Assembly: GCA_022841825.1 (NCBI GenBank) | Contig: JALHQT010000002.1 | Coordinates: 457,276-521,275, forward strand | Direction: 5' to 3' | Length of the DNA stretch: 64,000 bases | Origin: Anaerolineae bacterium | Lineage (GTDB): Bacteria > Chloroflexota > Anaerolineae > Aggregatilineales > Phototrophicaceae | Shown: piece after piece, positions 1 to 64,000 of the stretch | Numbering within the stretch: the stretch's first letter is position 1 | Layout of the letters: the number at the start of each line of letters is the position of its first letter | The notes under the pieces: model-generated | Told to the model about the DNA's origin: nothing | Database searches by the model: none | What the model saw: the letters and a program-made list of their open reading frames with translations, nothing else | Made by a program: the position numbers and the translations under genes

Positions 1-232
1 AATTGGAAGTTCGAGCGGGGATGTATTCGGAAATGGGGGCAATTCGTCCGCAGGCGGTTGAAAACCGCCCGCTATATGGAAACGACGCCCCCTACAGGGG
101 CTGGCAATAGGGGACTTGGGCAGAGACGAGTCAGCCTGCTGCGCAGGCGTCGTCGGGATAGCCGGACGTTTCCAACGTTCGGCGGGGCGGTTCGCCCCGA
201 AAACCGAATGCACCTTCTCACCAGAAGTAAAT
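1..232. repeat. Hairpin-rich intergenic block
   Basis: No convincing gene. The 13-mer GCAATTCGTCCGC (39-51) recurs exactly at 8634-8646. In both places it is followed by a hairpin built around GTT-(C/G)AA-AAC with different, self-complementary arms: here GGCGGTT (53-59) with AACCGCC (63-69). Further inverted repeats follow at about 139-151 (CCTG/CAGG), 162-182 and 182-198 (GGGGCG/CGCCCC). Confidence 0.6.
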
Positions 233-260
233 TTGACACGTCACGCCGCGTCATTATAAT
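233..260 (+). promoter_or_regulatory. Sigma-70-like promoter of the sulfur locus
   Basis: Perfect consensus -35 TTGACA (233-238) and -10 TATAAT (255-260) with a 16-bp spacer. Transcription would start near 266-268, about 30 nt before the cysteine-rich leader peptide and about 250 nt before the first enzyme gene. Confidence 0.85.
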
Positions 261-296
261 CATGAGTAGAGTGTTTAGTGTGAGAATGTAGCTCCA

Positions 297-380
297 ATGT
301 CCAGCTTCTCCGTCATGTGTTGTGCTTGTTGTTGTCTCTGCCGCCAGAACGCCGGCAGCAGCCAGGGCACGCCTACGTGA
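297..380 (+). CDS. Cysteine-rich leader peptide (putative attenuator uORF)
   Basis: A 27-codon reading frame from ATG 297 to TGA 378. Six of residues 8-15 are cysteine (CCACCCLC), encoded by five TGT and one TGC. It sits about 30 nt after a consensus promoter and ends 28 nt before a strong intrinsic terminator, all upstream of cysteine-metabolism genes. The layout matches ribosome-mediated attenuation: stalling at Cys codons when Cys-tRNA is short would alter downstream folding. A hairpin CTGCCG (338-343)/CGGCAG (353-358) overlaps the last Cys codon. The ribosome-binding site is weak (GTGAGAA about 10 nt upstream); ATG 315 in the same frame is an alternative start that keeps all six cysteines. 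Function is inferred from layout; the frame and cysteine run are seen directly. Confidence 0.75.
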   Translation: MSSFSVMCCACCCLCRQNAGSSQGTPT

Positions 381-407
381 CGTTGTAGCGATTACACACA
401 GTCATCG

Positions 408-440
408 AAGCCCAGGTTGTACGCCTGGGCTTTTTGTTTT
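408..440 (+). terminator. Intrinsic terminator in the leader (attenuator)
   Basis: Perfect 9-bp stem AAGCCCAGG (408-416) / CCTGGGCTT (424-432) with a 7-nt loop, then TTTTT-G-TTTT. It lies after the leader peptide and before the structural gene, so it would act as an attenuator. GCCAGGGC (361-368) could pair with 7 of 8 bases of the 3' arm (423-430), a weak antiterminator candidate. Confidence 0.85.
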
Positions 441-459
441 GTCGCACGAGGGATCGCCC

Positions 460-487
460 GTAGGGGCGCAATATATTGCGCCCCTAC
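460..487. repeat. Palindromic repeat, core CAATATATTG
   Basis: Perfect 28-bp palindrome of the GTAGGGGCG/CGCCCCTAC family, between the leader terminator and the start codon at 517. Identical to the copy at 25813-25840. Confidence 0.9.
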
Positions 488-516
488 TACGCACCCATAA
501 CAGGATTGCATCGCTC

Positions 517-1722
517 ATGACCGAAGAGACTCGCACCGCCAGTACCCACACCAGCACGCAAGCCGTGCATGGCGCTGCGGCGCGTCGCAAGCCGTCGGGG
601 TCGGTCACGACGCCGATTGTCCAGACTTCGACGTACACCTTCGCCGATACGGCGGAGCTGCGCGATTTCATGGAGCGCAAGCACTATCGCGGCGGCGGCG
701 ACAGCGTGGAATATGGGCGCTACGGCAACCCGACGGTCGAGGCGGTCGAGGCGAAGATCGCCGCGTTGGAAGGCGGCGATGGCGCGCTGCTCTACCCGTC
801 CGGCATGTCGGCAGTCACGTCGGTGCTGCTCACGCTGCTGCGTCCCGGGCTGCACATCGTCCTGACCGACGACTGCTATCGCCACACGCATGACTTCTGT
901 GTCGGCTTCCTCAAGCGCTACGGTGTCGAGACGACGGTCGTGCCGATGGGCGATGACGCGGCGCTGGAAGCGGCGATCATCCCGCGCAAAACGCGCCTGA
1001 TCCTGACCGAAAGCCCGACTAACCCCTACCTGCGCATCGCCGACCTCGAACGGGTCGCCGCGCTCGGCAAGGCGCACGGCGCGCTGACGATGATCGACAG
1101 CACCTTCGCCACGCCCGTCAATCAGCGCCCGCTCGAATGGGGCATCGACCTGGTCATGCACAGCGCGACCAAGTATCTGGCGGGGCATAACGACCTGCTG
1201 GCGGGGGTCATTATCGGGCGGCAGGATCGCATCGACGCGCTGCGTGAGCATCGCGGCTTACTGGGCGGCATCGTCGATCCGCACGCGGCATACCTGCTGG
1301 ATCGCGGCATCAAGACGCTGGCGCTGCGGGTTCAGCAGCACAACGCCAATGCCCAGGCGGTCGCGGAGTATCTGGAGGCGCATCCGAAGATCGCGCGGGT
1401 CTGGTATCCGGGCTTGGCGTCCCACCCGGATCACGCCCTGGCGAAGGCGCAGATGCGCGGCTTTGGCGGCGTCGTCACCTTCGAGGTGGCTGCCGATTTC
1501 GACGGCACCAGCGCCTTCATCGACCGCCTGCGTATCCCGTACATCGCCGCCAGCCTGGGCGGGGTCGAAAGCCTGATCCAGCAGCCCGCGCTGATGAGCC
1601 ATTTCGAGATGGCAGCCGACGAGCGGCGCGCGCAGGGCATCACGGACAATCTCGTCCGTTTCGCGGTCGGCATCGAAGACGCGCAGGATTTGATCGACGA
1701 TCTCGCGCAGGCGCTGGAATGA
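517..1722 (+). CDS. Cys/Met metabolism PLP-dependent transsulfuration enzyme (cystathionine gamma-synthase/lyase-like)
   Basis: 401 aa, the normal length for the Cys/Met metabolism PLP family (MetB, cystathionine gamma-lyase, methionine gamma-lyase, O-acylhomoserine sulfhydrylase). The PLP lysine is K219 in SATKY; YGRYGNPT near residue 66 and YPSGMSA near 93 are typical cofactor/phosphate-binding motifs. The frame stays open upstream to 322, but the family N-terminus begins at ATG 517; upstream codons lie in the leader terminator and a palindrome. First gene after the cysteine leader, followed by mec, cysO-moeZ and cysM on the same strand, so the context is cysteine/homocysteine interconversion. 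Which reaction is catalysed cannot be fixed by eye. Confidence 0.9.
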   Translation: MTEETRTASTHTSTQAVHGAAARRKPSGSVTTPIVQTSTYTFADTAELRDFMERKHYRGGGDSVEYGRYGNPTVEAVEAKIAALEGGDGALLYPSGMSAVTSVLLTLLRPGLHIVLTDDCYRHTHDFCVGFLKRYGVETTVVPMGDDAALEAAIIPRKTRLILTESPTNPYLRIADLERVAALGKAHGALTMIDSTFATPVNQRPLEWGIDLVMHSATKYLAGHNDLLAGVIIGRQDRIDALREHRGLLGGIVDPHAAYLLDRGIKTLALRVQQHNANAQAVAEYLEAHPKIARVWYPGLASHPDHALAKAQMRGFGGVVTFEVAADFDGTSAFIDRLRIPYIAASLGGVESLIQQPALMSHFEMAADERRAQGITDNLVRFAVGIEDAQDLIDDLAQALE

Positions 1723-1738
1723 AGGTGCGAGGTGCGTG

Positions 1739-1766
1739 GTAGGGGCGACCCATGGGTCGCCCCTAC
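1739..1766. repeat. Palindromic repeat, core ACCCATGGGT
   Basis: Perfect 28-bp palindrome, GTAGGGGCG family. Identical copies at 48479-48506 and 54666-54693. Lies in the gap between the transsulfuration gene and mec. Confidence 0.9.
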
Positions 1767-1784
1767 GGAAAACCCACGATGTTT

Positions 1785-1810
1785 GTAGGGACGAGGCGTG
1801 CCTCGTCCGT
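1785..1810. repeat. Palindromic repeat, core AGGCGTGCCT
   Basis: Second family copy in the same gap (GTAGGGACG...CGTCCGT), ending just before the GAGG ribosome-binding site of the JAMM gene. Confidence 0.8.
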
Positions 1811-1821
1811 TGAGGATAACT

Positions 1822-2253
1822 ATGCAAGTGCAGTTGTCGCAGACGTTGAAAGCGCAGATCTTCGCCCAGTTGGAGGCGACGTACCCCCATGAGGGCGGCG
1901 GTTTCCTGCTCGGCAGCGGGGGCGATGTGGTCGAAATTCACGACATCCTGCCGGTCGCCAACGTGTTCGAGGAGTCCGAGCGCCATCATCGCTACGCGAT
2001 GACGCCGCAGGACTGGATGCGCATGGAGGACGAGGCGGATCGGCGCGGCTTCAGCATCGTGGGCTACTACCACAGCCACCCGGATTCACCCGCCATTCCG
2101 TCGGAATACGACCGCGAGTATGCGCTGCCGAATTTCGTCTACATCATCACCTCGGTCATGGCGGGCAAGGCGGATCATGTGCGGGTCTGGCGGCTGCGCG
2201 AAGACCGGACGGCGTTTGATGAAGGTGGTTTACAAATTGACCCTCACCCCTAA
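1822..2253 (+). CDS. mec: JAMM/MPN+ metallopeptidase, Mec-like
   Basis: 143 aa, single-domain Mov34/JAB protein. The full zinc-metallopeptidase signature is visible: E24, then H84-x-H86-x7-S94-x2-D97 (HSHPDSPAIPSEYD). In mycobacteria, Mec cleaves the CysO-cysteine adduct to release cysteine. Here the gene is followed at once by a CysO-MoeZ fusion and cysM, the mycobacterial order mec-cysO-cysM, so the same role is likely. Start ATG 1822 is chosen because GAGG (1812-1815) precedes it and upstream in-frame codons lie in a palindromic repeat. The last codons and the stop come from a CCCTCACCCCTAA repeat, so the C-terminus may have been reset by a repeat insertion. Confidence 0.9.
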   Translation: MQVQLSQTLKAQIFAQLEATYPHEGGGFLLGSGGDVVEIHDILPVANVFEESERHHRYAMTPQDWMRMEDEADRRGFSIVGYYHSHPDSPAIPSEYDREYALPNFVYIITSVMAGKADHVRVWRLREDRTAFDEGGLQIDPHP

Positions 2254-2338
2254 CCCCTCTCCCTCAGGGCGAGGGGAACCAGAAGAGTCTGGAAGTCCCT
2301 CTCCATGAGGGAGAGGGATTTAGGGTGAGAGTTTCTGA
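2240..2338. repeat. CCCTCACCCC-type inverted repeat
   Basis: Long imperfect inverted repeat: CCCTCACCCCTAA at the left, TTAGGGTGAGAG at the right, with CCCTCTCC/GGAGAGGG-type arms inside and a CAGAAGAGTCTG centre. A related element with the same CAGAAGAGTC centre lies at 59705-59812. It supplies the stop codon of mec. Confidence 0.7.
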
Positions 2339-2362
2339 AGCATGAAAGGGTATCGACAGAAC

Positions 2363-3868
2363 ATGGCATCCATCAAAATTCCCAGCCCCTTGCGGGCATT
2401 CACCGGCGGGCAGGCAGTCGTCAGCGTCGCGGGTGCGACGGTGGGCGAGGCGCTGACCGACCTTGTGACGAAACATCCTGAACTGCGCCAGCATCTTTAT
2501 GAGGGCGAGTCGCTGCGTAACTTCGTCAAGGTCTTCCTGGGCGAAGAAGACGTGCGCTTCCTCGACGGCATCAGTACTCCCGTGGACGACGCGACCGAGC
2601 TGCGCATCATCCCCAGCATCGCGGGCGGGTCGTATGCCCCGCTGATCGAGGCGAGCGGGACGCTGTCCAACGACGAAATCCGCCGCTACGCCCGCCATGT
2701 CACGCTGCCCGATGTCGGCATGGAGGGGCAGAAGCGTCTGAAGGCGGCGAGCGTGCTGCTGATCGGCACGGGGGGTCTCGGCTCGCCCCTGGCGCTCTAT
2801 CTGGCGGCGGCGGGCATCGGGCGCATCGGCTTGGTCGATTACGATGTGGTCGATGAGACGAACTTGCAGCGTCAGGTGATCCATGGGCAGGGCAGCGTCG
2901 GCAGCCTCAAGGTCGAGAGCGCCGCCGCCCGCATGAAGGACATCAACCCGTACTTGCAGGTCGATCTCTACAACGTCGCACTCACCTCGGAGAACGCGCT
3001 CGAACTGTTCGCGCCGTACGACGTGATCATCGATGGCACCGACAACTTCCCGACGCGCTACCTCGTCAACGATGCCTGCGTCAAGCTGGGCAAGCCGAAC
3101 GTCTACGGCAGCATCTTCCGCTTTGAGGGGCAGGTGAGCGTCTTCTACGCCAAAGAGGGACCCTGCTACCGCTGCATGTTCCCCACGCCGCCGCCGCCCG
3201 GTCTCGTGCCGAGCTGCGCCGAAGGCGGCGTGCTGGGCATCCTGCCGGGCACGGTCGGCACGCTCCAGGCGACCGAGGCGATCAAGTTGATCCTGGGCAT
3301 TGGCGAGCCGTTGATCGGCAAGATGCTGCTTTACGATGCGCTCGACATGAGCTTCACCACGCTCAAGGTGCGCAAGAGCCACGACTGCCCGGTGTGCAGC
3401 GGTCGCCCGGAAGATGTGCAGTTGATCGATTATGAGGAGTTCTGCGGCATGCCTGCTTACGAAAACAGCGACTACAAGCCGGTCGTGGCACAGCCCGCCG
3501 CGCCTGAGGCGATCACCGTGCGCGAACTCAAGACGCGCTACGACAGCGGCGTGCCACAGGTGGTGGTCGATGTGCGCGAGCCGCACGAGTGGGAGATCAG
3601 CGCGCTGGATGGCACACTGCGCATCCCCAAGGGACTGATCGAGGCGGCGAAGAACGACGTGATCGCCGGGCGCAAGCGCCGCGAAGAGACCGTGCTGGCG
3701 CAGATTCCGAATGTGGGCGAGGTGGTCGTCCACTGCCGTTCCGGCAAACGCAGCGCGGACTCCATCGCCTTCCTGCGCGAAGCAGGCTACACCAACCCGT
3801 TGATTAATCTGACGGGCGGCATCCTCGCCTGGGCAGATGAAATCGATACGACGATGGCGAAGTATTAG
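2363..3868 (+). CDS. moeZ: CysO-like ubiquitin-fold carrier fused to MoeZ/MoeB-type E1 and rhodanese
   Basis: 501 aa from ATG 2363 (ATG 2342 also possible). Residues 1-89 match a CysO/MoaD-type beta-grasp sulfur carrier (IPSPLRAFTGGQ near the start, ending PSIAGG at 88-89). Residues about 100-350 are a ThiF/MoeB adenylyltransferase with ATP loop GTGGLG (135-140) and zinc cysteines C268/C271 (CYRC) and C342/C345 (CPVC). Residues about 380-501 are a rhodanese with catalytic C458 in CRSGKRS. In mycobacteria CysO and MoeZ are separate: MoeZ adenylates and sulfurates the free C-terminal Gly-Gly of CysO. Here the Gly-Gly is internal, so either cleavage, perhaps by the adjacent JAMM protein, or an unusual in-cis mechanism is needed. 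No in-frame start codon follows the GG that would give a separate E1. The start 2363 matches the usual CysO N-terminus. Confidence 0.9.
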   Translation: MASIKIPSPLRAFTGGQAVVSVAGATVGEALTDLVTKHPELRQHLYEGESLRNFVKVFLGEEDVRFLDGISTPVDDATELRIIPSIAGGSYAPLIEASGTLSNDEIRRYARHVTLPDVGMEGQKRLKAASVLLIGTGGLGSPLALYLAAAGIGRIGLVDYDVVDETNLQRQVIHGQGSVGSLKVESAAARMKDINPYLQVDLYNVALTSENALELFAPYDVIIDGTDNFPTRYLVNDACVKLGKPNVYGSIFRFEGQVSVFYAKEGPCYRCMFPTPPPPGLVPSCAEGGVLGILPGTVGTLQATEAIKLILGIGEPLIGKMLLYDALDMSFTTLKVRKSHDCPVCSGRPEDVQLIDYEEFCGMPAYENSDYKPVVAQPAAPEAITVRELKTRYDSGVPQVVVDVREPHEWEISALDGTLRIPKGLIEAAKNDVIAGRKRREETVLAQIPNVGEVVVHCRSGKRSADSIAFLREAGYTNPLINLTGGILAWADEIDTTMAKY

Positions 3869-3871
3869 AAG

Positions 3872-4050
3872 GAAGTTGCCCTCACCCCCCAGCCCCCTCT
3901 CCCACACGTCGCGTAGGGAAACTCGACTCAAGTCAGCCTCTGAGCGCGACGGGGGCGAGGGGGAGCCAGATGTAGGGACGAGGCATGCCTCGTCCGTCTG
4001 GAAGTCCCTCTCCACGCAGCTTGCGGAGTGGGGAGGGATTTAGGGAGGGG
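3872..4050. repeat. Composite repeat block
   Basis: Gap between moeZ and cysM. Holds a CCCTCACCCC-type element (3879-3955), a GTAGGGACG palindrome with core AGGCATGCCT (3972-3998) and the right half of another CCCTCTCC/GGGAGGG element (4005-4050). Confidence 0.7.
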
Positions 4051-4087
4051 TAATCAAACGACGTATTGTAAGAGGACGAAGACGACG

Positions 4088-5032
4088 ATGACCATGATGA
4101 CGAGCGTGAACGCCCATACGATAGAGACGCTGATCGGCAATACGCCGCTGCTGAGTTTCCCGCGCGCCGCCGCGCATCTGCCGCCTAACGTGCGGCTGTA
4201 CGCCAAAGCCGAGTGGGCGAACCCCGGCGGCAGCGTCAAGGATCGCGCGGCGCTCAACATCATCCGCACCGCCGAGCGCGAGGGCAAGCTGAAGCCCGGC
4301 ATGACGCTGGTCGACAGCACCAGCGGCAACACGGGCATCGCCTACGCCATGCTCGGCGCGGCGCGCGGCATCCGCGTCAAGCTGTTCCTGCCCGCCAACG
4401 CCAGCAAGGAGCGCGTCGCCATCCTGCGTTCTTATGGCGTCGATCTGGTGCTGACCGACCCGCTCGAAGGCTCGGACGGGGCGATCCGCGCCGTGCGCGA
4501 GCTGGTCGCGCGTGAACCCGACCGCTACTTCTACGCCGACCAGTACAACAACCCCGCCAACTGGCAGGCGCATTACGAGACGACCGGGCGCGAAATCTGG
4601 GAGCAGACCGAGGGAACTGTCACGCACTTCGTGGCGGGCTTGGGCACCAGCGGCACGCTGATGGGCACGGGACGCCGCCTGAAGGACTACAATCCCGCGA
4701 TCCGCGTCATCTCGTTGCAGCCCGATTCGCCGTTTCATGGCGTCGAAGGCTGGAAACACATGCCGACCGCCATCCAGCCCGGCATCTACGACGTGGGCTT
4801 CGCCGACGAAAATCGGGGCGTCCGCACCGAAGACACCTACGCGATGATCAACTGCCTGGCGGCGGAAGAGGGCTTGCTGGTTGGCATCAGCGCGGCGGCG
4901 GCATTCGTCGGCTCGCTGCGTGTGGCGGAGGAGATCGCCGAACGTGGCGAGGCGGGCGTGGTCGTCACGCTCTTCCCGGATGACGCCAGCAAGTATCTGT
5001 CGCACGCGCCCTGGTTAGGGGTCACGAACTAA
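4088..5032 (+). CDS. cysM: Cysteine synthase B-type (CysM)
   Basis: 314 aa, fold type II PLP enzyme. PLP lysine K51 lies in NPGGSVKDRAAL; the substrate loop STSGNTG and the phosphate cradle GLGTSGTLMGTG are intact. Fourth gene of the sulfur locus, after mec and the CysO-MoeZ fusion, so by analogy with mycobacterial CysM it may use the CysO thiocarboxylate as sulfur donor and O-phosphoserine as acceptor. Donor and acceptor cannot be decided from sequence alone; O-acetylserine is the alternative. Start ATG 4088 follows AGAGG (4071-4075); ATG 4094 and 4097 are also in frame. The gene ends 20 bp before the converging livF stop, with no room for a separate terminator. Confidence 0.92.
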   Translation: MTMMTSVNAHTIETLIGNTPLLSFPRAAAHLPPNVRLYAKAEWANPGGSVKDRAALNIIRTAEREGKLKPGMTLVDSTSGNTGIAYAMLGAARGIRVKLFLPANASKERVAILRSYGVDLVLTDPLEGSDGAIRAVRELVAREPDRYFYADQYNNPANWQAHYETTGREIWEQTEGTVTHFVAGLGTSGTLMGTGRRLKDYNPAIRVISLQPDSPFHGVEGWKHMPTAIQPGIYDVGFADENRGVRTEDTYAMINCLAAEEGLLVGISAAAAFVGSLRVAEEIAERGEAGVVVTLFPDDASKYLSHAPWLGVTN

Positions 5033-5052
5033 GCATCTCGGCGAAGGCGTCT

Positions 5053-5772
5053 CTACCCCAGATACGCCTGTTTCACACGTTCATCGATCATCAGTTTGTC
5101 AGCGGTGTCGCTGAACTTGATGCTCCCCGCCTCCAGGACATAGCCGCGCGCCGCCATCTGAAGCGCCAGGGTAGCGTTCTGCTCGACCAGCAGCACCGTC
5201 ACCCCTGCGCTGTTCAACTGCCGAAGGGTCGCAAAGATCTCACGCACCACGATCGGCGCAAGACCGAGCGAGGGTTCGTCGAGCAGCAGCAGGCGTGGGC
5301 GGCTCATCAGCGCGCGGGCAATCGCGAGCATCTGCTGTTCGCCACCGCTCAACGTCCCGGCGAGCTGTTCCCGCCGCTCTCTCAGTCGTGGGAAGCGCTC
5401 GAACTGCTGCTCCAGGTCGTCGGCGATGCCAGCGCTATCACCTCGGATGTACGCGCCGAGCAGCAGGTTGTCCTCGACCGTCATGCGCGCCAGCACGCGC
5501 CGCCCCTCCGGAACATGCGCGATCCCCATTCGGACGACGCGGTCGGGGCGCTCTGCAAGCAGGCTCTGCCCCTCAAAGAGAATTTCGCCCGCCTTCGCCG
5601 CGATGATGCGCGAAATGGCGCGCAGCGTCGTGCTTTTGCCCGCGCCGTTCGCGCCGATCAGCGTGACGACTTCGCCAGGGTAGACGACGAGGTGGATGTC
5701 CTTGAGCGCCTGGATCGCGCCGTAGTGAACCGTCAGGTGCTTCAGTTCGAGCAGCGGCGTTCCTGCGCTCAT
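5053..5772 (-). CDS. livF: LIV-type ABC transporter ATPase LivF (system 1)
   Basis: 239 aa ATP-binding subunit of the polar/branched-chain amino acid uptake family. Walker A GANGAGKST (about 40-48), signature LSGGEQQM, Walker B LLLLDEP and the H-loop-region LLVEQN are all present. Last gene of a minus-strand operon SBP-livH-livM-livG-livF. Its start overlaps the livG stop by 4 bp (ATGA), indicating translational coupling. The substrate is not identifiable; branched-chain amino acids, amides and urea are all used by this family. Confidence 0.95.
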   Translation of the reverse strand: MSAGTPLLELKHLTVHYGAIQALKDIHLVVYPGEVVTLIGANGAGKSTTLRAISRIIAAKAGEILFEGQSLLAERPDRVVRMGIAHVPEGRRVLARMTVEDNLLLGAYIRGDSAGIADDLEQQFERFPRLRERREQLAGTLSGGEQQMLAIARALMSRPRLLLLDEPSLGLAPIVVREIFATLRQLNSAGVTVLLVEQNATLALQMAARGYVLEAGSIKFSDTADKLMIDERVKQAYLG

Positions 5773-6539
5773 GGCTCATCTCCCAGGTATGCCTCGATCA
5801 CGGCGCGGTCATTCTGGACTGCCGCCGGATTCCCCAGGGCGATCAGCTCTCCGAAGTTGAGTACGGCGATGCGGTCGCACAACCCCATGACCAGCGGGAC
5901 GTTGTGCTCGATCAACACGATGGTCAACTTGAATTTGTCCTTCACGTCGCGGATGAAGGCGCTCAGACTCGCTTTTTCGTTCGGGTTCATGCCCGCGCCC
6001 GGCTCATCCAGCAGCAGAAGCTGTGGTTTCAGCGCCAGCGCGCGCGCGATTTCCAGTCGCCGCTGGTCGCCATAGGGGAAGTTGCGCGCCTTGACGTGCG
6101 CGCGGTCTGCCAGATTGACCATCTCTAACAATTGCATTGCCTCTTCTCGCACCATCCGCTCTTCACTGCGCGCACCGGGCAGCCCAAAGACGCCCGCGAC
6201 GACCCCGCTGCGCGTATGCACATGCTGTGAAACCATAACGTTCTGTTGGGCGCTGAGGTTCCCAAATAGGCGGATGTTCTGGAAGGTGCGGGCGATGCCT
6301 TTGGCGGCGATCTGGTGCGGCTTGAGTCTGCCGATGTCGTCGCCGCGATAGGTCAGCCTGCCGCTCGTCGCCGGCGTCAACCCGGTGATCAGATTAAACA
6401 GGGTGGTCTTGCCCGCGCCATTGGGTCCGATCAAGCCGAAAATCTCGTCGCGCTGCACGGCGAAAGACACCTCGTTCACCGCGATCAAGCCGCCAAAGCG
6501 ACAGGTCAGCTTGTGAACGTCGAGCAGCGTTTCGCTCAT
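5769..6539 (-). CDS. livG: LIV-type ABC transporter ATPase LivG (system 1)
   Basis: 256 aa. Walker [10 protein letters not shown] (about 38-46); the signature region is [15 protein letters not shown], the usual LivG variant of LSGGQ; Walker [14 protein letters not shown] carries the LivG-type extension. Overlaps livM and livF by 4 bp each, so the three genes are coupled. Works as a heterodimer with LivF on the cytoplasmic face of LivH/LivM. Confidence 0.95.
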
Positions 6540-7573
6540 GTCACCGCCTCCTCTGCCGCGCGGGGCGATGGGGACTTCGCTTTGCGCTCAAGCCGTTCAG
6601 GCGTGACCACGCCCTGGGGGAAAAAGAGGACGCCGAACGCGATGAGCAATCCGTAGATGATCAGGCGTCCATCGCTGAGGAATGACGACAACCAGACGGG
6701 CAGTCCGTCAATGCCCGCGACCTGCCGCAGCACTTCCGGCAGCGCCGTCAGGAACAAGCCGCCGACGATGGGTCCCAGCCAGACGCGCGAGCCGCCGATG
6801 ATGACGTATGCCAGGATCAGGATGCTGGCGTCAAATGTCCCCTGGCGGGCATTCCAGGTGTTGAGTACATGCGCCGAGAGTGCGCCGCACATCCCCGCCA
6901 GGACTGCGCCCATCACGAATGCCAGCACCTTATGATAGGTGGGGTCGATCCCCATCGCGGTCGCCGCCAGCTCATCTTCGCGCAGAGCGATGAAGGCACG
7001 CCCGACGCGCGACCGTTCCAGGCGGTAGACAAACCAGGCGGCGAGCGCCAGAAATGGCACGGTGATGATGGCGTAGCTGAACTTCGTTGCATCCTGTGGG
7101 AAGGGCTGCGGGATGCCAAAGATGCCAATGGCACCGCCCGTGATCGGCAGGTTGAGCGCGAGGACACGCAGGATTTCGACGAAGGCGATGGTTGCCAGCG
7201 CCAGATAGATCCCGCGCAGGCGCAGCGCGGGCAGCCCGATGACTACGGCGAGGATGCCGCACAACAGCCCCCCGATTCCCATTTCGACCAGCACCAGCCC
7301 GATTGGATACGCCGCGCCTGGGGGGGTGAACGGAAAGATGCCCGCCAGCCAGAGCGTGAATGCGTTGAGCGGCTCGCCATACGATGTGCCGGGCACGGCG
7401 AGGAACTTCTGGGTCGAAAGCACCGCCGCCACATAGCCGCCGATGGCGAAGAAGCCCGGCGCTGCCAGCGAGAGCTGTCCCGCCATCAGCGGCAGATAGA
7501 GCGAGAGCGCCAGCACCGCCTGGAGCAGCATGTTGATCATCAGGAAGCCGTAGGTCGCGATGAATTGATCCAT
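6536..7573 (-). CDS. livM: LIV-type ABC permease LivM (system 1)
   Basis: 345 aa, about 8-10 membrane segments, with the family motif region SRVGRAFIALREDELAATAMGI that contacts the ATPase (EAA-like loop). The periplasmic insertion after TM2 (residues about 55-85, rich in Phe, Pro and Thr) is longer than usual for the family. Lies 6 bp after livH and overlaps livG by 4 bp. Starts at ATG 7573. Confidence 0.93.
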   Translation of the reverse strand: MDQFIATYGFLMINMLLQAVLALSLYLPLMAGQLSLAAPGFFAIGGYVAAVLSTQKFLAVPGTSYGEPLNAFTLWLAGIFPFTPPGAAYPIGLVLVEMGIGGLLCGILAVVIGLPALRLRGIYLALATIAFVEILRVLALNLPITGGAIGIFGIPQPFPQDATKFSYAIITVPFLALAAWFVYRLERSRVGRAFIALREDELAATAMGIDPTYHKVLAFVMGAVLAGMCGALSAHVLNTWNARQGTFDASILILAYVIIGGSRVWLGPIVGGLFLTALPEVLRQVAGIDGLPVWLSSFLSDGRLIIYGLLIAFGVLFFPQGVVTPERLERKAKSPSPRAAEEAVT

Positions 7574-7579
7574 GTACGG

Positions 7580-8530
7580 CTATACCTTCTGCACCTGCGT
7601 GCGCCCCAGCAAGCCCTGGGGGCGGATGAGCAGCACGACGAAGAGGATGGCGAAGGCGATAGCGTCTTTATAGGCGACCGCCGAAGACGGCAGCAGGTTT
7701 TCTGCGATGCCGATGACGATGCCGCCCAGCACTGCGCCGGGGATGTTGCCCAGCCCGCCCAGGACAATGACCGCCAAGCCTTTCAGTCCGAAGGCGATGC
7801 CGAAGTAAGGACCGGTGATCGTCACGCTGAGACCGACCAGCGTCCCCGCGATGCCGCCGACGAAGCCGCTGATGAAGAACGTCAGCAGGATCAGGCGGTC
7901 GGTGTTGATCCCGAGCAGACTGGACGTCGTGGAGTCTTCCGCAACAGCGCGCAGCGCTCGCCCGGTCTTCGTCCGGTTGATGAACCAGGTCAGTACGACC
8001 AGGATGACCAGCGAGATGACGCCGATCACGAGCTGCACGGTGCGGACGACCAGCGGTGCTTCCGGCGTGCCGAAGTTGACCGACGGCGGCAGCCCTTGCA
8101 GGACGCTCGACGGAAAGCTGTAGACCTCCGCGCCGACGAAATACTGAATGGTGTTGACGAGCGCGACGGCGATGCCCAGACTGCTGACCAGCGTGAGCAG
8201 CGGGTCGGCACCCCGCGCGCGCAGCGGACGGAAGAGGGCACGTTCGACCAGCACGCCAACCAGCCCCGCCAGCCCCGCGCCGACGAACAGCGCGAGCAGA
8301 AACGGCAGCCCGAACGGAAGCTGGGCTTCGGCGAAAATGCCGTTGAAGCCGAAGCGCGCCCCGGTCAGCGCGTAAGTGAAGTACGCGCCCAGCGTGAAGA
8401 CCGCGCCGTGCGCGAAGTTGATGATGCCGAGGATCGAAAAGATCAGCGTGTAGCCGAGCGCGAATATGGCGTACACGCTGCCTATCGAAAGCCCGTTGAT
8501 AAGCTGCTGGAGCAGGGTCGTCAGTTCCAT
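7580..8530 (-). CDS. livH: LIV-type ABC permease LivH (system 1)
   Basis: 316 aa, hydrophobic, with the LivH N-terminus (LQQLINGLSIGSVYAIFALGYTLIFSILGIINFAHG split over TM1-2) and the EAA-like loop TGRALRAVAEDSTTSSLLGI. First permease gene after the binding-protein gene, from which it is separated by a 372-bp hairpin-rich gap (8531-8902) that may set different expression levels. Confidence 0.94.
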   Translation of the reverse strand: MELTTLLQQLINGLSIGSVYAIFALGYTLIFSILGIINFAHGAVFTLGAYFTYALTGARFGFNGIFAEAQLPFGLPFLLALFVGAGLAGLVGVLVERALFRPLRARGADPLLTLVSSLGIAVALVNTIQYFVGAEVYSFPSSVLQGLPPSVNFGTPEAPLVVRTVQLVIGVISLVILVVLTWFINRTKTGRALRAVAEDSTTSSLLGINTDRLILLTFFISGFVGGIAGTLVGLSVTITGPYFGIAFGLKGLAVIVLGGLGNIPGAVLGGIVIGIAENLLPSSAVAYKDAIAFAILFVVLLIRPQGLLGRTQVQKV

Positions 8531-8902
8531 GAAAAACTTCTTGATGCCTTTAGAAGCGGCACGTCATTCTTGCGCCATTGCATCGGACTGCAAGAATGCC
8601 GCCCCACATCCGGCAAGTTAAGCCATGTTTGTCGCAATTCGTCCGCCCGACGTTCAAAACGTCGGGCTAATATTCTCTGCAAAAGCCCGTAAACGGGCTA
8701 ACGTAAACCTGCACAGCCCGTTTACGGGCTTACCGATCTAGTCCTAGCCTCAGGTTTTGAACCTGAGGCGTCGCGTCACGATACGTTGGCAATCCTTAAC
8801 GTGCTGCCTATGGGACGGCATGAGTAGGATCACGATGGGAATTCCCGGTCGTAGGGACGTCACTTTTGGTGTCCGTCCCACGATCCACTTAGCCTTTTAT
8901 CC
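8531..8902. repeat. 372-bp hairpin-rich gap between binding protein and permease
   Basis: No gene seen. Contains GCAATTCGTCCGC (8634-8646, shared with 39-51) running into CCCGACGTT-CAA-AACGTCGGG (8646-8666); AGCCCGTAAACGGGCT (8684-8699) and its reverse complement AGCCCGTTTACGGGCT (8715-8730); GCCTCAGGTT-TTG-AACCTGAGGC (8747-8769), the same GTTCAAAAC-type hairpin inverted; and an imperfect GTAGGGACG palindrome (8851-8880). Strong folds between SBP and livH could act as partial terminators or mRNA stabilisers. Confidence 0.75.
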
Positions 8903-10132
<1,230 letters not shown>

Positions 10133-10255
10133 AAGCAAGACTCCCTTTCAAAGCGCCAGACAAATATTGTGAGGGTTGCAGCGGAGTAACGGCAGAAGTT
10201 TATACGGAACGCGGGGTAAGAGCAAAAGGCTGTGAGCCGCCCCGCCGATTATATC

Positions 10256-10284
10256 GTGACAACTTTCACGAAATCCGTTACGAT
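10256..10284 (+). promoter_or_regulatory. Candidate promoter for the oxidase accessory operon
   Basis: GTGACA (10256-10261), 17-bp spacer, TACGAT (10279-10284), about 24 bp before ATG 10308, in the 175-bp divergent region shared with the LIV operon. Confidence 0.5.
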
Positions 10285-10307
10285 GTAGCCCAGTCAATGG
10301 TAATGGA

Positions 10308-10901
10308 ATGTCCTACATGGCACAGCATGTTCATGCGAATGAAACAGAGCTTTCGCGCGATGAATTGATCGCGCTGCGCAACAAGCGCACAGGGATGACC
10401 GTCTTCCAGCTATCCTGGATCATGGTCTTCGTCTGTCTCTTTGTCGTCAATCTGGCGATTCGCGGTAACTTCGTCACCTGGCCACCCGAGGGCGTCGAAC
10501 GTCTTAGCCCGGTCGTGCCGATCATCGCCAGCCTGCTGCTGCTCGCCAGCGGTTGGACCGCGTATCAGAGCCTGCAAGCCATCAACGCCGACCAGCACGG
10601 GCGGTTTTTCAGTCAGTGGCGGCTGACGCTGGTGTTGGGGGTGCTTTTCCTGGTGGGGATGGGCGCGCAGTGGTTCAGCGTGACAGACAGCGGGCAGTAT
10701 GGCACAATCTCGCGCGCGATGATCGGCTATCATGCGCTGCACGCGCTGGCGATCATGGCGTACATGTGGCATGTGGATGGGCGTGTGCGCGCGGGCGTTG
10801 TGTCGGCGCGCGATAGCTGGGCGGTTGAGGCGGGTGCCAGGCTGTGGTATTTCGTCATCGTCGCCTGGATCATCTTTTTTGTGGCGCTCTACGTGCTATA
10901 A
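10308..10901 (+). CDS. Heme-copper oxidase subunit III-like membrane protein
   Basis: 197 aa with five predicted membrane segments (about 28-50, 68-88, 102-122, 138-158, 175-196). The final helix, ARLWYFVIVAWIIFFVALYVL, resembles the last helix of cytochrome oxidase subunit III, and two His in the fourth helix (GYHALHALAIM) fit the family. First gene of a cluster with a canonical subunit III and a subunit IV, so it is probably a second, divergent subunit III paralogue. ATG 10317 is an alternative start; neither has a strong ribosome-binding site. Confidence 0.7.
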   Translation: MSYMAQHVHANETELSRDELIALRNKRTGMTVFQLSWIMVFVCLFVVNLAIRGNFVTWPPEGVERLSPVVPIIASLLLLASGWTAYQSLQAINADQHGRFFSQWRLTLVLGVLFLVGMGAQWFSVTDSGQYGTISRAMIGYHALHALAIMAYMWHVDGRVRAGVVSARDSWAVEAGARLWYFVIVAWIIFFVALYVL

Positions 10902-10931
10902 TTCCCGGCGATTTCTCAGGAGGGGGACAGC

Positions 10932-12050
10932 GTGTTACAACCCGGTCTTTCGCGCGCGATACCGATGGGCATCGTCGGTTTCCTTATCGGTGCGCTGATT
11001 GTCATCATCATTCGTCTCCTGCAAGGGCTGGTGCCCGCGTGGGATATTGGCGTTGGCATCGTCTTCGCCGCCCTCTTCATGGCGGGTTTTTTCGTCTGGG
11101 GCATGGGGGGGTTCGACCCGCGCATGAGCGCTCACGGCGAGGAGCATGAAGAAGAACATGCCGAACCCGCCGCCGAAACTCCCGCCAAACCGTTCGCCCT
11201 CCTCAGCAGCAGCATCTTCCAGATCACGACGCTGTTGATCGGCGGGCTGCTGCTGCTGTTCTTCGTGGCGCTGCTGCCGGGCGGTCCCACGCTGACGATC
11301 ACGCAGGTGCCGTTGGCATCGACCACGGCTATCGGGTTCTGGGAAGTGGCAGCCTTCGGGCAAACCTTCCTCCTGAGCGAGTTCGTCGTCTTCATCCTCT
11401 TTTTCATCATCATGATGGTCTCTCTGCTGGTCGCCGCAGGGGCGATTGGCTGGGTGATGACCTCTCTGACGAAGGGTGTCGTCAACGCGCGGGCGGTCAG
11501 TTACACCCCGCTGACGCGCCAGCTCGTCGAGCTGCCCGCCGGAAATGTCGCGGCGCTGGCGGACGGCGAAGCCGCCCCCGCGCAGGCGCAGTCCGCTATC
11601 CCGGATGGCGCGCGGATGCCGCTCTTTATTGCGCTGGCGGTCGGCATCTTCGCAGGTATGTACCTGGTCATCATGCCTGCCTTCCGGCAGTTGATGGCTG
11701 GGGTCGTGCCCATCGCGGACGACACGATGTGGATGTGGTCACTCAGTGCAGCGCTCGGCATCGGGGCGTCGATTGCGCGCCCGAAGCATTGGGTGCAGCC
11801 GCTGGCGATCTATCTCTCTATCGTCCTGCTGCTCTACCCGATCTTCTATCATGTGGCAGTCGGGCTGGTTTATCTGGCGTTCCCGTCGATTGGTCCAGTC
11901 ACGCCAGAAGTCCAGCGCGTGGCGGCATCGCTGGTGAACGCGCTGCTCATCCCGGCGCTCATTCTGCGCCCCAAATGGGTCTCCATCGCGGTGGGGCGCA
12001 TCGCGCGCCTGCTGGCACGTTTCCTGCGTTGGGTTGGCACGGTTAAATAG
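10932..12050 (+). CDS. Multi-pass membrane protein of the oxidase cluster, function unknown
   Basis: 372 aa starting at GTG 10932, with a strong AGGAGGGGG ribosome-binding site ending 5 nt upstream. About eight membrane segments, with a His/Glu-rich cytosolic or periplasmic stretch between TM2 and TM3 (HGEEHEEEHAE, residues about 69-79) that could bind metal. Lies 30 bp after the subunit III-like gene and 14 bp before ctaE, so it is almost certainly cotranscribed. Not recognised as any named family; a role in assembly or metal delivery is only a guess from context. Confidence 0.75.
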   Translation: MLQPGLSRAIPMGIVGFLIGALIVIIIRLLQGLVPAWDIGVGIVFAALFMAGFFVWGMGGFDPRMSAHGEEHEEEHAEPAAETPAKPFALLSSSIFQITTLLIGGLLLLFFVALLPGGPTLTITQVPLASTTAIGFWEVAAFGQTFLLSEFVVFILFFIIMMVSLLVAAGAIGWVMTSLTKGVVNARAVSYTPLTRQLVELPAGNVAALADGEAAPAQAQSAIPDGARMPLFIALAVGIFAGMYLVIMPAFRQLMAGVVPIADDTMWMWSLSAALGIGASIARPKHWVQPLAIYLSIVLLLYPIFYHVAVGLVYLAFPSIGPVTPEVQRVAASLVNALLIPALILRPKWVSIAVGRIARLLARFLRWVGTVK

Positions 12051-12064
12051 GTTTGGAGTCAAGA

Positions 12065-12694
12065 ATGGCAGCAATCGAAGTACAACCCGCCGCCCACGCA
12101 GACCATGATGCACACGGGCATGGCGCAGGGCGTAACGAAAATCTCAAGTTTGCCTGGTGGCTGTATCTGGCGTCTGAAGTCGTCATCTTCACGACGCTGA
12201 TCGGCAGTTACGTGGTCTACGCCTTCAACAATTACGAGGTCGTCAAGGAAGTTCACGAGGCATCGGGCGTCTTCCTGGTCGCGCTCAATACCTTCCTCCT
12301 GCTGGCGAGCAGTTGGGCGATGGTGATGGGGCTGCGTTCGATCCAGATGGGCAATCAGAAGGGCTTGATCACCTGGATCAGCGTGACAGCCGTGATCGGA
12401 GCGCTGTTCGTGGGCTTGCAGGGTGTCGAGTACACCATTCTCTCGAACGAAGGCGTCACGCTTTATCACACCGACGGCGTCCTGAGTGAGTTCGGTGCAC
12501 GCTTCTACGCGCCGACGGCATTTCATGGTCTGCATGTCATCATCGGGGTCTTCTGGGCGATCTACATCATCCTGCGCGCGCGGGCGGGCAAATACAGCAA
12601 GACGAACTACATCGGCATCGAAGTCTTCGGGTTGTACTGGCACTTCGTCGATGTCGTCTGGATCTTCCTGTTCACATTCATCTATCTGATCTAA
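12065..12694 (+). CDS. ctaE: Cytochrome c oxidase subunit III
   Basis: 209 aa, five membrane segments. Canonical motifs: FHGLHVIIGVFWAIY in TM4 and FGLYWHFVDVVWIFLFTFIYL in the last helix; TM1 begins KFAWWLYLASEVVIF. The His-rich N-terminus (HADHDAHGHGAG) precedes TM1. ATG 12065 follows GGAG at 6 nt; the in-frame TTG at 12053 is rejected. Subunit III does not carry redox cofactors. The catalytic subunits I and II are not in the window, so they must be encoded elsewhere. Confidence 0.95.
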   Translation: MAAIEVQPAAHADHDAHGHGAGRNENLKFAWWLYLASEVVIFTTLIGSYVVYAFNNYEVVKEVHEASGVFLVALNTFLLLASSWAMVMGLRSIQMGNQKGLITWISVTAVIGALFVGLQGVEYTILSNEGVTLYHTDGVLSEFGARFYAPTAFHGLHVIIGVFWAIYIILRARAGKYSKTNYIGIEVFGLYWHFVDVVWIFLFTFIYLI

Positions 12695-12713
12695 GCGCGG
12701 GAGACAAAACAAG

Positions 12714-13106
12714 ATGAGCGATATGACGACGGCGGCGGAACACGCCCACGACATCGCCCAGGCTGCGGCTTCCCACGAAGCGCACGACGGGCACGAAGAT
12801 ACGCTGCTGCCCACCTCGCGCCTGTTCGGCATTGAACTGCCCGTGCCGCTCTACACGGCGGTCTTCGGCTTACTGGCGATCCTGACGATCATCGAGGTCA
12901 TCATCGCGGAACTGCCGGATGGGGGTCTCGGCGTCACGCTGCTGGTTGTGCTTTCGTCGCTCAAGGCGTGCCTGGTGGTGTGGTATTACATGCATCTGCG
13001 CAGCGACAACAAGCTGTACGCGCTGGCGCTGATCATCCCGCTCTTCCTCGGTGTGATCGCCACCATCTTCCTGATCGCCGTGCCGATGACGGGGTATGGA
13101 TATTGA
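12714..13106 (+). CDS. Cytochrome C oxidase subunit IV family protein
   Basis: 130 aa: a His-rich soluble N-terminus (residues 1-40), then three membrane segments. The middle segment region LSSLKACLVVWYYMHLRSDNKL is characteristic of prokaryotic subunit IV/CyoD-like proteins. GGGAG precedes the start by about 11 nt. Last gene of the accessory cluster; followed by a palindromic repeat at 13113-13140. Confidence 0.92.
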   Translation: MSDMTTAAEHAHDIAQAAASHEAHDGHEDTLLPTSRLFGIELPVPLYTAVFGLLAILTIIEVIIAELPDGGLGVTLLVVLSSLKACLVVWYYMHLRSDNKLYALALIIPLFLGVIATIFLIAVPMTGYGY

Positions 13107-13112
13107 TTGATT

Positions 13113-13140
13113 GTAGGGGCGATGCCATGTCATCGCCCTT
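13113..13140. repeat. Palindromic repeat, core ATGCCATGTCAT
   Basis: GTAGGGGCG family copy, slightly imperfect (GGGGCGATG / CATCGCCC), 6 bp after the subunit IV stop codon. Confidence 0.75.
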
Positions 13141-13169
13141 TGTGCGCGTCCCCTATTGCGAGGTACGTG

Positions 13170-13811
13170 GTGCGTAGGAACAGCAGTCGGCGGATTTCGC
13201 GTATGTGGGCGCAATACATTGCGCCCCTACTGATTCTGCTGATGGCGGCGTGTGCCGCGCAGCCCGCCGCGCCCGCGCCGACGCAGCCCGCCACGCCTGA
13301 AGCGCTGCCGATTCAGGATGTCACGGACATTCCCCCAACCGCCACGACCGATCCGCTGCTGGCGACGATGGAACTGCTGACGATGCCGCCGCTTTCGTTG
13401 TACGAAAGTCCGCGCTTCGGCTACTCATTCCGCTATCCGGTCACATCGGCGATTGAGATCAGCGGCGAAGGTGAACTGGTCTGGATCGACCAGCAGATCC
13501 AGATTCGCGTCATGTCCACCAACCCCGAACAAATCCAGGGCGATGGTCCCATGATCGAGACGGCAGACAGCACCTTCGTCAACGGGATTGCCGCGCGCCG
13601 CCTGGGCGGGTACATCGGTGCAATCGGCGGCAACACGCCGCAGCGCTATCAGACGATTGTCATCCCGGCGCAGAACCGCTTCTTCACCCTCACCGCCTAC
13701 GAACTGCGCAGCGATGTCGTGTTGCCCATCGACCGAACGATGGGCGATATTCCGCTGCCTGTGCTCTCGATCTTTGATACGATCCTTGGCACGTTCGTAT
13801 TGCCGAGTTAA
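13170..13811 (+). CDS. Lipoprotein with PsbP/PASTA-unrelated unknown domain
   Basis: 213 aa from GTG 13170, chosen because GAGG (13160-13163) lies 6 nt upstream and it adds the Arg-rich n-region (R2, R3, R7, R8, R11) that ATG 13203 would lack. The h-region and lipobox LLMAAC place the lipidated cysteine at C28. A Pro/Ala/Thr linker follows (residues 29-70), then a beta-rich domain of about 140 aa beginning SPRFGYSFRYP, a pattern common in secreted bacterial proteins of unknown role. Residues 12-21 of the signal peptide (WAQYIAPL) are encoded by a palindromic repeat (13205-13230), an unusual case of a repeat supplying a membrane-targeting core. Confidence 0.8.
   Translation: MRRNSSRRISRMWAQYIAPLLILLMAACAAQPAAPAPTQPATPEALPIQDVTDIPPTATTDPLLATMELLTMPPLSLYESPRFGYSFRYPVTSAIEISGEGELVWIDQQIQIRVMSTNPEQIQGDGPMIETADSTFVNGIAARRLGGYIGAIGGNTPQRYQTIVIPAQNRFFTLTAYELRSDVVLPIDRTMGDIPLPVLSIFDTILGTFVLPS
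13205..13230. repeat. Palindromic repeat inside a signal peptide, core CAATACATTG
   Basis: GTGGGCG...CGCCCCTAC copy in frame within the lipoprotein gene, covering codons 12-21 of the signal peptide. Confidence 0.85.
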
Positions 13812-13848
13812 AGCTCCGCAAAAAGTTGTAGAATAAATCGAAGATCCT

Positions 13849-13867
13849 CACATATACTGAATATGTG
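13849..13867. promoter_or_regulatory. Short perfect inverted repeat before the secreted-protein gene
   Basis: CACATAT-ACTGA-ATATGTG, 7-bp arms, 37 bp upstream of GTG 13904. No U-tract follows, so an operator or mRNA 5' hairpin is more likely than a terminator. A TATACT hexamer lies within it. Confidence 0.4.
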
Positions 13868-13903
13868 CAGGCTTTCCTCTACAACAACAGGAGCAGTGTT
13901 CCC

Positions 13904-14779
13904 GTGAAGTCGAAATTGGTCTTCTTGCTCGTCATCATCAGTTTGTTTATCATTCCATTGACGGCTGGTGCGCAGGATGTCGGCAGCATCAACGTCACCT
14001 GCGATAATGGTGCCAACATCGTCAACGGCATTCCGGTCACCATTCGCCAGCTTCGCGCTAATTTTGATTACACTGCTACCGCTGTTGGAATCAACGGGTT
14101 TGACCCCGTCCTCGCCATCGTCGGCGAAGATGGCTCTGCGCTGTGTAATGACGACAACCGCGACGCTCGTATCTACGCTGCCGATCTGCCGACGACCGGT
14201 GTGGTTCCGCCCTCTAACCTGTCTTCTCAAATCACCTTCACCCACAGTGACTCATCCGGATTCCAGGATATCCACCTGGTTGTGGGTGGCTTGAACCAGC
14301 AGACCGGGGAATTCCTGCTGATCCTCGAAGGCATGGGCATCACCGCCGCCGATAACCTGGGCGATCCGTTCGTCGTCACGCTGACGGAAAGCATGGTGAG
14401 TTATGGTGTGCTGGATGTCTACATGATCACTCGCGGACAGAGTAATGTCGATCCGCTCGTCGCTGCGGTTGACAATGATGGAAACGTCATCGAAGACCGC
14501 GACGGACTTCAGATCATCTGCGACGACGCAGGCACCCAGAGCTGCTATGGTCCCTCCGACGACATGAGTCCATACTCGGTGACCATTGCCTCTGGACAGC
14601 TTCCCGGTTGGCAGTACGATGCCTACATCACCCTGAACGTGAGCGGTGTCACCCTCAGCGACGACCCGGATGAAAACGCCCTGAACTTCATCATGTCCAG
14701 CTACGAAGGGACACAGGGGCAATACCTCGCCGTCTTCCACATAGGTATCGGCGAATCGAACGCTCGCCCTGGGAAATAA
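13904..14779 (+). CDS. Secreted beta-rich protein, unknown function
   Basis: 291 aa from GTG 13904 with AGGAG (13889-13893) upstream. Clear signal peptide (MKSKLVFLLVIISLFIIPL, cut near AGAQ-DV). The mature part looks like two copies of a beta-sandwich of the pre-peptidase C-terminal (PPC) type: hydrophobic/Asp-rich strands with FDPVLAIVGEDGSALCNDD near residue 65 and DPLVAAVDNDGNVIEDRDG near 185, the 'value, D-x-D-G' pattern repeated. No catalytic domain seen. Probably exported or surface-exposed; assignment to PPC is by pattern only. Confidence 0.75.
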   Translation: MKSKLVFLLVIISLFIIPLTAGAQDVGSINVTCDNGANIVNGIPVTIRQLRANFDYTATAVGINGFDPVLAIVGEDGSALCNDDNRDARIYAADLPTTGVVPPSNLSSQITFTHSDSSGFQDIHLVVGGLNQQTGEFLLILEGMGITAADNLGDPFVVTLTESMVSYGVLDVYMITRGQSNVDPLVAAVDNDGNVIEDRDGLQIICDDAGTQSCYGPSDDMSPYSVTIASGQLPGWQYDAYITLNVSGVTLSDDPDENALNFIMSSYEGTQGQYLAVFHIGIGESNARPGK

Positions 14780-14799
14780 ACGAACGACACGTTGGTTGC

Positions 14800-14867
14800 G
14801 GGGGCGAACCCATAGGTTCGCCCCTTACACATATTGGCTGTAGGGGCGGACCCATGTGTCCGCCCGC
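14800..14867. repeat. Two tandem palindromic repeats
   Basis: Family copies with cores AACCCATAGGTT (14800-14827) and GACCCATGTGTC (14840-14867), between converging genes; may serve as a bidirectional terminator. Confidence 0.8.
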
Positions 14868-14893
14868 CGATGCGTCCACCCCACGAGGCAAAC

Positions 14894-15355
14894 TCAATCG
14901 CCAACTGTATCCACGACCGCTTCTATCGCGCGACCCTGCATGAACGAGTGGATGCCTCGCAAGATGAGATACGCGACATACCCGACTGGACCCAGCATCA
15001 GCGTAAAGAACAGTATCGGCGCCATGACAAGCGGGTGAATGCCGCGCGCCCGGCTGTCCAGATACGCCCAGCGCCCAACCAGCAAATCGAACGCCAGGAA
15101 GTGCGCCCACGCGACCGTCGCGCCGTATTCCGTGCCGAGCAGTTGTGTGATGCCCGCCAGACTTGGGTTAGCGACACTCGCCAGCACTTGCGGCAGGTTG
15201 GGCAGCACGAGCGCGACATAGATGATGGCAGGCACGATGGCGACCCAGGGTGAGCGCATGATGCGTTCGACAGGCTTCCACCAGCCGAGCAGGATCATTG
15301 CCAACCAGAACGGGATCGTCAGGTTGCTGAGCGCGAACAGTGTTTCGAGGGACAT
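14894..15355 (-). CDS. DUF4281 (ABA4-like) membrane protein
   Basis: 153 aa, four membrane segments. The motif AHFLAFDLLVGRWAYLDSRARG is typical of DUF4281 proteins, related to plant ABA4, which takes part in neoxanthin formation; the bacterial role is unknown. Same strand as the membrane protein at 15470-16438, with two palindromic repeats in the 114-bp gap, so the two are probably transcribed together from the PadR-controlled region at 16481. Confidence 0.8.
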   Translation of the reverse strand: MSLETLFALSNLTIPFWLAMILLGWWKPVERIMRSPWVAIVPAIIYVALVLPNLPQVLASVANPSLAGITQLLGTEYGATVAWAHFLAFDLLVGRWAYLDSRARGIHPLVMAPILFFTLMLGPVGYVAYLILRGIHSFMQGRAIEAVVDTVGD

Positions 15356-15398
15356 GAGGTTACTCCATGATGTTCAATCGTAATTGTAACCATCTCAA

Positions 15399-15461
15399 CG
15401 GACGGCATTCATGCCGTCCCTACAGGATCGCCGATGTAGAGACGCCATTTATGGCGTCCGT
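15399..15461. repeat. Pair of palindromic repeats
   Basis: Cores GCATTCATGC (15399-15424) and CCATTTATGG (15436-15461) in opposite orientation about 12 bp apart. The same paired arrangement recurs at 36934-36997. Confidence 0.85.
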
Positions 15462-15469
15462 TGCAGGAT

Positions 15470-16438
15470 TTATCTCGATTGCTGGCTCATGGCGATTCCC
15501 ACCGCCACGATCGAGACGGCGGTCAGCGCGCCGAACGCCGTCAGCGTTTGTATGTCCAACGCGATCAATGACTGTCCACGCGCCGCTTGCCAGAAGGTGA
15601 TGAAGACAATACCACCGTACAAAAAGCTGGCAATCCACAACAGACGACTGCGCGTGATTGCGCTCAATCCGCGCCCGAACCGCGCCAGCGCGAACGCCAG
15701 CAGCGGCAGCACCTGCATTGCGTGCAGCCCCAGGAAGTGCGCCACGCGGTAATCGCCGCCGACGGTACTCCAGCCCACGATGGGAAGCCCTGGACCGCCA
15801 TCCGCTACACCGACCGAATGCGCGCCAATTGTCGGCGACGGCTGACCGCTCGTTAGCACGTTCAACTGTTCTGGCGTCGGCTGTGGCATGGCAAACGCCA
15901 TCGCCATGCCGATCAAGCCGATGACCACGCTCATGCGCAGCGCGACGGCAAGTGCGCGGTCGGGCAGCTTTTGAAAAGACAGCATTCCCGCCAACAAAAG
16001 ACCCGCTACCCAGGTCAGGACAATCGCGACTGCCATGATGGTAAACATAGTGCCATCAAAGGCTGTGCTGAAGTTAAAGTGGCTGGTCGTGCCGCGCGCG
16101 GTTTGCAGGGCGATGACGATGAACTCAATCGCCAGTGTGATCGTGGTCAACCAGGCGGCAACCGCTTTCAGGCGCGGGCGACCCTGTACGAAGCCGAGCA
16201 ACCAGACGAAGGTGAACGAGTAGATGGCAATCGAGATGGCGAACTTGGCGGGCTTTAACCACGCTGGCTGACCCGTGATGATGCGCGGATCGACGAAGGT
16301 GCCGATGATCGTCAGCGCGAGCGAGACGAGCATCGCCATACCCAGCAATGTGAGTGGGGCGTTGGCGCGCCACGCCTCGCGTAGATAGCGCAGGATGCCG
16401 TTCGGCTCGGGCGAGAGGGTGCTGTTTATGACAGACAT
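15470..16438 (-). CDS. Multi-pass membrane protein, unknown
   Basis: 322 aa, about eight membrane segments. Start ATG 16438 follows AAGGAA at 9 nt; the frame extends further upstream but would run through the PadR operator. Notable polar sequence: HFLGLHAMQVLPLLAFAL with two His in one helix. No named family recognised. It is divergent from the PadR gene across a perfect operator, so it is the likely target of that repressor, together with the DUF4281 gene downstream. Confidence 0.75.
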   Translation of the reverse strand: MSVINSTLSPEPNGILRYLREAWRANAPLTLLGMAMLVSLALTIIGTFVDPRIITGQPAWLKPAKFAISIAIYSFTFVWLLGFVQGRPRLKAVAAWLTTITLAIEFIVIALQTARGTTSHFNFSTAFDGTMFTIMAVAIVLTWVAGLLLAGMLSFQKLPDRALAVALRMSVVIGLIGMAMAFAMPQPTPEQLNVLTSGQPSPTIGAHSVGVADGGPGLPIVGWSTVGGDYRVAHFLGLHAMQVLPLLAFALARFGRGLSAITRSRLLWIASFLYGGIVFITFWQAARGQSLIALDIQTLTAFGALTAVSIVAVGIAMSQQSR

Positions 16439-16480
16439 GTACAATATTCCTTGTGATTGTTCGCTTTGCGGGCGAATTCC

Positions 16481-16516
16481 ATATGTCATGATATACATAC
16501 GTAAATCATGACATAT
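16481..16516. promoter_or_regulatory. PadR-type operator, perfect inverted repeat
   Basis: ATATGTCATGAT (16481-16492), 12-bp spacer, ATCATGACATAT (16505-16516): 12 of 12 bases match. PadR-family repressors bind ATGT-N-ACAT dyads, and this contains that core. It lies between the divergent membrane-protein gene and the padR gene, 42 and 36 bp from their starts. Confidence 0.8.
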
Positions 16517-16552
16517 AGTTGCAGAGTTTGTACTGAACAAGATGAGAAAGTC

Positions 16553-17104
16553 ATGACAAGCACGCTTGGATACGCACTGCTCAACCTGATTGCTTGTGAA
16601 TCACAAACAGGTTATGACCTGAGCCGCACGCTTCAGGAGCGCATCAGCTTCTTCTGGCAGGCAAAGCACAGCCAGATTTATCCTGAACTGGCGAGGCTGG
16701 AAAGTGCCGGCTACATCACCCACGAAGTCGTGCGCCAGTCCGATAAGCCGGATAAGAAGATCTACACGATTACCGACGCGGGGCTGGCGGCGCTGCGGGC
16801 GTGGGTGGTTGCGCCGCTGAAGATGCAGCCTGCGCGCGATGAGCTGCTGGTCAAGACCGCCGCCATCTGGCAGGCAGACCCCGCAGCGGCGGCGGCGCTC
16901 TTTCGTGATCATGAGCGCCAGCACGCCGAACAACTCGCGGTGTACGAGGGGATTCGCGCCACAATGGAAGAGAAGTGGCAGGGTTCAGAGCGGCGTCGTG
17001 ACCAACCCTGGTTCGGCAGCTACCTCACGCTCATGCGCGGCATCGGCTACGAGCGCGAGTACCGTGATTGGTGTCGCTGGGCGGCAGAGATGATAGAGGC
17101 GTGA
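16553..17104 (+). CDS. PadR family transcriptional regulator
   Basis: 183 aa. The winged helix-turn-helix spans residues 1-85 (MTSTLGYALLNLIA, then GYDLSRTLQ, SQIYPELARLESAGYITHE); the helical C-terminal dimerisation domain resembles the Vir_act_alpha_C type, with the end WFGSYLTLMRGIGYEREYRDWC. ATG 16553 is preceded by GAGAAAG. Likely represses itself and the divergent membrane operon through the operator at 16481-16516. PadR proteins respond to phenolics, drugs or metabolites; no effector can be inferred here. Confidence 0.93.
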   Translation: MTSTLGYALLNLIACESQTGYDLSRTLQERISFFWQAKHSQIYPELARLESAGYITHEVVRQSDKPDKKIYTITDAGLAALRAWVVAPLKMQPARDELLVKTAAIWQADPAAAAALFRDHERQHAEQLAVYEGIRATMEEKWQGSERRRDQPWFGSYLTLMRGIGYEREYRDWCRWAAEMIEA

Positions 17105-17105
17105 A

Positions 17106-17150
17106 AGGGCTAAGCCCCTCAACCAATCTGGAGAGGGGCTGGGGGGATGT
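17106..17150. repeat. CCCCTC/GAGGGG inverted repeat between converging genes
   Basis: AAGCCCCTCAACC and GGAGAGGGGCTGGGG form a stem followed by TTTTT, placed between padR and the converging xylB stop; likely a terminator for padR. Confidence 0.6.
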
Positions 17151-17152
17151 TT

Positions 17153-18652
17153 TTACATGCTCCCCTCGAAGCGTGCCAGCGCGTGGTACGTCTCGCGCAG
17201 CGCCGCGTATAAGCCCTGGAACGTGGGATACAAACGCTGGTAATCCGCCGCCGCCGTGCTGGGCTGCACCGTATCCACTTTATGCACCATCTGACGGCAG
17301 GCTTCCGGCACGCTCGCATATGCGCCCGCGCCGACCGCCGCCAGGATCGCTGCGCCGAACGCCGAGCCTTCATTCGTGTTGATCGTGTAGAGCGGCACGC
17401 CCATGATGTCGGTCGTCAGCTGGAGCCAGACAGCGCTGTTGGTTGCGCCACCCGTGACGACCGCCTCCGCCGGGTTGACGCCGAGCGAGCGCAGCAGTTC
17501 CAACTGGTCGCGCATGCCGTAGGCGATGCCTTCCATCGTCGCGCGTACCATGTGCGGCAGCCCATGCCGCAGCGTGAAGCCGACAAACGCCCCGCGCGCG
17601 TACGGATCGGGGTGGGGGTTGCGCTCGCCCGTCAGATAGGGCGCGAAGAGCAAGCCCAGCGACCCCGGCGGCACGCTCTCCGCCATGCGGTTGATCTCGT
17701 CATAGCTCTTGTCCGCCAGAACTTCGTCGTGCAACCAGCGCAAGCCGCCCGCTGCGCTCAACATCACCCCCATGTGAAACCACATGCCGGGGATCGGTCC
17801 GCAGAAGGTGTGCAGGCGACCGTTCGGTTCCGGCGCGTAGCGCGGACTCATGGCGTGAGCGACGCCGCTGGTGCCAATCGCCAGGCTTGCCTGCCCTTCC
17901 TCGACGACACCCATGCCGACCGCCGCAGCGGGTTGGTCGCCCGCACCGCCGACGATGGGCGTGCCGACCTTCAGCCCGGTCGCCGCCGCGCCTGCTTCGC
18001 TGACATGCGCGCAGACCTCCTGCGACTCGCACAGCTCCGGCAGCCAGGCGCGCGGAATGTCGTATGCCGCCAGCAGCTCGTCGGAATACGCGCGTTTGCC
18101 GATGTCCATCAAGCCGAAGCCGGAGCCTTCCGCCACATCGGTGGCGAACGCGCCGCTCAGGCGGTAGCGAACATAATCTTTGGGGAGCAGCACATGGGCG
18201 ATCTGGCGGAAGATGTCTGGCTCATTCTGCTGAAGCCAGCGCATCTTGGGCGCGGTGAAGCCGGGCAGCAGGATGCTGCCGATCAGCGCATAGAGCTTGT
18301 GCGCGCCAATTTTTTCGGTGATTTCCTGACACTGCGCGCCGCTGCGCTGGTCATTCCATAGGATGGCGGGGCGCAGCGGGCGTCCGTCTTTGTCGAGCGA
18401 AGTCAAGCCGTGCATCTGCCCGGTCAGTCCGATGGCGACGATGTCATCCGGCGAGACGACCTTGAGGACTTCGCGCAGCGAGGCGCTCGCCGCTGCCCAC
18501 CAGTCTTCTGGGTCCTGCTCCGACCACAAGGGGCGCGGTGTCGAGAGCGCGTGCGCGTGACTGCTGCTGGCGATGACCATGCCATCGCGGTCGATGACGA
18601 GCGCCTTGGAGGCGGTGGTGCTGACGTCGATGCCGATGAAATAACGGGTCAT
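17153..18652 (-). CDS. xylB: Xylulokinase
   Basis: 499 aa FGGY-family sugar kinase. N-terminal ATPase motif GIDVSTTASKALVID; the TGQMHGL motif (near residue 78) is diagnostic of xylulokinase, with ILWNDQRS after it; C-terminal GGATNSAVWLQLTTDIMGVP. It phosphorylates D-xylulose to D-xylulose 5-phosphate in the cytoplasm. No xylose isomerase or transporter is next to it. Starts at ATG 18652. Confidence 0.95.
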   Translation of the reverse strand: MTRYFIGIDVSTTASKALVIDRDGMVIASSSHAHALSTPRPLWSEQDPEDWWAAASASLREVLKVVSPDDIVAIGLTGQMHGLTSLDKDGRPLRPAILWNDQRSGAQCQEITEKIGAHKLYALIGSILLPGFTAPKMRWLQQNEPDIFRQIAHVLLPKDYVRYRLSGAFATDVAEGSGFGLMDIGKRAYSDELLAAYDIPRAWLPELCESQEVCAHVSEAGAAATGLKVGTPIVGGAGDQPAAAVGMGVVEEGQASLAIGTSGVAHAMSPRYAPEPNGRLHTFCGPIPGMWFHMGVMLSAAGGLRWLHDEVLADKSYDEINRMAESVPPGSLGLLFAPYLTGERNPHPDPYARGAFVGFTLRHGLPHMVRATMEGIAYGMRDQLELLRSLGVNPAEAVVTGGATNSAVWLQLTTDIMGVPLYTINTNEGSAFGAAILAAVGAGAYASVPEACRQMVHKVDTVQPSTAAADYQRLYPTFQGLYAALRETYHALARFEGSM

Positions 18653-18800
18653 GTTCGTTCATCCTGAAAAAGTGATTTACGGGAGCATCAGCGCGAATAT
18701 AGCGTATTTGGCGCGGGGTGGCGAAGGACGATACTATAGATACAGATAGGACATCATGTTGAATCGCAAAGGCTCAGTAAACAAAGAGATGGATCCTTTT

Positions 18801-18834
18801 CTCTGCGTTCTCCGCGTCTTCGCGGTTCAATCTT
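18801..18834. repeat. Dispersed CTCTGCG...CGTCTTCGCGGTTCAA repeat
   Basis: Part of a repeat that recurs at 49512-49576 and 51671-51785 (variants of CTTCGCGTCTTGGCGGTTCAA). Lies just upstream of GTG 18846. Confidence 0.6.
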
Positions 18835-18845
18835 CGGAGAACGTC

Positions 18846-19976
18846 GTGAAACCACCGTGGTACACCCTTCGCCTGCTGGCGATCGTTCTGTGCATTTTAT
18901 TCGCTGCGCTGGGGTCGGTCACAGGGCAGGATCAGGTCTCAGACCCACAGCCATCTCCGACTGACACAGGGACGCCCGGTCTGGTCGCGGCAGCGAACAA
19001 CCTCAATTTGCCCACTGTTCCCCCTCCACCAGACCCGTGGTTCACCCAGGGTCAGGGGATACAACTACAAGATGCACTAGGTGGTTCCCCAGAGCAAATT
19101 GAAGCCCGCAGAAATGAAGCGGCGACCCAGGTCGCGCTCCACCTACAAACTCCAGTTGCATCCCAAGGGGGAGTTCCCCTGATTCTCCCTGATACGCAGA
19201 CTGCTCCGATTACGAATATGCCCATTAATCTCTTTGCGGGAATAGGGTCCATGGTCAGCAACGCGCAAACGACTCTTGTTGCGCAGGTAGCTACTTTTCG
19301 TGCTGCGTTAGACTATACCGATGAGTATGACAAGGACAGAAAACAGCGAAACCTGCATCGGCAGTCATTGGATGTGGTGTATTCTGATACCCACCCCACC
19401 AACGGCGTCACGGTCAACGTGTTCAGCAATGCTACCTTCGTGGCAGAGGATGAACTTGGAGTGATTTTGATGACGGGCTATTTTGGCTTCGTCGCAGCCG
19501 ATACTCTGATCATGATTGGCGAACGCATGGACGGGACGCGCTACGCCTTCTATGACTCTTACTACAGCGCCTATACTGTCGATGGAGATGTGCTGATCGG
19601 GAATCCTTTCACCGAGTATACCTATGACTATGACGAGGACGGGCAACTGCTCAGTCTGACCGACAGTGACGGCGGCGAGTATCGGGTTCAAGTCGAAGAC
19701 TCGGGCAGGGTGTCGATCGCCGGACCGGACGGCTACAGGGTTCTGGCGGACGAAACCGGCACCTTTGAATTGTACGATGCAGCAGGACTTCTGGTGGTCT
19801 CGGGTGATCTCAACGACGCGAGTGATGATGAGTTCACGCAGTTTGAAGCCAGCACCTCCGGCAGCAATAACGCCGCATTGGACAACAGCGAAAATGCGAA
19901 CTCAAGCGGAGATGCTGGCGCTGGGGATGATAGCAGCGCAGGCGATTCGGGTGGAGATGCTGGTGGGGATGGCTAA
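18846..19976 (+). CDS. Secreted protein with YD/RHS-like stretch, unknown
   Basis: 376 aa from GTG 18846 with GGAGA at 5 nt. Signal peptide over residues 5-28 (YTLRLLAIVLCILFAALGSV). Pro-rich region at 30-70. Residues about 245-330 hold Tyr/Asp/Gly-rich beta pattern (EYTYDYDEDGQLLSLTDSDG, then DGYRVLADETGTFELYD) similar to RHS/YD repeats but too few to call. The C-terminal 40 residues are Ser/Asn/Gly/Asp low complexity. The frame continues upstream into a dispersed repeat, which is rejected. Exported; function unknown. Confidence 0.7.
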   Translation: MKPPWYTLRLLAIVLCILFAALGSVTGQDQVSDPQPSPTDTGTPGLVAAANNLNLPTVPPPPDPWFTQGQGIQLQDALGGSPEQIEARRNEAATQVALHLQTPVASQGGVPLILPDTQTAPITNMPINLFAGIGSMVSNAQTTLVAQVATFRAALDYTDEYDKDRKQRNLHRQSLDVVYSDTHPTNGVTVNVFSNATFVAEDELGVILMTGYFGFVAADTLIMIGERMDGTRYAFYDSYYSAYTVDGDVLIGNPFTEYTYDYDEDGQLLSLTDSDGGEYRVQVEDSGRVSIAGPDGYRVLADETGTFELYDAAGLLVVSGDLNDASDDEFTQFEASTSGSNNAALDNSENANSSGDAGAGDDSSAGDSGGDAGGDG

Positions 19977-20033
19977 CGCACGTTCATTCGCTTTATCCGG
20001 GGGCAGACCTTGCAGCAGTCGCGTATGGGTATC

Positions 20034-21014
20034 ATGCAAGCACTCGTGACAGGTGGGACGGGGTTCGTTGGGGCACATGTGGCGCGCGAACTGGCGCGGC
20101 AGGGGCACAGCGTGCGCGTGCTGCACCGTGCGTCGTCGCGGCGTGACGCGCTGGCGGGCGTCACATATGAGTCCGCGCTCGGCGACATCCTCGACCTGGA
20201 CTCGCTGCGGCGCGCCTGCGCGGGTTGCGACTGGGTCTTCCACGTCGCCGCCGTTTCCGCCTATTGGCGAACAGACAGCGCGACAATGCTCGACGCCAAC
20301 GTGCGCGGCACGCAGCTCGTCTTGCAGGCAGCCCGCGAGGCGGGCGTCAAGCGCGTCGTCTTCACCAGCAGCGCGGCGGCGGTCGGCATCCGCGACGATG
20401 GCACGCCAGCGGATGAGGGCCTCGCCTTCAATCAGCCGCCGGGTCGTTTTCTCTATGGCTACAGCAAAGCGCTCGCCGAGCGCGTCGTCGGGGAGGCGGT
20501 CGCGGCAGGACTGGATGTCGTCACCGTCAACCCGGTCGTCATCCTCGGTCCCGGCGACATCAACCAGATTGCCGGCGACTTCGTCATCCAGATCAAGAAG
20601 CTGGGTTGGCAGGTGCCCGTGCCGCCAGGGGGCGTCGCCGTCACCGACGTGCGCGATGTCGCACGCTGGCAGATCGCCGCCGCAGAGCGCGGCGCGACGG
20701 GCGAACGATACATCCTGGGCAGCGAGAACTACCCCCATCATTACTGGTTCGCGCTGGTCGCGGATGTGATCGGCGCAGTGCGCCCGACCCTCCCGATCCC
20801 ACCTGCCATCATCCCAGTGATTGCCGAAATGATCGGCGCGGCGCGCGCACTTGGGCTGAAGCCGCCCATCGACGCCGATCAGATTCGGCTCAGTGGGCGT
20901 AAGCTGTATTTTGATCACAACAAGGCATGGTCAACCCTGGGCGAGCCGCGCATCCCGATGCGCCAGAGCATACAGGATACCTACGACTGGTACCGCGCGA
21001 CCGGCGTGCTGTAG
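20034..21014 (+). CDS. NAD(P)-dependent epimerase/dihydroflavonol-4-reductase-like SDR
   Basis: 326 aa extended short-chain dehydrogenase. Rossmann motif TGGTGFVGAHVARELARQG at the N-terminus; active-site YGYSK (Y-x3-K) near residue 142; NPVVILGPGD follows. Closest by pattern to the dihydroflavonol-4-reductase/hopanoid-associated sugar epimerase (HpnA) branch. No hopanoid genes adjoin it, so the substrate is open. ATG 20034 or 20025 may start it; both lack a strong ribosome-binding site. Confidence 0.85.
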   Translation: MQALVTGGTGFVGAHVARELARQGHSVRVLHRASSRRDALAGVTYESALGDILDLDSLRRACAGCDWVFHVAAVSAYWRTDSATMLDANVRGTQLVLQAAREAGVKRVVFTSSAAAVGIRDDGTPADEGLAFNQPPGRFLYGYSKALAERVVGEAVAAGLDVVTVNPVVILGPGDINQIAGDFVIQIKKLGWQVPVPPGGVAVTDVRDVARWQIAAAERGATGERYILGSENYPHHYWFALVADVIGAVRPTLPIPPAIIPVIAEMIGAARALGLKPPIDADQIRLSGRKLYFDHNKAWSTLGEPRIPMRQSIQDTYDWYRATGVL

Positions 21015-21382
21015 AGGGATTCAACCTGACGCGCCCCGACGCTCTGGAAAATGAGCGGCAGCACAGCGTATGGTCAACGTTGACAATTCTTAAACATTCC
21101 TTAGACGAAATCGTAGTCTTTTGTCGTAAACTGATGGCGTTCTTACATCCGCCTTATATCATTATCACCATAGATAATGTATACTGAGGAATGTTACCCT
21201 GTACATGACAGGGACATATAGAAAGGTCAGAAACGGAATTTACAACTGAGCTTTGTTCGAAAAACATTCGGTGGCGAGACTTAGCACAATTCATCATGCC
21301 GCTGCGCGCCCGCGCAGCATAAAGATCACTACCACCGACCAGAGCAGGCTCAGGTGGTTTCGTTTTTCTAGGTAAGGTTTCA
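21015..21382 (+). promoter_or_regulatory. AT-rich region and structured leader of the NYN gene
   Basis: No gene. An AT-rich stretch (21075-21185) probably holds the promoter. Three hairpins follow: CCCTGT-ACATG-ACAGGG (21198-21214), GCTGCGCG/CGCGCAGC (21301-21318), and ACCACC (21331-21336)/GGTGGT (21353-21358), the last followed by TTTCGTTTTT. The terminator-like third hairpin ends only about 16 nt before ATG 21383 and just before the TAAGG ribosome-binding site, so the leader may be a transcription or translation switch. Confidence 0.45.
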
Positions 21383-23563
21383 ATGGCAGCTTATTTGATC
21401 GTCGATGTCGACGACCTTCTCGAACATTTTCGTAGCCGCAGCATCGCGGTTGACGTGCAGGAACTGGCAGTCGGTCTGCGCGGCGGCGCTGCGTTGGCGG
21501 CGGGCTTAAGCACCCCCGACAAGCTGCGCGCCGTCGCGGCTGCCGATTGGGATGCGAAAAAGGCGGCGCGGCGCAAAACGCGCGCGCAGGCAGACCCGCA
21601 GATGGTCTTCACCGCCGCAGGATATGAGACATTCCAGGTGCCCCCGCGTTCCAGTCTCGCCGATGCGTTGATCGTCCAGTATTTCTCGTATGATCCTGAA
21701 CCGGTCGATGAGCTGATCCTGGCGACGACCAACCCAGATCTTGTGCCGTTGGTGCGTCGTATCCGCACGACCCGCAATGCGCGCATCCGCATGTGGGGTT
21801 CGGACGATGTGCTGGCAGGCACAGAGTTCGCCGACGAGGTTATCTTCCAGCCGCTGGAAAGCCTGCTCGGGATCGCCCAGAGCAAGAATGTCGGCGTCTA
21901 CATCGATTTCGAAAACATCGCCATCAGCCTGAACGAGGCGGGGTACACCGTCAATCTGAAAGAGCTGGTGGATGCCTTCGTCATGCAGGCGAAGGCGCAT
22001 GGTCAGGTCGTCAAGATGGCGGCGTATGCTCCCTGGGGGCAGCGCGGCAGCCTGCCGCCGCTGGTCGATGAGAGCGGGCGTGAGGTGGCGGACGAAGCAC
22101 CCAGCCGCCTGATGATGGCGAACATCTATCCGATGTTCAACCTGCCGGGCAAAAACAGCGCCGATATGCTGATTGCCAAGGACATTATCACGGACAGCGG
22201 TCACGGCGATGCCGCCGACATCTACATCGTCGCCAGCGGCGATCGCGACTTCAGCGAGGTGATCAAGACGCTGCGCCAGCGCGGCAAGCAGGTCATCCTG
22301 TGGAGCGTGCGCAGCAGCCTCAGCCGCCAGCTCGAAGGCATCCCCGGCGTGATGATCGAATACGTCGAAGACTTCACCGACTTGCAGACCCACCGCAACT
22401 TCGGCGTCAGCACCGCCGCCCTGAATGAGGAAATCGGCGAAGTTGATGTCGCAGGCTTCATGCCGTCGCAGTGGTCGAGCGTCGTCATCCAGTTCGAGCG
22501 GCTGGCACAGATCAAGGGCAAACGGCAGATCGGGCGCAAAGCGCTCATCGAACAGCTTGTCGGCGTCAACGCGGTTGTCTCGACCGCGCGCGGTGAAGAC
22601 CTGGTGACCCAGGCGATCACTGTCGGCATCCTGGAAGAGGCGGGCAACTACATCCGTCTCGACGCAACCAATCCGGTCGTCGAAAAGACGCGCATCATCC
22701 GCGACCGCATCACGCTGCGCGTCGCCAACACGCTCAAGCTGCGCGGCTGGGAATACGTCAACTACGGGTTCCTGCTCAAGGGATTGGCAAGTGATCGCGA
22801 TCTGGATCGCCCAGGTCTGAACTTCAGCGACGAGTGGCGTTCCAACTGGATCGACTGCCTGGTGCGCGAAGAGGTGCTGGCGCGCGAACTGGTGCCGCAT
22901 CGTCATAACCCGGACGATCTCGTGCCCGTCATCAAACTGCGCAGCGATTATGCCATCGAGCCGGAAGTGCAGCTTCGCAGCGACGAGATGGACGCGATCA
23001 CCGAACAGAGCTGGGCGGGCGTTTCGCTGCCGGAACTGGAACGTCAGGAAGCGGACACCGCCGACATGGTCCGGCGCATCATCGTCAGTGTCGAGCAGTT
23101 CACCAGTTTCCGCAATTTTACCTGGTGCCCGCTCGGCAGCCTGCACAAGCGGCTTCGCAACCACGACCGGATGATGAGCTTCCAGCGCGCGGTCGAGTAC
23201 CTGCTGGCGAACGAGGCGGCAGTGGTCGAGGAATACGAGAACCCACAGAGCGAGTTCCGCACCAAAGGCATTTCGCTGCGGATGGACGCGGGCACCGTGC
23301 AGAAGGTACTGGCGGAACGCGACAGCTTCATCCGGGCACTGCTGGCACTCTACGAGCGCAACATCCTGATCTCTGAGCAGAGCATCCGCACCATCGAGCC
23401 GAACGAACGTTGGGATATGCCGCTCTGGTTGTCGATCATGCAGACGGAGAATGTCCTGAACGAGGTGCCAGGGCGGGCAGGGCAGTACAGCCTGTTCCGC
23501 ACGCATCACACCGTCACACTGACGGCGGATGCCAAGCGGCACGAGGAACCGGGCAGCGATTAG
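21383..23563 (+). CDS. Protein with two NYN/PIN-like nuclease domains
   Basis: 726 aa. First NYN-like domain, residues 1-165: AYLIVDVDDLLEHF and VDELILATTNPDLVPLVRRI; a shortened acidic set suggests partial degeneration. Second domain, about 170-335, is complete: VGVYIDFENIAISL, KNSADMLIAKDI and YIVASGDRDFSEVIKTLRQRGKQVILW, the Asp-rich pattern of LabA/NYN RNases. C-terminal half (340-726) is mostly helical/winged-helix-like, perhaps OST-HTH-type. Such proteins are expected to cleave structured RNA. Starts at ATG 21383 after TAAGG. Tandem NYN in one chain with a long C-terminus is not a family I can name. Confidence 0.8.
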   Translation: MAAYLIVDVDDLLEHFRSRSIAVDVQELAVGLRGGAALAAGLSTPDKLRAVAAADWDAKKAARRKTRAQADPQMVFTAAGYETFQVPPRSSLADALIVQYFSYDPEPVDELILATTNPDLVPLVRRIRTTRNARIRMWGSDDVLAGTEFADEVIFQPLESLLGIAQSKNVGVYIDFENIAISLNEAGYTVNLKELVDAFVMQAKAHGQVVKMAAYAPWGQRGSLPPLVDESGREVADEAPSRLMMANIYPMFNLPGKNSADMLIAKDIITDSGHGDAADIYIVASGDRDFSEVIKTLRQRGKQVILWSVRSSLSRQLEGIPGVMIEYVEDFTDLQTHRNFGVSTAALNEEIGEVDVAGFMPSQWSSVVIQFERLAQIKGKRQIGRKALIEQLVGVNAVVSTARGEDLVTQAITVGILEEAGNYIRLDATNPVVEKTRIIRDRITLRVANTLKLRGWEYVNYGFLLKGLASDRDLDRPGLNFSDEWRSNWIDCLVREEVLARELVPHRHNPDDLVPVIKLRSDYAIEPEVQLRSDEMDAITEQSWAGVSLPELERQEADTADMVRRIIVSVEQFTSFRNFTWCPLGSLHKRLRNHDRMMSFQRAVEYLLANEAAVVEEYENPQSEFRTKGISLRMDAGTVQKVLAERDSFIRALLALYERNILISEQSIRTIEPNERWDMPLWLSIMQTENVLNEVPGRAGQYSLFRTHHTVTLTADAKRHEEPGSD

Positions 23564-23684
23564 CGGAGCGACGGGTAGAACGTAACGAGTGACGAGCGGT
23601 CTCGGAACTCGTTACGGTCGTCGCTGGCGAGCCGTCAGCCCGCCATTTCAACCGAAATCGATCCACGAGTCCAGCGCGAAACGA

Positions 23685-23713
23685 TTGAACGTCCGTGCGA
23701 TTTCCGCTACTAT
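23685..23713 (+). promoter_or_regulatory. Candidate recN promoter
   Basis: TTGAAC (23685-23690), 17-bp spacer, TACTAT (23708-23713), about 40 bp before the recN start at 23755. Confidence 0.55.
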
Positions 23714-23754
23714 AGAACACAGCGTTTCCCTTGTTCATGCGGGGTCGGTCGTTC

Positions 23755-25500
23755 ATGCTGGAAGAAATCCGCATCCGTAATTTCGCCATCATCGATCAAC
23801 TGGAGTTGTCGTTCGCCAACGGCTTAAACGTGATTACGGGTGAGACAGGCGCGGGTAAGTCGATCATCATCGACGCGGTCGAACTGCTGCTCGGCGGCAA
23901 GACCGAAGGCGCGATGGTGCGGGCGGGCGCGGAAAAGGCGACGGTCGAAGGGGTCTTCGCCCTCGACGACCACACGCGCGCGTACCTGCTGCCCATCCTC
24001 GAACGCGAAGAACTGCTCGACCCGGACTCGAACGCCATCGTCACCATCGGGCGCGAAGTGCGCAGCAATGGGCGCTCCGCCGCGCGCATCAACGGCGTTA
24101 CGGTCGCCATCGACATCCTTCAGGAGGTTGGCGCGTATCTGGTCGATGTGCATGGGCAGAGCGAGCACCTCTCGCTGCTCAAGCCCGCCGCGCATCTCGA
24201 CCTGCTCGACCGCTATGCCAATCTGATCGATACGCGCGCGGCGGTGGCGACGCTGGCAGCGCGCCTGCGCGAAATCCGCGCCGAGGTCAAGCGGTTGATG
24301 GACGACGAGGCGGTGCTGAAGAAGCGCGCCGAACGTCTGCGTGACGACATCGAGCAGATCGATGCGGCAGCGCTGCGTGAGGGCGAAGACGACGAACTGC
24401 GTGCCGAACGCACACGCCTTTCCAACAGTGAGCAGCTTGCGCGGCTGACGAGTGAGTCGTTCGCGCTGCTCTATGGCGACGACCGCGCCAGCGATGCGCC
24501 CTCGGCGGTCGATGCGCTGCATCAGGCGACGGCACTGCTGCAAAAGCTGATGATGATTGACCCGGCGCGCAAAGACGACCACAGCGCGCTGCTGGAAGCG
24601 GTCACGACCGTGGAAGACGTGGCGTCGTCACTGCGGGATTATGCCGAGACGGTCGAATATAACCCCGACCGCCTGGAAGAAGTCGAGGAACGCCTTGAAG
24701 CGATCCGCCTGCTGACCAAGCGTTTTGGCGCGACCATCGCCGAGGTGCTGAAATATGCGGATGACGCACGCGCCGAATTGGAGTCGCTCGAAAATAGCGA
24801 GGAACGCATCGCCGAGCTGCAAAAGCAGGAGACGGCGCTGCTCAGACAGATCGGCGAACTGAGCGACCGTATCAGCCGTACACGCAAGAAGGCAGCGGAC
24901 AAACTGAGCAGCGGCATCATCCGCGAGCTGGGCGACCTGCGCATGGCGAGCGCGCGCTTCGAGGTTGGCATGGAGCAGGTCGAGGAGCCGACGGGCTGCT
25001 TCGTAGGCGAGAAGCGGCTGGCATTCGACGATACGGGCATCGACCGTGTCGAGTTCATGATGAGCGCCAACCCTGGCGAGCCGCTGCGCCCATTGGCGAA
25101 AGTGGCATCCGGCGGCGAGGCGGCGCGCATCATGCTGGCACTCAAGCGCGTGCTGACGCAGGCAGATCACACGCCCACGCTGATCTTCGACGAGATCGAC
25201 CAGGGCATCGGCGGGCGTGTGGGCAGCGTGGTGGGCGAGAAGTTGTGGGGGCTGACGAACGGGCATCAGGTGCTGGTCGTCACGCATCTGGCGCAGCTCG
25301 CGGGCTACGCCGACCGTCACTATCGCGTCGTCAAGCGCGTGGCAAGCGGGCGCACGCTGACGGAGATCGTGCCGCTGGACGCCGAAACGGAGCGCGTCGA
25401 GGAGCTGGCGGCGATGCTGGGCACGCCCAACGACAGCGGACGGCAGAGCGCGCGCGACCTGCTGGCGGAAGCAGCGGGCTACAAGACGGCGCGGGGTTGA
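23755..25500 (+). CDS. recN: DNA repair protein RecN
   Basis: 581 aa SMC-like ATPase. N-terminus MLEEIRIRNFAIIDQLELSF is the RecN signature; Walker A GETGAGKS near residue 31; long coiled coil about 160-370; C-terminal signature VASGGEAARIMLALK and Walker B TLIFDEIDQGIGG. Acts in recombinational repair of double-strand breaks. ATG 23755 fits the family start; ATG 23737 and TTG 23731 lie upstream in frame. A LexA/DinR-like site was looked for but not found (see rejected items). Confidence 0.96.
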   Translation: MLEEIRIRNFAIIDQLELSFANGLNVITGETGAGKSIIIDAVELLLGGKTEGAMVRAGAEKATVEGVFALDDHTRAYLLPILEREELLDPDSNAIVTIGREVRSNGRSAARINGVTVAIDILQEVGAYLVDVHGQSEHLSLLKPAAHLDLLDRYANLIDTRAAVATLAARLREIRAEVKRLMDDEAVLKKRAERLRDDIEQIDAAALREGEDDELRAERTRLSNSEQLARLTSESFALLYGDDRASDAPSAVDALHQATALLQKLMMIDPARKDDHSALLEAVTTVEDVASSLRDYAETVEYNPDRLEEVEERLEAIRLLTKRFGATIAEVLKYADDARAELESLENSEERIAELQKQETALLRQIGELSDRISRTRKKAADKLSSGIIRELGDLRMASARFEVGMEQVEEPTGCFVGEKRLAFDDTGIDRVEFMMSANPGEPLRPLAKVASGGEAARIMLALKRVLTQADHTPTLIFDEIDQGIGGRVGSVVGEKLWGLTNGHQVLVVTHLAQLAGYADRHYRVVKRVASGRTLTEIVPLDAETERVEELAAMLGTPNDSGRQSARDLLAEAAGYKTARG

Positions 25501-25528
25501 CGAGATTCCCAGAGATCTTCTACGCTGC

Positions 25529-25597
25529 GGACGAGGCACGCCTCGTCCCTACACACAAAACGACGTGCCGTTAGGGACGACGCATGCGTCGTCCGAG
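25529..25597. repeat. Two palindromic repeats
   Basis: Cores AGGCACGCCT (25529-25552) and ACGCATGCGT (25570-25597), between recN and the epimerase gene. Confidence 0.8.
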
Positions 25598-25647
25598 GGT
25601 GGTCAATTGGATATCGGCACGTTGCCTTTTTCGACGTGAGGGACATT

Positions 25648-26712
25648 TTGACCAATACGCTGCAAAACAAGACTGTCCTCATCACGGGCGGGAGCGGGTT
25701 CCTCGGTGGGGCGCTGGCGCTGCGGCTCGCCGCGCAGGGCGTGCGGGTGCGCGCATTGGTGCGCAACCCGGCGAAGGCGGAATTCCTGCGGACGCCCGCA
25801 TCTGATATGCCGGTAGGGGCGCAATATATTGCGCCCCTACAACGATCCGCTATCGACATCGTACAGGGCACATTGGATGACGCCGGCTCGCTGCGCGCGG
25901 CGATGGAGGGCTGCGACGTCGTCTTCCACAGCGCGGCGCTGCTCGGCGGTCACATCGCCCAGCAGCGCGCGACCAATGTCGAAGGCACGCGCCGCCTGCT
26001 GAACGCTGCCGCCGATGCTGGGGTGCGTCGCTTCGTGCATGTCAGCACGCTTTCGGTCTATGGCGTCTGCTATAACGGGGTGATCGGCGAGGACACGCAC
26101 CCGCCAGCCCCATGCAGCGACCCGTATGGCATCACGAAAGCGGAGGCGGAAGCGGTCGTGCGCGAGGTCGGCGCGGCGCGCGGCGTCGCCTACAGCATCC
26201 TGCGTCCCGGCATGATCTACGGACCGCGCGCGGGCTTGTGGACAGGGACGATGTTTCGCCTCGCCGCGCTGGTGCCCACGCCCTGGATCGGAAGCGGCGG
26301 TGGGCTGGCACACTGCGTCTACGTGGACGACGTATGCGACATGATGGCGCTGCTGGCAACGCATCCGGCGGCGGTTGGCGAGACCTTCAACTGCTGCTCC
26401 GACCCGTCGCCGACGTGGCGCACCTTCCTCGGCGAGTACGCGCGGCTGTCGCGCGGCGTCAACGACGACTGGCTGGAACTGCCGCCGGAGATCGCCTATG
26501 TCGTCGGCGGGTTGGCGATGCTCTTTTCGCCGCCCTACAGTCGGGGGCGGATGGCGGTCGATTTCATTCGCTTTACGCAGAAGCGCGCGCAGTTCAGCAT
26601 GGCGAAAGCGCGTGAGCGGTTGGGCTGGCAGCCGCAGGTGAGCATTGAAGATGGCGTCACCCGCTGCGCCGATTGGCTGCGCGCGCAGGGGTGGCTGAAG
26701 ACGCCCGGCTGA
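25648..26712 (+). CDS. NAD-dependent epimerase/dehydratase (SDR) with an in-frame palindrome
   Basis: 354 aa from TTG 25648, which has GAGGG at 5 nt; GTG 25636 is the alternative and lacks one. Rossmann motif ITGGSGFLGGALALRL; catalytic YGITK near residue 165; LRPGMIYGPRAG after it. Extended SDR with a 3-beta-HSD/GDP-sugar flavour, substrate unknown. Residues 56-65 (GAQYIAPL) are encoded by a perfect 28-bp palindromic repeat (25813-25840) that lengthens the loop after beta-strand 2-3 where homologues run straight into EIVQGDL-like sequence. The frame is kept, so the protein is probably still functional. Confidence 0.85.
   Translation: MTNTLQNKTVLITGGSGFLGGALALRLAAQGVRVRALVRNPAKAEFLRTPASDMPVGAQYIAPLQRSAIDIVQGTLDDAGSLRAAMEGCDVVFHSAALLGGHIAQQRATNVEGTRRLLNAAADAGVRRFVHVSTLSVYGVCYNGVIGEDTHPPAPCSDPYGITKAEAEAVVREVGAARGVAYSILRPGMIYGPRAGLWTGTMFRLAALVPTPWIGSGGGLAHCVYVDDVCDMMALLATHPAAVGETFNCCSDPSPTWRTFLGEYARLSRGVNDDWLELPPEIAYVVGGLAMLFSPPYSRGRMAVDFIRFTQKRAQFSMAKARERLGWQPQVSIEDGVTRCADWLRAQGWLKTPG
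25813..25840. repeat. Palindromic repeat inside the epimerase gene, core CAATATATTG
   Basis: Perfect 28-bp copy identical to 460-487, in frame within the coding sequence. Confidence 0.95.
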
Positions 26713-27087
26713 TTACGCCCACTGGCTGACGGCGAGGATGTTGCCTTCGCTGTCTTTGAACCAGGCGCTGCGTTCGCCACCGAGATCGGCGATGCTGTTG
26801 ACGGTCTTCAACCCAGGGAAATCATACTCTTCGAACACAACCCCTTGTCGTTTCAGCGCCGCGACTTCCGCTTCGATGTTTTCGACGATGAAGGTCATCG
26901 TCGTGTTCTGCGCTGTGCCCGCGCTTGCCGTCTCGTAGAGGAAGAAACTGCTGTTCCCACATTCGTAGATAACCCCTGCCTGCATTTGGTGTTGAGGGAC
27001 TAAGCCGAGCTTTTCCTGGTAAAAGGCGAGCGCCCGCTGTAAATTGTGCGCAGGCACAGTCGTCATGGCGGTAGCATTGGCTAACAT
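26713..27087 (-). CDS. VOC (glyoxalase/bleomycin-resistance) family protein
   Basis: 124 aa. One vicinal-oxygen-chelate module: PAHNLQRALAFYQEKLGL at the start, FFLYETASAGTAQNTTMTFIV, ending WFKDSEGNILAVSQ. Start ATG 27087 follows AGGGG at 7 nt. The stop abuts the stop of the converging epimerase gene. VOC proteins include lyases, dioxygenases and resistance proteins; substrate not inferable. Confidence 0.88.
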   Translation of the reverse strand: MLANATAMTTVPAHNLQRALAFYQEKLGLVPQHQMQAGVIYECGNSSFFLYETASAGTAQNTTMTFIVENIEAEVAALKRQGVVFEEYDFPGLKTVNSIADLGGERSAWFKDSEGNILAVSQWA

Positions 27088-27168
27088 GGTTACACCCCCT
27101 GAGGTGAGAATCGCACTCATCATTATATGAGATAATGTTCGTAATGATCTGATCAAAAGTGGTGAAAC

Positions 27169-28122
27169 ATGGCTGTGCGTTCCGTCCGCAATCAATACCT
27201 CGGCATCAACGCCCACCTGCACAGCCTATGGCAGGGGCAGGGCGGATGGGGCGACTTCCATGCGCGTCACATTGTGCATCTGGCGGACACCTTGAGCGCC
27301 CAGTTGGAATCGCTCGGTTATGTCGCCAGAGTCGAAGAGTCGGTGCAGATCCGACGGTTGGATGACAATACGCTTTCGCCGCGCGCGGATGTACTCATTT
27401 ATGATACGAAACCGCCGCGCGAAACGGGGTCTGCGGCACCCGGCGCGCTCACCCTGTCGTTGCTGGAGCTGGTGGCGGAACCCCTAAGCGATAAGCCTTT
27501 TCGTGCCGTCGCCATCTATTCCGTCGCCCGTTCCGAACGCCCGGTCGCGTGGCTGGAGTTACTTTCGCCGACGAATAAGGGGGCGAGCGCGGATGCTGAT
27601 GCCTATCGCAGCAAGCGGATGCAGTTGATGGTGGGCGGGCTGGTTTTCATCGAACTTGATTACCTGCATGAGTCGCCGCCAAGTTTCCCGACCATTCGCC
27701 CGTATGCGATGCGCAACGGCAAACACTATCGTTTCGATCAGTCATATCCCTATCGCATCGCCCTGATTGACCCGCGTCCGCGTCTGGAACTGGGGCGGGC
27801 GCATTTGGAGGGCATCGACCTGGATCAACCGCTGCCTACACTGGAAATTCCGCTCGAAGGTGCGGATCATGTGTCGTTCGACTTCAATACGGTTTATCAC
27901 AAGACACTGACCGAGGGGCGTCTGACACGGGATGTCGATTACAGCCAGCTTCCGCTCAACTTCGACCGCTACTCGCCGGACGACCAGGCGCGCATCGCCC
28001 GCCGGATGCTGGCGACCTGCGCGATGGCAGCGCGCGGCGACGACCTGGAAGCGGGACCGTTCGCCGTCGATGCGACGCTGGGATTAGACGAGGCGCTGGA
28101 ACGCCTGAAGATGACCGCATGA
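27169..28122 (+). CDS. DUF4058 family protein
   Basis: 317 aa. The pattern GWGDFHARHIVHLADTLSAQL, then V.RRLDDNTLSPRADV, VAIYSVARSERPVAWLELLSPTNKG and YRSKRMQLMVGGLVFIELDYL matches DUF4058, a family of PD-(D/E)xK-like fold reported in cyanobacteria and Chloroflexota, related to Uma2-type proteins. Function unknown. Lies divergent from the VOC gene with an 81-bp intergenic region. Confidence 0.8.
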   Translation: MAVRSVRNQYLGINAHLHSLWQGQGGWGDFHARHIVHLADTLSAQLESLGYVARVEESVQIRRLDDNTLSPRADVLIYDTKPPRETGSAAPGALTLSLLELVAEPLSDKPFRAVAIYSVARSERPVAWLELLSPTNKGASADADAYRSKRMQLMVGGLVFIELDYLHESPPSFPTIRPYAMRNGKHYRFDQSYPYRIALIDPRPRLELGRAHLEGIDLDQPLPTLEIPLEGADHVSFDFNTVYHKTLTEGRLTRDVDYSQLPLNFDRYSPDDQARIARRMLATCAMAARGDDLEAGPFAVDATLGLDEALERLKMTA

Positions 28123-28191
28123 GGCCAGTTTTCATATGCTTTGGAATGTGGCAGGATTCAGACGCTCTATGAGCTACGATGAGAGTGAACA

Positions 28192-28545
28192 GTGGAAAAG
28201 CGATGGCTACCGATGAACGCGCTATCTGATATTTCTACATTCAACCCTTCACTGAGGGTTTCCAATGATATGATCCGGAGCTTTTGTGATCAGAACCATA
28301 TCGTTTGGCTTGCGCTGTTCGGTTCTGTCTTGCGCGATGACTTCGATTCACAGAGCGACATTGATGTCCTGGTGCGTTTTGCACCGGACGCGCGTGTCGG
28401 CTTGATCGGGCTTTCACGCATGGCTCGCGAGCTAGGCGCGGTTTTCGGTCGTGAAGTCGATTTGATGACGCCAGAATTTCTGAGCAGACATTTCCGCGAA
28501 AAGGTTTTGCAAAGTGCGATGGTGATTTATGAAAAAGCTGCCTGA
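28192..28545 (+). CDS. mntA: MntA-type minimal nucleotidyltransferase (antitoxin)
   Basis: 117 aa from GTG 28192 (ATG 28213 is equally plausible). Nucleotidyltransferase motif LFGSVLRDDFDSQSDIDVLV shows the G-S and D-x-D metal-binding residues. Overlaps the HEPN gene by 17 bp, a classic MNT/HEPN pair. In the characterised HepT/MntA system MntA neutralises HepT by adding AMP to a tyrosine in its RX4HXY motif; that motif is present in the partner here. Acts in the cytoplasm. Confidence 0.9.
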   Translation: MEKRWLPMNALSDISTFNPSLRVSNDMIRSFCDQNHIVWLALFGSVLRDDFDSQSDIDVLVRFAPDARVGLIGLSRMARELGAVFGREVDLMTPEFLSRHFREKVLQSAMVIYEKAA

Positions 28546-28876
28546 GAACGATCCGGCACGTCTAACCCATATGCGTGAAGCCGCTGAAAAAGCCATCGCC
28601 TTTGCAAAGGAAAAAACACGCGAAGACTTTGAAGCCGATGAAGTTCTCCAGCTGGCACTTGTGCGCTTGATCGAGATCATCGGCGAAGCTGCATCTCAAG
28701 TGACCGAAGGCACGCGCCTGGAACATCCCGACATTGCCTGGCAAGATATCGTTGGGATGCGCAATCGCGTCATTCATGGGTACTTCGACGTCTCGCCGGA
28801 GATTATCTGGAACACCCTTACGCTGGATATTCCTGATCTACTTTCCAAGTTACCACGCGATAGCTCATCGCAGTGA
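28529..28876 (+). CDS. hepT: HepT-type HEPN ribonuclease toxin
   Basis: 115 aa, all helical HEPN domain. RNRVIHGY near residue 83 is the RX4HXY catalytic/AMP-acceptor motif. Preceded by LVRLIEIIGEAASQV, typical of DUF86/HepT. Expected to cleave RNA (tRNA in known cases) unless AMPylated by MntA. Translationally coupled to mntA. Followed 6 bp later by the methyltransferase GTG. Confidence 0.9.
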   Translation: MKKLPENDPARLTHMREAAEKAIAFAKEKTREDFEADEVLQLALVRLIEIIGEAASQVTEGTRLEHPDIAWQDIVGMRNRVIHGYFDVSPEIIWNTLTLDIPDLLSKLPRDSSSQ

Positions 28877-28882
28877 TAGCTC

Positions 28883-29602
28883 GTGCTTGATCTCCTGCTT
28901 CTCCTCCTCACTGCCTTCGCCATCGTCGCGCTCGGTTGGTGGCTCCTGATCGCCAGCGAGGGCGTCTACCTGGGACGACGTGTCGTCGTCTGGCTGTACG
29001 ACCTGGTCGCGCCGCGCTACGACGCCATCAAGGGGTTCAACCCGACCTACGACCACCTGTTCCTCGCCCAGCCCATTCTTGCGCGCGTCGCGCCAGACAC
29101 CGCCCCCTACATCCTGGATGTGGCGACGGGGACCGGACGCCTGCCATTGGCGATGCTGCGCAACGCGCGCTTCGAGGGACCGCTGTTTGCGCTCGATGCC
29201 AGTCGCCCGATGCTCGACATCGCCGCCGAGCGGCTGCGCGGGCAGGCGGGTGTGCTGCTGCTGCATGGCGACGCGGAACATCTGCCGTTCGACGATGGTG
29301 CGTTTGATGTCGTCACCTGCCTGGAAGCGCTGGAATTCATGATCCGCCCGGACGGGGTGCTGGCGGAACTCTGCCGCGTCATCCGCCCCGGGGGCTGGCT
29401 GCTCATCACGCATCGCCGCACCGCGCGCTGGATGCCTGGCAAAGTCCCGACGCGCGATGCCCTGCGCGACCAGCTCGCCGCGCTCGGCATGACCGACATC
29501 GCGTTCGAGGAATGGCAGGTCGATTACGACCGCGTATGGGCGAAACGAACGGTCACATATACTCCGGCGCGTTCATCCCCATCAGCGTCAGAGCGCGCCT
29601 GA
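28883..29602 (+). CDS. Membrane-anchored class I SAM-dependent methyltransferase
   Basis: 239 aa from GTG 28883. N-terminal hydrophobic helix (residues 2-25) anchors it. Methyltransferase domain from about 45: motif I ILDVATGTGRLPLAML, acidic loop ALDASRPMLDIA, motif II-III LLHGDAEHLPFDDGAFDVVTCLEALEF. UbiE/Methyltransf_11-like; substrate unknown. The last 50 bp overlap the 3' end of argS on the opposite strand, so the C-terminal residues (about 16) are antisense to argS coding sequence. Confidence 0.88.
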   Translation: MLDLLLLLLTAFAIVALGWWLLIASEGVYLGRRVVVWLYDLVAPRYDAIKGFNPTYDHLFLAQPILARVAPDTAPYILDVATGTGRLPLAMLRNARFEGPLFALDASRPMLDIAAERLRGQAGVLLLHGDAEHLPFDDGAFDVVTCLEALEFMIRPDGVLAELCRVIRPGGWLLITHRRTARWMPGKVPTRDALRDQLAALGMTDIAFEEWQVDYDRVWAKRTVTYTPARSSPSASERA

Positions 29603-31262
29603 AGACGACCTGCGCTGCGCGGTAAAAGCGCAGCCTTGCCCCTTGCAGCGGCGGCGGCACTTCGCTGTGCAGCACGCGCACGCTGTCGTAGATCGGGTGG
29701 AACGTCTGCGCCAGCTCCAGCGCGTAGAAGGCGACGCGATGTGCCTCCAGCGTGCGCGCCGCCGCTTCGATCACCTCGCCCAGCTCCAGCGCCTTACGCA
29801 CGAAGCGCAGCTCGTCCGCGCCGAGCAGCGAGACATCCGCGCCCTCGTCGCTGACGCCGCGCGCCGCCGCCTCGCGGAAGATGCCCGCGCAGCGTACATG
29901 CGCGTTCTGGATGTAGTAGACCGGGTTGTCGTTGGTCTGCGCGACTGCCAGATCGAGATCGAACAGCACATGATTGGTCGGGCTGCGTGAGCCGATCAGG
30001 TAGCGCACGGCGTCCGCGCTGGTCTGGTCGATCAGCTCGTCGAGTGTGTCGAAGACGCCGCGCCGGGTGGACATGCGGACTTCCTTGCCGTCGCGCACCG
30101 TCTTGACCATCTGATTGAGGATGACATTCAGCCTGCTGTCGTCCATGCCGAGCGCCCGCACGCCGTACTTGACAACCTGCGCCTGCACCAGGTGATCCGA
30201 GCCGAGGCAGTTGACGCACAGATCATAGCCGCGGTCGAGCTTGTTCTTGTGATAGGCGATGTCCGGGAGCGTGTAGGTGGGTTCGCCGCTGCTCTTGACG
30301 AGGACGCGGTCAGCGGTGTCGCCGAACTGCGTGCTGCGAAACCAGACCGCCTCGCCTTTGCCGCCTACTTCGGCGCGCGTCTGTTCGTCGGCGTTCTCCG
30401 GCAGTGCGGCTTTATAGACGTAGCCGCGCTGCTCCAATTCTTCCAGTACATTCCAGATCGCGCCTGTCTCATACAGGCTGTTCTCATTGAAGAAGACATC
30501 ATGCTTGACTTGGATGCGCGCCAGGCTGGTCTTGATCCAGTCGAACATACGCTTCTCGGCATATTCCTTAAAGGGCTGCCAATCCTCGTTTGCCAGCGCA
30601 TCTCCGCGCTCCTTGACGAGATCCTCGGCGAATTCAATCAGGTACTCGCCCTGGTAGAAGCTGTCATCCGTCGGCAGTTCGATCTCACGTCCGAGCGCCT
30701 GGAGGTAGCGCAGGCGCAGGCTGTTGCCCAGGTTGCGCATCTGCCGCCCGGCGTTGTTGAAGTAATATTCGCGCTCGACCGTGTAGCCCGCCGCTTCCAG
30801 CACCCGCGCGGTGCTGTCGCCGATCACGCCGCCACGCGTGCGCCCGACGGTGATGGGTCCCGTCGGGTTGGCGCTGACGTATTCGACCAGGGCGCGCTTG
30901 CCCTTGCCCATCTCCAACGTAAAGAGCGCGTCGCCTTCCGCGATGATCGCCTCGACCTGTGTCTTCAGCCATGCCTCATCGAGTCGCAGGTTGATGTAGC
31001 CGGGCGGCGCGACTTCGGCGGCAGCAATGAAATCCGGCAGCGTGAAGTGCTTGAGGATGCGATTGGCGATTTCCAGCGGCGGCAGCCCGGCGGTCTTCGC
31101 CAGTGCCAGCGCGACCGAGGCGGCGTAATCGCCCTGGTTGGCGTGCTTGGGCGGTTTGATGTCGATGACTGGCAGATCGAAAGCGGGCAGGTCGCCCGCC
31201 GCCTGCGCCGCGCGGATGGCGTCGCCCAGGTGGGCGGCGATTTCGTGAGGAATGAGCTTCAA
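29553..31262 (-). CDS. argS: Arginyl-tRNA synthetase
   Basis: 569 aa class Ia synthetase. N-terminal additional domain (1-115), catalytic domain starting SANPTGPITVGRTRGGVIGD (about 130-149), DALR anticodon-binding C-terminal domain ending with the expected short tail (LMGMNAPEYM). The HIGH signature, normally HIGH or HVGH in GPLHIGHARG, reads TVGR here: both histidines are replaced. The KMSKS-equivalent is RMSTR, a degenerate form that ArgRS enzymes often have. It appears to be the only synthetase gene in the window. Identification is secure; the altered HIGH motif is unusual. Confidence 0.95.
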   Translation of the reverse strand: MKLIPHEIAAHLGDAIRAAQAAGDLPAFDLPVIDIKPPKHANQGDYAASVALALAKTAGLPPLEIANRILKHFTLPDFIAAAEVAPPGYINLRLDEAWLKTQVEAIIAEGDALFTLEMGKGKRALVEYVSANPTGPITVGRTRGGVIGDSTARVLEAAGYTVEREYYFNNAGRQMRNLGNSLRLRYLQALGREIELPTDDSFYQGEYLIEFAEDLVKERGDALANEDWQPFKEYAEKRMFDWIKTSLARIQVKHDVFFNENSLYETGAIWNVLEELEQRGYVYKAALPENADEQTRAEVGGKGEAVWFRSTQFGDTADRVLVKSSGEPTYTLPDIAYHKNKLDRGYDLCVNCLGSDHLVQAQVVKYGVRALGMDDSRLNVILNQMVKTVRDGKEVRMSTRRGVFDTLDELIDQTSADAVRYLIGSRSPTNHVLFDLDLAVAQTNDNPVYYIQNAHVRCAGIFREAAARGVSDEGADVSLLGADELRFVRKALELGEVIEAAARTLEAHRVAFYALELAQTFHPIYDSVRVLHSEVPPPLQGARLRFYRAAQVVFRRALTLMGMNAPEYM

Positions 31263-31321
31263 GAGTGTCTACCCTCGCAGGATGATGATGGATTTCATGC
31301 TGCGGCATTATACCTCACCCC

Positions 31322-32500
31322 CTATAGATCCTTTCTTCGCTGTTGAAGCAGATCATCGATTTTCTTTAATAGACGGGCTAGTAGGTCTGGATGCTGCTGC
31401 ATCTTTAAGAGTAATTTGTGCGCAAGTCTTGCATCGCGTTTGTCACTGCTTTGTAAATAATCTTCAATTCTTGAGAGCAAGAGTCGTTGCTCATCCTCAG
31501 TGCCAAGTATAGTCGCATCTAACGCATCACTGACCTTTTCCAGAAGCGAAATTGGTACGTCAGGTTGTTTTGGAAGAGGATTGGGTAACGGAGGTGATGG
31601 TTGAAGACTAGCAAGTGCACGCAAGAGGTTATCTATAGACTTCTGAGTAATCTTACTGCATCCAACAATTTGAGTTTGGCGGAGAACATTGTTTAAGGTG
31701 CGATAGTCTGCTATTCGCGTAATCTCAACAGGTACGACTGGTTTATGAAGGCATAAAGCGTACTCAAGCTCCAAGCGACACGCGGCAGAAGCAAGGGATT
31801 TGGGTGACAGTGCAAGTAAAAATACGTCGCACAATCGAATTTCCATGCAAATTTCATCCCACCACTTCTGACCTCCTAGCAGATGTTGGTCATACCAAAT
31901 TATTTGTTTCGCTTCCAGCAAACCATCATACAGCCTTGTGACGCGAGCTCGATCATGGCGAGCGTAACTTAGAAACAGCCGTCGCCTTCCACTTGGTGGC
32001 GGGGGCACATTTTGATCCCGCACAATCAGCAACAGGCTGATGGTTTGCACCAGGACATCAAATGCCGACATCCTACCGCTTTCAATGTCCGTCAGGAGTT
32101 GCAGCGTTGCTCGATACAATGCTTCTGGTCGCCCAACCATTGATAAGTCGGGCGTTAGCGTCATGTTCCGATTGCGAAAAGCGGGTGTCAGAAACGCGGT
32201 TGTCGCGTTGCACGGCAGTCGATGCTGAATAACAAACGAGGTGATGTAGGCTTCATCGTAGGTTCTGCCTGAATAGACATCGGGATCACCGATTTCGGTG
32301 TAGGGTTTCCGAATGTCGATGTTCGGAAGAATCGTTTTGGCGAGCGTTGTCGCAAGAATAAAGCGCGCACACGCACGGTTGGAGAGCGTTTGGCAGATGG
32401 ACGCAATCCGCGCGTATGCCTCATCGTCTGCGACCACGCGAGGGTTGGCAATCGCGCGTTCGAAGGCTACTCGAAGAATTTCAGTTGGCGACTGTTCCAT
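31322..32500 (-). CDS. TIR-domain protein with an unrecognised N-terminal domain, coupled to a DNA methylase
   Basis: 392 aa. Residues 1-165: a helical domain I do not recognise, with striking polar motifs KPYTEIGDPD, SGRTYDEAY and PCNATTAFLTPAFRN (residues 65-110). Residues 173-300: a TIR domain, LFLSYARHDRARVTRLYDGL, then IIWYDQHLLGG and DVFLLALSPKSLASAACRLELEYAL; E244 in CRLEL is in the position of the catalytic glutamate of TIR NADases. Residues 310-392: helical tail with basic/leucine-rich repeats. ATG 32500 lies inside the methylase gene (34-bp overlap), so the two are translationally coupled. Inferred as a defence effector sensing DNA state through its N-terminal domain. Confidence 0.85.
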   Translation of the reverse strand: MEQSPTEILRVAFERAIANPRVVADDEAYARIASICQTLSNRACARFILATTLAKTILPNIDIRKPYTEIGDPDVYSGRTYDEAYITSFVIQHRLPCNATTAFLTPAFRNRNMTLTPDLSMVGRPEALYRATLQLLTDIESGRMSAFDVLVQTISLLLIVRDQNVPPPPSGRRRLFLSYARHDRARVTRLYDGLLEAKQIIWYDQHLLGGQKWWDEICMEIRLCDVFLLALSPKSLASAACRLELEYALCLHKPVVPVEITRIADYRTLNNVLRQTQIVGCSKITQKSIDNLLRALASLQPSPPLPNPLPKQPDVPISLLEKVSDALDATILGTEDEQRLLLSRIEDYLQSSDKRDARLAHKLLLKMQQHPDLLARLLKKIDDLLQQRRKDL

Positions 32501-33312
32501 GAAACCTCGATGGGGTTGTAGTTCGTCCACAACGCTTCAGCTCGAAGCTGCTTGATGGAATGGGCGTACTTTGCCGGCGCGACGGTGCAGTACCAATCGC
32601 CATACAGCTCCTGCATCAGGTCGCATTCGTAGCTGGAGATTGCGACCTTACCGCGCACACTTCGCAGCGCCGACGCAAGCTGGCAGTGGTCATCGTCGCT
32701 CATTTCATAGCTATAGGCTTTACTATCACCGCGCGACTCATGTGGATAGGGAGGATCGCAGTAGAAAAGCGTTTCGTCGCTGTCATATCTTTGAATGACT
32801 TCGATTGCCGGTGCATTTTCGATTTGGACACGCAGAAGGCGCTGCGCAATCTCGGACAAGCCTTCTACGCTGCCTAACCAGCGTGAGACTGCACCTGCCA
32901 TGCCCGCTCGACTGGTCAGCAGGCAGTGCGCCCAGCGCCCGCTGCTGGCAGTTTGCGCCAATCCGGTCCGCACCTGTCGAGCGCGCACGAAGAATCTGCG
33001 CGCGCGCTCAAGGTCTGACGTGCCTGTGTCCGGTTCGGCAATCGCCAGCTCGAACTCTTCGCGGGAAAAAGGCGTCAGTCCGATCGCTTCGAGCAGCGTG
33101 TCCTTCTGCTCACGCAATACACGAAAGAAGGTCACTAGGTCACCATCAAGATCGTTATAGGTTTCCACAGGGGCAGGCTCACGATTGATGAGGACGGCTG
33201 CCGATCCCCCGAAGGGTTCGCAATAATGGGTTGCGGCAGGCAGCAGCGGCAGCAGCCAGTCCAGATGACTGAATTTTCCACCATACCAACCAAATGCAAT
33301 TTGCTTCGTCAT
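32467..33312 (-). CDS. D12-class N6-adenine DNA methyltransferase
   Basis: 281 aa Dam-type alpha-class methylase. N-terminal FGWYGGKFSHLDWLLPLLP (motif X region), EPFGGSAAVL (motif I, SAM binding) and catalytic DPPY in FYCDPPYPHESR (motif IV). Transfers a methyl group to adenine N6 in a specific DNA site that cannot be predicted here. Its stop lies 34 bp inside the downstream TIR gene. No classical restriction endonuclease gene adjoins it, so the TIR protein would be its partner, unless it is a solitary methylase. Confidence 0.93.
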   Translation of the reverse strand: MTKQIAFGWYGGKFSHLDWLLPLLPAATHYCEPFGGSAAVLINREPAPVETYNDLDGDLVTFFRVLREQKDTLLEAIGLTPFSREEFELAIAEPDTGTSDLERARRFFVRARQVRTGLAQTASSGRWAHCLLTSRAGMAGAVSRWLGSVEGLSEIAQRLLRVQIENAPAIEVIQRYDSDETLFYCDPPYPHESRGDSKAYSYEMSDDDHCQLASALRSVRGKVAISSYECDLMQELYGDWYCTVAPAKYAHSIKQLRAEALWTNYNPIEVSWNSRQLKFFE

Positions 33313-33363
33313 CTCGGATTACTTGCCGTCATCGATAGGGCTGCTACTCATGACGATTATACC

Positions 33364-33957
33364 TCACCCCTCAATCGCCACCTTGTCATACACATCCGCC
33401 AGCGACAGCGTGCAGCCTATCATCGGTATGTCCAGCACGTCGCTCAGACTTTCCAGCCGCAAGAGCAGCCACTGTCCATCGGGCTGGCGCAGGAAGCGCT
33501 CGACACGCGGCGTCTCCTGGCTAACGAGGATGTATTCCTGGATCGATGGCAGGTTCTGATAGCGGCGGAACTTCAGCCCGCGATCGTAGTTCTCGGTCGA
33601 GGATGAGAGGACTTCGATGATCACCTGGGGGTTGAGCAGGATGTCACGCTCTTCATCCTCGAATACCGTATCGCCACACAGCGCCGCGACATCCGGGTAG
33701 GCGTAGGTGGTTTGCGTCATCCGCACTTTCATGTCGCTGCTGAAGACTTTGCATGGGCGATAGCGCATCTGAATGCCTAACGTCTGCACGATGTTCCCGA
33801 CGATCAGTACATGATTTTCGCGCGCGCCCGCCATCATGACCGCCAGCCCATCGATATACTCGTGCTTATCGCTGCTGCTGCGCTCGCGCTGCAGATATTC
33901 CTGCGGCGTCAGCGTGGGCAGGTGGGTGATTGGGAATAGTTCGCGCGCAGCAGCCAT
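33364..33957 (-). CDS. Uma2 family (DUF820) PD-(D/E)xK nuclease-like protein
   Basis: 197 aa. Uma2 pattern: LTPQEYLQRERSSSDKHEYIDGLAVMMAGA at the start, AYPDVAALCGD near residue 90, and NPQVIIEVLSSSTENYDRGLKFRRYQNLPSIQEYILVSQ, which carries the D-x-E-V-L/K fold residues. ATG 33957 follows GGAG at 9 nt; the in-frame TTG at 33972 is rejected. Uma2 proteins are widespread and often multicopy in cyanobacteria and Chloroflexota; proposed endonucleases, function not settled. Confidence 0.9.
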   Translation of the reverse strand: MAAARELFPITHLPTLTPQEYLQRERSSSDKHEYIDGLAVMMAGARENHVLIVGNIVQTLGIQMRYRPCKVFSSDMKVRMTQTTYAYPDVAALCGDTVFEDEERDILLNPQVIIEVLSSSTENYDRGLKFRRYQNLPSIQEYILVSQETPRVERFLRQPDGQWLLLRLESLSDVLDIPMIGCTLSLADVYDKVAIEG

Positions 33958-34148
33958 CGTCAGAGTCTCCAATGTACATCACGCCTAATGGTACACCGAA
34001 TCGCCTTCGTGCTGCGGAATCGCTCCGCGCAATACAGCTCAAAAACGAATATCGTAAATTGTGGTCATGGTATAGCGGTCCTTACGCTCTTTTCGTCCGT
34101 TTCCCGCGAAGATGGACGCAAGTGTCATTTTGAGTTGCCGAGGTCACT

Positions 34149-34730
34149 ATGCTGCGTCGTCTCACATTTATCCTTGCCGTCATGATGTGCGTTCTGGTGA
34201 TGAGCGCTGCCTTCGCCGCTGCCGATACCCTGCCCAATGATCCGAAACTCAACCCGGATGCCAATGCCTGCTATGCGGGCGGCACGTTGGAAGGGCGCTG
34301 CAACGGCGTCGATAGCAACCTCGACGGCGTTGTTTCGGAGGACGAAGTGAAGTTCGCCTGGGTTGGCGGTTGGTACCTCATTCGCTTTCAGGCGGGCATG
34401 ATTTCGCGCGCCGATTTCCCGAAAGAATATCTCTACCTGCTGCCGCAGGAAGGACCGACCTTCCCGCAGTGCCATGACTCAGTCTGGGATGGTTACCGCG
34501 ACTATGAACTCCTGGCACCCATCAATACGCTGCTCAATGCGCGCGTCCGCGACTCCGAGGATGGGTCTTGCACAGGGGGAAGCGGCTATTCATTAACGCT
34601 GGTGACCGCGCCCGATCGGCGCAGCGCAGAAACACTCTGCATCAATCTGGGTGCCATGTACGTTGACCCCAGCTTCCGCAGCGATGGATATCCCAGTCTG
34701 CCGCTCGATACGTGGATGTGCGAAGACTAG
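34149..34730 (+). CDS. Secreted protein, unknown
   Basis: 193 aa with a strong signal peptide (MLRRLTFILAVMMCVLVM, cut near AFA-AADT). Mature part has several Cys (pairs likely for disulfides) and an EF-hand/dockerin-like Asp loop DSNLDGVVSEDE near residue 55. GAGG lies 5 nt before ATG. Similar in size and layout to other exported, Cys-containing orphan proteins; no family recognised. Confidence 0.7.
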   Translation: MLRRLTFILAVMMCVLVMSAAFAAADTLPNDPKLNPDANACYAGGTLEGRCNGVDSNLDGVVSEDEVKFAWVGGWYLIRFQAGMISRADFPKEYLYLLPQEGPTFPQCHDSVWDGYRDYELLAPINTLLNARVRDSEDGSCTGGSGYSLTLVTAPDRRSAETLCINLGAMYVDPSFRSDGYPSLPLDTWMCED

Positions 34731-34918
34731 TCTGCCAGACGTCCAAGTCATTGGGGGTGAATTCGTATTCCTCACCAGGGGTTGCAAACTCCGGGCGGAA
34801 CGATTCACCCCAAATTCCGAATGCCCGCTACCCAGACGGATGCTTGCCCCACAGACCTCACAATCGATTATAATGATGCGCATATGGACCGTCCCCACGA
34901 GCAGAAGGCAGACGAGCG

Positions 34919-35926
34919 ATGGCGCTGGCAGAAATCCGCCCCAAGAGCAAGAAGAACGGCGCACACCCCACGCCGCATACCCACGAACGCAACCCTGGTA
35001 TCCCGCTCGATCTGGGTTGGGTGCGGGCGACGCGCGTTAACCTGAGCGCGGTCGAACGCCGCGCCGCCACGATGGGCACGCGCCGCTCGGTCAAAAAGGA
35101 CTGGCAGGCGGCGTGGCTGCTGCGCGCCATCACCTGCATCGACCTGACCACGCTCTCTGGCGATGACACGCCCGGTAATGTGCAGCGCTTGTGCGCCAAG
35201 GCACGCCAGCCTGTCCGCCAGGACATGCTCGACTCGCTCGGCATCGCGGAGCCGGTCACCGTCGGCGCGGTCTGTGTCTATCATAACCGTGTGGCGGATG
35301 CCCTGCGCTTTCTCGAAGGCACCAACATCCCGGTCGCGGCGGTCTCGACGGGTTTCCCGGCGGGGCAGACGCCGCTCACCATCAAGCTGCAAGAGATCCG
35401 CGAATCGGTCGCAATCGGCGCGCGCGAGATCGACATCGTGATATCGCGCGATCATGTGCTGACGGGCAACTGGGGCGCGCTGTATGACGAAATCCGCCAG
35501 TGCCGCGAAGCCTGCGGTGACGCGCACATGAAGACCATCCTGGCGACGGGCGATCTGGCGACGGTGCGCAACATCGGCATGGCGAGCGTGGTGGCGATGA
35601 TGGCGGGGTCAGACTTCATCAAGACCAGCACCGGCAAAGAGCCAACCAACGCCACGCTCGAAGTCGGGCTGGTGATGCTGCGTGCTATCCGCGAGTACCA
35701 GCTCCAGACGGGCTACAAGGTCGGCTTCAAGCCCGCGGGCGGCATCCGCACCGCCAAGCAGATCATGAACTGGCAGATTATGATGAAGGAGGAGCTGGGC
35801 GACGAGTGGCTGTTCCCCGACCTCTTCCGCGTCGGCGCGAGCGCGCTGCTGACGGACATCGAGCGTCAGCTCTGGCACTTCATCAGCGGGCGCTACGCGA
35901 GCGACCGCTACATGCCGATGGGGTAG
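34919..35926 (+). CDS. deoC: Deoxyribose-phosphate aldolase
   Basis: 335 aa, long (eukaryote-like) DERA form. Schiff-base lysine in FIKTSTGK (near residue 240) and the second lysine region GFKPAGGIRT are intact. Cleaves 2-deoxyribose 5-phosphate to acetaldehyde and glyceraldehyde 3-phosphate in nucleoside catabolism. About 60-70 N-terminal residues (NLSAVERRAATMGTRRSVKK) precede the core, as in eukaryotic DERA. No nucleoside phosphorylase adjoins it. Confidence 0.95.
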   Translation: MALAEIRPKSKKNGAHPTPHTHERNPGIPLDLGWVRATRVNLSAVERRAATMGTRRSVKKDWQAAWLLRAITCIDLTTLSGDDTPGNVQRLCAKARQPVRQDMLDSLGIAEPVTVGAVCVYHNRVADALRFLEGTNIPVAAVSTGFPAGQTPLTIKLQEIRESVAIGAREIDIVISRDHVLTGNWGALYDEIRQCREACGDAHMKTILATGDLATVRNIGMASVVAMMAGSDFIKTSTGKEPTNATLEVGLVMLRAIREYQLQTGYKVGFKPAGGIRTAKQIMNWQIMMKEELGDEWLFPDLFRVGASALLTDIERQLWHFISGRYASDRYMPMG

Positions 35927-36047
35927 CAGGTGAAACCGCGCGATACGACATCGCAAGAGGTTATCGAACGACAAACAGGGTACGCACGGTGTACCCTGTT
36001 TCGATGCACGATCTCAACCGCGATGGTGCTGTCGAACATGGAGTCTG

Positions 36048-36542
36048 CTAGCATCCCCAGTTAGGGTTGCAGATCTTGCCATCCTGCATGATGAAACCCT
36101 GTGCGGGGATCTGATCAGCCGGGATGTTGATAAGAATGCCTGCCTCATAATTTCTCCACGAATTCAACACCAGGCTTGTGACATCGCGCTGAAGAGCAGG
36201 GGGTGCGACAAAGCTGCTGACCAGCGTGTTTTCCAGTTCAATTGAGGAGACACGCGGCTGATCAAACAGCCCGATCAGTATGGCGATGATGTTGAGCGTG
36301 TTGGTCGTACCATCACGAGTCACGGTCATCTGGAATGAGACGTAAACACCATCCTCATGCACTTGGACGTCAAGATTTGATACTTGGCGGGTCGCCGTGC
36401 TGGAAATGGTGAAATCACGATTGATCTGCGCTTCTGTCAGGACGAAGGGTTCGCCAGGCGCTGTAGGTTGCTGCGCCTGTGCAACGCTGAAAACTGCCAG
36501 CATTGACACGACGGTGATCAGGATGAGCAATCGCTTTGACAT
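36048..36542 (-). CDS. Secreted protein, unknown
   Basis: 164 aa. Signal peptide MSKRLLILITVVSMLAVF, cut near AQA-QQPT. The mature part is beta-rich with no Cys until the last residues (DGKICNPNWGC), suggesting a C-terminal disulfide. ATG 36542 follows GGGGAG at about 7 nt. Pattern ISSTATRQVSNLDVQVHEDGVYVSFQMT suggests a small lipid- or ligand-binding beta-barrel; no family recognised. Confidence 0.7.
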   Translation of the reverse strand: MSKRLLILITVVSMLAVFSVAQAQQPTAPGEPFVLTEAQINRDFTISSTATRQVSNLDVQVHEDGVYVSFQMTVTRDGTTNTLNIIAILIGLFDQPRVSSIELENTLVSSFVAPPALQRDVTSLVLNSWRNYEAGILINIPADQIPAQGFIMQDGKICNPNWGC

Positions 36543-36625
36543 TGGAATTCTCCCCATTATTCGGAACTCTTGTTGATCAAGATACGTAGCTATAATGACG
36601 AAGGGGGAGAGGAGTTCTACAAGTT

Positions 36626-36922
36626 GTGATTCTTGAAGCCGTCATGCTCCAGGTGAAGCCTGGGGAAGAAGAAGCCTACGAAGCAGCATTCCGACAGGCG
36701 TCGCCGATCATCGCGGCGACACCCGGCTACATCCGCCATCAGCTTCAACGCTGTCTGGAAACGCCCGGCAAATACCTGCTGCTCATCGAGTGGGAGACGC
36801 TGGAGGCGCACACCGTCAACTTTCGCGGCTCGCCCGCCTACGGGGAGTGGAAGGCGCTGCTGCATCACTTCTACGACCCATTTCCGACGGTCGAGCACTT
36901 CGAGCGGGTAGAAACGACGTAA
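36626..36922 (+). CDS. Antibiotic biosynthesis monooxygenase (ABM) domain protein
   Basis: 98 aa dimeric alpha-beta barrel protein of the ABM type: LEAVMLQVKPGEEEAYEAAFRQA, PGYIRHQLQRCLETPGKYLLLIEWETLEAH, and the trailing VEHFERVE. Starts at GTG 36626 with GAGGAG 11 nt upstream. These small proteins include quinol monooxygenases and heme-degrading IsdG-like enzymes; substrate not inferable. Confidence 0.9.
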   Translation: MILEAVMLQVKPGEEEAYEAAFRQASPIIAATPGYIRHQLQRCLETPGKYLLLIEWETLEAHTVNFRGSPAYGEWKALLHHFYDPFPTVEHFERVETT

Positions 36923-36933
36923 GTCAGCTTCAT

Positions 36934-36997
36934 CGGACGGCATGAATGCCGTCCCTACAGGATCGTGGACGTAGGGACGCCATTCATGGCGTCCGTG
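36934..36997. repeat. Pair of palindromic repeats
   Basis: Cores GCATGAATGC (36934-36958) and CCATTCATGG (36971-36997), about 12 bp apart, in the same paired arrangement as 15399-15461. Confidence 0.85.
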
Positions 36998-37013
36998 CCA
37001 CGATTTACTTCGG

Positions 37014-38426
37014 CTAATCCCCCGCCTCTCCCTCGCCCATCTTCACCTCGTGCAGCGCGACCAGCATCTCGGCGACTGACGTGAACTTAACGCGCGTCTT
37101 GCCCTGCTCCGCGCCGCGCGCCAGTTCCAGCGCGTCAATGGTCTGCCAATCGGTGTACGTCACATATTCCACGCCGCGCGCCTGAAGCAAATCGGGGATG
37201 GTCTGTGTGGCGCTGGTCGGGTTGAGGGCATCGGCGCGCCAGTCTTCCAGCAGCTTTTCGACCGTCTCTATCGAGTCCGGCTTGTTGGTGCCGATCACGC
37301 CTGAAGGTCCGCGTTTAATCCAACCGACGACGTACTGCCCGGTCTGCGCGGCACCTGTTTCATCGACCACGCGCCCCGCGGCGTTGGGGATGACGCCGCG
37401 CTTTTCGTCGAACGGCACGCCCGACAGCGCCACGCCCTTATACCCTATCGAGCGGAAGACCAGCCCGACCGGGATCGTCTCCTGCTGGTCGGTCGCCTGC
37501 GCGCGGATGCTGCCGTTGTCGCCCGCGATCAGCGTGTTTCTGACCAGTGTTATGGCTTCCACACATCCTTCGCCATGCAGCGCGACGGGTGCAACACAGA
37601 AACGCACGTGCACCGTGCGCGTCTTGCCGCTCGGCGCGCGTCCCACATACTCGTTGAGGACTTCGATGTTGCGCTGGGTATCGCGGTCAGCGCTGGCGAG
37701 TGCCGCCGCGCTTGCCGTGTCGAGGATCATGTCCTGCGCATCAACGCGCACATCGGCGTCGTCCAGCTCGCCCAGCTCTTTGATCTCCGGGTTGGTGAAC
37801 GCCGCCTGCACGGGTCCACGCCGACCGAGGATGTAGATTTCCCGGACTTTGCTGTGGCGCAGCGCGTCAAGTGCGTGGTCGGCGATGTCGGTTTGTGTCA
37901 GTTCCTCCGGCGTTTTCGCCAGGATACGCGCCACATCCATCGCCACATTGCCGTTGCCGATGACGGCGACCCGCTCCTGTGAGAGATCGAATTGCAAATT
38001 GCGGTAGTCGGGGTGTCCGTTGTACCAGCCGACGAACTCGGTCGCCGCATGGCTGCCCGGCAGGTCTTCACCGGGGATGCCCATCCTGCGGTCGGTCTGC
38101 GCGCCCACGGCGTAGATGATGGCGTGATAATGCGCCCGCAGGTCATCCAGCGTCAGGTCACGCCCGAACTGGACGTTGCCGTAGAAATGAAAGCGCTGGT
38201 CGGCGGCGATCTTGTCGTACACCTTCGTCACCGACTTGATCTTGGCGTGGTCGGGCGCGACACCGCCGCGCACCAAGCCAAACGGCGTCGGCAGACGGTC
38301 GAACATGTCGATTTCGACGACCAGCCCCGCTTCTTTCTCCAGGCGATCTGCTGCATAAAAGCCGGACGGTCCCGACCCGATGATGGCGATGCGAAGGGGA
38401 TGTGACGAAGTGCCGATCTGCGTCAT
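37014..38426 (-). CDS. fprA: Ferredoxin-NADP reductase, adrenodoxin-reductase type (FprA-like)
   Basis: 470 aa. FAD-binding IIGSGPSGFYAADRL (about 15-29), the family motif PTPFGLVRGGVAPDH, NADPH-binding VAVIGNGNVAMDVARIL, and VGWIKRGPSGVIGTNK near the C-terminus, all diagnostic of the mycobacterial FprA/adrenodoxin reductase group. Transfers electrons between NADPH and ferredoxin. ATG 38426 is chosen over GTG-like upstream codons because it follows GAGAAAG. Confidence 0.95.
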   Translation of the reverse strand: MTQIGTSSHPLRIAIIGSGPSGFYAADRLEKEAGLVVEIDMFDRLPTPFGLVRGGVAPDHAKIKSVTKVYDKIAADQRFHFYGNVQFGRDLTLDDLRAHYHAIIYAVGAQTDRRMGIPGEDLPGSHAATEFVGWYNGHPDYRNLQFDLSQERVAVIGNGNVAMDVARILAKTPEELTQTDIADHALDALRHSKVREIYILGRRGPVQAAFTNPEIKELGELDDADVRVDAQDMILDTASAAALASADRDTQRNIEVLNEYVGRAPSGKTRTVHVRFCVAPVALHGEGCVEAITLVRNTLIAGDNGSIRAQATDQQETIPVGLVFRSIGYKGVALSGVPFDEKRGVIPNAAGRVVDETGAAQTGQYVVGWIKRGPSGVIGTNKPDSIETVEKLLEDWRADALNPTSATQTIPDLLQARGVEYVTYTDWQTIDALELARGAEQGKTRVKFTSVAEMLVALHEVKMGEGEAGD

Positions 38427-38524
38427 GATGCGCTTTCTCAATAGGACTCTGCGGATGAGAGTAGAAAGTCCAAAGTTAAAGGATGAGCGTCAAAAATGGA
38501 GTCGTCTTCACCCGCTTTCCACTT

Positions 38525-38610
38525 TTAGGACTTACGCAGTTGAACCGAATTACGAGCTTGAACAAGGCGCTTAAGCCCCTTGTCCGCACACTCAACTGCG
38601 TAACACCTAA
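38525..38610. mobile_element. MITE-like element with 12-bp inverted ends
   Basis: TTACGCAGTTGA (38532-38543) and TCAACTGCGTAA (38592-38603) are perfect 12-bp inverted repeats 48 bp apart; the centre carries ACAAGG/CCTTGT arms around CTTAAG. The GGACTTACGCA-type end is common in bacterial insertion-sequence/MITE termini. No transposase and no clear target duplication, so a non-autonomous remnant is the best call. Confidence 0.45.
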
Positions 38611-38681
38611 CTTTTAACTCCTATGAGTATAGCATCACGAGTGCCGCGCGTGACGTGATGATCGTCACGATTGGCAGCCTC

Positions 38682-39821
38682 TTATGTCCCGCGCATGGCG
38701 CGCTCATAGGCGCTCAAGGTCTCTTTTGCCGCCTTGCGGTAGCTGTAGCGCGTCGCCTGCCCCAAGCCGCGCTGGATCATCTGCTCGCGCAGCGGGTTTT
38801 GCAGCAGCAGCGCCAGGATCGCCGCTGCCATCTGGCGCTCACTGTCCGGCGGCACCAGGTACGCCGCGTCACCGCACACCTCGCGCATGACCGGGATGTC
38901 GCAGGCGACGACGGGGGTGCCGCTCGCCATCGCTTCGAGCACCGGCAGCCCAAAGCCCTCGGCGATGCTGGGATAGACGAAGACGCTCGCCAGCCGGTAG
39001 AGCGCAGGCTTGTCCTCCTCATCCACATAGCCAATCCACTGCACGTAATCCTCGATTTGCAGGGTTTTGGCATAGTCGCGCAGGTCGGGGAACATCGGCT
39101 TTGCCCATTTCGGCTCTCGCCCTGCGATGACCAGGGGCGTGTCCTGCCCCTCGGCAGGTCCGACATAGGTGTACGCCAGCATGGCGCGATTGACCTGTTT
39201 GCGCACGTCAAAGCCGCCGATGTAGAGGACAAAGCGATCTGGCAGTTGGTATTTCGCTTTGACCGCCGCGTCGCGCTCCGCGCCCAGACGTGGATGAAAG
39301 CGCTCGTCCGCCGCCAGATGCGTGACGGTGATTTGCCGGGCGGGATACCCGATCCGCTGCACGATGTCGGCTTTGGCGGCATTGCTCAACGTCAGCACAT
39401 GCGCCGCGCCGCGCGCGCTCGCCGTGACCAGCGATGTGTACAAGCGCGCTCCGAATGAGGCGGCATAGTCGGGAATCAGCAGGGGGATGATGTCGAGGAT
39501 CGAGACGACCAGCTTCGCATCGACGGTCAGCGGTGGTCCCCAATACGGGACATGCGCGATATCCGCCTTCAGGCGTTTCACGGCGGCGGGATAGGCGCGC
39601 TGCTCGAACAGCACTTTGCCTACCTTGCCACCCCCGGCGCTGCCATGGGCGACTGCGACGCCATCGGGCACCGCGTCCGGTTGGGCGATGTGGCTGGGCA
39701 GGACGAGCGTGAACTGCATGTCCGGCGCGACACGGCGCAGCGCGGGGAGCAGATGACGCAGATATTGCCCGCTGCCCGTATGCGGTTGATCCCAGAACCA
39801 GCCATTCAGGGCGATGTGCAT
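38682..39821 (-). CDS. Glycosyltransferase family 4-like (GT-B)
   Basis: 379 aa. N-terminus MHIALNGWFWDQPHTGSGQYLRHLLPAL with the sugar-acceptor glycine-rich loop; C-terminal nucleotide-sugar-binding domain with the EGFGLPVLEAMASGTPVVACD motif (E-x7-E). Adds sugars to lipid or polysaccharide acceptors. Starts at ATG 39821 after AGAGG. No neighbouring polysaccharide genes, so donor and acceptor are unknown. Confidence 0.92.
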   Translation of the reverse strand: MHIALNGWFWDQPHTGSGQYLRHLLPALRRVAPDMQFTLVLPSHIAQPDAVPDGVAVAHGSAGGGKVGKVLFEQRAYPAAVKRLKADIAHVPYWGPPLTVDAKLVVSILDIIPLLIPDYAASFGARLYTSLVTASARGAAHVLTLSNAAKADIVQRIGYPARQITVTHLAADERFHPRLGAERDAAVKAKYQLPDRFVLYIGGFDVRKQVNRAMLAYTYVGPAEGQDTPLVIAGREPKWAKPMFPDLRDYAKTLQIEDYVQWIGYVDEEDKPALYRLASVFVYPSIAEGFGLPVLEAMASGTPVVACDIPVMREVCGDAAYLVPPDSERQMAAAILALLLQNPLREQMIQRGLGQATRYSYRKAAKETLSAYERAMRGT

Positions 39822-40055
39822 GATGAGCGTGCCTCTTCGAAATCGGTCGTTGGCAGGAACGCCTGTGGCGGACGCATTGTAGCGGATTGTCTGCGGCGTC
39901 TCCACTGCACGGTGCTGCCCTCACGCCGCAATTAAGAATTAAGTAAAAATTGTATAGTTTTAGCGTCCATTCATAATCTATATGCTTCGTGCAGCAATGC
40001 CCCACTAATATGAAGAAATGGCAAGTGAAATAGTGATGACACCGGGAGCAGGCAA

Positions 40056-41360
40056 ATGCAGATTTTCGACCAGGTGGCTGATGCCGAAGCCCTCCAGCAG
40101 CGCGTAAAGGAACTTGAAGCGAAGCTGCTCAATAGGGATGCGCGCATCACCGATCTTGAAGCAGAGGTTGGCGAGCGAGACGAGCAGCTCGTCGATTTGT
40201 CGGAGCGTCTGATTGACGCGCAGCAGCGGTTTGCGGCTGCTCTTGATGGTGCCAGGCTCGGCTTCTGGGCATGGGACATGGTGACGAACGTCGTCGAGTA
40301 CAGCGACCGCTGGATGGACATGCTGGACTACACCGTTGATGAATGGCCCAAGAGCTTCGACACGTTCGCCCAGCTCACACATCCCGATGACTTGAAACTC
40401 GTCCTGGCAGACGTGAATGCCTATCTCAGCGGTGCCGCCAAAGACTTCATCCGCGAGATTCGCCTGAAGGCAAAGCCTGGTGATTATCGTTGGGTGCTGA
40501 CATCCGGCAAAGTCTCGCGTCGTGACGACGGCGGCAAGCCGACACATATGGTTGGCATTCACCTGGACATCAACGAACAAGTCAAGTCTCAACAGGAACG
40601 CGAAGAACTGCTCAAGCGCGAAAAGGCGGCACGCCTGGAAGCGCTGGACGCCGTGCGTCTGAAAGACCTCTTCCTGGCGACGATGAGCCACGAACTGCGC
40701 ACCCCGCTCAACGCCATGATCGGTTATCAGCACCTGATGCTCTTCAGCGGTCAGTTGGACGACGACAATTCGCATATGGCACAGCGTTCTATCGCCAACA
40801 GCCACCGCCTGCTGAACCTGATCAACAACATTCTCGACATCTCACGCATGGCGACCGGCGGCTTGAAGATCGTCCCGGTCACGATGTCGCCCAAAACGCT
40901 GGCAGAGCAAACGGGCATGGATCTGCAATTCCTGGCAAAAGAAAAAGGCTTGACCCTGACGGTTGCAACCGACCCCAATCTGCCAGAAACGATCCTGCAC
41001 GATGAAGAACGCATCGGTCAGATCGTCATCAATCTCGTCAACAATGCGATCAAGTTCACCGAAAAGGGGCTTGTCCATCTGCGAATCAGCAGCGCCGATG
41101 AGAAACTGGTCATCGAAGTCCAGGATACCGGCATCGGCATTCCCGCCTCGCAAAAGCATGTCATCTTCGACGATTTTGTCCAGGTGGATGGCACAAGCAC
41201 CCGCAAGCAGCAGGGAGCGGGCTTGGGCTTGTCGATTGTTCGCCGTCTCGCGCTGCTCATGCAGGGCAGCGTGACCGTCGAGACCGAACTCGGTAAGGGA
41301 AGCACCTTCACAGTCACCCTGCCGCTCAACCTGTCCGCAGACTTGCCAGTGGCAAGCTAG
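40056..41360 (+). CDS. PAS-containing sensor histidine kinase
   Basis: 434 aa, soluble. Coiled coil 10-62, PAS/PAC domain about 63-178 (LGFWAWDMVTNVVEYSDRWM, ending GIHLDINEQVK), linker coil, HisKA with H212 in ATMSHELRTPLN, and a complete HATPase domain: N-box NLVNNAIKFT, G1 DTGIGIP, G2 GAGLGLSIV. No membrane segment, so it senses a cytoplasmic signal through PAS. The two following genes encode receiver-only proteins, its likely phosphotransfer partners. Confidence 0.94.
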   Translation: MQIFDQVADAEALQQRVKELEAKLLNRDARITDLEAEVGERDEQLVDLSERLIDAQQRFAAALDGARLGFWAWDMVTNVVEYSDRWMDMLDYTVDEWPKSFDTFAQLTHPDDLKLVLADVNAYLSGAAKDFIREIRLKAKPGDYRWVLTSGKVSRRDDGGKPTHMVGIHLDINEQVKSQQEREELLKREKAARLEALDAVRLKDLFLATMSHELRTPLNAMIGYQHLMLFSGQLDDDNSHMAQRSIANSHRLLNLINNILDISRMATGGLKIVPVTMSPKTLAEQTGMDLQFLAKEKGLTLTVATDPNLPETILHDEERIGQIVINLVNNAIKFTEKGLVHLRISSADEKLVIEVQDTGIGIPASQKHVIFDDFVQVDGTSTRKQQGAGLGLSIVRRLALLMQGSVTVETELGKGSTFTVTLPLNLSADLPVAS

Positions 41361-41384
41361 AGCGCCAGAGAAGGAAGTAAGAAT

Positions 41385-41816
41385 ATGTATGCTCCGATAC
41401 CCCGTGCTATGGTCGGCTGGCAAGTCCTGGTCGTAGACGATGAACCGGACAGCCTGGACATCGCAAAACGCCTGATGCAGATGGCTGGCGCGACCGTCTT
41501 CACCGCAAACAACGGCGAGGAAGGTTTGAATGCGGTGCGCGAAAAGCACCCACAGCTCGTCCTGACTGACCTGTCGATGCCGGTCATGGATGGGTGGGGA
41601 ATGCTGCACGCGCTGAAGCAGGATCGCCGCACACTGGATATTCCGGTGATCGCGCTGACCGCCCATACCATGCCCGGTGACCGCGAACGCGCGATTGTGG
41701 CGGGTTTCCATAACCATATCCCCAAGCCGCTGGACCCGACCAAGTTCATTCAGCAGTTGTTGAACATCGTCATCGATATTCCAATGCTCAAGGAACAACT
41801 GAGCATCATCGCCTAA
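41385..41816 (+). CDS. Stand-alone response regulator receiver (CheY-like)
   Basis: 143 aa, one receiver domain and no output domain. Acidic triad LVVDDEPD (18-20), phosphoacceptor D62 in VLTDLSMPVMDG, conserved T in ALTAH and K in IPKPLD. AAGGAAG lies 7 nt before ATG. Lies 24 bp after the kinase gene, so cotranscribed; probably acts as a phospho-shuttle or binds another protein. Confidence 0.95.
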   Translation: MYAPIPRAMVGWQVLVVDDEPDSLDIAKRLMQMAGATVFTANNGEEGLNAVREKHPQLVLTDLSMPVMDGWGMLHALKQDRRTLDIPVIALTAHTMPGDRERAIVAGFHNHIPKPLDPTKFIQQLLNIVIDIPMLKEQLSIIA

Positions 41817-41885
41817 ATCATGCGGGCGGGTTGATCCCGCTCGCCCGAACACACATCCATCATGTTGCAGGATAAGGAGGCTATT

Positions 41886-42260
41886 GTGAGCAATCTACCG
41901 ATTTTGATCGTCGAGGATGAACCGGATGGGCAGGAGCTGGTCTCGCGGATGCTGACGCAGGTCGGTGCCGAAGTCCATGTTGCGCCGGACGCCGAAACTG
42001 CCTGGAGCTATCTGATGGCGAACGACTATATGGCGGCGATCATCGACCTGGCGCTGCCTGGCAAGGACGGTTTTGAACTGCTGACCGCCATCCGCCAGCA
42101 GGAAGAAATTTCGGCGCTGCCGTGCGTGGCAATCACGGCGTTCCATACGCCCGAACTCAAACAGCAGTCCATCCACCTCGGCTTTAATGCCTACTTTGCC
42201 AAGCCGCTGGATCGCACACGCTTCATGGGCGAACTCGACCGGATGCTGGCACCCGGTTAG
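41886..42260 (+). CDS. Stand-alone response regulator receiver (second)
   Basis: 124 aa from GTG 41886, which has AGGAGG at 5 nt; the upstream in-frame ATG 41862 is less likely. Receiver with acidic residues IVEDEPD (9-13), phosphoacceptor D54 in AIIDLALPGKDG, and K in YFAKPLD. No output domain. With the preceding kinase and receiver it forms a three-gene phosphorelay without a DNA-binding part. Confidence 0.94.
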   Translation: MSNLPILIVEDEPDGQELVSRMLTQVGAEVHVAPDAETAWSYLMANDYMAAIIDLALPGKDGFELLTAIRQQEEISALPCVAITAFHTPELKQQSIHLGFNAYFAKPLDRTRFMGELDRMLAPG

Positions 42261-42282
42261 GCAAGCGTCGCTTTCGGCAGCG

Positions 42283-42705
42283 TTAGTTGAGACTATCGCG
42301 ATAGATGACCGGGTTCGCCACGATGCGGGCGACCGGGCACTTGCTGCCGATTTCCATCAGGCGCGTTTTCTGCTCGTCGTCCAGGTTGCCTGTGAAGGTG
42401 TAACGTTTGTGGATGATGTTGAGGAAAGACGCGCCTTTGCTGACTTCCGGGTGCTCGCCGGGGTCCGCTTTTTCAATTTCGACCTCAACCTCGATTCCCT
42501 GGACATCCCAGCCCTTGCGCTGCGCATAGAGCTTGATGGTGATGACCGCACACGCACCCAGCGACGCAAGCAGCAGTTCCGGCGGTTCGGGTCCGGCGTC
42601 TGTGCCGCCATTTTCGATCTTTTCGTCGGCACTCAGCATGAAATCACGAATGTCGATCTTCGCCTGCAATCCCTCGTCCAGCTTCACATGCGCGCGGTTG
42701 CCCAT
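42283..42705 (-). CDS. OsmC family peroxiredoxin-like protein
   Basis: 140 aa. Both redox cysteines are visible: C52 in GPEPPELLLASLGACAV and C123 in GSKCPVARI, as in OsmC/Ohr. Detoxifies organic hydroperoxides. Converges on the receiver gene with only 22 bp between stops. The first Cys helix and GASFL...YTFTG fit the YhfA/OsmC subgroup. Confidence 0.92.
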   Translation of the reverse strand: MGNRAHVKLDEGLQAKIDIRDFMLSADEKIENGGTDAGPEPPELLLASLGACAVITIKLYAQRKGWDVQGIEVEVEIEKADPGEHPEVSKGASFLNIIHKRYTFTGNLDDEQKTRLMEIGSKCPVARIVANPVIYRDSLN

Positions 42706-42743
42706 CGGGACTCCTCATTTGCTGTCAATGCTTCTGTCGCGGC

Positions 42744-43151
42744 TTAACCTGTCGCCTTTTTGATGCGACGCAAGCCCTGAAAATTGGGGTTGCCCTGGAT
42801 TTCCTTCCAGCGGGTGTCGTCGTCATCCATGTGCCATTCGATGCAGTACATGCCATCGCTGCCCAGGTAAGCAAAGGAGGGGCGCGTCATCAAGACCTGA
42901 CGCAGCACACCGATCACTTCCTTACTTTCCTGCGCCATCCGCAGGATGAAGTACTTGCCCGGCTGCCACTCAAATTGCAGTGGCATATCTCCCCATCGCC
43001 CTTCCATTTTGATGGGATTTTCCGCCTGGGTGCAGATCATGTGGATGTTCGTCAGGCGGTTCTTCCACAACGTGGTGTTGACGCGCTCTTCGATGAAGAA
43101 CGGGCGTGCCGGGGGTGTCGAATAAAACCAGGTTCGCGAATCGGTTGCCAT
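42744..43151 (-). CDS. Small conserved hypothetical protein
   Basis: 135 aa, no signal peptide or membrane segment. Trp/Met-rich pattern: TRTWFYSTPPARPFFIEERVN, MPLQFEWQPGKYFILRMAQES, MYCIEWHMDDDDTRWKEIQGNPNFQGLRR. ATG 43151 follows GGAGAG. Looks like a real cytosolic protein by codon use and start signals, but no family recognised. Same strand as OsmC, 38 bp upstream, so possibly cotranscribed. Confidence 0.65.
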   Translation of the reverse strand: MATDSRTWFYSTPPARPFFIEERVNTTLWKNRLTNIHMICTQAENPIKMEGRWGDMPLQFEWQPGKYFILRMAQESKEVIGVLRQVLMTRPSFAYLGSDGMYCIEWHMDDDDTRWKEIQGNPNFQGLRRIKKATG

Positions 43152-43480
43152 CGGATCGTCTTTCTCTCCAGGTCGCCAAGGTGAATTCAAAAGACTGAGC
43201 CGGTGAAACGGGGTCGTTCTCCTGGCTCAAGATTCTGCGCCCAAGTGTAACGCAAAGCCCGCGCGGACTCCAGAGGGTTCGCGCGGGGGGCGCTGAATGA
43301 CGAGGTGATGCTTCCCTCCAGAACCTCACCCCCGTCCCCTCTCCGTACACGGAGAGGGGGGCGACTCTCGCGGTTGACGAGTCTATGCGCGGTGAGGTTC
43401 ATGTCGGCGAAATTCAGCCCCCTTGGTTCCAAGATGGTTGACGCTTGCGGCGCGCTGCTTTACACTTGGGGTCATCACCA
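43152..43480. other. Intergenic region upstream of the tRNA gene
   Basis: No gene. Holds CCCGCGCG (43258-43265)/CGCGCGGG (43280-43287), an 8-bp inverted repeat with no U-tract, and a CCCTCTCCG/CGGAGAGGG element with CCTCACCCC flanks (43322-43365), the same repeat type as 2240-2338. The tRNA promoter should lie within about 43400-43470 but is not clear by eye. Confidence 0.5.
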
Positions 43481-43563
43481 GGGGCAGTGGTGTAATGGCA
43501 GCCACGGGGGTCTTAAAAACCCTTGCTTGAGAAAGCGTGTGGGTTCGAGTCCCACCTGCCCCA
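43481..43563 (+). tRNA. tRNA-Leu (anticodon UAA)
   Basis: Acceptor GGGGCAG (43481-43487)/CTGCCCC (43556-43562) with discriminator A at 43563; anticodon stem GGGGT/ACCCT (one G-T pair) around loop CTTAAAA gives anticodon TAA; class II variable arm GCTT-GAGA-AAGC; T-arm GTGGG-TTCGAGT-CCCAC. D-stem is a short GTG/CAC. CCA is not encoded (ACA follows). Decodes UUA leucine codons, which are rare in this GC-rich DNA. Confidence 0.9.
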
Positions 43564-43585
43564 CAAGTTTAGCGGATGCCCGCAC

Positions 43586-44443
43586 TCATCCACGCTTGGG
43601 CTTGAATGCCGCCTGCACCATATTCGGGTCGAAGAAACTGCTGACATCCTCGCCCATCGCAAAACGATAGACCGCCGCCTGATAAATGCCCTGGAGCGTC
43701 GAACTGAGCAGCCCCAGCAGGACGAAGCTGGCGACCGCCGCGATGATCACGAGGATGATCACGGTGGTTGACTCTGCCGCGATGGCGAGGGCAAACAAGC
43801 CGAAGAAGACCAGCATCAACACAAAGAACAGCAGCCCAAAGACCAGCCCCATGCCCAGGTTGCCGACGATCTGCTCGCCCCAGGTCTTCTTGAGCAGTGC
43901 TCCGCTGCGCTTGACCGCGTCGATGGGTCCGATGTCTTCGACCACCAGCACGGGCACGACCAGGAACGTTGCAATGTTCCACGCCATCCCCACCAGGCTC
44001 GATGCGATTTGACCGATGATGCCGCCGCGTTCGGACACCGCGCGCAGGACGACGCCGACTGTCGCCGAGATGAGCGCGTAACCGAGGATGTGATTGATCT
44101 TCTTGGACGCGATCTCGAATCCGCTGCTGACCGTCGGGTCGCCGCCACTGAGGCGGATCATCGCCGCGCCGACCAGCGCCGTGTTGCAGAAGAAGATCAC
44201 CGTATAAAGCACGACATAATAGATGAAAAGCAGGATGTACCCTGCGATGTTGATCGGCAGGTCTTCATTCCCGCGCACCGTTTGTGTGACGCCGACGGTG
44301 AAGAACGGCAGTGCGAAAAGGATGCTGACGAAGATCGAGCCGATCATCGAGATGATCGGGAAGATCAGCAGTTCTTTATCGGATCTGAGGACATTCCAGC
44401 TCGCCTTGACAAGTTCCCAACTGCGAGACCATCGTTCAAACAT
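43586..44443 (-). CDS. DUF6159-like multi-pass membrane protein
   Basis: 285 aa, six membrane segments, with an N-terminal amphipathic start (MFERWSRSWELVKASWNVLRSDKELLIFPIIS) typical of DUF6159 proteins, and LQGIYQAAVYRFAMGED near the end. Function unknown. Converges on the tRNA gene with 23 bp between. Confidence 0.75.
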   Translation of the reverse strand: MFERWSRSWELVKASWNVLRSDKELLIFPIISMIGSIFVSILFALPFFTVGVTQTVRGNEDLPINIAGYILLFIYYVVLYTVIFFCNTALVGAAMIRLSGGDPTVSSGFEIASKKINHILGYALISATVGVVLRAVSERGGIIGQIASSLVGMAWNIATFLVVPVLVVEDIGPIDAVKRSGALLKKTWGEQIVGNLGMGLVFGLLFFVLMLVFFGLFALAIAAESTTVIILVIIAAVASFVLLGLLSSTLQGIYQAAVYRFAMGEDVSSFFDPNMVQAAFKPKRG

Positions 44444-44493
44444 GAGACCCCCTAAACGAAGTTATACTAACCCAGATCATCATACACCGGAGT

Positions 44494-46200
44494 ATGCCCA
44501 GCGTGACGAAACGGGACTCTATTTTTAGTACGAGCGGGCGAAGAGACGGAGAAACACGGCGGGCATCGTCACCCAGCGGACGAGGCAGTGCGAAGCCTCC
44601 CTGTGGGACGCCACGTCCCTACAGTAACCCCAATGTCGTTGGTGGGACGAGGCACGCCTCGCCCGTTCTTCGTGTTGCCATTTTGATTTGTCTTCTTTTT
44701 ACCAGTCCTCTCATGCCTGTCGCGTCCGCGCAGCCCCAGTGCGGTATCGTCGAAAGCATCGCCTACCCTGTGGATCGGGGCGCGTTCAGCATCATGCAGG
44801 ATTTCGCGGTGCCCAACTATCGCTTTCGCGGCATGTACCACACGGGTGAAGACTACGCCGCCGGGCGCGGGGGTACGCTGGGGCAGCCGGTGCGTGCCAT
44901 CGCCGCTGGGCGCGTGACGTTCTCATCGCCGCTGGCGTGGGGGCGCGATGGCGGCGTGGTCATTATCGAGCACACCTTCCCCGATGGCAGCATCTTCTAC
45001 AGCCAGTACGGGCATATGGTTGAGGTGGAAGGCGCGGCATTCCCACGCCCGTTCACCTGTGTGTCAGAGGGCGACATCCTCGGCGTGATCGGCGAGGCGC
45101 GCCCCGCGCCACATCTGCACTTCGAGATTCGTAACAACAACTTCGATCTGGCGGGTCCTGGCTACACGGAAGCCGACCCGTTCGAGGAGGGCTACCGCCG
45201 CCCCAGCAAGATGCTGACCAACTGGCAGTTCGCGTTGAGCGAGGCGCACGCCTGGCATCTCGACGTGATCGACGAGACAGGACCGCGCACGCCGCCCATC
45301 GTTCTGTTCGATAACAGCCTGCTCTATCTCGATACCGGGCGCGTCTCGCGCGTCACGAGCGACGGGCGTGTGCTGTGGCGCACTAACCTGGAACGCGAGG
45401 CAGTCGCGCTCCTGCCCGCCACCAATGCCGCCATCATCACCTATGCCGACGGGCGGATGCAGCCGATCAACGACCAGGGCGCGCTTGGCACCTCGTGGGA
45501 GACGGGCATCGCGCCCGCAAGCGCGCCGATGCTGGTCGGGTCGGGATTCGTCTTTCGGACGGGCGATGGTGGGCTGGTCGCGCTCAACAGCGACGCGCTG
45601 ACGGCTGCCTGGCGCTTGGCGGATGTGCCTCCGATTGTGCGTTGGGCGAGCAGCGGCGGCGTTCTGGCGCTGGTGACGACGAGCGACGAGTTAATTGTCG
45701 CCGCGAACGGGGAAGTGATCAGCCGTCAGGCGCTGGCAGGTGCGGGCAGCGTGACCCCTACGCCGGATGGCGCGTTGATGGCATACGCGGCGGGCGGCAT
45801 CTTCCGCATCGACGCGCCTTACGCGCTCGACGGGCAGCCCGCGCGTACGAGCGGCAGCGCACTCGCGCTGGCAGCGGACGGGCGCGCGTTCGTGCTGGAT
45901 GACGGAGTGCTGACGGCGTTCGCGCCTGACCTGGGTATCCTCTATCAGTACGCGGTACCGGGGGTGGGCGGCGTGTTCGATCTGGCGTTGCATGGGGACA
46001 TCCTGCGCTTCGTCAGCACCCACGGCGACATCGGCGCGGTGAGGACGAGCGACGGCGTGCTGTGTGGGCTGACGCGCGTCTTCGGCGACGACCGCGCGCG
46101 GCTGTGGTCGGCGCTGGGCGATGATGGCATCCTGCGCGTCGGCATCGCCGATCAGTTCGTGGGGATCGATTGGCGCGAATTCCTGGGGGCGTGCGGGTGA
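44494..46200 (+). CDS. Exported M23 (LytM) peptidase with beta-propeller-like C-terminus
   Basis: 568 aa in the longest frame, from ATG 44494. LytM domain about residues 110-215: zinc ligands H116 and D120 (HTGED) and H207/H209 (HLHFEI). C-terminal 320 residues hold repeated strand patterns (GGVLALVTTSDELIVAANGEVI and similar) like a PQQ/WD beta-propeller. The signal peptide core is VAILICLLFTSPLMPVASAQ (61-80), but it sits 60 residues in, and residues 50-58 are encoded by a palindromic repeat (44642-44666); the true start is unclear. Expected to cut peptidoglycan cross-links outside the membrane. Confidence 0.85.
   Translation: MPSVTKRDSIFSTSGRRDGETRRASSPSGRGSAKPPCGTPRPYSNPNVVGGTRHASPVLRVAILICLLFTSPLMPVASAQPQCGIVESIAYPVDRGAFSIMQDFAVPNYRFRGMYHTGEDYAAGRGGTLGQPVRAIAAGRVTFSSPLAWGRDGGVVIIEHTFPDGSIFYSQYGHMVEVEGAAFPRPFTCVSEGDILGVIGEARPAPHLHFEIRNNNFDLAGPGYTEADPFEEGYRRPSKMLTNWQFALSEAHAWHLDVIDETGPRTPPIVLFDNSLLYLDTGRVSRVTSDGRVLWRTNLEREAVALLPATNAAIITYADGRMQPINDQGALGTSWETGIAPASAPMLVGSGFVFRTGDGGLVALNSDALTAAWRLADVPPIVRWASSGGVLALVTTSDELIVAANGEVISRQALAGAGSVTPTPDGALMAYAAGGIFRIDAPYALDGQPARTSGSALALAADGRAFVLDDGVLTAFAPDLGILYQYAVPGVGGVFDLALHGDILRFVSTHGDIGAVRTSDGVLCGLTRVFGDDRARLWSALGDDGILRVGIADQFVGIDWREFLGACG
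44603..44666. repeat. Two palindromic repeats at the 5' end of the M23 gene
   Basis: GTGGGACGCCACGTCCCTAC (44603-44622) and a second copy, core AGGCACGCCT (44642-44666), the latter in frame just before the hydrophobic signal core. Confidence 0.7.
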
Positions 46201-46895
46201 AAACAACACAACTTCCCGACGACATCTCGTTTGAACGGTGGGTACTGCATGTCTTCGATCACCCGCTGCCGGATGATCCGCTGGCGCAGGACTGGTACTT
46301 CCGGCTGGATGCGGAATTCTGGGACGCACAGGCGCAGCCCGCCCGCACGATTCGGTATATCACCCAGCTTTTTCGCGCCATGGATACGCTGACAGCGCCT
46401 TACAGCGATGGGCAGATCGCGCTGGGGATCAATTACCTGATCTCGAATGCCTGCTCAAATCACATGTTCCCGCTCATGGATGCAGGCATGCCGCTTGCCG
46501 ACCGGCTGGCGTGTGTCGAGTCGTTTTACGATGTCTATGTCAAACTCTATGCGAAGAAATGTACGCCCGATCTCGGACACCTGATGGTCAATGAGCAGCA
46601 GGGCAATCCGCTCAACATGACCTGCTATATGTGGTGGGACATCATCCCATTTTATGGCAAGTGTGGCGACGCACGCGAACAGCTTGACGCGACGATGCTG
46701 GACGTGATGGCGAAGACGCTGGAAATCGACCATGATGCCTGCCGCGAGGGGGCACTGCATGGCTTGGGGCATTGGCACAGCGCATATCCGGCGTTTGTCG
46801 AAGGGGTGATTGACCGCTTTCTTGCCAACCACCCCAAGCTGTCACCAGAATTGCTGTCCTACGCCAAAGCAGCACGCCTGGGCTGCATCCAGTGA
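46197..46895 (+). CDS. Conserved hypothetical protein, coupled to the M23 gene
   Basis: 232 aa from GTG 46197, overlapping the M23 stop by 4 bp (GTGA). No signal or membrane segment. Aromatic/Cys-containing pattern: DWYFRLDAEFWDAQAQPARTIRYITQLF, LGINYLISNACSNHMFPLMD, GALHGLGHWHSAYP with three His in the last motif. Looks like an all-helical (HEAT-like) cytosolic protein. No family recognised; translational coupling suggests work with the exported peptidase's operon, though they are in different compartments. Confidence 0.7.
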   Translation: MKTTQLPDDISFERWVLHVFDHPLPDDPLAQDWYFRLDAEFWDAQAQPARTIRYITQLFRAMDTLTAPYSDGQIALGINYLISNACSNHMFPLMDAGMPLADRLACVESFYDVYVKLYAKKCTPDLGHLMVNEQQGNPLNMTCYMWWDIIPFYGKCGDAREQLDATMLDVMAKTLEIDHDACREGALHGLGHWHSAYPAFVEGVIDRFLANHPKLSPELLSYAKAARLGCIQ

Positions 46896-46904
46896 TGGGG
46901 ATCG

Positions 46905-47981
46905 TTAATCCCCTGCCGCCGCGCCTGCGGTGCCGCGCCCTTCGATATACTCCGTGCTGCGGGTGCCCTTCAGCCGTCCGGTGAACCTGGCGAACAGCCA
47001 CCACAAGCCGTACATCACGAAGACCATCCCATACTCGATGGCGGGGATTCGGATCACCTCGTTGATGTTGACAAAGCGCGTATCGAAGATGTAGATGAAG
47101 AGGATCGTCGCCAGGAAGCCGAAGCCCATCAGGTTCTTGACCCACGCCTTCAGCCCCAAGCCGTGCATCTGCGTGACGATGAACATCGCCAGGAAGCCGA
47201 ACGTGAACATGCGCAGCAGCATATCTGGCGAGCCTGTCGCCACCTGGTTCCAGGCGACGAGCGCGGCGTGTGGCAGGACGAGGATTTCCATCAGGAAGGT
47301 CCACTTCCGGTTGAGATGCATCCGCGTCATCATCAGCGACCCCTGGATCATGACCAGGATGACATGCGCGAAACCGAGCAGATGTCCCCAGGTCGGCACC
47401 ATCGGGTGAAACCAGAAGGTGTAGATCACTGCGAAGCTGAAGGCGTAGCCATGATAACGCTTCATCCAGCCGTAGAATTCGGCGCGGAAATTGAGCTTCT
47501 TGCCGAAGAAGATGCCGCGGCGACGGTTCTCCATTGCGATGATGACGAACAGCATCATGATGACCGCGAACTGCGCCGTCCAACTGGGGATGTCCTGGGC
47601 GATGGCATCATAGAAAAACATGGTTTGGAAGTAATGGGCGATGATGAAGACGACGTTGATGCCGAGTGCCCACCAGTTGGCGGGGCGCATCTTGTCGGTG
47701 TATTTATCGTAGCGTTCCTGCGCCCACCAGATGGCGACCCAGTGGAAGATCTGATGCAGCCCGAAGCCGATCCAGATGGTCGCGCGGCTCCAGAAGTCCG
47801 GGTTCGCCAGCTTCCACTCATAAAAGAAGCCGCTGTCACCGGCGGGCGGCGTGGCAAGCGTGAATTGCAGCAGCCAGGTGCCGATAGCGACGATGCCGAG
47901 GCAGATGACGACGGCGAAGATAATACCAAAGTCGGCGATCAGCGGCGCTTTGGTCTCCGGGTAGCGGGATGTATTTTGCAT
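46905..47981 (-). CDS. Multi-pass membrane protein, unknown, His-rich helices
   Basis: 358 aa, about nine membrane segments, many with paired aromatic/His residues: GLHQIFHWVAIWWAQERY, FIIAHYFQTMFFYDAI, MKRYHGYAFSFAVIYTFWFHPMVPTWGHLLGFAHVILVM. The spaced His in helices could bind heme or metal, as in ferric reductase-like or b-type proteins, but no motif proves it. Ends with a soluble basic/Gly tail. Converges on the hypothetical gene with 9 bp between. Confidence 0.7.
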   Translation of the reverse strand: MQNTSRYPETKAPLIADFGIIFAVVICLGIVAIGTWLLQFTLATPPAGDSGFFYEWKLANPDFWSRATIWIGFGLHQIFHWVAIWWAQERYDKYTDKMRPANWWALGINVVFIIAHYFQTMFFYDAIAQDIPSWTAQFAVIMMLFVIIAMENRRRGIFFGKKLNFRAEFYGWMKRYHGYAFSFAVIYTFWFHPMVPTWGHLLGFAHVILVMIQGSLMMTRMHLNRKWTFLMEILVLPHAALVAWNQVATGSPDMLLRMFTFGFLAMFIVTQMHGLGLKAWVKNLMGFGFLATILFIYIFDTRFVNINEVIRIPAIEYGMVFVMYGLWWLFARFTGRLKGTRSTEYIEGRGTAGAAAGD

Positions 47982-48032
47982 GTTGCACTCTCAAGCGATT
48001 TCGTAAGCGCGAGAGAGTGTAAAGGCAACAGC

Positions 48033-48452
48033 TTAGGAGGAGGTGAGTGCTTTCTCGTACAGTTCGAGCAGGACGCCGCCCGTGCTCTTGGGGTGGACGA
48101 AGCCGTAGCGCGTGCCGTCGGGGCGCACCTTCGGCTGCTCGGTGATCAGCTCCGCGCCGCGCTCCTTGAGCTGCGTCAGTGCGGCGTCAATGTCTTCGAC
48201 TTCTAGGCACAGATGATGCAGCCCTGCGCCTTTCTTGGCGAGGTACTTGGCGACGCCGCTTTCTGGCGTGAACGGCGCGATCAGTTCGACTTCTCCCTCG
48301 CCCAGCGGCAGGAAGGCGATGTTGACCAGCTCGTCCTCGTTGTGTTCGACATGCTGAAGCGGCAGACCGAGCGCCTCGTGCCAGAATTTGAGCGCCACAT
48401 CGACATCCTCGACGACGATGGCGACATGGTTGATCTTGATGGGTGCGGTCAT
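48033..48452 (-). CDS. mce: Methylmalonyl-CoA epimerase
   Basis: 139 aa VOC-fold enzyme. KINHVAIVVEDVDVALKFWHEALGLPLQHVE carries the first metal His; VELIAPFTPESGVAKYLAKKGAGLHHLCLEVEDI carries the second His and the substrate loop; VLLELYEK gives the Glu. Converts (S)- to (R)-methylmalonyl-CoA in propionate and branched-chain catabolism. Fits the acyl-CoA genes that follow, though mutase genes are absent here. A palindromic repeat lies 27 bp upstream of its start (48479-48506). Confidence 0.95.
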   Translation of the reverse strand: MTAPIKINHVAIVVEDVDVALKFWHEALGLPLQHVEHNEDELVNIAFLPLGEGEVELIAPFTPESGVAKYLAKKGAGLHHLCLEVEDIDAALTQLKERGAELITEQPKVRPDGTRYGFVHPKSTGGVLLELYEKALTSS

Positions 48453-48478
48453 GGGGATTCACCTTGATGATTTCGTTG

Positions 48479-48506
48479 GTAGGGGCGACCCATGGGTCGC
48501 CCCTAC
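48479..48506. repeat. Palindromic repeat, core ACCCATGGGT
   Basis: Perfect 28-bp copy, identical to 1739-1766 and 54666-54693, between mce and the converging/upstream GNAT gene. Confidence 0.9.
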
Positions 48507-48587
48507 AATATGTCTTTCTCTCTCAATTGTCCTTCATTCCTCATTCGCCCATCAGTCGCATTCCTCATGTGTGGGGCGTGACGATGA

Positions 48588-49379
48588 TCAAGACTCCGCA
48601 GGCTTCCACTCGCAGGGGATGGTGGTCGTCAGTTCGAAGAAGCCGTGTTTGGCGACAATCGGGCGGCTCATCGGGCTGGCGTCGATGTAGAGGAACCTGC
48701 GCTCGCGCCGCAGCGCCTCCTGCGCGCGTGCCGCCAGCAGCGCCGTATACAGCCCGCGCCCGCGATAGCCTTCGAGAGTCGCACCTGCCCATAAGCCCGC
48801 GAAATCACTTCCTGGCGCGAAACTGATCCATGCTGCCGAAACCGGCTGGTCGTCGATAAATGCGGCATAGAAGGCGACCTGATCAGGCGACTGTTCGATG
48901 CTGGCGACGAACGACTCGATGTGGCGCTGGCTTTCGGCGTCATCATCGTGGAAGACGACGCGCTGCACGTTGTACAGGATGTCACGGATGATGCGCGTGT
49001 CGCTGATCCGCCGGATATCGTGCGCGAGAGGCTGCACGAGCGCGGGCGGCGGCGATTCGAGATCGAGCACCATCACTGTCTCTCGCTCCTCGGTCACGAA
49101 GCCGCGCCGCGCCAACCGTTCGACCAGGTCGGGCGGCGTATCGTGGCTGTACGTCTTCCACTCGAAGCCGTGTCCGATGCCTGCAAAGTAGGCGATCTGC
49201 TCGTCGATGATGCGCTCGATGTCGGTTTCGTCGGCGTGGGTGTAGAGGATGAAGCTGAAGGGCTGCGTCTGGCTGATGTAGCGGACGATGTTCGGCGTCG
49301 CCTCGCGCCGCTCATTGGGATAACTGGCATTGATGCGCTCCTGCTGGTCGAACAGCGCGCGGATGTCGTCGTGCGTCAT
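48588..49379 (-). CDS. GNAT family N-acetyltransferase
   Basis: 263 aa; the C-terminal half is the GNAT fold with the acetyl-CoA loop LWAGATLEGYRGRGLYTALLAARAQEALRRERRFLYIDASP (motif A, Q/R-x2-G-x-G/A present as RGRGLY). The N-terminal half, about 130 aa, is a separate domain with similar strand pattern, perhaps a degenerate second GNAT. Substrate unknown. Confidence 0.88.
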   Translation of the reverse strand: MTHDDIRALFDQQERINASYPNERREATPNIVRYISQTQPFSFILYTHADETDIERIIDEQIAYFAGIGHGFEWKTYSHDTPPDLVERLARRGFVTEERETVMVLDLESPPPALVQPLAHDIRRISDTRIIRDILYNVQRVVFHDDDAESQRHIESFVASIEQSPDQVAFYAAFIDDQPVSAAWISFAPGSDFAGLWAGATLEGYRGRGLYTALLAARAQEALRRERRFLYIDASPMSRPIVAKHGFFELTTTIPCEWKPAES

Positions 49380-49511
49380 TGCCCCTCGATTTCCACATAG
49401 CGGTAGACGCGCTCATAGTCTCATCTCCCGCCTGCATCCAGGTCAGTATAGCACGCCCCGTCTGCGTTATAATCGAATTATGATTTGAATAGCGCTGCTC
49501 TCCATCGCTTT

Positions 49512-49576
49512 TCCTGGCGTCCTTTGCGTCATGGCGGTTGATTTGATAGAACCGCCATGACGCCAGGAACGCCAAA
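49512..49576. repeat. Inverted repeat of the GCGTC-TGGCGGTT type
   Basis: CGTCATGGCGGTT (49527-49539) and AACCGCCATGACG (49550-49562), 13-bp perfect arms around a 10-nt loop, with CTGGCGTCC/CCAGGAACGCC flanks. Related to 51678-51737. Confidence 0.75.
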
Positions 49577-49653
49577 CAACTATCGTTAATGTGTTTTGTT
49601 TCATTGGCACTACGCATCTGCTGCAAAGTGTTGTCTTGAAAGGATGCTCACTC

Positions 49654-50844
49654 ATGATCGCCGCCGAACCTACAACTCCACTCATCCCGACTCTGACCCC
49701 CGAACATGAAGAACTCCAGCGCATGGTGCGCACCTTCGCGCAAAAGGAGATCGCGCCCATCGCCGCCGAATTCGACGAGAGCGGCGAATTCCCGCTCGAC
49801 ACCGTCCGCAAAATGGGGCGGCTTGGCTTGATGGGTATCGAAATGCCGGAGGAATACGGCGGCGCGGGCATGGACACGCTCGCCTACGTGCTGACGATGA
49901 TCGAGGTCGCCAAAGCCGATGCCAGCCACAGCACCATCGTCAGCGTCAATAACTCGCTCTACAACTACGCTATCTACGCCTTCGGCACGGAAGCGCAGAA
50001 GCAGCGCTATATCACCCCGGTCGCCAGCGGCGAGAAGATCGGTGCCTACAGCCTGACGGAGCCGATGAGCGGCAGCGACGCCGGGACGATGGAGAGCCGC
50101 GCGGTGCTCAACGCGGCGGGCACACATTACGTCATCAACGGGCGCAAGAGCTGGGTGACGAGCGGACCCGTCGCCGATTATGTCGTGCTCTTCACGATGA
50201 CCGACCCGGAACTCAAGCAGAAGGGCGTGACCGCCTTTCTGATCGACGCCGATAAGCCAGGTTTCATTCGTGGCAAGAAAGAGCCAAAGCTGGGCATCCG
50301 CGCCAGCGCCACCAGCGAGATCGTCTATGAAAACTACGAAGTGCCGGTCGAAAACATGCTTGGCAAGCGCGGCGAAGGCTTCAAGATCGCCATGACCGTG
50401 CTGGACGCGGGGCGCATCGGCATCGCCGCGCAGGCGCTCGGCATCGCCGAGGCGGCATACGAGGCGAGCCTGACCTATTCGCGCGAGCGGCAGGCGTTTG
50501 GGGGTCCCATCGGGCAGTTCCAGATGATCCAGCAGAAGATCGCCGACATGAAGACGCGCATCGAAGCAAGCCGCCTGCTGATCTACAACGCCTGCGCGGC
50601 GAAGGCGCGCTTTAAGGCGACGGGCGCGCGCTACACGACCGAGGCGAGTATGGCGAAGCTGTTCGCCAGCGAGACGGCGATGTTCGTCACTGACGAGGCG
50701 GTGCAGATACACGGCGGCATGGGCTACAGCAAGGAGATGGCGGTCGAGCGCTACTACCGCGACGCGCGCATCACGCGCATCTACGAAGGCACGAGCGAGG
50801 TGCAGCGGATGGTGATCGCGCGGAGTGAACTTGGACTTCGATGA
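49654..50844 (+). CDS. Acyl-CoA dehydrogenase
   Basis: 396 aa flavoprotein. FAD/substrate motifs GAYSLTEPMSGSDAGTMESRA and VTSG; C-terminal IHGGMGYSKEMAVERYYRDARITRIYEGTSEVQRM with the catalytic glutamate in YEGTSE, as in short-chain/isobutyryl-type enzymes. Oxidises a short acyl-CoA to the 2-enoyl-CoA, passing electrons to ETF. ATG 49654 follows AAGG; upstream in-frame ATG 49591 lies in an untidy region. Overlaps the next gene by 4 bp. Confidence 0.95.
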   Translation: MIAAEPTTPLIPTLTPEHEELQRMVRTFAQKEIAPIAAEFDESGEFPLDTVRKMGRLGLMGIEMPEEYGGAGMDTLAYVLTMIEVAKADASHSTIVSVNNSLYNYAIYAFGTEAQKQRYITPVASGEKIGAYSLTEPMSGSDAGTMESRAVLNAAGTHYVINGRKSWVTSGPVADYVVLFTMTDPELKQKGVTAFLIDADKPGFIRGKKEPKLGIRASATSEIVYENYEVPVENMLGKRGEGFKIAMTVLDAGRIGIAAQALGIAEAAYEASLTYSRERQAFGGPIGQFQMIQQKIADMKTRIEASRLLIYNACAAKARFKATGARYTTEASMAKLFASETAMFVTDEAVQIHGGMGYSKEMAVERYYRDARITRIYEGTSEVQRMVIARSELGLR

Positions 50845-51113
50845 ACTACGAAATCACAGCGAACAACAAAGTCTACGTCGTCCATCCCCACGCCATCAAT
50901 CGTATGAGGCGGCGAGGCATCAGCGAGGAGATGGTCGTTGAGACGATGGAAGCGGGAGGTAGTTGGCAGCAGTCAAATGGTCGTGACGTGTATGAAAAAG
51001 AGTTCTATGATGAGGAGGTCGGCGAAGCTTACTTCGTTCGAGTGGTCGTTGAGGAGGAAATGCTCCTCATCGTCTCGGTGCATGTAAAAGAAGACGACGA
51101 GGTGAATCCATGA
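50841..51113 (+). CDS. DUF4258 protein (putative toxin)
   Basis: 90 aa. VVHPHAINRMRRRGISEEMVVETMEAG is the DUF4258 pattern (His/Arg pair), then a beta-hairpin FVRVVVEEEMLLIVSVHVKED. DUF4258 proteins are often paired with DUF2283 and resemble RelE-like toxins. Starts inside the acyl-CoA dehydrogenase stop (ATGA), so it is coupled to a metabolic gene. The partner DUF2283 gene follows with a 4-bp overlap. Confidence 0.85.
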   Translation: MNYEITANNKVYVVHPHAINRMRRRGISEEMVVETMEAGGSWQQSNGRDVYEKEFYDEEVGEAYFVRVVVEEEMLLIVSVHVKEDDEVNP

Positions 51114-51397
51114 AGGTAGTCTACAACCACGACATCGACATCCTCTATATTGAATTGCTCGATGAGGATGTCTTCACGACTCGCGAGATTGGCGAGAATT
51201 GTGTCGCAGACATTGGGGCGGACGGGCGCTTAATCGGTCTCGAAATCAGTGATGCCTGCAAGAATGGTATCGACGCGCTCAATGTGCGAATTGAGCAGGT
51301 CGTCACGACAGAGACAGACTTGCGCCCTCCATCTGATGACGAAGCACGGGCGAAACGGAAGGCGCTGCGCGAAGCACATCTGAAGGCAAAAGCATAA
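51110..51397 (+). CDS. DUF2283 protein (putative antitoxin)
   Basis: 95 aa. MKVVYNHDIDILYIELLDEDVFTTREIGENCVADIGADGRLIGLEISDA is the typical DUF2283 opening. A basic helical tail follows (ARAKRKALREAHLKAKA). Overlaps DUF4258 by 4 bp. Commonly the partner of DUF4258 in toxin-antitoxin-like pairs; the antitoxin role is inferred from that pairing. Confidence 0.88.
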   Translation: MKVVYNHDIDILYIELLDEDVFTTREIGENCVADIGADGRLIGLEISDACKNGIDALNVRIEQVVTTETDLRPPSDDEARAKRKALREAHLKAKA

Positions 51398-51401
51398 ACC
51401 A

Positions 51402-51629
51402 ATGCCCCGCCGCGACGACTGGATCGACGACGACGAATACCCGGACGCGCGCGATATGCGCGAGCTGGGCGACGACGCGCCCTACGACGATGACCCGCTC
51501 ACCATCGGGCGGGTCAAAGGCGTCAATGATGGGCGCTGGTCGCGCAGCCGCATCATCCTCGTCGTCTGCGCGCTCATCTTGCTGGCGGTGCTGGCGATCC
51601 CGCTGCTGAGTCGGCTGGGTGGACGATAG
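51402..51629 (+). CDS. Small single-pass membrane protein
   Basis: 75 aa: acidic N-terminus (DDWIDDDEYPDARDMRE), then one C-terminal membrane helix (ILVVCALILLAVLAIPLL, residues about 53-71). Starts 4 bp after the DUF2283 stop. Tail-anchored topology likely. No family recognised. Confidence 0.65.
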   Translation: MPRRDDWIDDDEYPDARDMRELGDDAPYDDDPLTIGRVKGVNDGRWSRSRIILVVCALILLAVLAIPLLSRLGGR

Positions 51630-52064
51630 AATAAAGAAAAGAGGCGCAATATATTGCGCCCCTACGTCTTCTCTCCGCGCCCTTCGCGTCTTGGCGGTTC
51701 AATCAAAAGCTCAACCGCCATATCGCCAGGAGCGCCACGAAAGATGATCTGATCTCCGCGTCCTTCGCGTCGCTGCGCTTCAATTCCCAGTTCGACTCGC
51801 TGCACGGGACCCGTGTCGCACATCTCCAGCTCGAGCGTCTCGATATGCGCCATGCGCGGTGGCGTGCGCTCCACGACCGAGGGGAGCTTGGACTTCGGTG
51901 AGGATTGTTTCTTGTTTTGACCTTCAAACGTGTGTTTCTTTTGCAGCGTTCGCCAGTCTTCATCGGGGTGGGCAAACTTATCCTTCGGCGCATGTGCAGC
52001 TATTCCCTGACATTGAACTCCGCACATGCAGCCTTATGCTATAGTGTTTGTTACGAGCCACAAG
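51630..52064. repeat. 435-bp repeat-rich gap before the KAS III gene
   Basis: Contains a palindromic repeat copy (51641-51665, core CAATATATTG), the dispersed CTTCGCGTCTTGGCGGTT repeat with GGCGGTT (51693-51699)/AACCGCC (51713-51719), and a second CTTCGCGTCGCTGCGCTT copy (51751-51785). A minus-strand frame across it encodes repeat-derived peptide and is not called as a gene. The last ~150 bp (51900-52064) are AT-richer and probably hold the downstream promoter. Confidence 0.55.
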
Positions 52065-53075
52065 ATGATTTCGATTGGTATTGCGGGTTACGCAACCTGG
52101 TTTCCGCGCCGCGTCCAGACGGCTGCCGCGCTCTCCGCGCTCACGGGCATCCCCGAAGACGTCCTGCGCGACAAGATGGGCATCGTCCAGCGCCACATCG
52201 CGGATGACGACGAGACGGTCACGCAGATGGCGTCCGAAGCCGCGCGCGCTGCGATACAGCAGGCGGGCATCTCGCCTGAGCAGATTGGCTTAGTCATCTC
52301 GCACGGCAGCGAGCACAAAGACCACCTCGTCTGGAATGCCGCCTCCAGGATCATGCAGAACGTCGGCGCGCACAACGCTTACGCCTTCGAAATGTATGCG
52401 CTGTGCGCGGGCGCGCCGATTGCCCTCCACACTGCGCGCGCGTTGATGCAGTCCGACGAGCGCCTGCGTTATGTGCTGCTGGCGGCGGGCAGCCGCGAAA
52501 ACGACCTGATCAACTATCGCAACGAGCGTTCGCGCTTCATGTTCAACTTTGGCTCCGGCGGTGGCGCGCTGCTGCTCGAACGCGGCGCGACGCGCAACCA
52601 GATCCTGGGCGCGGCGGCGATCACCGATGGCAGCCTGTCGGAGACGGTCGTGCTGACGCAGGCGGCGGTCGCGCCGGGCGAGCCTGCCGTCGTCGGCGAG
52701 GTCGCCGGGCGACTGGACGTGACAGACAGCGACTACATGGCGGCGCGCCTGGGCGAAGTGTCGCTGCCCAACTTCGTCCGCGTCATCCGCGAGGCGGTCG
52801 AGCAGAGCGGCGCGGCGATGCACGACGTGCGCTTCCTCGGCATCACCCACATGAAGAAGTCGTTCTATCTCGAAATCCTGTCTGCCATCGGTCTGACGGC
52901 GGAACAGTCGGTCTATCTCGATCATTACGGGCATGTCCAGAGCGTCGATCAGGTGCTGGCGATTGAGCTGGGGGTGGCGCAGGGCAAGATCCATGATGGC
53001 GATCTGATCGTGCTGGCGGGCGCGGGCACAGGCTACACCTGGAGCGCGGTCGCGGTGCGGTGGGGGGCAGCATGA
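52065..53075 (+). CDS. 3-oxoacyl-ACP synthase III (KAS III)-like thiolase-fold enzyme
   Basis: 336 aa thiolase fold. Nucleophile C114 in YALCAGAP, aligned with E. coli FabH C112; active-site H262 in GITHMKKS. Where FabH has the catalytic Asn (GN), this protein has G289-H290 in YLDHYGHVQSVD, giving a Cys-His-His set as in KAS I/II if the alignment by eye is right. ATG 52065 lacks a clear ribosome-binding site; the frame extends to 52026. Overlaps the CoA ligase gene (ATGA), so it may condense or transfer the acyl group that the ligase activates, rather than work in fatty acid synthesis. Confidence 0.85.
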   Translation: MISIGIAGYATWFPRRVQTAAALSALTGIPEDVLRDKMGIVQRHIADDDETVTQMASEAARAAIQQAGISPEQIGLVISHGSEHKDHLVWNAASRIMQNVGAHNAYAFEMYALCAGAPIALHTARALMQSDERLRYVLLAAGSRENDLINYRNERSRFMFNFGSGGGALLLERGATRNQILGAAAITDGSLSETVVLTQAAVAPGEPAVVGEVAGRLDVTDSDYMAARLGEVSLPNFVRVIREAVEQSGAAMHDVRFLGITHMKKSFYLEILSAIGLTAEQSVYLDHYGHVQSVDQVLAIELGVAQGKIHDGDLIVLAGAGTGYTWSAVAVRWGAA

Positions 53076-54661
53076 GCATCCTCGCTTCGGATTGGATCGC
53101 CTTCCACGCCGACCGCACGCCGGAAAAGCTGGCGCTGATCGACCAGGCGAGCGGGCGACGCTACACCTACGCGGAGATGAATGACCGCGCCGGACGCCTT
53201 GCCGCCTATCTGCGCGATACGTGGCGCGTCGCACCCGGCGACCGGGTCGCCATCCTCGGCAAGAACTCGACCGAATACTTCGAGTTCGAGTTCGCCTGCA
53301 TCAAACTGGGTGCGCTGATGCTGCCGCTCAACTGGCGGTTGGCGGAGCAGGAACTGCGCTTCATCCTTGAGGATTCCGGCGCAGTCGGCATCGTCTATGA
53401 CGCGGAATTCGCCGACCGCATCCCCCCGCTGATGGGTGGGGCGCTGGAACATCGGCTGCGGATTGACCTCTCGTCGGGGCATGCCGAACGGACAGGGCAT
53501 GCCCGGTCCCTACAGGGTGATGCGCTGGCATATGAAGATGCGATCATCGCCACGAATGCCCGCGTCGCGATGTCGCCGCACACGACCCACGACGATCCCC
53601 TGATGATCATGTATACGGCAGGGACGACCGGTCGCCCCAAAGGGGTGCTGATCACGCACGGGATGATGTTCTGGAACGCCGTCAACATTACGACGCCGAC
53701 CGGGCTGAATCATGACAGCCTCTTTTACTGCGTGCTGCCGACGTTTCATATCGGCGGGCTAAATCTGTACGTCAACCCGCTGCTGCACCTGGGCGGGACG
53801 AGCCTGATCGCCCGCCAGTTCGACGCGAGCCTCACGCTGCAAACCCTCTCTGACCCGGCGCTGCGCGTGACGCATATGTTCGGCGTGCCGTCGATTTACC
53901 TCTTCCTCAGCCAGCATCCCGATTTCGCGGCGACCGACCTGTCGTCGGTGCATTCCTGGGGTTGTGGGGGGGCACCCATGCCGGTCGCCGTGCTGGAACA
54001 GTACGCGCGGCGCGGCATCGTCATCCAGCTTGGCTTCGGCATGACGGAGACCAGCCCGACCGTCTTCCTGATCGATCATCATCGCGCGCTCTCCAAGCCG
54101 ACCTCGGTCGGCAAGCCGCTCCAGCATACGCGCGTGCGGGTCGTGCGCGACGACTTCAGCGACTGCGCGCCGGGCGAAATCGGCGAGGTCGTCATCAGCG
54201 GTCCCAATGTGACGCCCGGCTACTGGCAGCGCCCGGATGCCAACCGCGACAGCTTCACGCTCGACGCGCACGGGCAGCGCTGGCTGCATTCCGGCGACGC
54301 CGGGACGACCGACGAGGAGGGCTGCATCTACATCGTTGACCGCTACAAGGATATGTACATCAGCGGCGGAGAGAACGTCTATCCCGCCGAAGTTGAGCAG
54401 GTGCTCTACCAGATCGACGGCGTGGCGGAAGCCGCCGTCATCGGCGTGCCGGACGCGCGCTGGGGCGAATGCGGCATGGCGATCCTGGTCGTCAAGCCCG
54501 GCTGCGTGCTTGAAGCGGACTCCGTGATCGCGCACTGCGCGGCGAATCTGGCGAAGTTCAAAGTCCCGCGTCAGGTGGCGTTGATCGACGCGCTGCCCCG
54601 CAACGCCGCAGGCAAGGTGCTCAAGCGCGAGCTGCGGGAGCAGTTTGTTCAAGGGAAATGA
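53072..54661 (+). CDS. Acyl-CoA synthetase (AMP-forming), first of two
   Basis: 529 aa ANL-superfamily ligase. P-loop YTAGTTGRPKGV, GFGMTETSP (A5), HSGDAGTTDEEGCIYIVDRYKDMYISGGENVYP (A7-A8) and the catalytic lysine in AAGKVLKRELR. Activates a carboxylic acid as acyl-AMP, then acyl-CoA. GGGGGG lies before ATG 53072, and the start overlaps the KAS III-like stop. Residues 140-148 (GHARSLQ) are encoded by a palindromic repeat (53489-53513) in a loop before the P-loop. Substrate class (fatty or aromatic acid) unknown. Confidence 0.93.
   Translation: MSILASDWIAFHADRTPEKLALIDQASGRRYTYAEMNDRAGRLAAYLRDTWRVAPGDRVAILGKNSTEYFEFEFACIKLGALMLPLNWRLAEQELRFILEDSGAVGIVYDAEFADRIPPLMGGALEHRLRIDLSSGHAERTGHARSLQGDALAYEDAIIATNARVAMSPHTTHDDPLMIMYTAGTTGRPKGVLITHGMMFWNAVNITTPTGLNHDSLFYCVLPTFHIGGLNLYVNPLLHLGGTSLIARQFDASLTLQTLSDPALRVTHMFGVPSIYLFLSQHPDFAATDLSSVHSWGCGGAPMPVAVLEQYARRGIVIQLGFGMTETSPTVFLIDHHRALSKPTSVGKPLQHTRVRVVRDDFSDCAPGEIGEVVISGPNVTPGYWQRPDANRDSFTLDAHGQRWLHSGDAGTTDEEGCIYIVDRYKDMYISGGENVYPAEVEQVLYQIDGVAEAAVIGVPDARWGECGMAILVVKPGCVLEADSVIAHCAANLAKFKVPRQVALIDALPRNAAGKVLKRELREQFVQGK
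53489..53513. repeat. Palindromic repeat inside the ligase gene
   Basis: CGGACAGGGCATGCCCGGTCCCTAC-type copy, in frame, core GGGCATGCCC. Confidence 0.75.
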
Positions 54662-54665
54662 AACG

Positions 54666-54693
54666 GTAGGGGCGACCCATGGGTCGCCCCTAC
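54666..54693. repeat. Palindromic repeat, core ACCCATGGGT
   Basis: Perfect 28-bp copy 5 bp after the ligase stop codon. Confidence 0.9.
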
Positions 54694-54729
54694 AACCCAT
54701 ATCGTTCGATTATTTTGAGGAGTTTCTGT

Positions 54730-55794
54730 ATGTCCATTCCGACGATTCCAGGCATTACCGCAAAGACGATCACCAGCGCGCGGCTGACGACCCGTGTGCT
54801 TTTCAGCGGCGCGGACGATGGTATCCCCGTGCTGTTCATTCACGGCAATGCGTCATCGGCGACCTACTGGGAAGAGACGATGGTCGCGCTGCCCGCGGGC
54901 TATCGCGGCATAGCGCCGGATCAGCGCGGGTACGGCGATGCCGAACGTGAGAAGAAGATCGACGCCACGCGCGGCATGGGCGATCTCGCGGATGATGCCT
55001 TCGCGCTGCTCGACGCGCTCGCCATCGACCGCGCGCACGTCGTCGGGCACTCGATGGGCGGCTCGGTCATCTGGCGCATGATGATGGATGCACCCGCGCG
55101 CATCCGCAGCGTGACGCTGGCAGCGCCCGGCTCGCCGTATGGCTTCGGCGGCAGCAAGGGGACAGATGGGCAGTGGTGCAATCCGGATGGCGCGGGCAGC
55201 GGCGGCGGCATCGTCAACCCGACCTTCACGCAGTTGATGGCGGCGGGCGACCGGGGCAGCGACAACCCCCAGGCATCGCCGCGCATCGTCATGAACAGCT
55301 TTTACTGGAAGCCGCCGTTTGTCGCCGCGCGCGAAGAAGATCTGCTGTCATCGCTGCTGTCCGAGCATGTCGGCGGGCAGGAATATCCGGGCGACTCGGT
55401 GCCGTCCGCCAACTGGCCCTTCGTCGCGCCAGGCAAGTTCGGACCTGCCAACGCGCTCGCTCCGAACTACGCGGGCGACGTGTCGCGCCTCAACACCATC
55501 TCCCCGAAGCCTGCTGTGTTGTGGATACGCGGCGCGGATGACCAGATCGTCAGCGATACGTCGCTGTTCGATATGGGGACGCTCGGCGCATTCGGCGTCA
55601 TCCCCGGCTGGCCCGGCGCGGAGGTCTATCCGTCGCAGCCGATGGTCGGGCAGACGCGCGCGGTGCTCGAAGCTTACGCGGCGCATGGTGGCAGCTATCA
55701 GGAGATCGTCTTCCCGGAGACCGGGCACACGCCCTATATCGAACGCCCGGCGGAGTTCAACGCCGCCTTCCATGCGCACCTGAGTGGAAAGTGA
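54730..55794 (+). CDS. Alpha/beta hydrolase
   Basis: 354 aa. Oxyanion-hole HGNASSATYW, nucleophile elbow VVGHSMGGSVIW, catalytic Asp in WIRGADDQIV and His in PETGHTPYIE. A large cap insertion (about residues 145-270, Gly/Pro/aromatic rich) is unusual in length. GAGGAG at 7 nt before ATG 54730. An esterase, lactonase or C-C hydrolase; with acyl-CoA ligases around it, ester or thioester hydrolysis is plausible. Confidence 0.9.
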   Translation: MSIPTIPGITAKTITSARLTTRVLFSGADDGIPVLFIHGNASSATYWEETMVALPAGYRGIAPDQRGYGDAEREKKIDATRGMGDLADDAFALLDALAIDRAHVVGHSMGGSVIWRMMMDAPARIRSVTLAAPGSPYGFGGSKGTDGQWCNPDGAGSGGGIVNPTFTQLMAAGDRGSDNPQASPRIVMNSFYWKPPFVAAREEDLLSSLLSEHVGGQEYPGDSVPSANWPFVAPGKFGPANALAPNYAGDVSRLNTISPKPAVLWIRGADDQIVSDTSLFDMGTLGAFGVIPGWPGAEVYPSQPMVGQTRAVLEAYAAHGGSYQEIVFPETGHTPYIERPAEFNAAFHAHLSGK

Positions 55795-55837
55795 TGCATG
55801 ATGCGTACTACGCATCACACATCACTTTAGGAGTTGT

Positions 55838-56320
55838 ATGGCGAAATCGGTGTTTGAAGGCGCGTTTGACCAGCTCGACCGCGCCATCCTGGAAGAGCTT
55901 CAGGTCAATGGGCGGATTAGTGTTGCTGACCTGGCGCGCAAGGTCTTCCTGTCGCCGCCCGCCGTCTACCAGCGGATGAAGCGGCTGGAACGCGCGGGGA
56001 TGATCCGGGGTTACGTCGCGCTGATTGACCGCGAGCAGGCGGGGCTGGATGTGCTGTGCTTCATCCGCGTGAGCGTTCAGGGACACAGCCGCGAGCAGAT
56101 GGAAGCGATGCGCGCGGCGGTGGGCGCGCTGCCGCAGGTGCTGGAGTGCTATCACATGGCGGGCGCGTTCGACCTGCTGCTCAAGGTCGTCGCGGCGGAT
56201 AACCGCGCCTTAGAACGCTTCATCAGCGAGCACCTGATGACGCTCGCGGGCATCGAGAAGATTGAAACCAGCGTCGTCCTCAACGAGTTTAAGACGACGA
56301 CCGCTGTCACATTGAAGTAG
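55838..56320 (+). CDS. Lrp/AsnC family transcriptional regulator
   Basis: 160 aa. N-terminal HTH LDRAILEELQVNGRISVADLARKVFLSPPAVYQRMKRLERAGMI (residues 12-55) and C-terminal RAM/ligand domain GIEKIETSVVLNEFKT. AGGAG lies 5 nt before ATG. Probably senses an amino acid or keto acid and regulates the surrounding acyl-CoA and transporter genes; located between the hydrolase and the second ligase on the same strand. Confidence 0.95.
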   Translation: MAKSVFEGAFDQLDRAILEELQVNGRISVADLARKVFLSPPAVYQRMKRLERAGMIRGYVALIDREQAGLDVLCFIRVSVQGHSREQMEAMRAAVGALPQVLECYHMAGAFDLLLKVVAADNRALERFISEHLMTLAGIEKIETSVVLNEFKTTTAVTLK

Positions 56321-56330
56321 AGGGTGCGGC

Positions 56331-57875
56331 ATGTACATTGGCGATTATCTCGGACGCAGAGCGTTGTATACGCCCGACCAACTGGCAGTGGTCGATGCGG
56401 GCAAGGTTCCCCATCGCTCCTTCACCTATCGCGAACTGAACCAGCGCGCCAACCGCCTCGCCAACTGGCTGCGCGATGGCGCTGGCGTTGGCAAGGGCGA
56501 CCGCGTGGCGATGCTGGCGCATAACGGCGTCGAATATCTGGATGTCTTCTTCGCCTGCGGCAAGCTGGGGGCGATTCTGGTCGGCATGAACTGGCGGCTG
56601 CACTGGCGCGAGGTAGAGCAGCTTCTCGAAAAGACCACGCCGAAAGTGTTGATCTATTCGGACGAGTTCAAAGATGCCGTCGGTCAGATCGCCGAGCATT
56701 CGCAGGTGATCGACCACTGGCTGCATATCGAAGGCGCGGGCATCGCCAACAGCCGCTCGTTCGAGAAAGTCATGATCGACTCCGTGCTGCGTCCGGTGAC
56801 GACCGAAGACCTGACGGAAGAGGACATCGCCTGTCTGATCTTCACGGGCGGCACGACCGGGCTGCCGAAAGCCGCTCAGATCAGCCACCGCATGATCGGC
56901 TGGAACACGCTGAACACGATCATCCACGATTTGCAGCACGGCGATATCACCGTCAACACCTTCCCACTCTTTCACACAGGCGGGCTGCTCGTCTACACCA
57001 CGCCGCTGCTCATCCTGGGCGGGACGGTCGTGCTGACGCGCAAGTTCGATGCCGAGCAGGTGCTGGCGCTGCTGGAAGAATACGCGGCGACGATTTACGC
57101 CGGGGTGCCGACGACCTATCAGATGATGACGAAAGCGCCCAACTGGGCTGACGCCGACCTGAGCAACCTGCGCTTTTGCACCAGCGGCGGCGCGCCGCTG
57201 CCCGTCGCGTTGATCGAACAGTTTCGGCGGGAAAAAGGCGTCGTCTTCAAGCAGGGCTTCGGCATGTCGGAGTTTGGACCCGGCGTGTTTGCGCTCGCGC
57301 CGGAAGACGCGGTCGCCAAAGCCGGCAGCATTGGACGCCCGAACTTCTTCGTCGATGCCCGCATCGTCGATGCGCACAATCAGCCGCTGCCGCCGGGGCA
57401 GGTCGGCGAACTCGTGCTGCGCGGTCCCTCGCGCTCGTCGGGCTACTTCAACGATCCCGATGCCAGCAGCGAAGCGCTGGACGACGAGGGCTACTTTCAT
57501 ACCGGCGATCTGGCACAGATGGACGAAGGGCATTACTTCTTCATCGTGGATCGCAAGAAGGACATGTACATCAGCGGCGGCGAGAACATCTACCCGACCG
57601 AGATCGAGCAGGTCATCTATCGCCATCCGGCGGTCGAGATGTGCGCGGTCGTCGGCGTGCCGGATGCCCGCTGGGGCGAGGTGGGCAAGGCGTTCGTGGT
57701 CGTCCGGCAGGGACAGGCGCTGACGGAAGAGGCACTGCGCCAGCACATCCACTTCCATCTGGCGGGCTACAAGGTGCCGCGCCACATCGAATTCCGCGAC
57801 AGCCTGCCGATTTCGGCGGCGGGCAAGATCCTCAAGCGGGCGCTGGTGGGCGAAAAGGAAGAGGAACATTCATGA
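56331..57875 (+). CDS. Acyl-CoA synthetase (AMP-forming), second
   Basis: 514 aa ANL ligase, about 35-40% like the first by pattern. P-loop FTGGTTGLPKAAQ, GFGMSEFGP, HTGDLAQMDEGHYFFIVDRKKDMYISGGENIYP and catalytic K in AAGKILKRAL. Starts 11 bp after the Lrp gene and overlaps the MaoC gene by 4 bp (ATGA), so lrp-ligase-maoC form one unit. Two different ligases in one cluster suggest two acid substrates. Confidence 0.94.
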   Translation: MYIGDYLGRRALYTPDQLAVVDAGKVPHRSFTYRELNQRANRLANWLRDGAGVGKGDRVAMLAHNGVEYLDVFFACGKLGAILVGMNWRLHWREVEQLLEKTTPKVLIYSDEFKDAVGQIAEHSQVIDHWLHIEGAGIANSRSFEKVMIDSVLRPVTTEDLTEEDIACLIFTGGTTGLPKAAQISHRMIGWNTLNTIIHDLQHGDITVNTFPLFHTGGLLVYTTPLLILGGTVVLTRKFDAEQVLALLEEYAATIYAGVPTTYQMMTKAPNWADADLSNLRFCTSGGAPLPVALIEQFRREKGVVFKQGFGMSEFGPGVFALAPEDAVAKAGSIGRPNFFVDARIVDAHNQPLPPGQVGELVLRGPSRSSGYFNDPDASSEALDDEGYFHTGDLAQMDEGHYFFIVDRKKDMYISGGENIYPTEIEQVIYRHPAVEMCAVVGVPDARWGEVGKAFVVVRQGQALTEEALRQHIHFHLAGYKVPRHIEFRDSLPISAAGKILKRALVGEKEEEHS

Positions 57876-58276
57876 TGCTCACGATTGGCATGACCGCCAG
57901 CCGCACCAAAACGATCACAGATGCCGACATCCGCGCGTTCGCGCAGGCATCCGGCGACACCAACTCGATCCATCTGGACGAGGCTTATGCGGCGGCGAGC
58001 CGCTTCGGGCGGCGCATCGCCCATGGGATGCTCACCGCGAGCGTCGTCTCCGCCATCCTGGGCAACGACCTGCCGGGACCCGGCACGATCTACCTGGGAC
58101 AGGATTTGAAGTTCAAAGCGCCGGTCTTCATCGACGATACCGTCACCGCGAGGGTCGAGCTGACCGCCTATCGGGAAGACAAGCGCATCGCCACTTTTCG
58201 CACGACCGTCACCAATCAAGACGGCGTCCTGGTTTTAGAGGGTGAGGCGGTCGTCATCGCACCTGCGATGAACTGA
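57872..58276 (+). CDS. MaoC family (R)-specific enoyl-CoA hydratase
   Basis: 134 aa hot-dog fold, PhaJ-like. Catalytic pair in FAQASGDTNSIHLDEAYA: D29 and H34, the D-x4-H signature; RIAHGMLTASVVSAILG follows as in the family. Hydrates trans-2-enoyl-CoA to the (R)-3-hydroxyacyl-CoA. ATG 57872 follows GAGGAA and overlaps the ligase stop. Pairs naturally with the acyl-CoA dehydrogenase at 49654. Confidence 0.93.
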   Translation: MMLTIGMTASRTKTITDADIRAFAQASGDTNSIHLDEAYAAASRFGRRIAHGMLTASVVSAILGNDLPGPGTIYLGQDLKFKAPVFIDDTVTARVELTAYREDKRIATFRTTVTNQDGVLVLEGEAVVIAPAMN

Positions 58277-58400
58277 CCGTTTGCCTGGTTTGAACCTGAC
58301 CCCCGCTGCCTCGCGGTGGACGAAGGCACGCTTCGTCTATGACTGGGGGTGAGGTTCGGACGATTTTGTAGCAGGTGTGATTTTCTTTGGAGGATTTGAG

Positions 58401-59702
58401 ATGATACGGAAACTGGTCTTGCTGGTCGCGCTCGTCATGCTGGTTCTGGGCGCTGCGTCTGTCGCCGCCCAGGAGGGTGAACCGCTCGTCATTGGGCTGC
58501 TTGTCGATCAGTCGGGTCCGCTGACCATCTACGGGTACGAACTCGAATACGGTTTCAAGCTCGGCTTGCTTTACGCGGCGGGTGTCAATCCGGCGGACTA
58601 CGAGAATGACATGGATGCGGCGCTGGCGGCGGTCACGATTGCCGGACGTCCGGTCGAAGTCGTCGTGCGCGATAACGCCAGCAACGCCGATACTGCGGCG
58701 AGCCAGGCGCGCGAACTGATTGAGCAGGAGGGCGCGGAGATCCTGGTGGGCGCGCCGAGCAGCGGCGTCATGACCGGCGTTCAGCAGGTCGCGCTCGACT
58801 CGGATGTCATGCTGTTCGCGGCTCCGGCGGCGTCGCCCGCCATCACGGGTGCGAACTTCAACGCCAACACCTTCCGCATCTGCCGCAATACCTTCCAGGA
58901 CTTCCTGGCGTTTGCGCCCTATGCGACGGCGGAACTCGGCTCGAACTTCGTCATCCTGGCGGTCGATAACGACTTCGGGCGCGCTTCGGCGGGCGCGGCG
59001 GGCGTGCTGGCAGGCGCGGGCATCACCTTCGTCAGCGAGCCGATTTACGCACCGCTTGAGACCACCGACTTCACCCCGTACCTTCAGCAGGTGCTCGACA
59101 GCGGCGCGGACGCCGTCCTGCCGATTTGGGCGGGCGATGGCTCGGTGACGTTGTTCCAGCAGATCGCCGAACTCGGCGTGCAGGATCAGATGGCGGTCGT
59201 CGCGGCGTTTAACTCCAACGACATCGTCGCCGTCAGCGACCCCAGCACCATCGGCAACATCTCGTGGATCGTCTATCACTACTCATTCCCGGAAAATGAG
59301 ATCAACGACTTCCTGGTCGAGGGCTACCGCGCGGTGTACGAAGACAACCCCGATCTCTTCAGCGAATGCAGCTTCGCTACCGCGCAGGCGCTCGCCCAGG
59401 CGGTGACGGAGACCGAAGGCGATACCCTGCCCGAATCGATGATCCCGGTGCTGGAAGGCATGGTCTTCGAGGGACCGAAGGGCACCTACGCCATTCGTCC
59501 GTCGGATCATCAGGCGCTCGTGCCGATGTACATCGCGCGGCTGAATAACCTTGACAGCGAAGATCAGCAGTTCTACGAGCTGCTGGCAACGGTGCCGGCC
59601 AACCAGATCGTCCCGCCCGTGCTGCTGGCGGAAGATGTGGCTGCGGAGCGTCTGCCGCTCGACGAGGCATTCAACGCCATGATCGCGGAGATGGAGGGGT
59701 AG
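58401..59702 (+). CDS. LIV-type ABC substrate-binding protein (system 2)
   Basis: 433 aa. Signal peptide MIRKLVLLVALVMLVLG, cut near VAA-QEGE. Mature Peripla_BP_6 protein: EPLVIGLLVDQSGPLTIYGYELEYGFKLGLLYAAG, and ILVGAPSSGVMTGVQQ. ATG 58401 follows GGAGG at 7 nt. First gene of the second LIV operon; ligand unknown, perhaps an acid used by the neighbouring ligases. A long stem with trailing T-run lies after it (59705-59812). Confidence 0.94.
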   Translation: MIRKLVLLVALVMLVLGAASVAAQEGEPLVIGLLVDQSGPLTIYGYELEYGFKLGLLYAAGVNPADYENDMDAALAAVTIAGRPVEVVVRDNASNADTAASQARELIEQEGAEILVGAPSSGVMTGVQQVALDSDVMLFAAPAASPAITGANFNANTFRICRNTFQDFLAFAPYATAELGSNFVILAVDNDFGRASAGAAGVLAGAGITFVSEPIYAPLETTDFTPYLQQVLDSGADAVLPIWAGDGSVTLFQQIAELGVQDQMAVVAAFNSNDIVAVSDPSTIGNISWIVYHYSFPENEINDFLVEGYRAVYEDNPDLFSECSFATAQALAQAVTETEGDTLPESMIPVLEGMVFEGPKGTYAIRPSDHQALVPMYIARLNNLDSEDQQFYELLATVPANQIVPPVLLAEDVAAERLPLDEAFNAMIAEMEG

Positions 59703-59704
59703 AA

Positions 59705-59812
59705 TACCCTCATCCCCCAACCCCTTCCGCTTGCGCGTCATGGAGAAGGGGCTTCAGAAGAGTCTTCTTAACCCCCTCTCCCTCATGGAGAGGGGAAGGG
59801 GTGAGGGTTTTT
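59705..59812 (+). terminator. Long CCCTCATCCC/GGGGTGAGGG stem with U-run between SBP and livG
   Basis: CCCTCATCCCCC at the left and GGGGTGAGGG at the right, with AACCCCTTCC/GGGGAAGG and CCCTCTCC/GGAGAGGG arms inside, followed by GTTTTTGG just before ATG 59815. A CAGAAGAGTCTTC centre is shared with 2240-2338. Likely a partial terminator giving more binding protein than permease. Confidence 0.65.
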
Positions 59813-59814
59813 GG

Positions 59815-60594
59815 ATGGCAGATGTACTCTTGATGGCGCAGAACCTGCGCAAGGCGTTCGGCGGGTTGGTCGCCGTTGACGATGTGTCGATCCAGGTCGC
59901 CAGCGACACGACGCATTCGATCATCGGACCCAACGGCGCGGGCAAGACGACCCTGTTCAATCTGCTGACCGGGCGCTACCGACCGACGCGCGGCGCGGTC
60001 ATCTACAAAGGGCGGGACATCACCACGCTGCCCGTCCACGCGCGCGCGCACCTGGGGATCGGGCGCTCCTTCCAGATCACCAACGTCTTCCCCAACCTAA
60101 CGGTGCTGGAAAACGCGCGCCTGGCGGCGCAGGCGCTGGGCAAAGACAACTTTCGCATCCTGCGCCGCGCGGACAGTTTCGCCGCGTATACACGGCGCGC
60201 GCACGAGGTGCTGGAGATCACGGGACTGCGCGATGTGCTCGCCGTGCCTGCCAATGTGCTGCCGCACGGCGGCAAACGCAAACTCGAACTGGCGATGATC
60301 CTGGCATCCGACCCCGAACTGCTGCTGCTCGACGAGCCGACGGCGGGCATGGCGAGCGAGCAGGTTCCCGAACTGATCGCCATCATCGAGCGTATCCGCG
60401 CGGAAGGGCGCAAGACGATCATCATGGTCGAACACAACATGAACGTCGTGATGAACATCTCCAACCGCATCACGGTCATGCATCAGGGGCGGGTGTTGGC
60501 GGAAGGCGACCCGCGCCAGATCGCACAGGACAAAACCGTGCAGGCGGTCTACCTGGGCGAACTTTACGATCTGCCGACGGGAGGGAGCGCATGA
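59815..60594 (+). CDS. livG: LIV-type ABC transporter ATPase LivG (system 2)
   Basis: 259 aa from ATG 59815 (upstream in-frame codons are repeat-derived). MADVLLMAQNLRKAFGGLVAVDDVSIQV opening, Walker [10 protein letters not shown], signature region VLPHGGKRKLELAMIL, Walker B LLLLDEPTAGMAS. Overlaps livF by 4 bp. Confidence 0.95.
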   Translation: MADVLLMAQNLRKAFGGLVAVDDVSIQVASDTTHSIIGPNGAGKTTLFNLLTGRYRPTRGAVIYKGRDITTLPVHARAHLGIGRSFQITNVFPNLTVLENARLAAQALGKDNFRILRRADSFAAYTRRAHEVLEITGLRDVLAVPANVLPHGGKRKLELAMILASDPELLLLDEPTAGMASEQVPELIAIIERIRAEGRKTIIMVEHNMNVVMNISNRITVMHQGRVLAEGDPRQIAQDKTVQAVYLGELYDLPTGGSA

Positions 60595-61295
60595 GCAGTA
60601 TCCTGGAAGTGCGCGACATCCACACCTTCATTGGGCAGTTTCATATCCTGGAAGGCGTCAGCGTGAGCGTGACGACGGGCGGCATCACGGTGCTGCTGGG
60701 GCGCAACGGCGCGGGCAAGACGACGACACTGCGCAGCATCATTGGGCTGACGCCGCCCGCGCGCGGCAGCATCCACTTTGATGGCAAGCCGATCCAGGGC
60801 AGGCAGTCGCACAACATCGCCCAGCTTGGCATCGGCTATGTGCCGGAGCATCGTGCCATCTTCAGGAGTCTGTCGGTGCGCGAAAACCTTCAGCTTGCCG
60901 AACGGCGGAGCGGCGACTTCGCCCGCAAGGCGGACTTCATCTTCGACCTGTTCCCCGACCTCAAACGCCTGATCGAGCTGCCCGGCGGCAACCTGAGCGG
61001 CGGGCAGCAGCAAATGCTGGCGGTGGCGCGTGCGCTGGTGCCGGAAAACCGTTTGCTGCTGATCGACGAGCCGAGTGAAGGGCTGGCACCCGTCATCATC
61101 GAGCAGCTCATCGCCGCCATACAACGTCTGTCGTCGCAGGTGTCGGTGCTGCTGGTCGAGCAGAATTTCCGCGTCGCCAGCAAGCTGGCGCAATCCTACG
61201 TCATCATCGATGAGGGGCACAGCGTGGCTGCCGGCGCGATGGCAGACCTCGTGCAGGACAAAGCCCTCATCCAGCGTTATCTGGGGGTGGCATAA
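60591..61295 (+). CDS. livF: LIV-type ABC transporter ATPase LivF (system 2)
   Basis: 234 aa. Walker A GRNGAGKTT (note N in place of the usual A/P-N), signature LSGGQQQM, Walker B LLLIDEPSEGLAP, VLLVEQNF. Overlaps livG (ATGA). Partner of the two permeases below. Confidence 0.95.
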   Translation: MSSILEVRDIHTFIGQFHILEGVSVSVTTGGITVLLGRNGAGKTTTLRSIIGLTPPARGSIHFDGKPIQGRQSHNIAQLGIGYVPEHRAIFRSLSVRENLQLAERRSGDFARKADFIFDLFPDLKRLIELPGGNLSGGQQQMLAVARALVPENRLLLIDEPSEGLAPVIIEQLIAAIQRLSSQVSVLLVEQNFRVASKLAQSYVIIDEGHSVAAGAMADLVQDKALIQRYLGVA

Positions 61296-61299
61296 CATC

Positions 61300-62292
61300 A
61301 TGGCAGGACGGGCCTCTCTCATCGCCATCGCCCTCATCCTGGCTGCGCTTTTTGGCGTTGCCTTCGCCAATTCCAGCAGCCCAGGCGACTTCGGCATTAC
61401 GCTGCTTTCCGGTTTGTTCCAGGGGATGCTGCTCTTCCTGGTTGCTTCGGGCTTGTCGATTGTTTTCGGGCTGATGGACGTGCTCAACCTGGCGCAGGGC
61501 AGCTACTTCATGGTCGGGGCGTATGTCGCCTATGATGCCCAGCACGCCGGTGGGGTCATCGACCTGACCAGCGTTCTCCCCGACCCGAATCTGCGTTTCA
61601 TCGGTGCGGTGCTCGCCGCCATCGCGGTTGGCGCGCTGCTCGGTTATCTGCTCGAACGCGGGCTGCTGCGCCCGCTCTACAGCCGCCCGATCTTTCAGCT
61701 TGTGCTGACGTTCGGCGTGTCGCTGGTGGCGCTGGAACTGGTCAAGTTCATCTGGACGACCACGCCGTACAGTTGGACGGAGCTTTTTGGCGTGCGTGAG
61801 AGCTTCTTCGAGCTGTTTGGACAGCGCTTCAGCACCTACCGCCTGTTCGTTGTCGGCATGGGCATCGCGCTGATCGTGGCGATAGGCTTGCTGCTTCAGC
61901 GGTCGCGCATTGGCATCATCATCCGTGCGGGCGTGGAAGACCGCGAGATGGTGCAGGCGCTTGGCATCAACGTGAGGGCGGTCTTCACGCTGGTTTTCAC
62001 GCTGGGTTGTGCAATCGCGGCATTCGGTGGAGCGGTCGCCGCGCCATTCCTGGGCGCATCCACCACACTGGGGAACATCTTCCTGCTGCAAGCCATCGCG
62101 GTTGTCGTGCTGGGCGGGATGGGCAGCTACAGCGGGACGGCGGTCGGCAGCGTGCTGGTCGGGCTTGCCATCGCCGTCGCGCAGGATACCGCCATCGGCA
62201 CCGCCTTCGCCGCGCTGCCCAGCATCACGCCGATGCTGCTGCTCGTCCTTGTCCTGCTGGTGCGCCCCAGCGGGTTGTTCGGGAAATCGTGA
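61300..62292 (+). CDS. livH: LIV-type ABC permease LivH (system 2)
   Basis: 330 aa from ATG 61300, 4 bp after livF. Membrane permease with LFQGMLLFLVASGLSIVFGLMDVLNLAQGSYF at the start and the EAA-like loop RIGIIIRAGVEDREMVQALGI. The frame continues upstream across livF, which is rejected. Confidence 0.93.
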   Translation: MAGRASLIAIALILAALFGVAFANSSSPGDFGITLLSGLFQGMLLFLVASGLSIVFGLMDVLNLAQGSYFMVGAYVAYDAQHAGGVIDLTSVLPDPNLRFIGAVLAAIAVGALLGYLLERGLLRPLYSRPIFQLVLTFGVSLVALELVKFIWTTTPYSWTELFGVRESFFELFGQRFSTYRLFVVGMGIALIVAIGLLLQRSRIGIIIRAGVEDREMVQALGINVRAVFTLVFTLGCAIAAFGGAVAAPFLGASTTLGNIFLLQAIAVVVLGGMGSYSGTAVGSVLVGLAIAVAQDTAIGTAFAALPSITPMLLLVLVLLVRPSGLFGKS

Positions 62293-62302
62293 GGACTACG
62301 CG

Positions 62303-63406
62303 ATGCAATCACTGACCCCTTCGTCACGCGGTGGCTGGCTGCGCGGATACTGGCTGCCGGCGCTGCTGCTCGTGTTCCTGATCCTGTTCCCGTTCATTGT
62401 CGGCGCGCTGACAGAGTCCAGCCCGTTCGGGGTTGCGCGCGGTGACCGCATGGTCATGCGCGGCGAGTCGGTACGCTGGCAATCGGTGCTGATCGAGGTC
62501 TATATCCTGGCGATCCTCGCCATGAGCTATAACCTGCTCTTCGGCTTCACGGGCGTCATCTCGTTCGGTCATGCCCTGTTCTTCGGCACCGCGGGCTATG
62601 TGCTGGGGCTGCTGCTGGAATACACGGCGCTGGAGACGGGAGTCGCCCTGGCGCTGGGCGTGCTGGCGGCAATCGCGGTCTGCGGCGCGCTGGGGCTGCT
62701 GATCGGCTTTGTGACGCTGCGGCTCAAAGGGGTGTACTTCGCCATCTTCACGCTGGCGGTCGCGGAGATGTTCTTCATCTTCTTCGGGCGCTGGCAGCTC
62801 ACCCGCGCGGAGGATGGCTTTGCCATCACCGATCTGCCGGTCTGGCTCGACCCGTCACAGAGCCGCATCAGCTTTTACTATGTTGCCCTGGCGCTCGCCG
62901 TGCTGACGTTCCTCTTCATCCGCCGCCTGGTCAATTCCCCGACGGGCGCGGTCTTTAAGGCGATCCGCGAGAACGAAGACCGCGCGCAGTCGATGGGCTA
63001 TAACACGCTCAACTATAAGCTGCTGTCAATCACCATCGCCGGGATGCTCGCGGGGGTGGCGGGTATTCTCCAGGTCATCCTGAACAAGAAAGTCGGTCCC
63101 GAACTGCTCGGCGTGTCGTACACCGTCGATCCGCTGCTGATGACGATCATTGGCGGCATCGGTACGTTCAGCGGTCCCGTCATCGGCGCGAGCGGCTTGC
63201 ATTTCCTGGATGTTTTCCTGCGCGATGCTGAACTGGTGATCGCCGGGATCACCATCGACATCGCCAACATCTGGGCGCTGCTGCTGGGGGTCATCTTCAT
63301 CCTGGTCGTGATTGTCTTTCCGTTCGGCATCATCGGCACCTGGCAGCGCCGTCGTGCGACCCGGAAGCAGCGAGCGGTCACAACAGGTCACCCGCCATCG
63401 GCGTGA
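62303..63406 (+). CDS. livM: LIV-type ABC permease LivM (system 2)
   Basis: 367 aa from ATG 62303, with GAGG at 8 nt, 10 bp after livH. LivM pattern YNLLFGFTGVISFGHALFFGTAGYVLG and loop GAVFKAIRENEDRAQSMGY. The C-terminal tail (RRRATRKQRAVTTGHPPSA) is basic and not part of the membrane domain. Completes the second LIV system. Confidence 0.93.
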   Translation: MQSLTPSSRGGWLRGYWLPALLLVFLILFPFIVGALTESSPFGVARGDRMVMRGESVRWQSVLIEVYILAILAMSYNLLFGFTGVISFGHALFFGTAGYVLGLLLEYTALETGVALALGVLAAIAVCGALGLLIGFVTLRLKGVYFAIFTLAVAEMFFIFFGRWQLTRAEDGFAITDLPVWLDPSQSRISFYYVALALAVLTFLFIRRLVNSPTGAVFKAIRENEDRAQSMGYNTLNYKLLSITIAGMLAGVAGILQVILNKKVGPELLGVSYTVDPLLMTIIGGIGTFSGPVIGASGLHFLDVFLRDAELVIAGITIDIANIWALLLGVIFILVVIVFPFGIIGTWQRRRATRKQRAVTTGHPPSA

Positions 63407-63537
63407 GATCGTGTTGCCTCCTTTGCCCGTTTGTGTCAAACTTCTAGTGACGCTGCACCTTCAAAATTCAGGTTCGACCGAAGCCGAGCCCATTCGTGGA
63501 TGGGCGCGCAGGGTCACAGCGTTTGGGACGAAGACCG

Positions 63538-63903
63538 ATGCATGAGCTGTCTATCGCTTACAGTCTGGTCGAAATGGCGTCGCGCGCGGCGGAAGATGCG
63601 GGCGTGACGCGCGTTGCAGCCGTGCACCTGCGACTCGGCGCACTGGCGGGCGTCGTCAAGGAGTCGCTGCTCTTCTCGTATGATGTCGCCACCGAAGGCA
63701 CGATCCTGGCTGGGTCGCGGCTGGAGATCGAAGAAGTCCCGGTCGCCCTCTACTGCGCTGCCTGCGCTGCCGTCTCAACCCTCGATACCATTCAATCCTT
63801 TCGCTGCCCGCGTTGTGGGCGTCCGAGCAGTGATGTTCGCCAGGGGCGCGAGCTGGAGTTGATTTCGCTGGAGGTGCTGGATGAACAGCCCGCGTATTCT
63901 TGA
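63538..63903 (+). CDS. hypA: Hydrogenase nickel incorporation protein HypA
   Basis: 121 aa. N-terminal MHELSIA supplies the nickel-binding His2; the zinc site C73/C76 and C90/C93 (CAAC and CPRC) is complete. Delivers nickel to [NiFe] hydrogenase large subunits together with HypB. Overlaps hypB by 23 bp. No hydrogenase structural genes lie in the window; they should be downstream. Confidence 0.95.
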   Translation: MHELSIAYSLVEMASRAAEDAGVTRVAAVHLRLGALAGVVKESLLFSYDVATEGTILAGSRLEIEEVPVALYCAACAAVSTLDTIQSFRCPRCGRPSSDVRQGRELELISLEVLDEQPAYS

Positions 63904-64000
63904 GATCCGGCGCGGCGTGCTGGAGAAGAATGATCTCCTGGCGCAGAGCCTGCGAGCGCGTTTTGACGCGGCAGGCGTGATGGTCGTCAACCTCGTCTCC
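63881..64000 (+). CDS. hypB: HypB, start of gene (runs off the window)
   Basis: Forty codons from ATG 63881: MNSPRILEIRRGVLEKNDLL, then RARFDAAGVMVVNLVS, the opening of the HypB GTPase just before the P-loop (GxxGxGK), which lies outside. Overlaps hypA by 23 bp. Confidence 0.9.
   Translation, partial: MNSPRILEIRRGVLEKNDLLAQSLRARFDAAGVMVVNLVS

Follow-up and report, generated by a model that had tools for sequence, protein, structure and literature searches.

A candidate Cys-tRNA-reading transcription attenuator ahead of a cysteine synthesis gene row, and a set of similar leaders in the order Aggregatilineales

Positions 233-441 of the 64-kb stretch of DNA analysed here (i.e. the window, C2:457276-521275 of the source genome G000, 5.9 Mb in 21 contigs) probably form a transcription attenuator of the ribosome-mediated kind, which would sense charged Cys-tRNA and so control a CGS-mec-cysO/moeZ-cysM row of genes. 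From the sequence, a probability of about 0.84 was assigned to this reading, which had been proposed in a first-pass annotation of the window and is now supported by comparison rather than by experiment. The anatomy of the leader was observed directly, as were the recurrence and codon bias of such leaders in relatives and the alternative pairings conserved there.

As first annotated, the region starts with a perfect TTGACA-16-TATAAT promoter on the forward strand (233-260; 12/12 consensus matches), from which transcription would begin near 267, and continues with a 27-codon leader peptide ORF, MSSFSVMCCACCCLCRQNAGSSQGTPT, on the same strand (297-380) that has six Cys within residues 8-15 and a TGA stop at 378-380. 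The ATG at 297 lies 36 nt past the -10 hexamer, a distance outside the leaderless-start geometry, and because the promoter at 233-260 points to a start near 267 the window leader is not taken to be leaderless. A clear Shine-Dalgarno sequence was not seen before this ORF in the window sequence. The proposed sensor is the Cys codon run TGT TGT GCT TGT TGT TGT CTC TGC (318-341, forward strand); Cys runs are likewise conserved in the leaders of relatives. Such a Cys density exceeds chance: when dinucleotide shuffles of 119 upstreams were taken together, 0.13% held a stop-free stretch of 14 codons with 6 Cys codons. The terminator with a T-run that had been described before the first gene was recovered on the forward strand at 407-433 as an 11 bp stem with a loop of 5 followed by TTGTTTTG; in the predicted fold its 5' arm (region 3) spans 407-417, and its 3' arm (region 4, 423-433) together with the T-rich tail spans 423-441. 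Rfam models (SAM riboswitch, T-box and others) gave no match in window positions 1-2233 at E<=1.

Four genes follow on the forward strand. The first belongs to the cystathionine gamma-synthase (CGS) family (Cys_Met_Meta_PP, 517-1722; PF01053, E 2.9e-136; best solved relative 1i41, a cystathionine gamma-synthase) and is followed by a mec-like JAB-domain gene (Prok-JAB, 1822-2253; PF14464, E 1.2e-22), a cysO-moeZ-like fusion with domain matches to ThiS, ThiF and rhodanese (2342-3868) and a cysM-like cysteine synthase gene (4088-5032; PF00291; best NCBIfam match cysM, under its cut-off). The mec/cysO-moeZ/cysM locus of the first-pass annotation is therefore present but, as the first gene is of the CGS family, the row has to be corrected to CGS-mec-E1-cysM. 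The genes CGS, mec, cysO/moeZ and cysM would be carried on one transcript. The genes behind the leader represent the CysO route of cysteine synthesis; cysE was not found in the source genome and was present in 8 of 31 relatives' genomes (7 above cut-off), a rarity in keeping with cysteine synthesis via the CysO route. Palindromes sharing GTAGGGGCG...CGCCCCTAC lie on either side of the CGS gene (at about 459-488 and 1739-1767) and may be linked to an insertion of this gene between the leader and mec. Similar C-rich repeats (CCTCACCCC...CCCTCTCCC) occur between genes at about 2240-2335 and 3880-3960; the sole Rfam hits, sub-threshold matches to miRNA families, sit on the 2240-2335 repeat and look like chance.

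Folding of the window sequence produced all three states that attenuation requires. The Cys run falls within a predicted fold (1:2) at 321-371 on the forward strand (321-327/365-371, 331-334/359-362 and 338-344/351-358; MFE -20.3 kcal/mol), of which the previously described hairpin at 338-358 is a part; with a z of +0.40, this fold was no better than shuffles. The fold includes the predicted antiterminator strand (region 2, 358-368, forward strand). Ten bases separate its end from the stop codon, and a ribosome terminating there would mask it. This strand, GCCAGGGC, pairs with the terminator 5' arm (365-368/410-413 and 358-363/415-420) in a 2:3 duplex of -18.0 kcal/mol (z -4.4 versus 100 shuffles). 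Among the strands of 79 other leaders, none pairs as well with the 5' half of the window terminator, the window's own strand ranking first of 80. Pairing of 361-368 with the terminator 3' arm, as originally put forward, was wrong, the partner being the 5' arm; pairing of region 2 with the 5' arm is what attenuation needs, and the on/off logic of the first-pass annotation holds with this partner but not with the one initially given. When 318-441 was folded, the Cys run paired with 351-371 and the terminator was formed. Masking 318-344, as a stalled ribosome would do, before synthesis of the terminator 3' arm gave 358-363/415-420 plus 365-368/410-413 as the MFE structure. On 345-441 the free-energy minimum was the terminator and not the antiterminator, and hence the antiterminator must win by forming first.

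Under the attenuation model, a ribosome translating the leader with ample cysteine would pass the Cys codons and reach the stop codon at 378-380, where it would cover region 2 (358-368), allowing the terminator (407-433) to form and transcription to stop. When cysteine is scarce, the ribosome would stall within 318-341 and break the 1:2 fold; the freed region 2 could then pair with the terminator 5' arm (410-420), and transcription would proceed into the genes. Both the stalling at Cys codons and the regulatory response are thus predictions from the arrangement of these elements.

Orthologues of the CGS gene were found in 76 of 101 genomes, the source genome included, and the upstream regions of 69 of these were examined in relatives (7 of 76 CGS places in relatives being left out). 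A SAM riboswitch (RF00162) was present at 46 of the 69 loci, with one SAM-I-IV match in addition (47/69), and a test for leaderless Cys leaders was negative for all 69 upstreams (0/69). No SAM riboswitch precedes the CGS gene of the window, and the CGS gene likewise lacks one in four genomes of the same genus (G001, G002, G007 and G013). The single SAM riboswitch match of the source genome lies before a gene that we take to be metK-like. The window CGS gene has thus either escaped SAM control or belongs to a lineage that never possessed it. The regulator before this one gene differs, being a SAM riboswitch at most of the relatives' loci (L009-L077) and the Cys leader in the window (517-1722). 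CGS orthologues were rejected as the place of leader conservation, as they hold SAM riboswitches, and the search for leaders was therefore moved to mec and cysM. Conservation of the Cys codons and terminator in relatives was found, but before these two genes and not before the CGS orthologues; a lack of such conservation, which the first-pass annotation had named as a refutation, was thus not what the comparison returned.

A mec profile made from nine sequences matched 122 of 154 genomes of the order Aggregatilineales (Chloroflexota, class Anaerolineae). Exclusion of G017 and G072 (match cut short) left 120 mec upstreams, and a set of 119 additionally omits G057 (82 nt). Leaderless geometry (i.e. 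TTG, 16-18 bases, TAnnnT, 6-8 bases, ATG and then a short ORF) was observed before mec in 87/120, all 87 with at least 2 Cys and 80 with at least 3, as compared to 0/120 reverse complements and 8/3,600 shuffles (1/3,600 with at least 2 Cys); of the 119 upstreams from relatives, 32 lacked this geometry. The spacing was 17 in 80/87 and the ATG lay 7 bases past the -10 in 68/87, even though ORFs had been selected for Cys and for neither distance. Leaderless transcripts are predicted from this geometry. By family, the geometry was detected in 77/90 (f1), 4/5 (f4), 6/8 (f7), 0/4 (f2), 0/1 (f3), 0/2 (f6) and 0/10 (f8), a gap explained in part by 17 genomes in which cysM directly precedes mec; in some of these the leader precedes cysM. 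A terminator-like hairpin was found no more than 150 nt from mec in 85/119, and together with at least 3 Cys in 14 codons in 79/119. Cys codons were concentrated in the leader frame (368 versus 179 and 113 in the other frames).

Region 2 of the mec leaders fitted its own terminator better than did region 2 of other genomes. In an alignment-free test of 80 leaders, the mean percentile was 0.28 (0.5 expected), and genus averages (23 genera) gave 0.185 (p 4e-5). In single genomes, the 2:3 duplex reached p<=0.05 versus shuffles in 27.5% of the 80, and many did not beat shuffles. Pairing was then counted in 43 of the 80 leaders, hand-chosen for spacing and spread (alignment A4), on the same sequences from which the helices were derived, as was also the case for cysM. 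The terminator was paired in 85.8% of cells, with changes on both sides in 64 cells versus 25.2, and the 2:3 antiterminator in 59.2% (slid controls at most 40.6), with both-side changes in 50 cells versus 36.7. Counted as pairs, 13 of the 2:3 helix exhibited both-side change versus 10.9, a value reached by 46/500 shuffles. Clean compensatory changes in mec leaders of genus g17 (alignment A2) were dropped as the two registers share no columns.

Similar leaders precede cysM. Upstreams were examined for 99 of 119 cysM genomes, and in 72/99 an ORF reached a density of at least 3 Cys per 8 codons, three of them doubtful (G040, G091 and G099) and excluded from the region 2 fit test, which used the other 69. 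The same density was found in 10/98 reverse complements, 7.0 in shuffles and 6/68 CGS upstreams; at least 4 Cys in 8 codons were detected in 59/98 cysM upstreams as compared to 2 reverse complements, 0.2 in shuffles and 0/68 CGS upstreams. In-frame Cys codons numbered 318 versus 71 and 22 in the other frames, and an ending resembling CCCLKRGR is common to many of these peptides. Leaderless geometry is rare in this group (4/72). Folding revealed a two-part terminator, a form missed by the terminator finder, and no Rfam family matched in the eight cysM leader loci searched. Region 2 fitted its own region 3 at a percentile of 0.306 over the 69 leaders (p 1e-6). In 45 of the 69, hand-chosen for spacing and spread (alignment A3), cells were paired at 79.7% for 1:2, which uses the Cys codons, 73.5% for 2:3 and 81.7% for 3:4; slid controls gave at most 49.6, 54.1 and 55.2, respectively. 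Cells with both-side changes numbered 24 versus 9.1 for 1:2, 39 versus 28.1 for 2:3 (reached by 16/500 shuffles) and 71 versus 30.2 for 3:4. The 2:3 helix had 10 pairs with both-side change versus 8.8 (reached by 133/500 shuffles), and covariation was weakest for this helix in cysM and mec leaders alike.

These terminators bear on control at the level of translation, of the mycobacterial type, in which stalling would expose the ribosome binding site of the downstream gene. Actinobacteria likewise have short poly-Cys ORFs, often leaderless, in front of cysteine genes, as far as the accessible portions of PMC1262725 and PMC13236596 describe them, and this shared feature would fit such control. 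We nevertheless consider it quite improbable here: a strong intrinsic terminator lies between the window ORF and the gene, terminators are found within 150 nt of mec in 85/119 upstreams and their stems covary in relatives. Furthermore, the window terminator ends 76 nt 5' of the CGS start and is therefore too far away to mask the CGS ribosome binding site.

The reach of attenuation beyond mec and cysM was assessed with two covariance models, R1 for cysM leaders and R2 for mec leaders alone. R1 matched 41 of 61 genomes at E<=0.1, 28 of which had given no sequence to the model. In 11 R1 loci that were read, cysM lay behind the match in eight and a DUF4395-like gene with a thioredoxin-like ORF in three f3 genomes (L456, L468 and L470), the DUF4395 family match being confirmed for one of the three. 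This cysM-type attenuator before the DUF4395-like/thioredoxin-like pair hints at a role for the pair in thiol metabolism. R2 acts in part as a detector of terminators, with many weaker matches spanning only model positions 142-177. Reading was confined to the 21 of 32 rows that covered the whole model, were not before mec and were not on the opposite strand of another row. In fifteen of the 21 the leader contained 3 or more Cys, and 14 of these lay ahead of sulfur or cysteine genes and one ahead of carbonic anhydrase; two had another residue bias that fits their gene and four had neither. Among the matches listed, non-mec Cys leaders precede genes for OAH/OAS sulfhydrylase (four genomes), sulfurtransferase (six), sulfate-binding protein (two) and sulfite reductase, cysK and carbonic anhydrase (one each). 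Seven genes behind R2 matches and the DUF4395 gene matched the expected families (carbonic anhydrase by Pfam alone), and a further nine were identified through their 48-93% identity to three of the family-matched genes. The source genome has two of these Cys leaders, one at C4:160759-160930 (MSSFSSPLAIHSPAAAMCCCMCCMMITERTRDA, with leaderless geometry) and a second at C10:153486-153652. The two matches with another bias were a Thr/Met-rich leader, MIAGCAPHTMTTFTMTMTTGMGMMTARQTVPAAPGARGD, with a terminator before an aspartate kinase gene (L482, G062:C41:5890-6080) and an Ile/Leu/Val-rich leader, MFTIMHSNKPNTILLSLIIVIVLVIPAGL, with a terminator before an ilvE gene (L495, G019:C160:8437-8602). Leaders before cysS and cysE were sought without success: the leaderless test picked out 0 of 29 cysS upstreams, 2 of which contained 4 or more Cys in 14 codons, and for the 7 cysE loci both counts were 0.

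Residue content also bears on the nature of the signal. Met codons of the mec leaders are enriched in frame (220 versus 31 and 33), 152 of the 220 lying no more than 2 residues from a Cys, and joint sensing of Met-tRNA by these leaders is a fair guess. The same codons could instead reflect a Cys/Met-rich nascent peptide that binds a metal or thiol and arrests the ribosome, making metal or redox state the signal rather than tRNA charging; MCMCM-like motifs of the leaders resemble metal-binding motifs. This explanation is highly improbable given that the leaders stand before genes of cysteine and sulfur metabolism, that the peptides vary widely apart from their Cys codons and that the aspartate kinase and ilvE leaders are rich in Thr/Met and Ile/Leu/Val, as tRNA sensing predicts.

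The window leader itself matched R2 weakly (286-441; 13.8 bits, E 0.0034 over 64 kb, the E-values being rough) and was not among the matches listed in the whole-genome R2 search. R1 had no match up to E 10 in window positions 1-6000 and none in G000 at E 0.1. Mean z values of pairwise alignments were 2.8 with the mec type, 2.5 with the cysM type and 5.4 with the genome's own C4 leader. Elsewhere in the window, a second and weaker R2 match was detected at 10719-10828 (9.2 bits, E 0.09). Because of the weak R2 match and the lack of an R1 match, the window leader is at best a divergent member of the relatives' leader set. These same results, with the unusual first gene and a 1:2 fold no better than shuffles, would also suit a decayed copy, unregulated in the source genome, in which a Cys-rich frame happens to adjoin a leftover hairpin or a terminator that is constitutive. 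This explanation has only a very slim chance, given the perfect promoter, a run of eight codons with six Cys and an own 2:3 duplex that was the best of the 80 leaders tested. Under the attenuation reading, the window leader would be a divergent representative of the leaders that precede cysteine and sulfur genes in its order, and would work as those of its relatives do.

Attenuators of the trp/his type combine a leader ORF with codons for the pathway amino acid, competing 1:2, 2:3 and 3:4 helices and an intrinsic terminator before the first gene. The window is alike in its run of end-product codons (six Cys in eight codons) before cysteine genes, in an intrinsic terminator between the leader ORF and the first gene and in an antiterminator, as computed, that excludes the terminator. 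The Chloroflexota leaders differ in that the amino acid is cysteine (plus methionine in mec leaders) and most mec leaders look leaderless. Ribosome-mediated transcription attenuation of the trp/his type is described in the accessible part of PMC9413887. A comparable system is the uORFC-8-2 motif of Rhodobacterales, located before cysS, for which a Cys-codon leader and an intrinsic terminator are predicted and read as ribosome-mediated attenuation (PMC8632094, in the portion available). As described there, this alphaproteobacterial motif has two tandem Cys codons and precedes cysS, whereas the Chloroflexota leaders have runs of 3-6 Cys and precede biosynthesis and sulfur genes; the first gene of the window is of the CGS family and not cysS. 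The SAM riboswitch (RF00162), which controls the CGS orthologues of relatives, differs in being a ligand aptamer without a leader peptide.

Mycobacterial poly-Cys leaderless sORFs before cysteine genes were reportedly described by Canestrari in 2020. For poly-Cys short ORFs before cysteine genes in actinobacteria, the available text of PMC1262725 records that no conserved terminators were found, and that of PMC13236596 describes poly-Cys control in M. smegmatis as 'translation attenuation'; both agree with the remark in the first-pass annotation that the actinobacterial system works differently. On these partial accounts, poly-Cys leaders are common to both groups and leaderless in 87/120 mec upstreams, although the window copy is not leaderless; the mycobacterial sORFs lack conserved terminators, whereas the Chloroflexota leaders possess intrinsic terminators and antiterminators. 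The accessible part of PMC8079986 outlines a noteworthy parallel, a Streptomyces metN leader that contains Met and Cys, is leaderless and lacks a typical terminator. No report of Cys attenuators in Chloroflexota was found in the open-access literature searched, including the available portions of PMC9094748, PMC9031893, PMC4833913, PMC7790235, PMC2965389 and PMC3766115 and of PMC1262725, PMC13236596, PMC8632094, PMC8079986 and PMC9413887.

As judged from their sequences, the leaders of the relatives look like a cysteine regulon run by ribosome-mediated transcription attenuation. More tentatively, and at somewhat less than even odds, the whole Chloroflexota order may possess a Cys/Met regulon without a dedicated sensor protein, in which parallel, often leaderless attenuators (mec/cysO/cysM, OAH/OAS sulfhydrylase, sulfurtransferase, sulfite reductase, cysK and sulfate uptake) read Cys-tRNA, perhaps jointly with Met-tRNA; the architecture would be re-used with Thr/Met (aspartate kinase) and Ile/Leu/Val (ilvE), and a SAM-riboswitch gene would have been brought under a Cys leader in the window. 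Cysteine attenuation has so far been described, in the literature as partly accessed, at the translation level in mycobacteria and as a single predicted motif before Rhodobacterales cysS. If true, a conserved, multi-gene set of cysteine attenuators in a deep-branching phylum would mean that an entire pathway can be controlled by leader peptides in place of riboswitches and repressors. Leaders that have a 5' UTR and leaders that lack one would form a natural series, and one gene would exemplify a change from a SAM riboswitch to a Cys leader. For bacteria known almost exclusively from MAGs, the leaders also give sequence-based access to sulfur regulation. The presence of the same kind of switch before cysteine and sulfur genes in many relatives suggests that bacteria of this order tune their sulfur metabolism by the speed at which ribosomes read cysteine codons.
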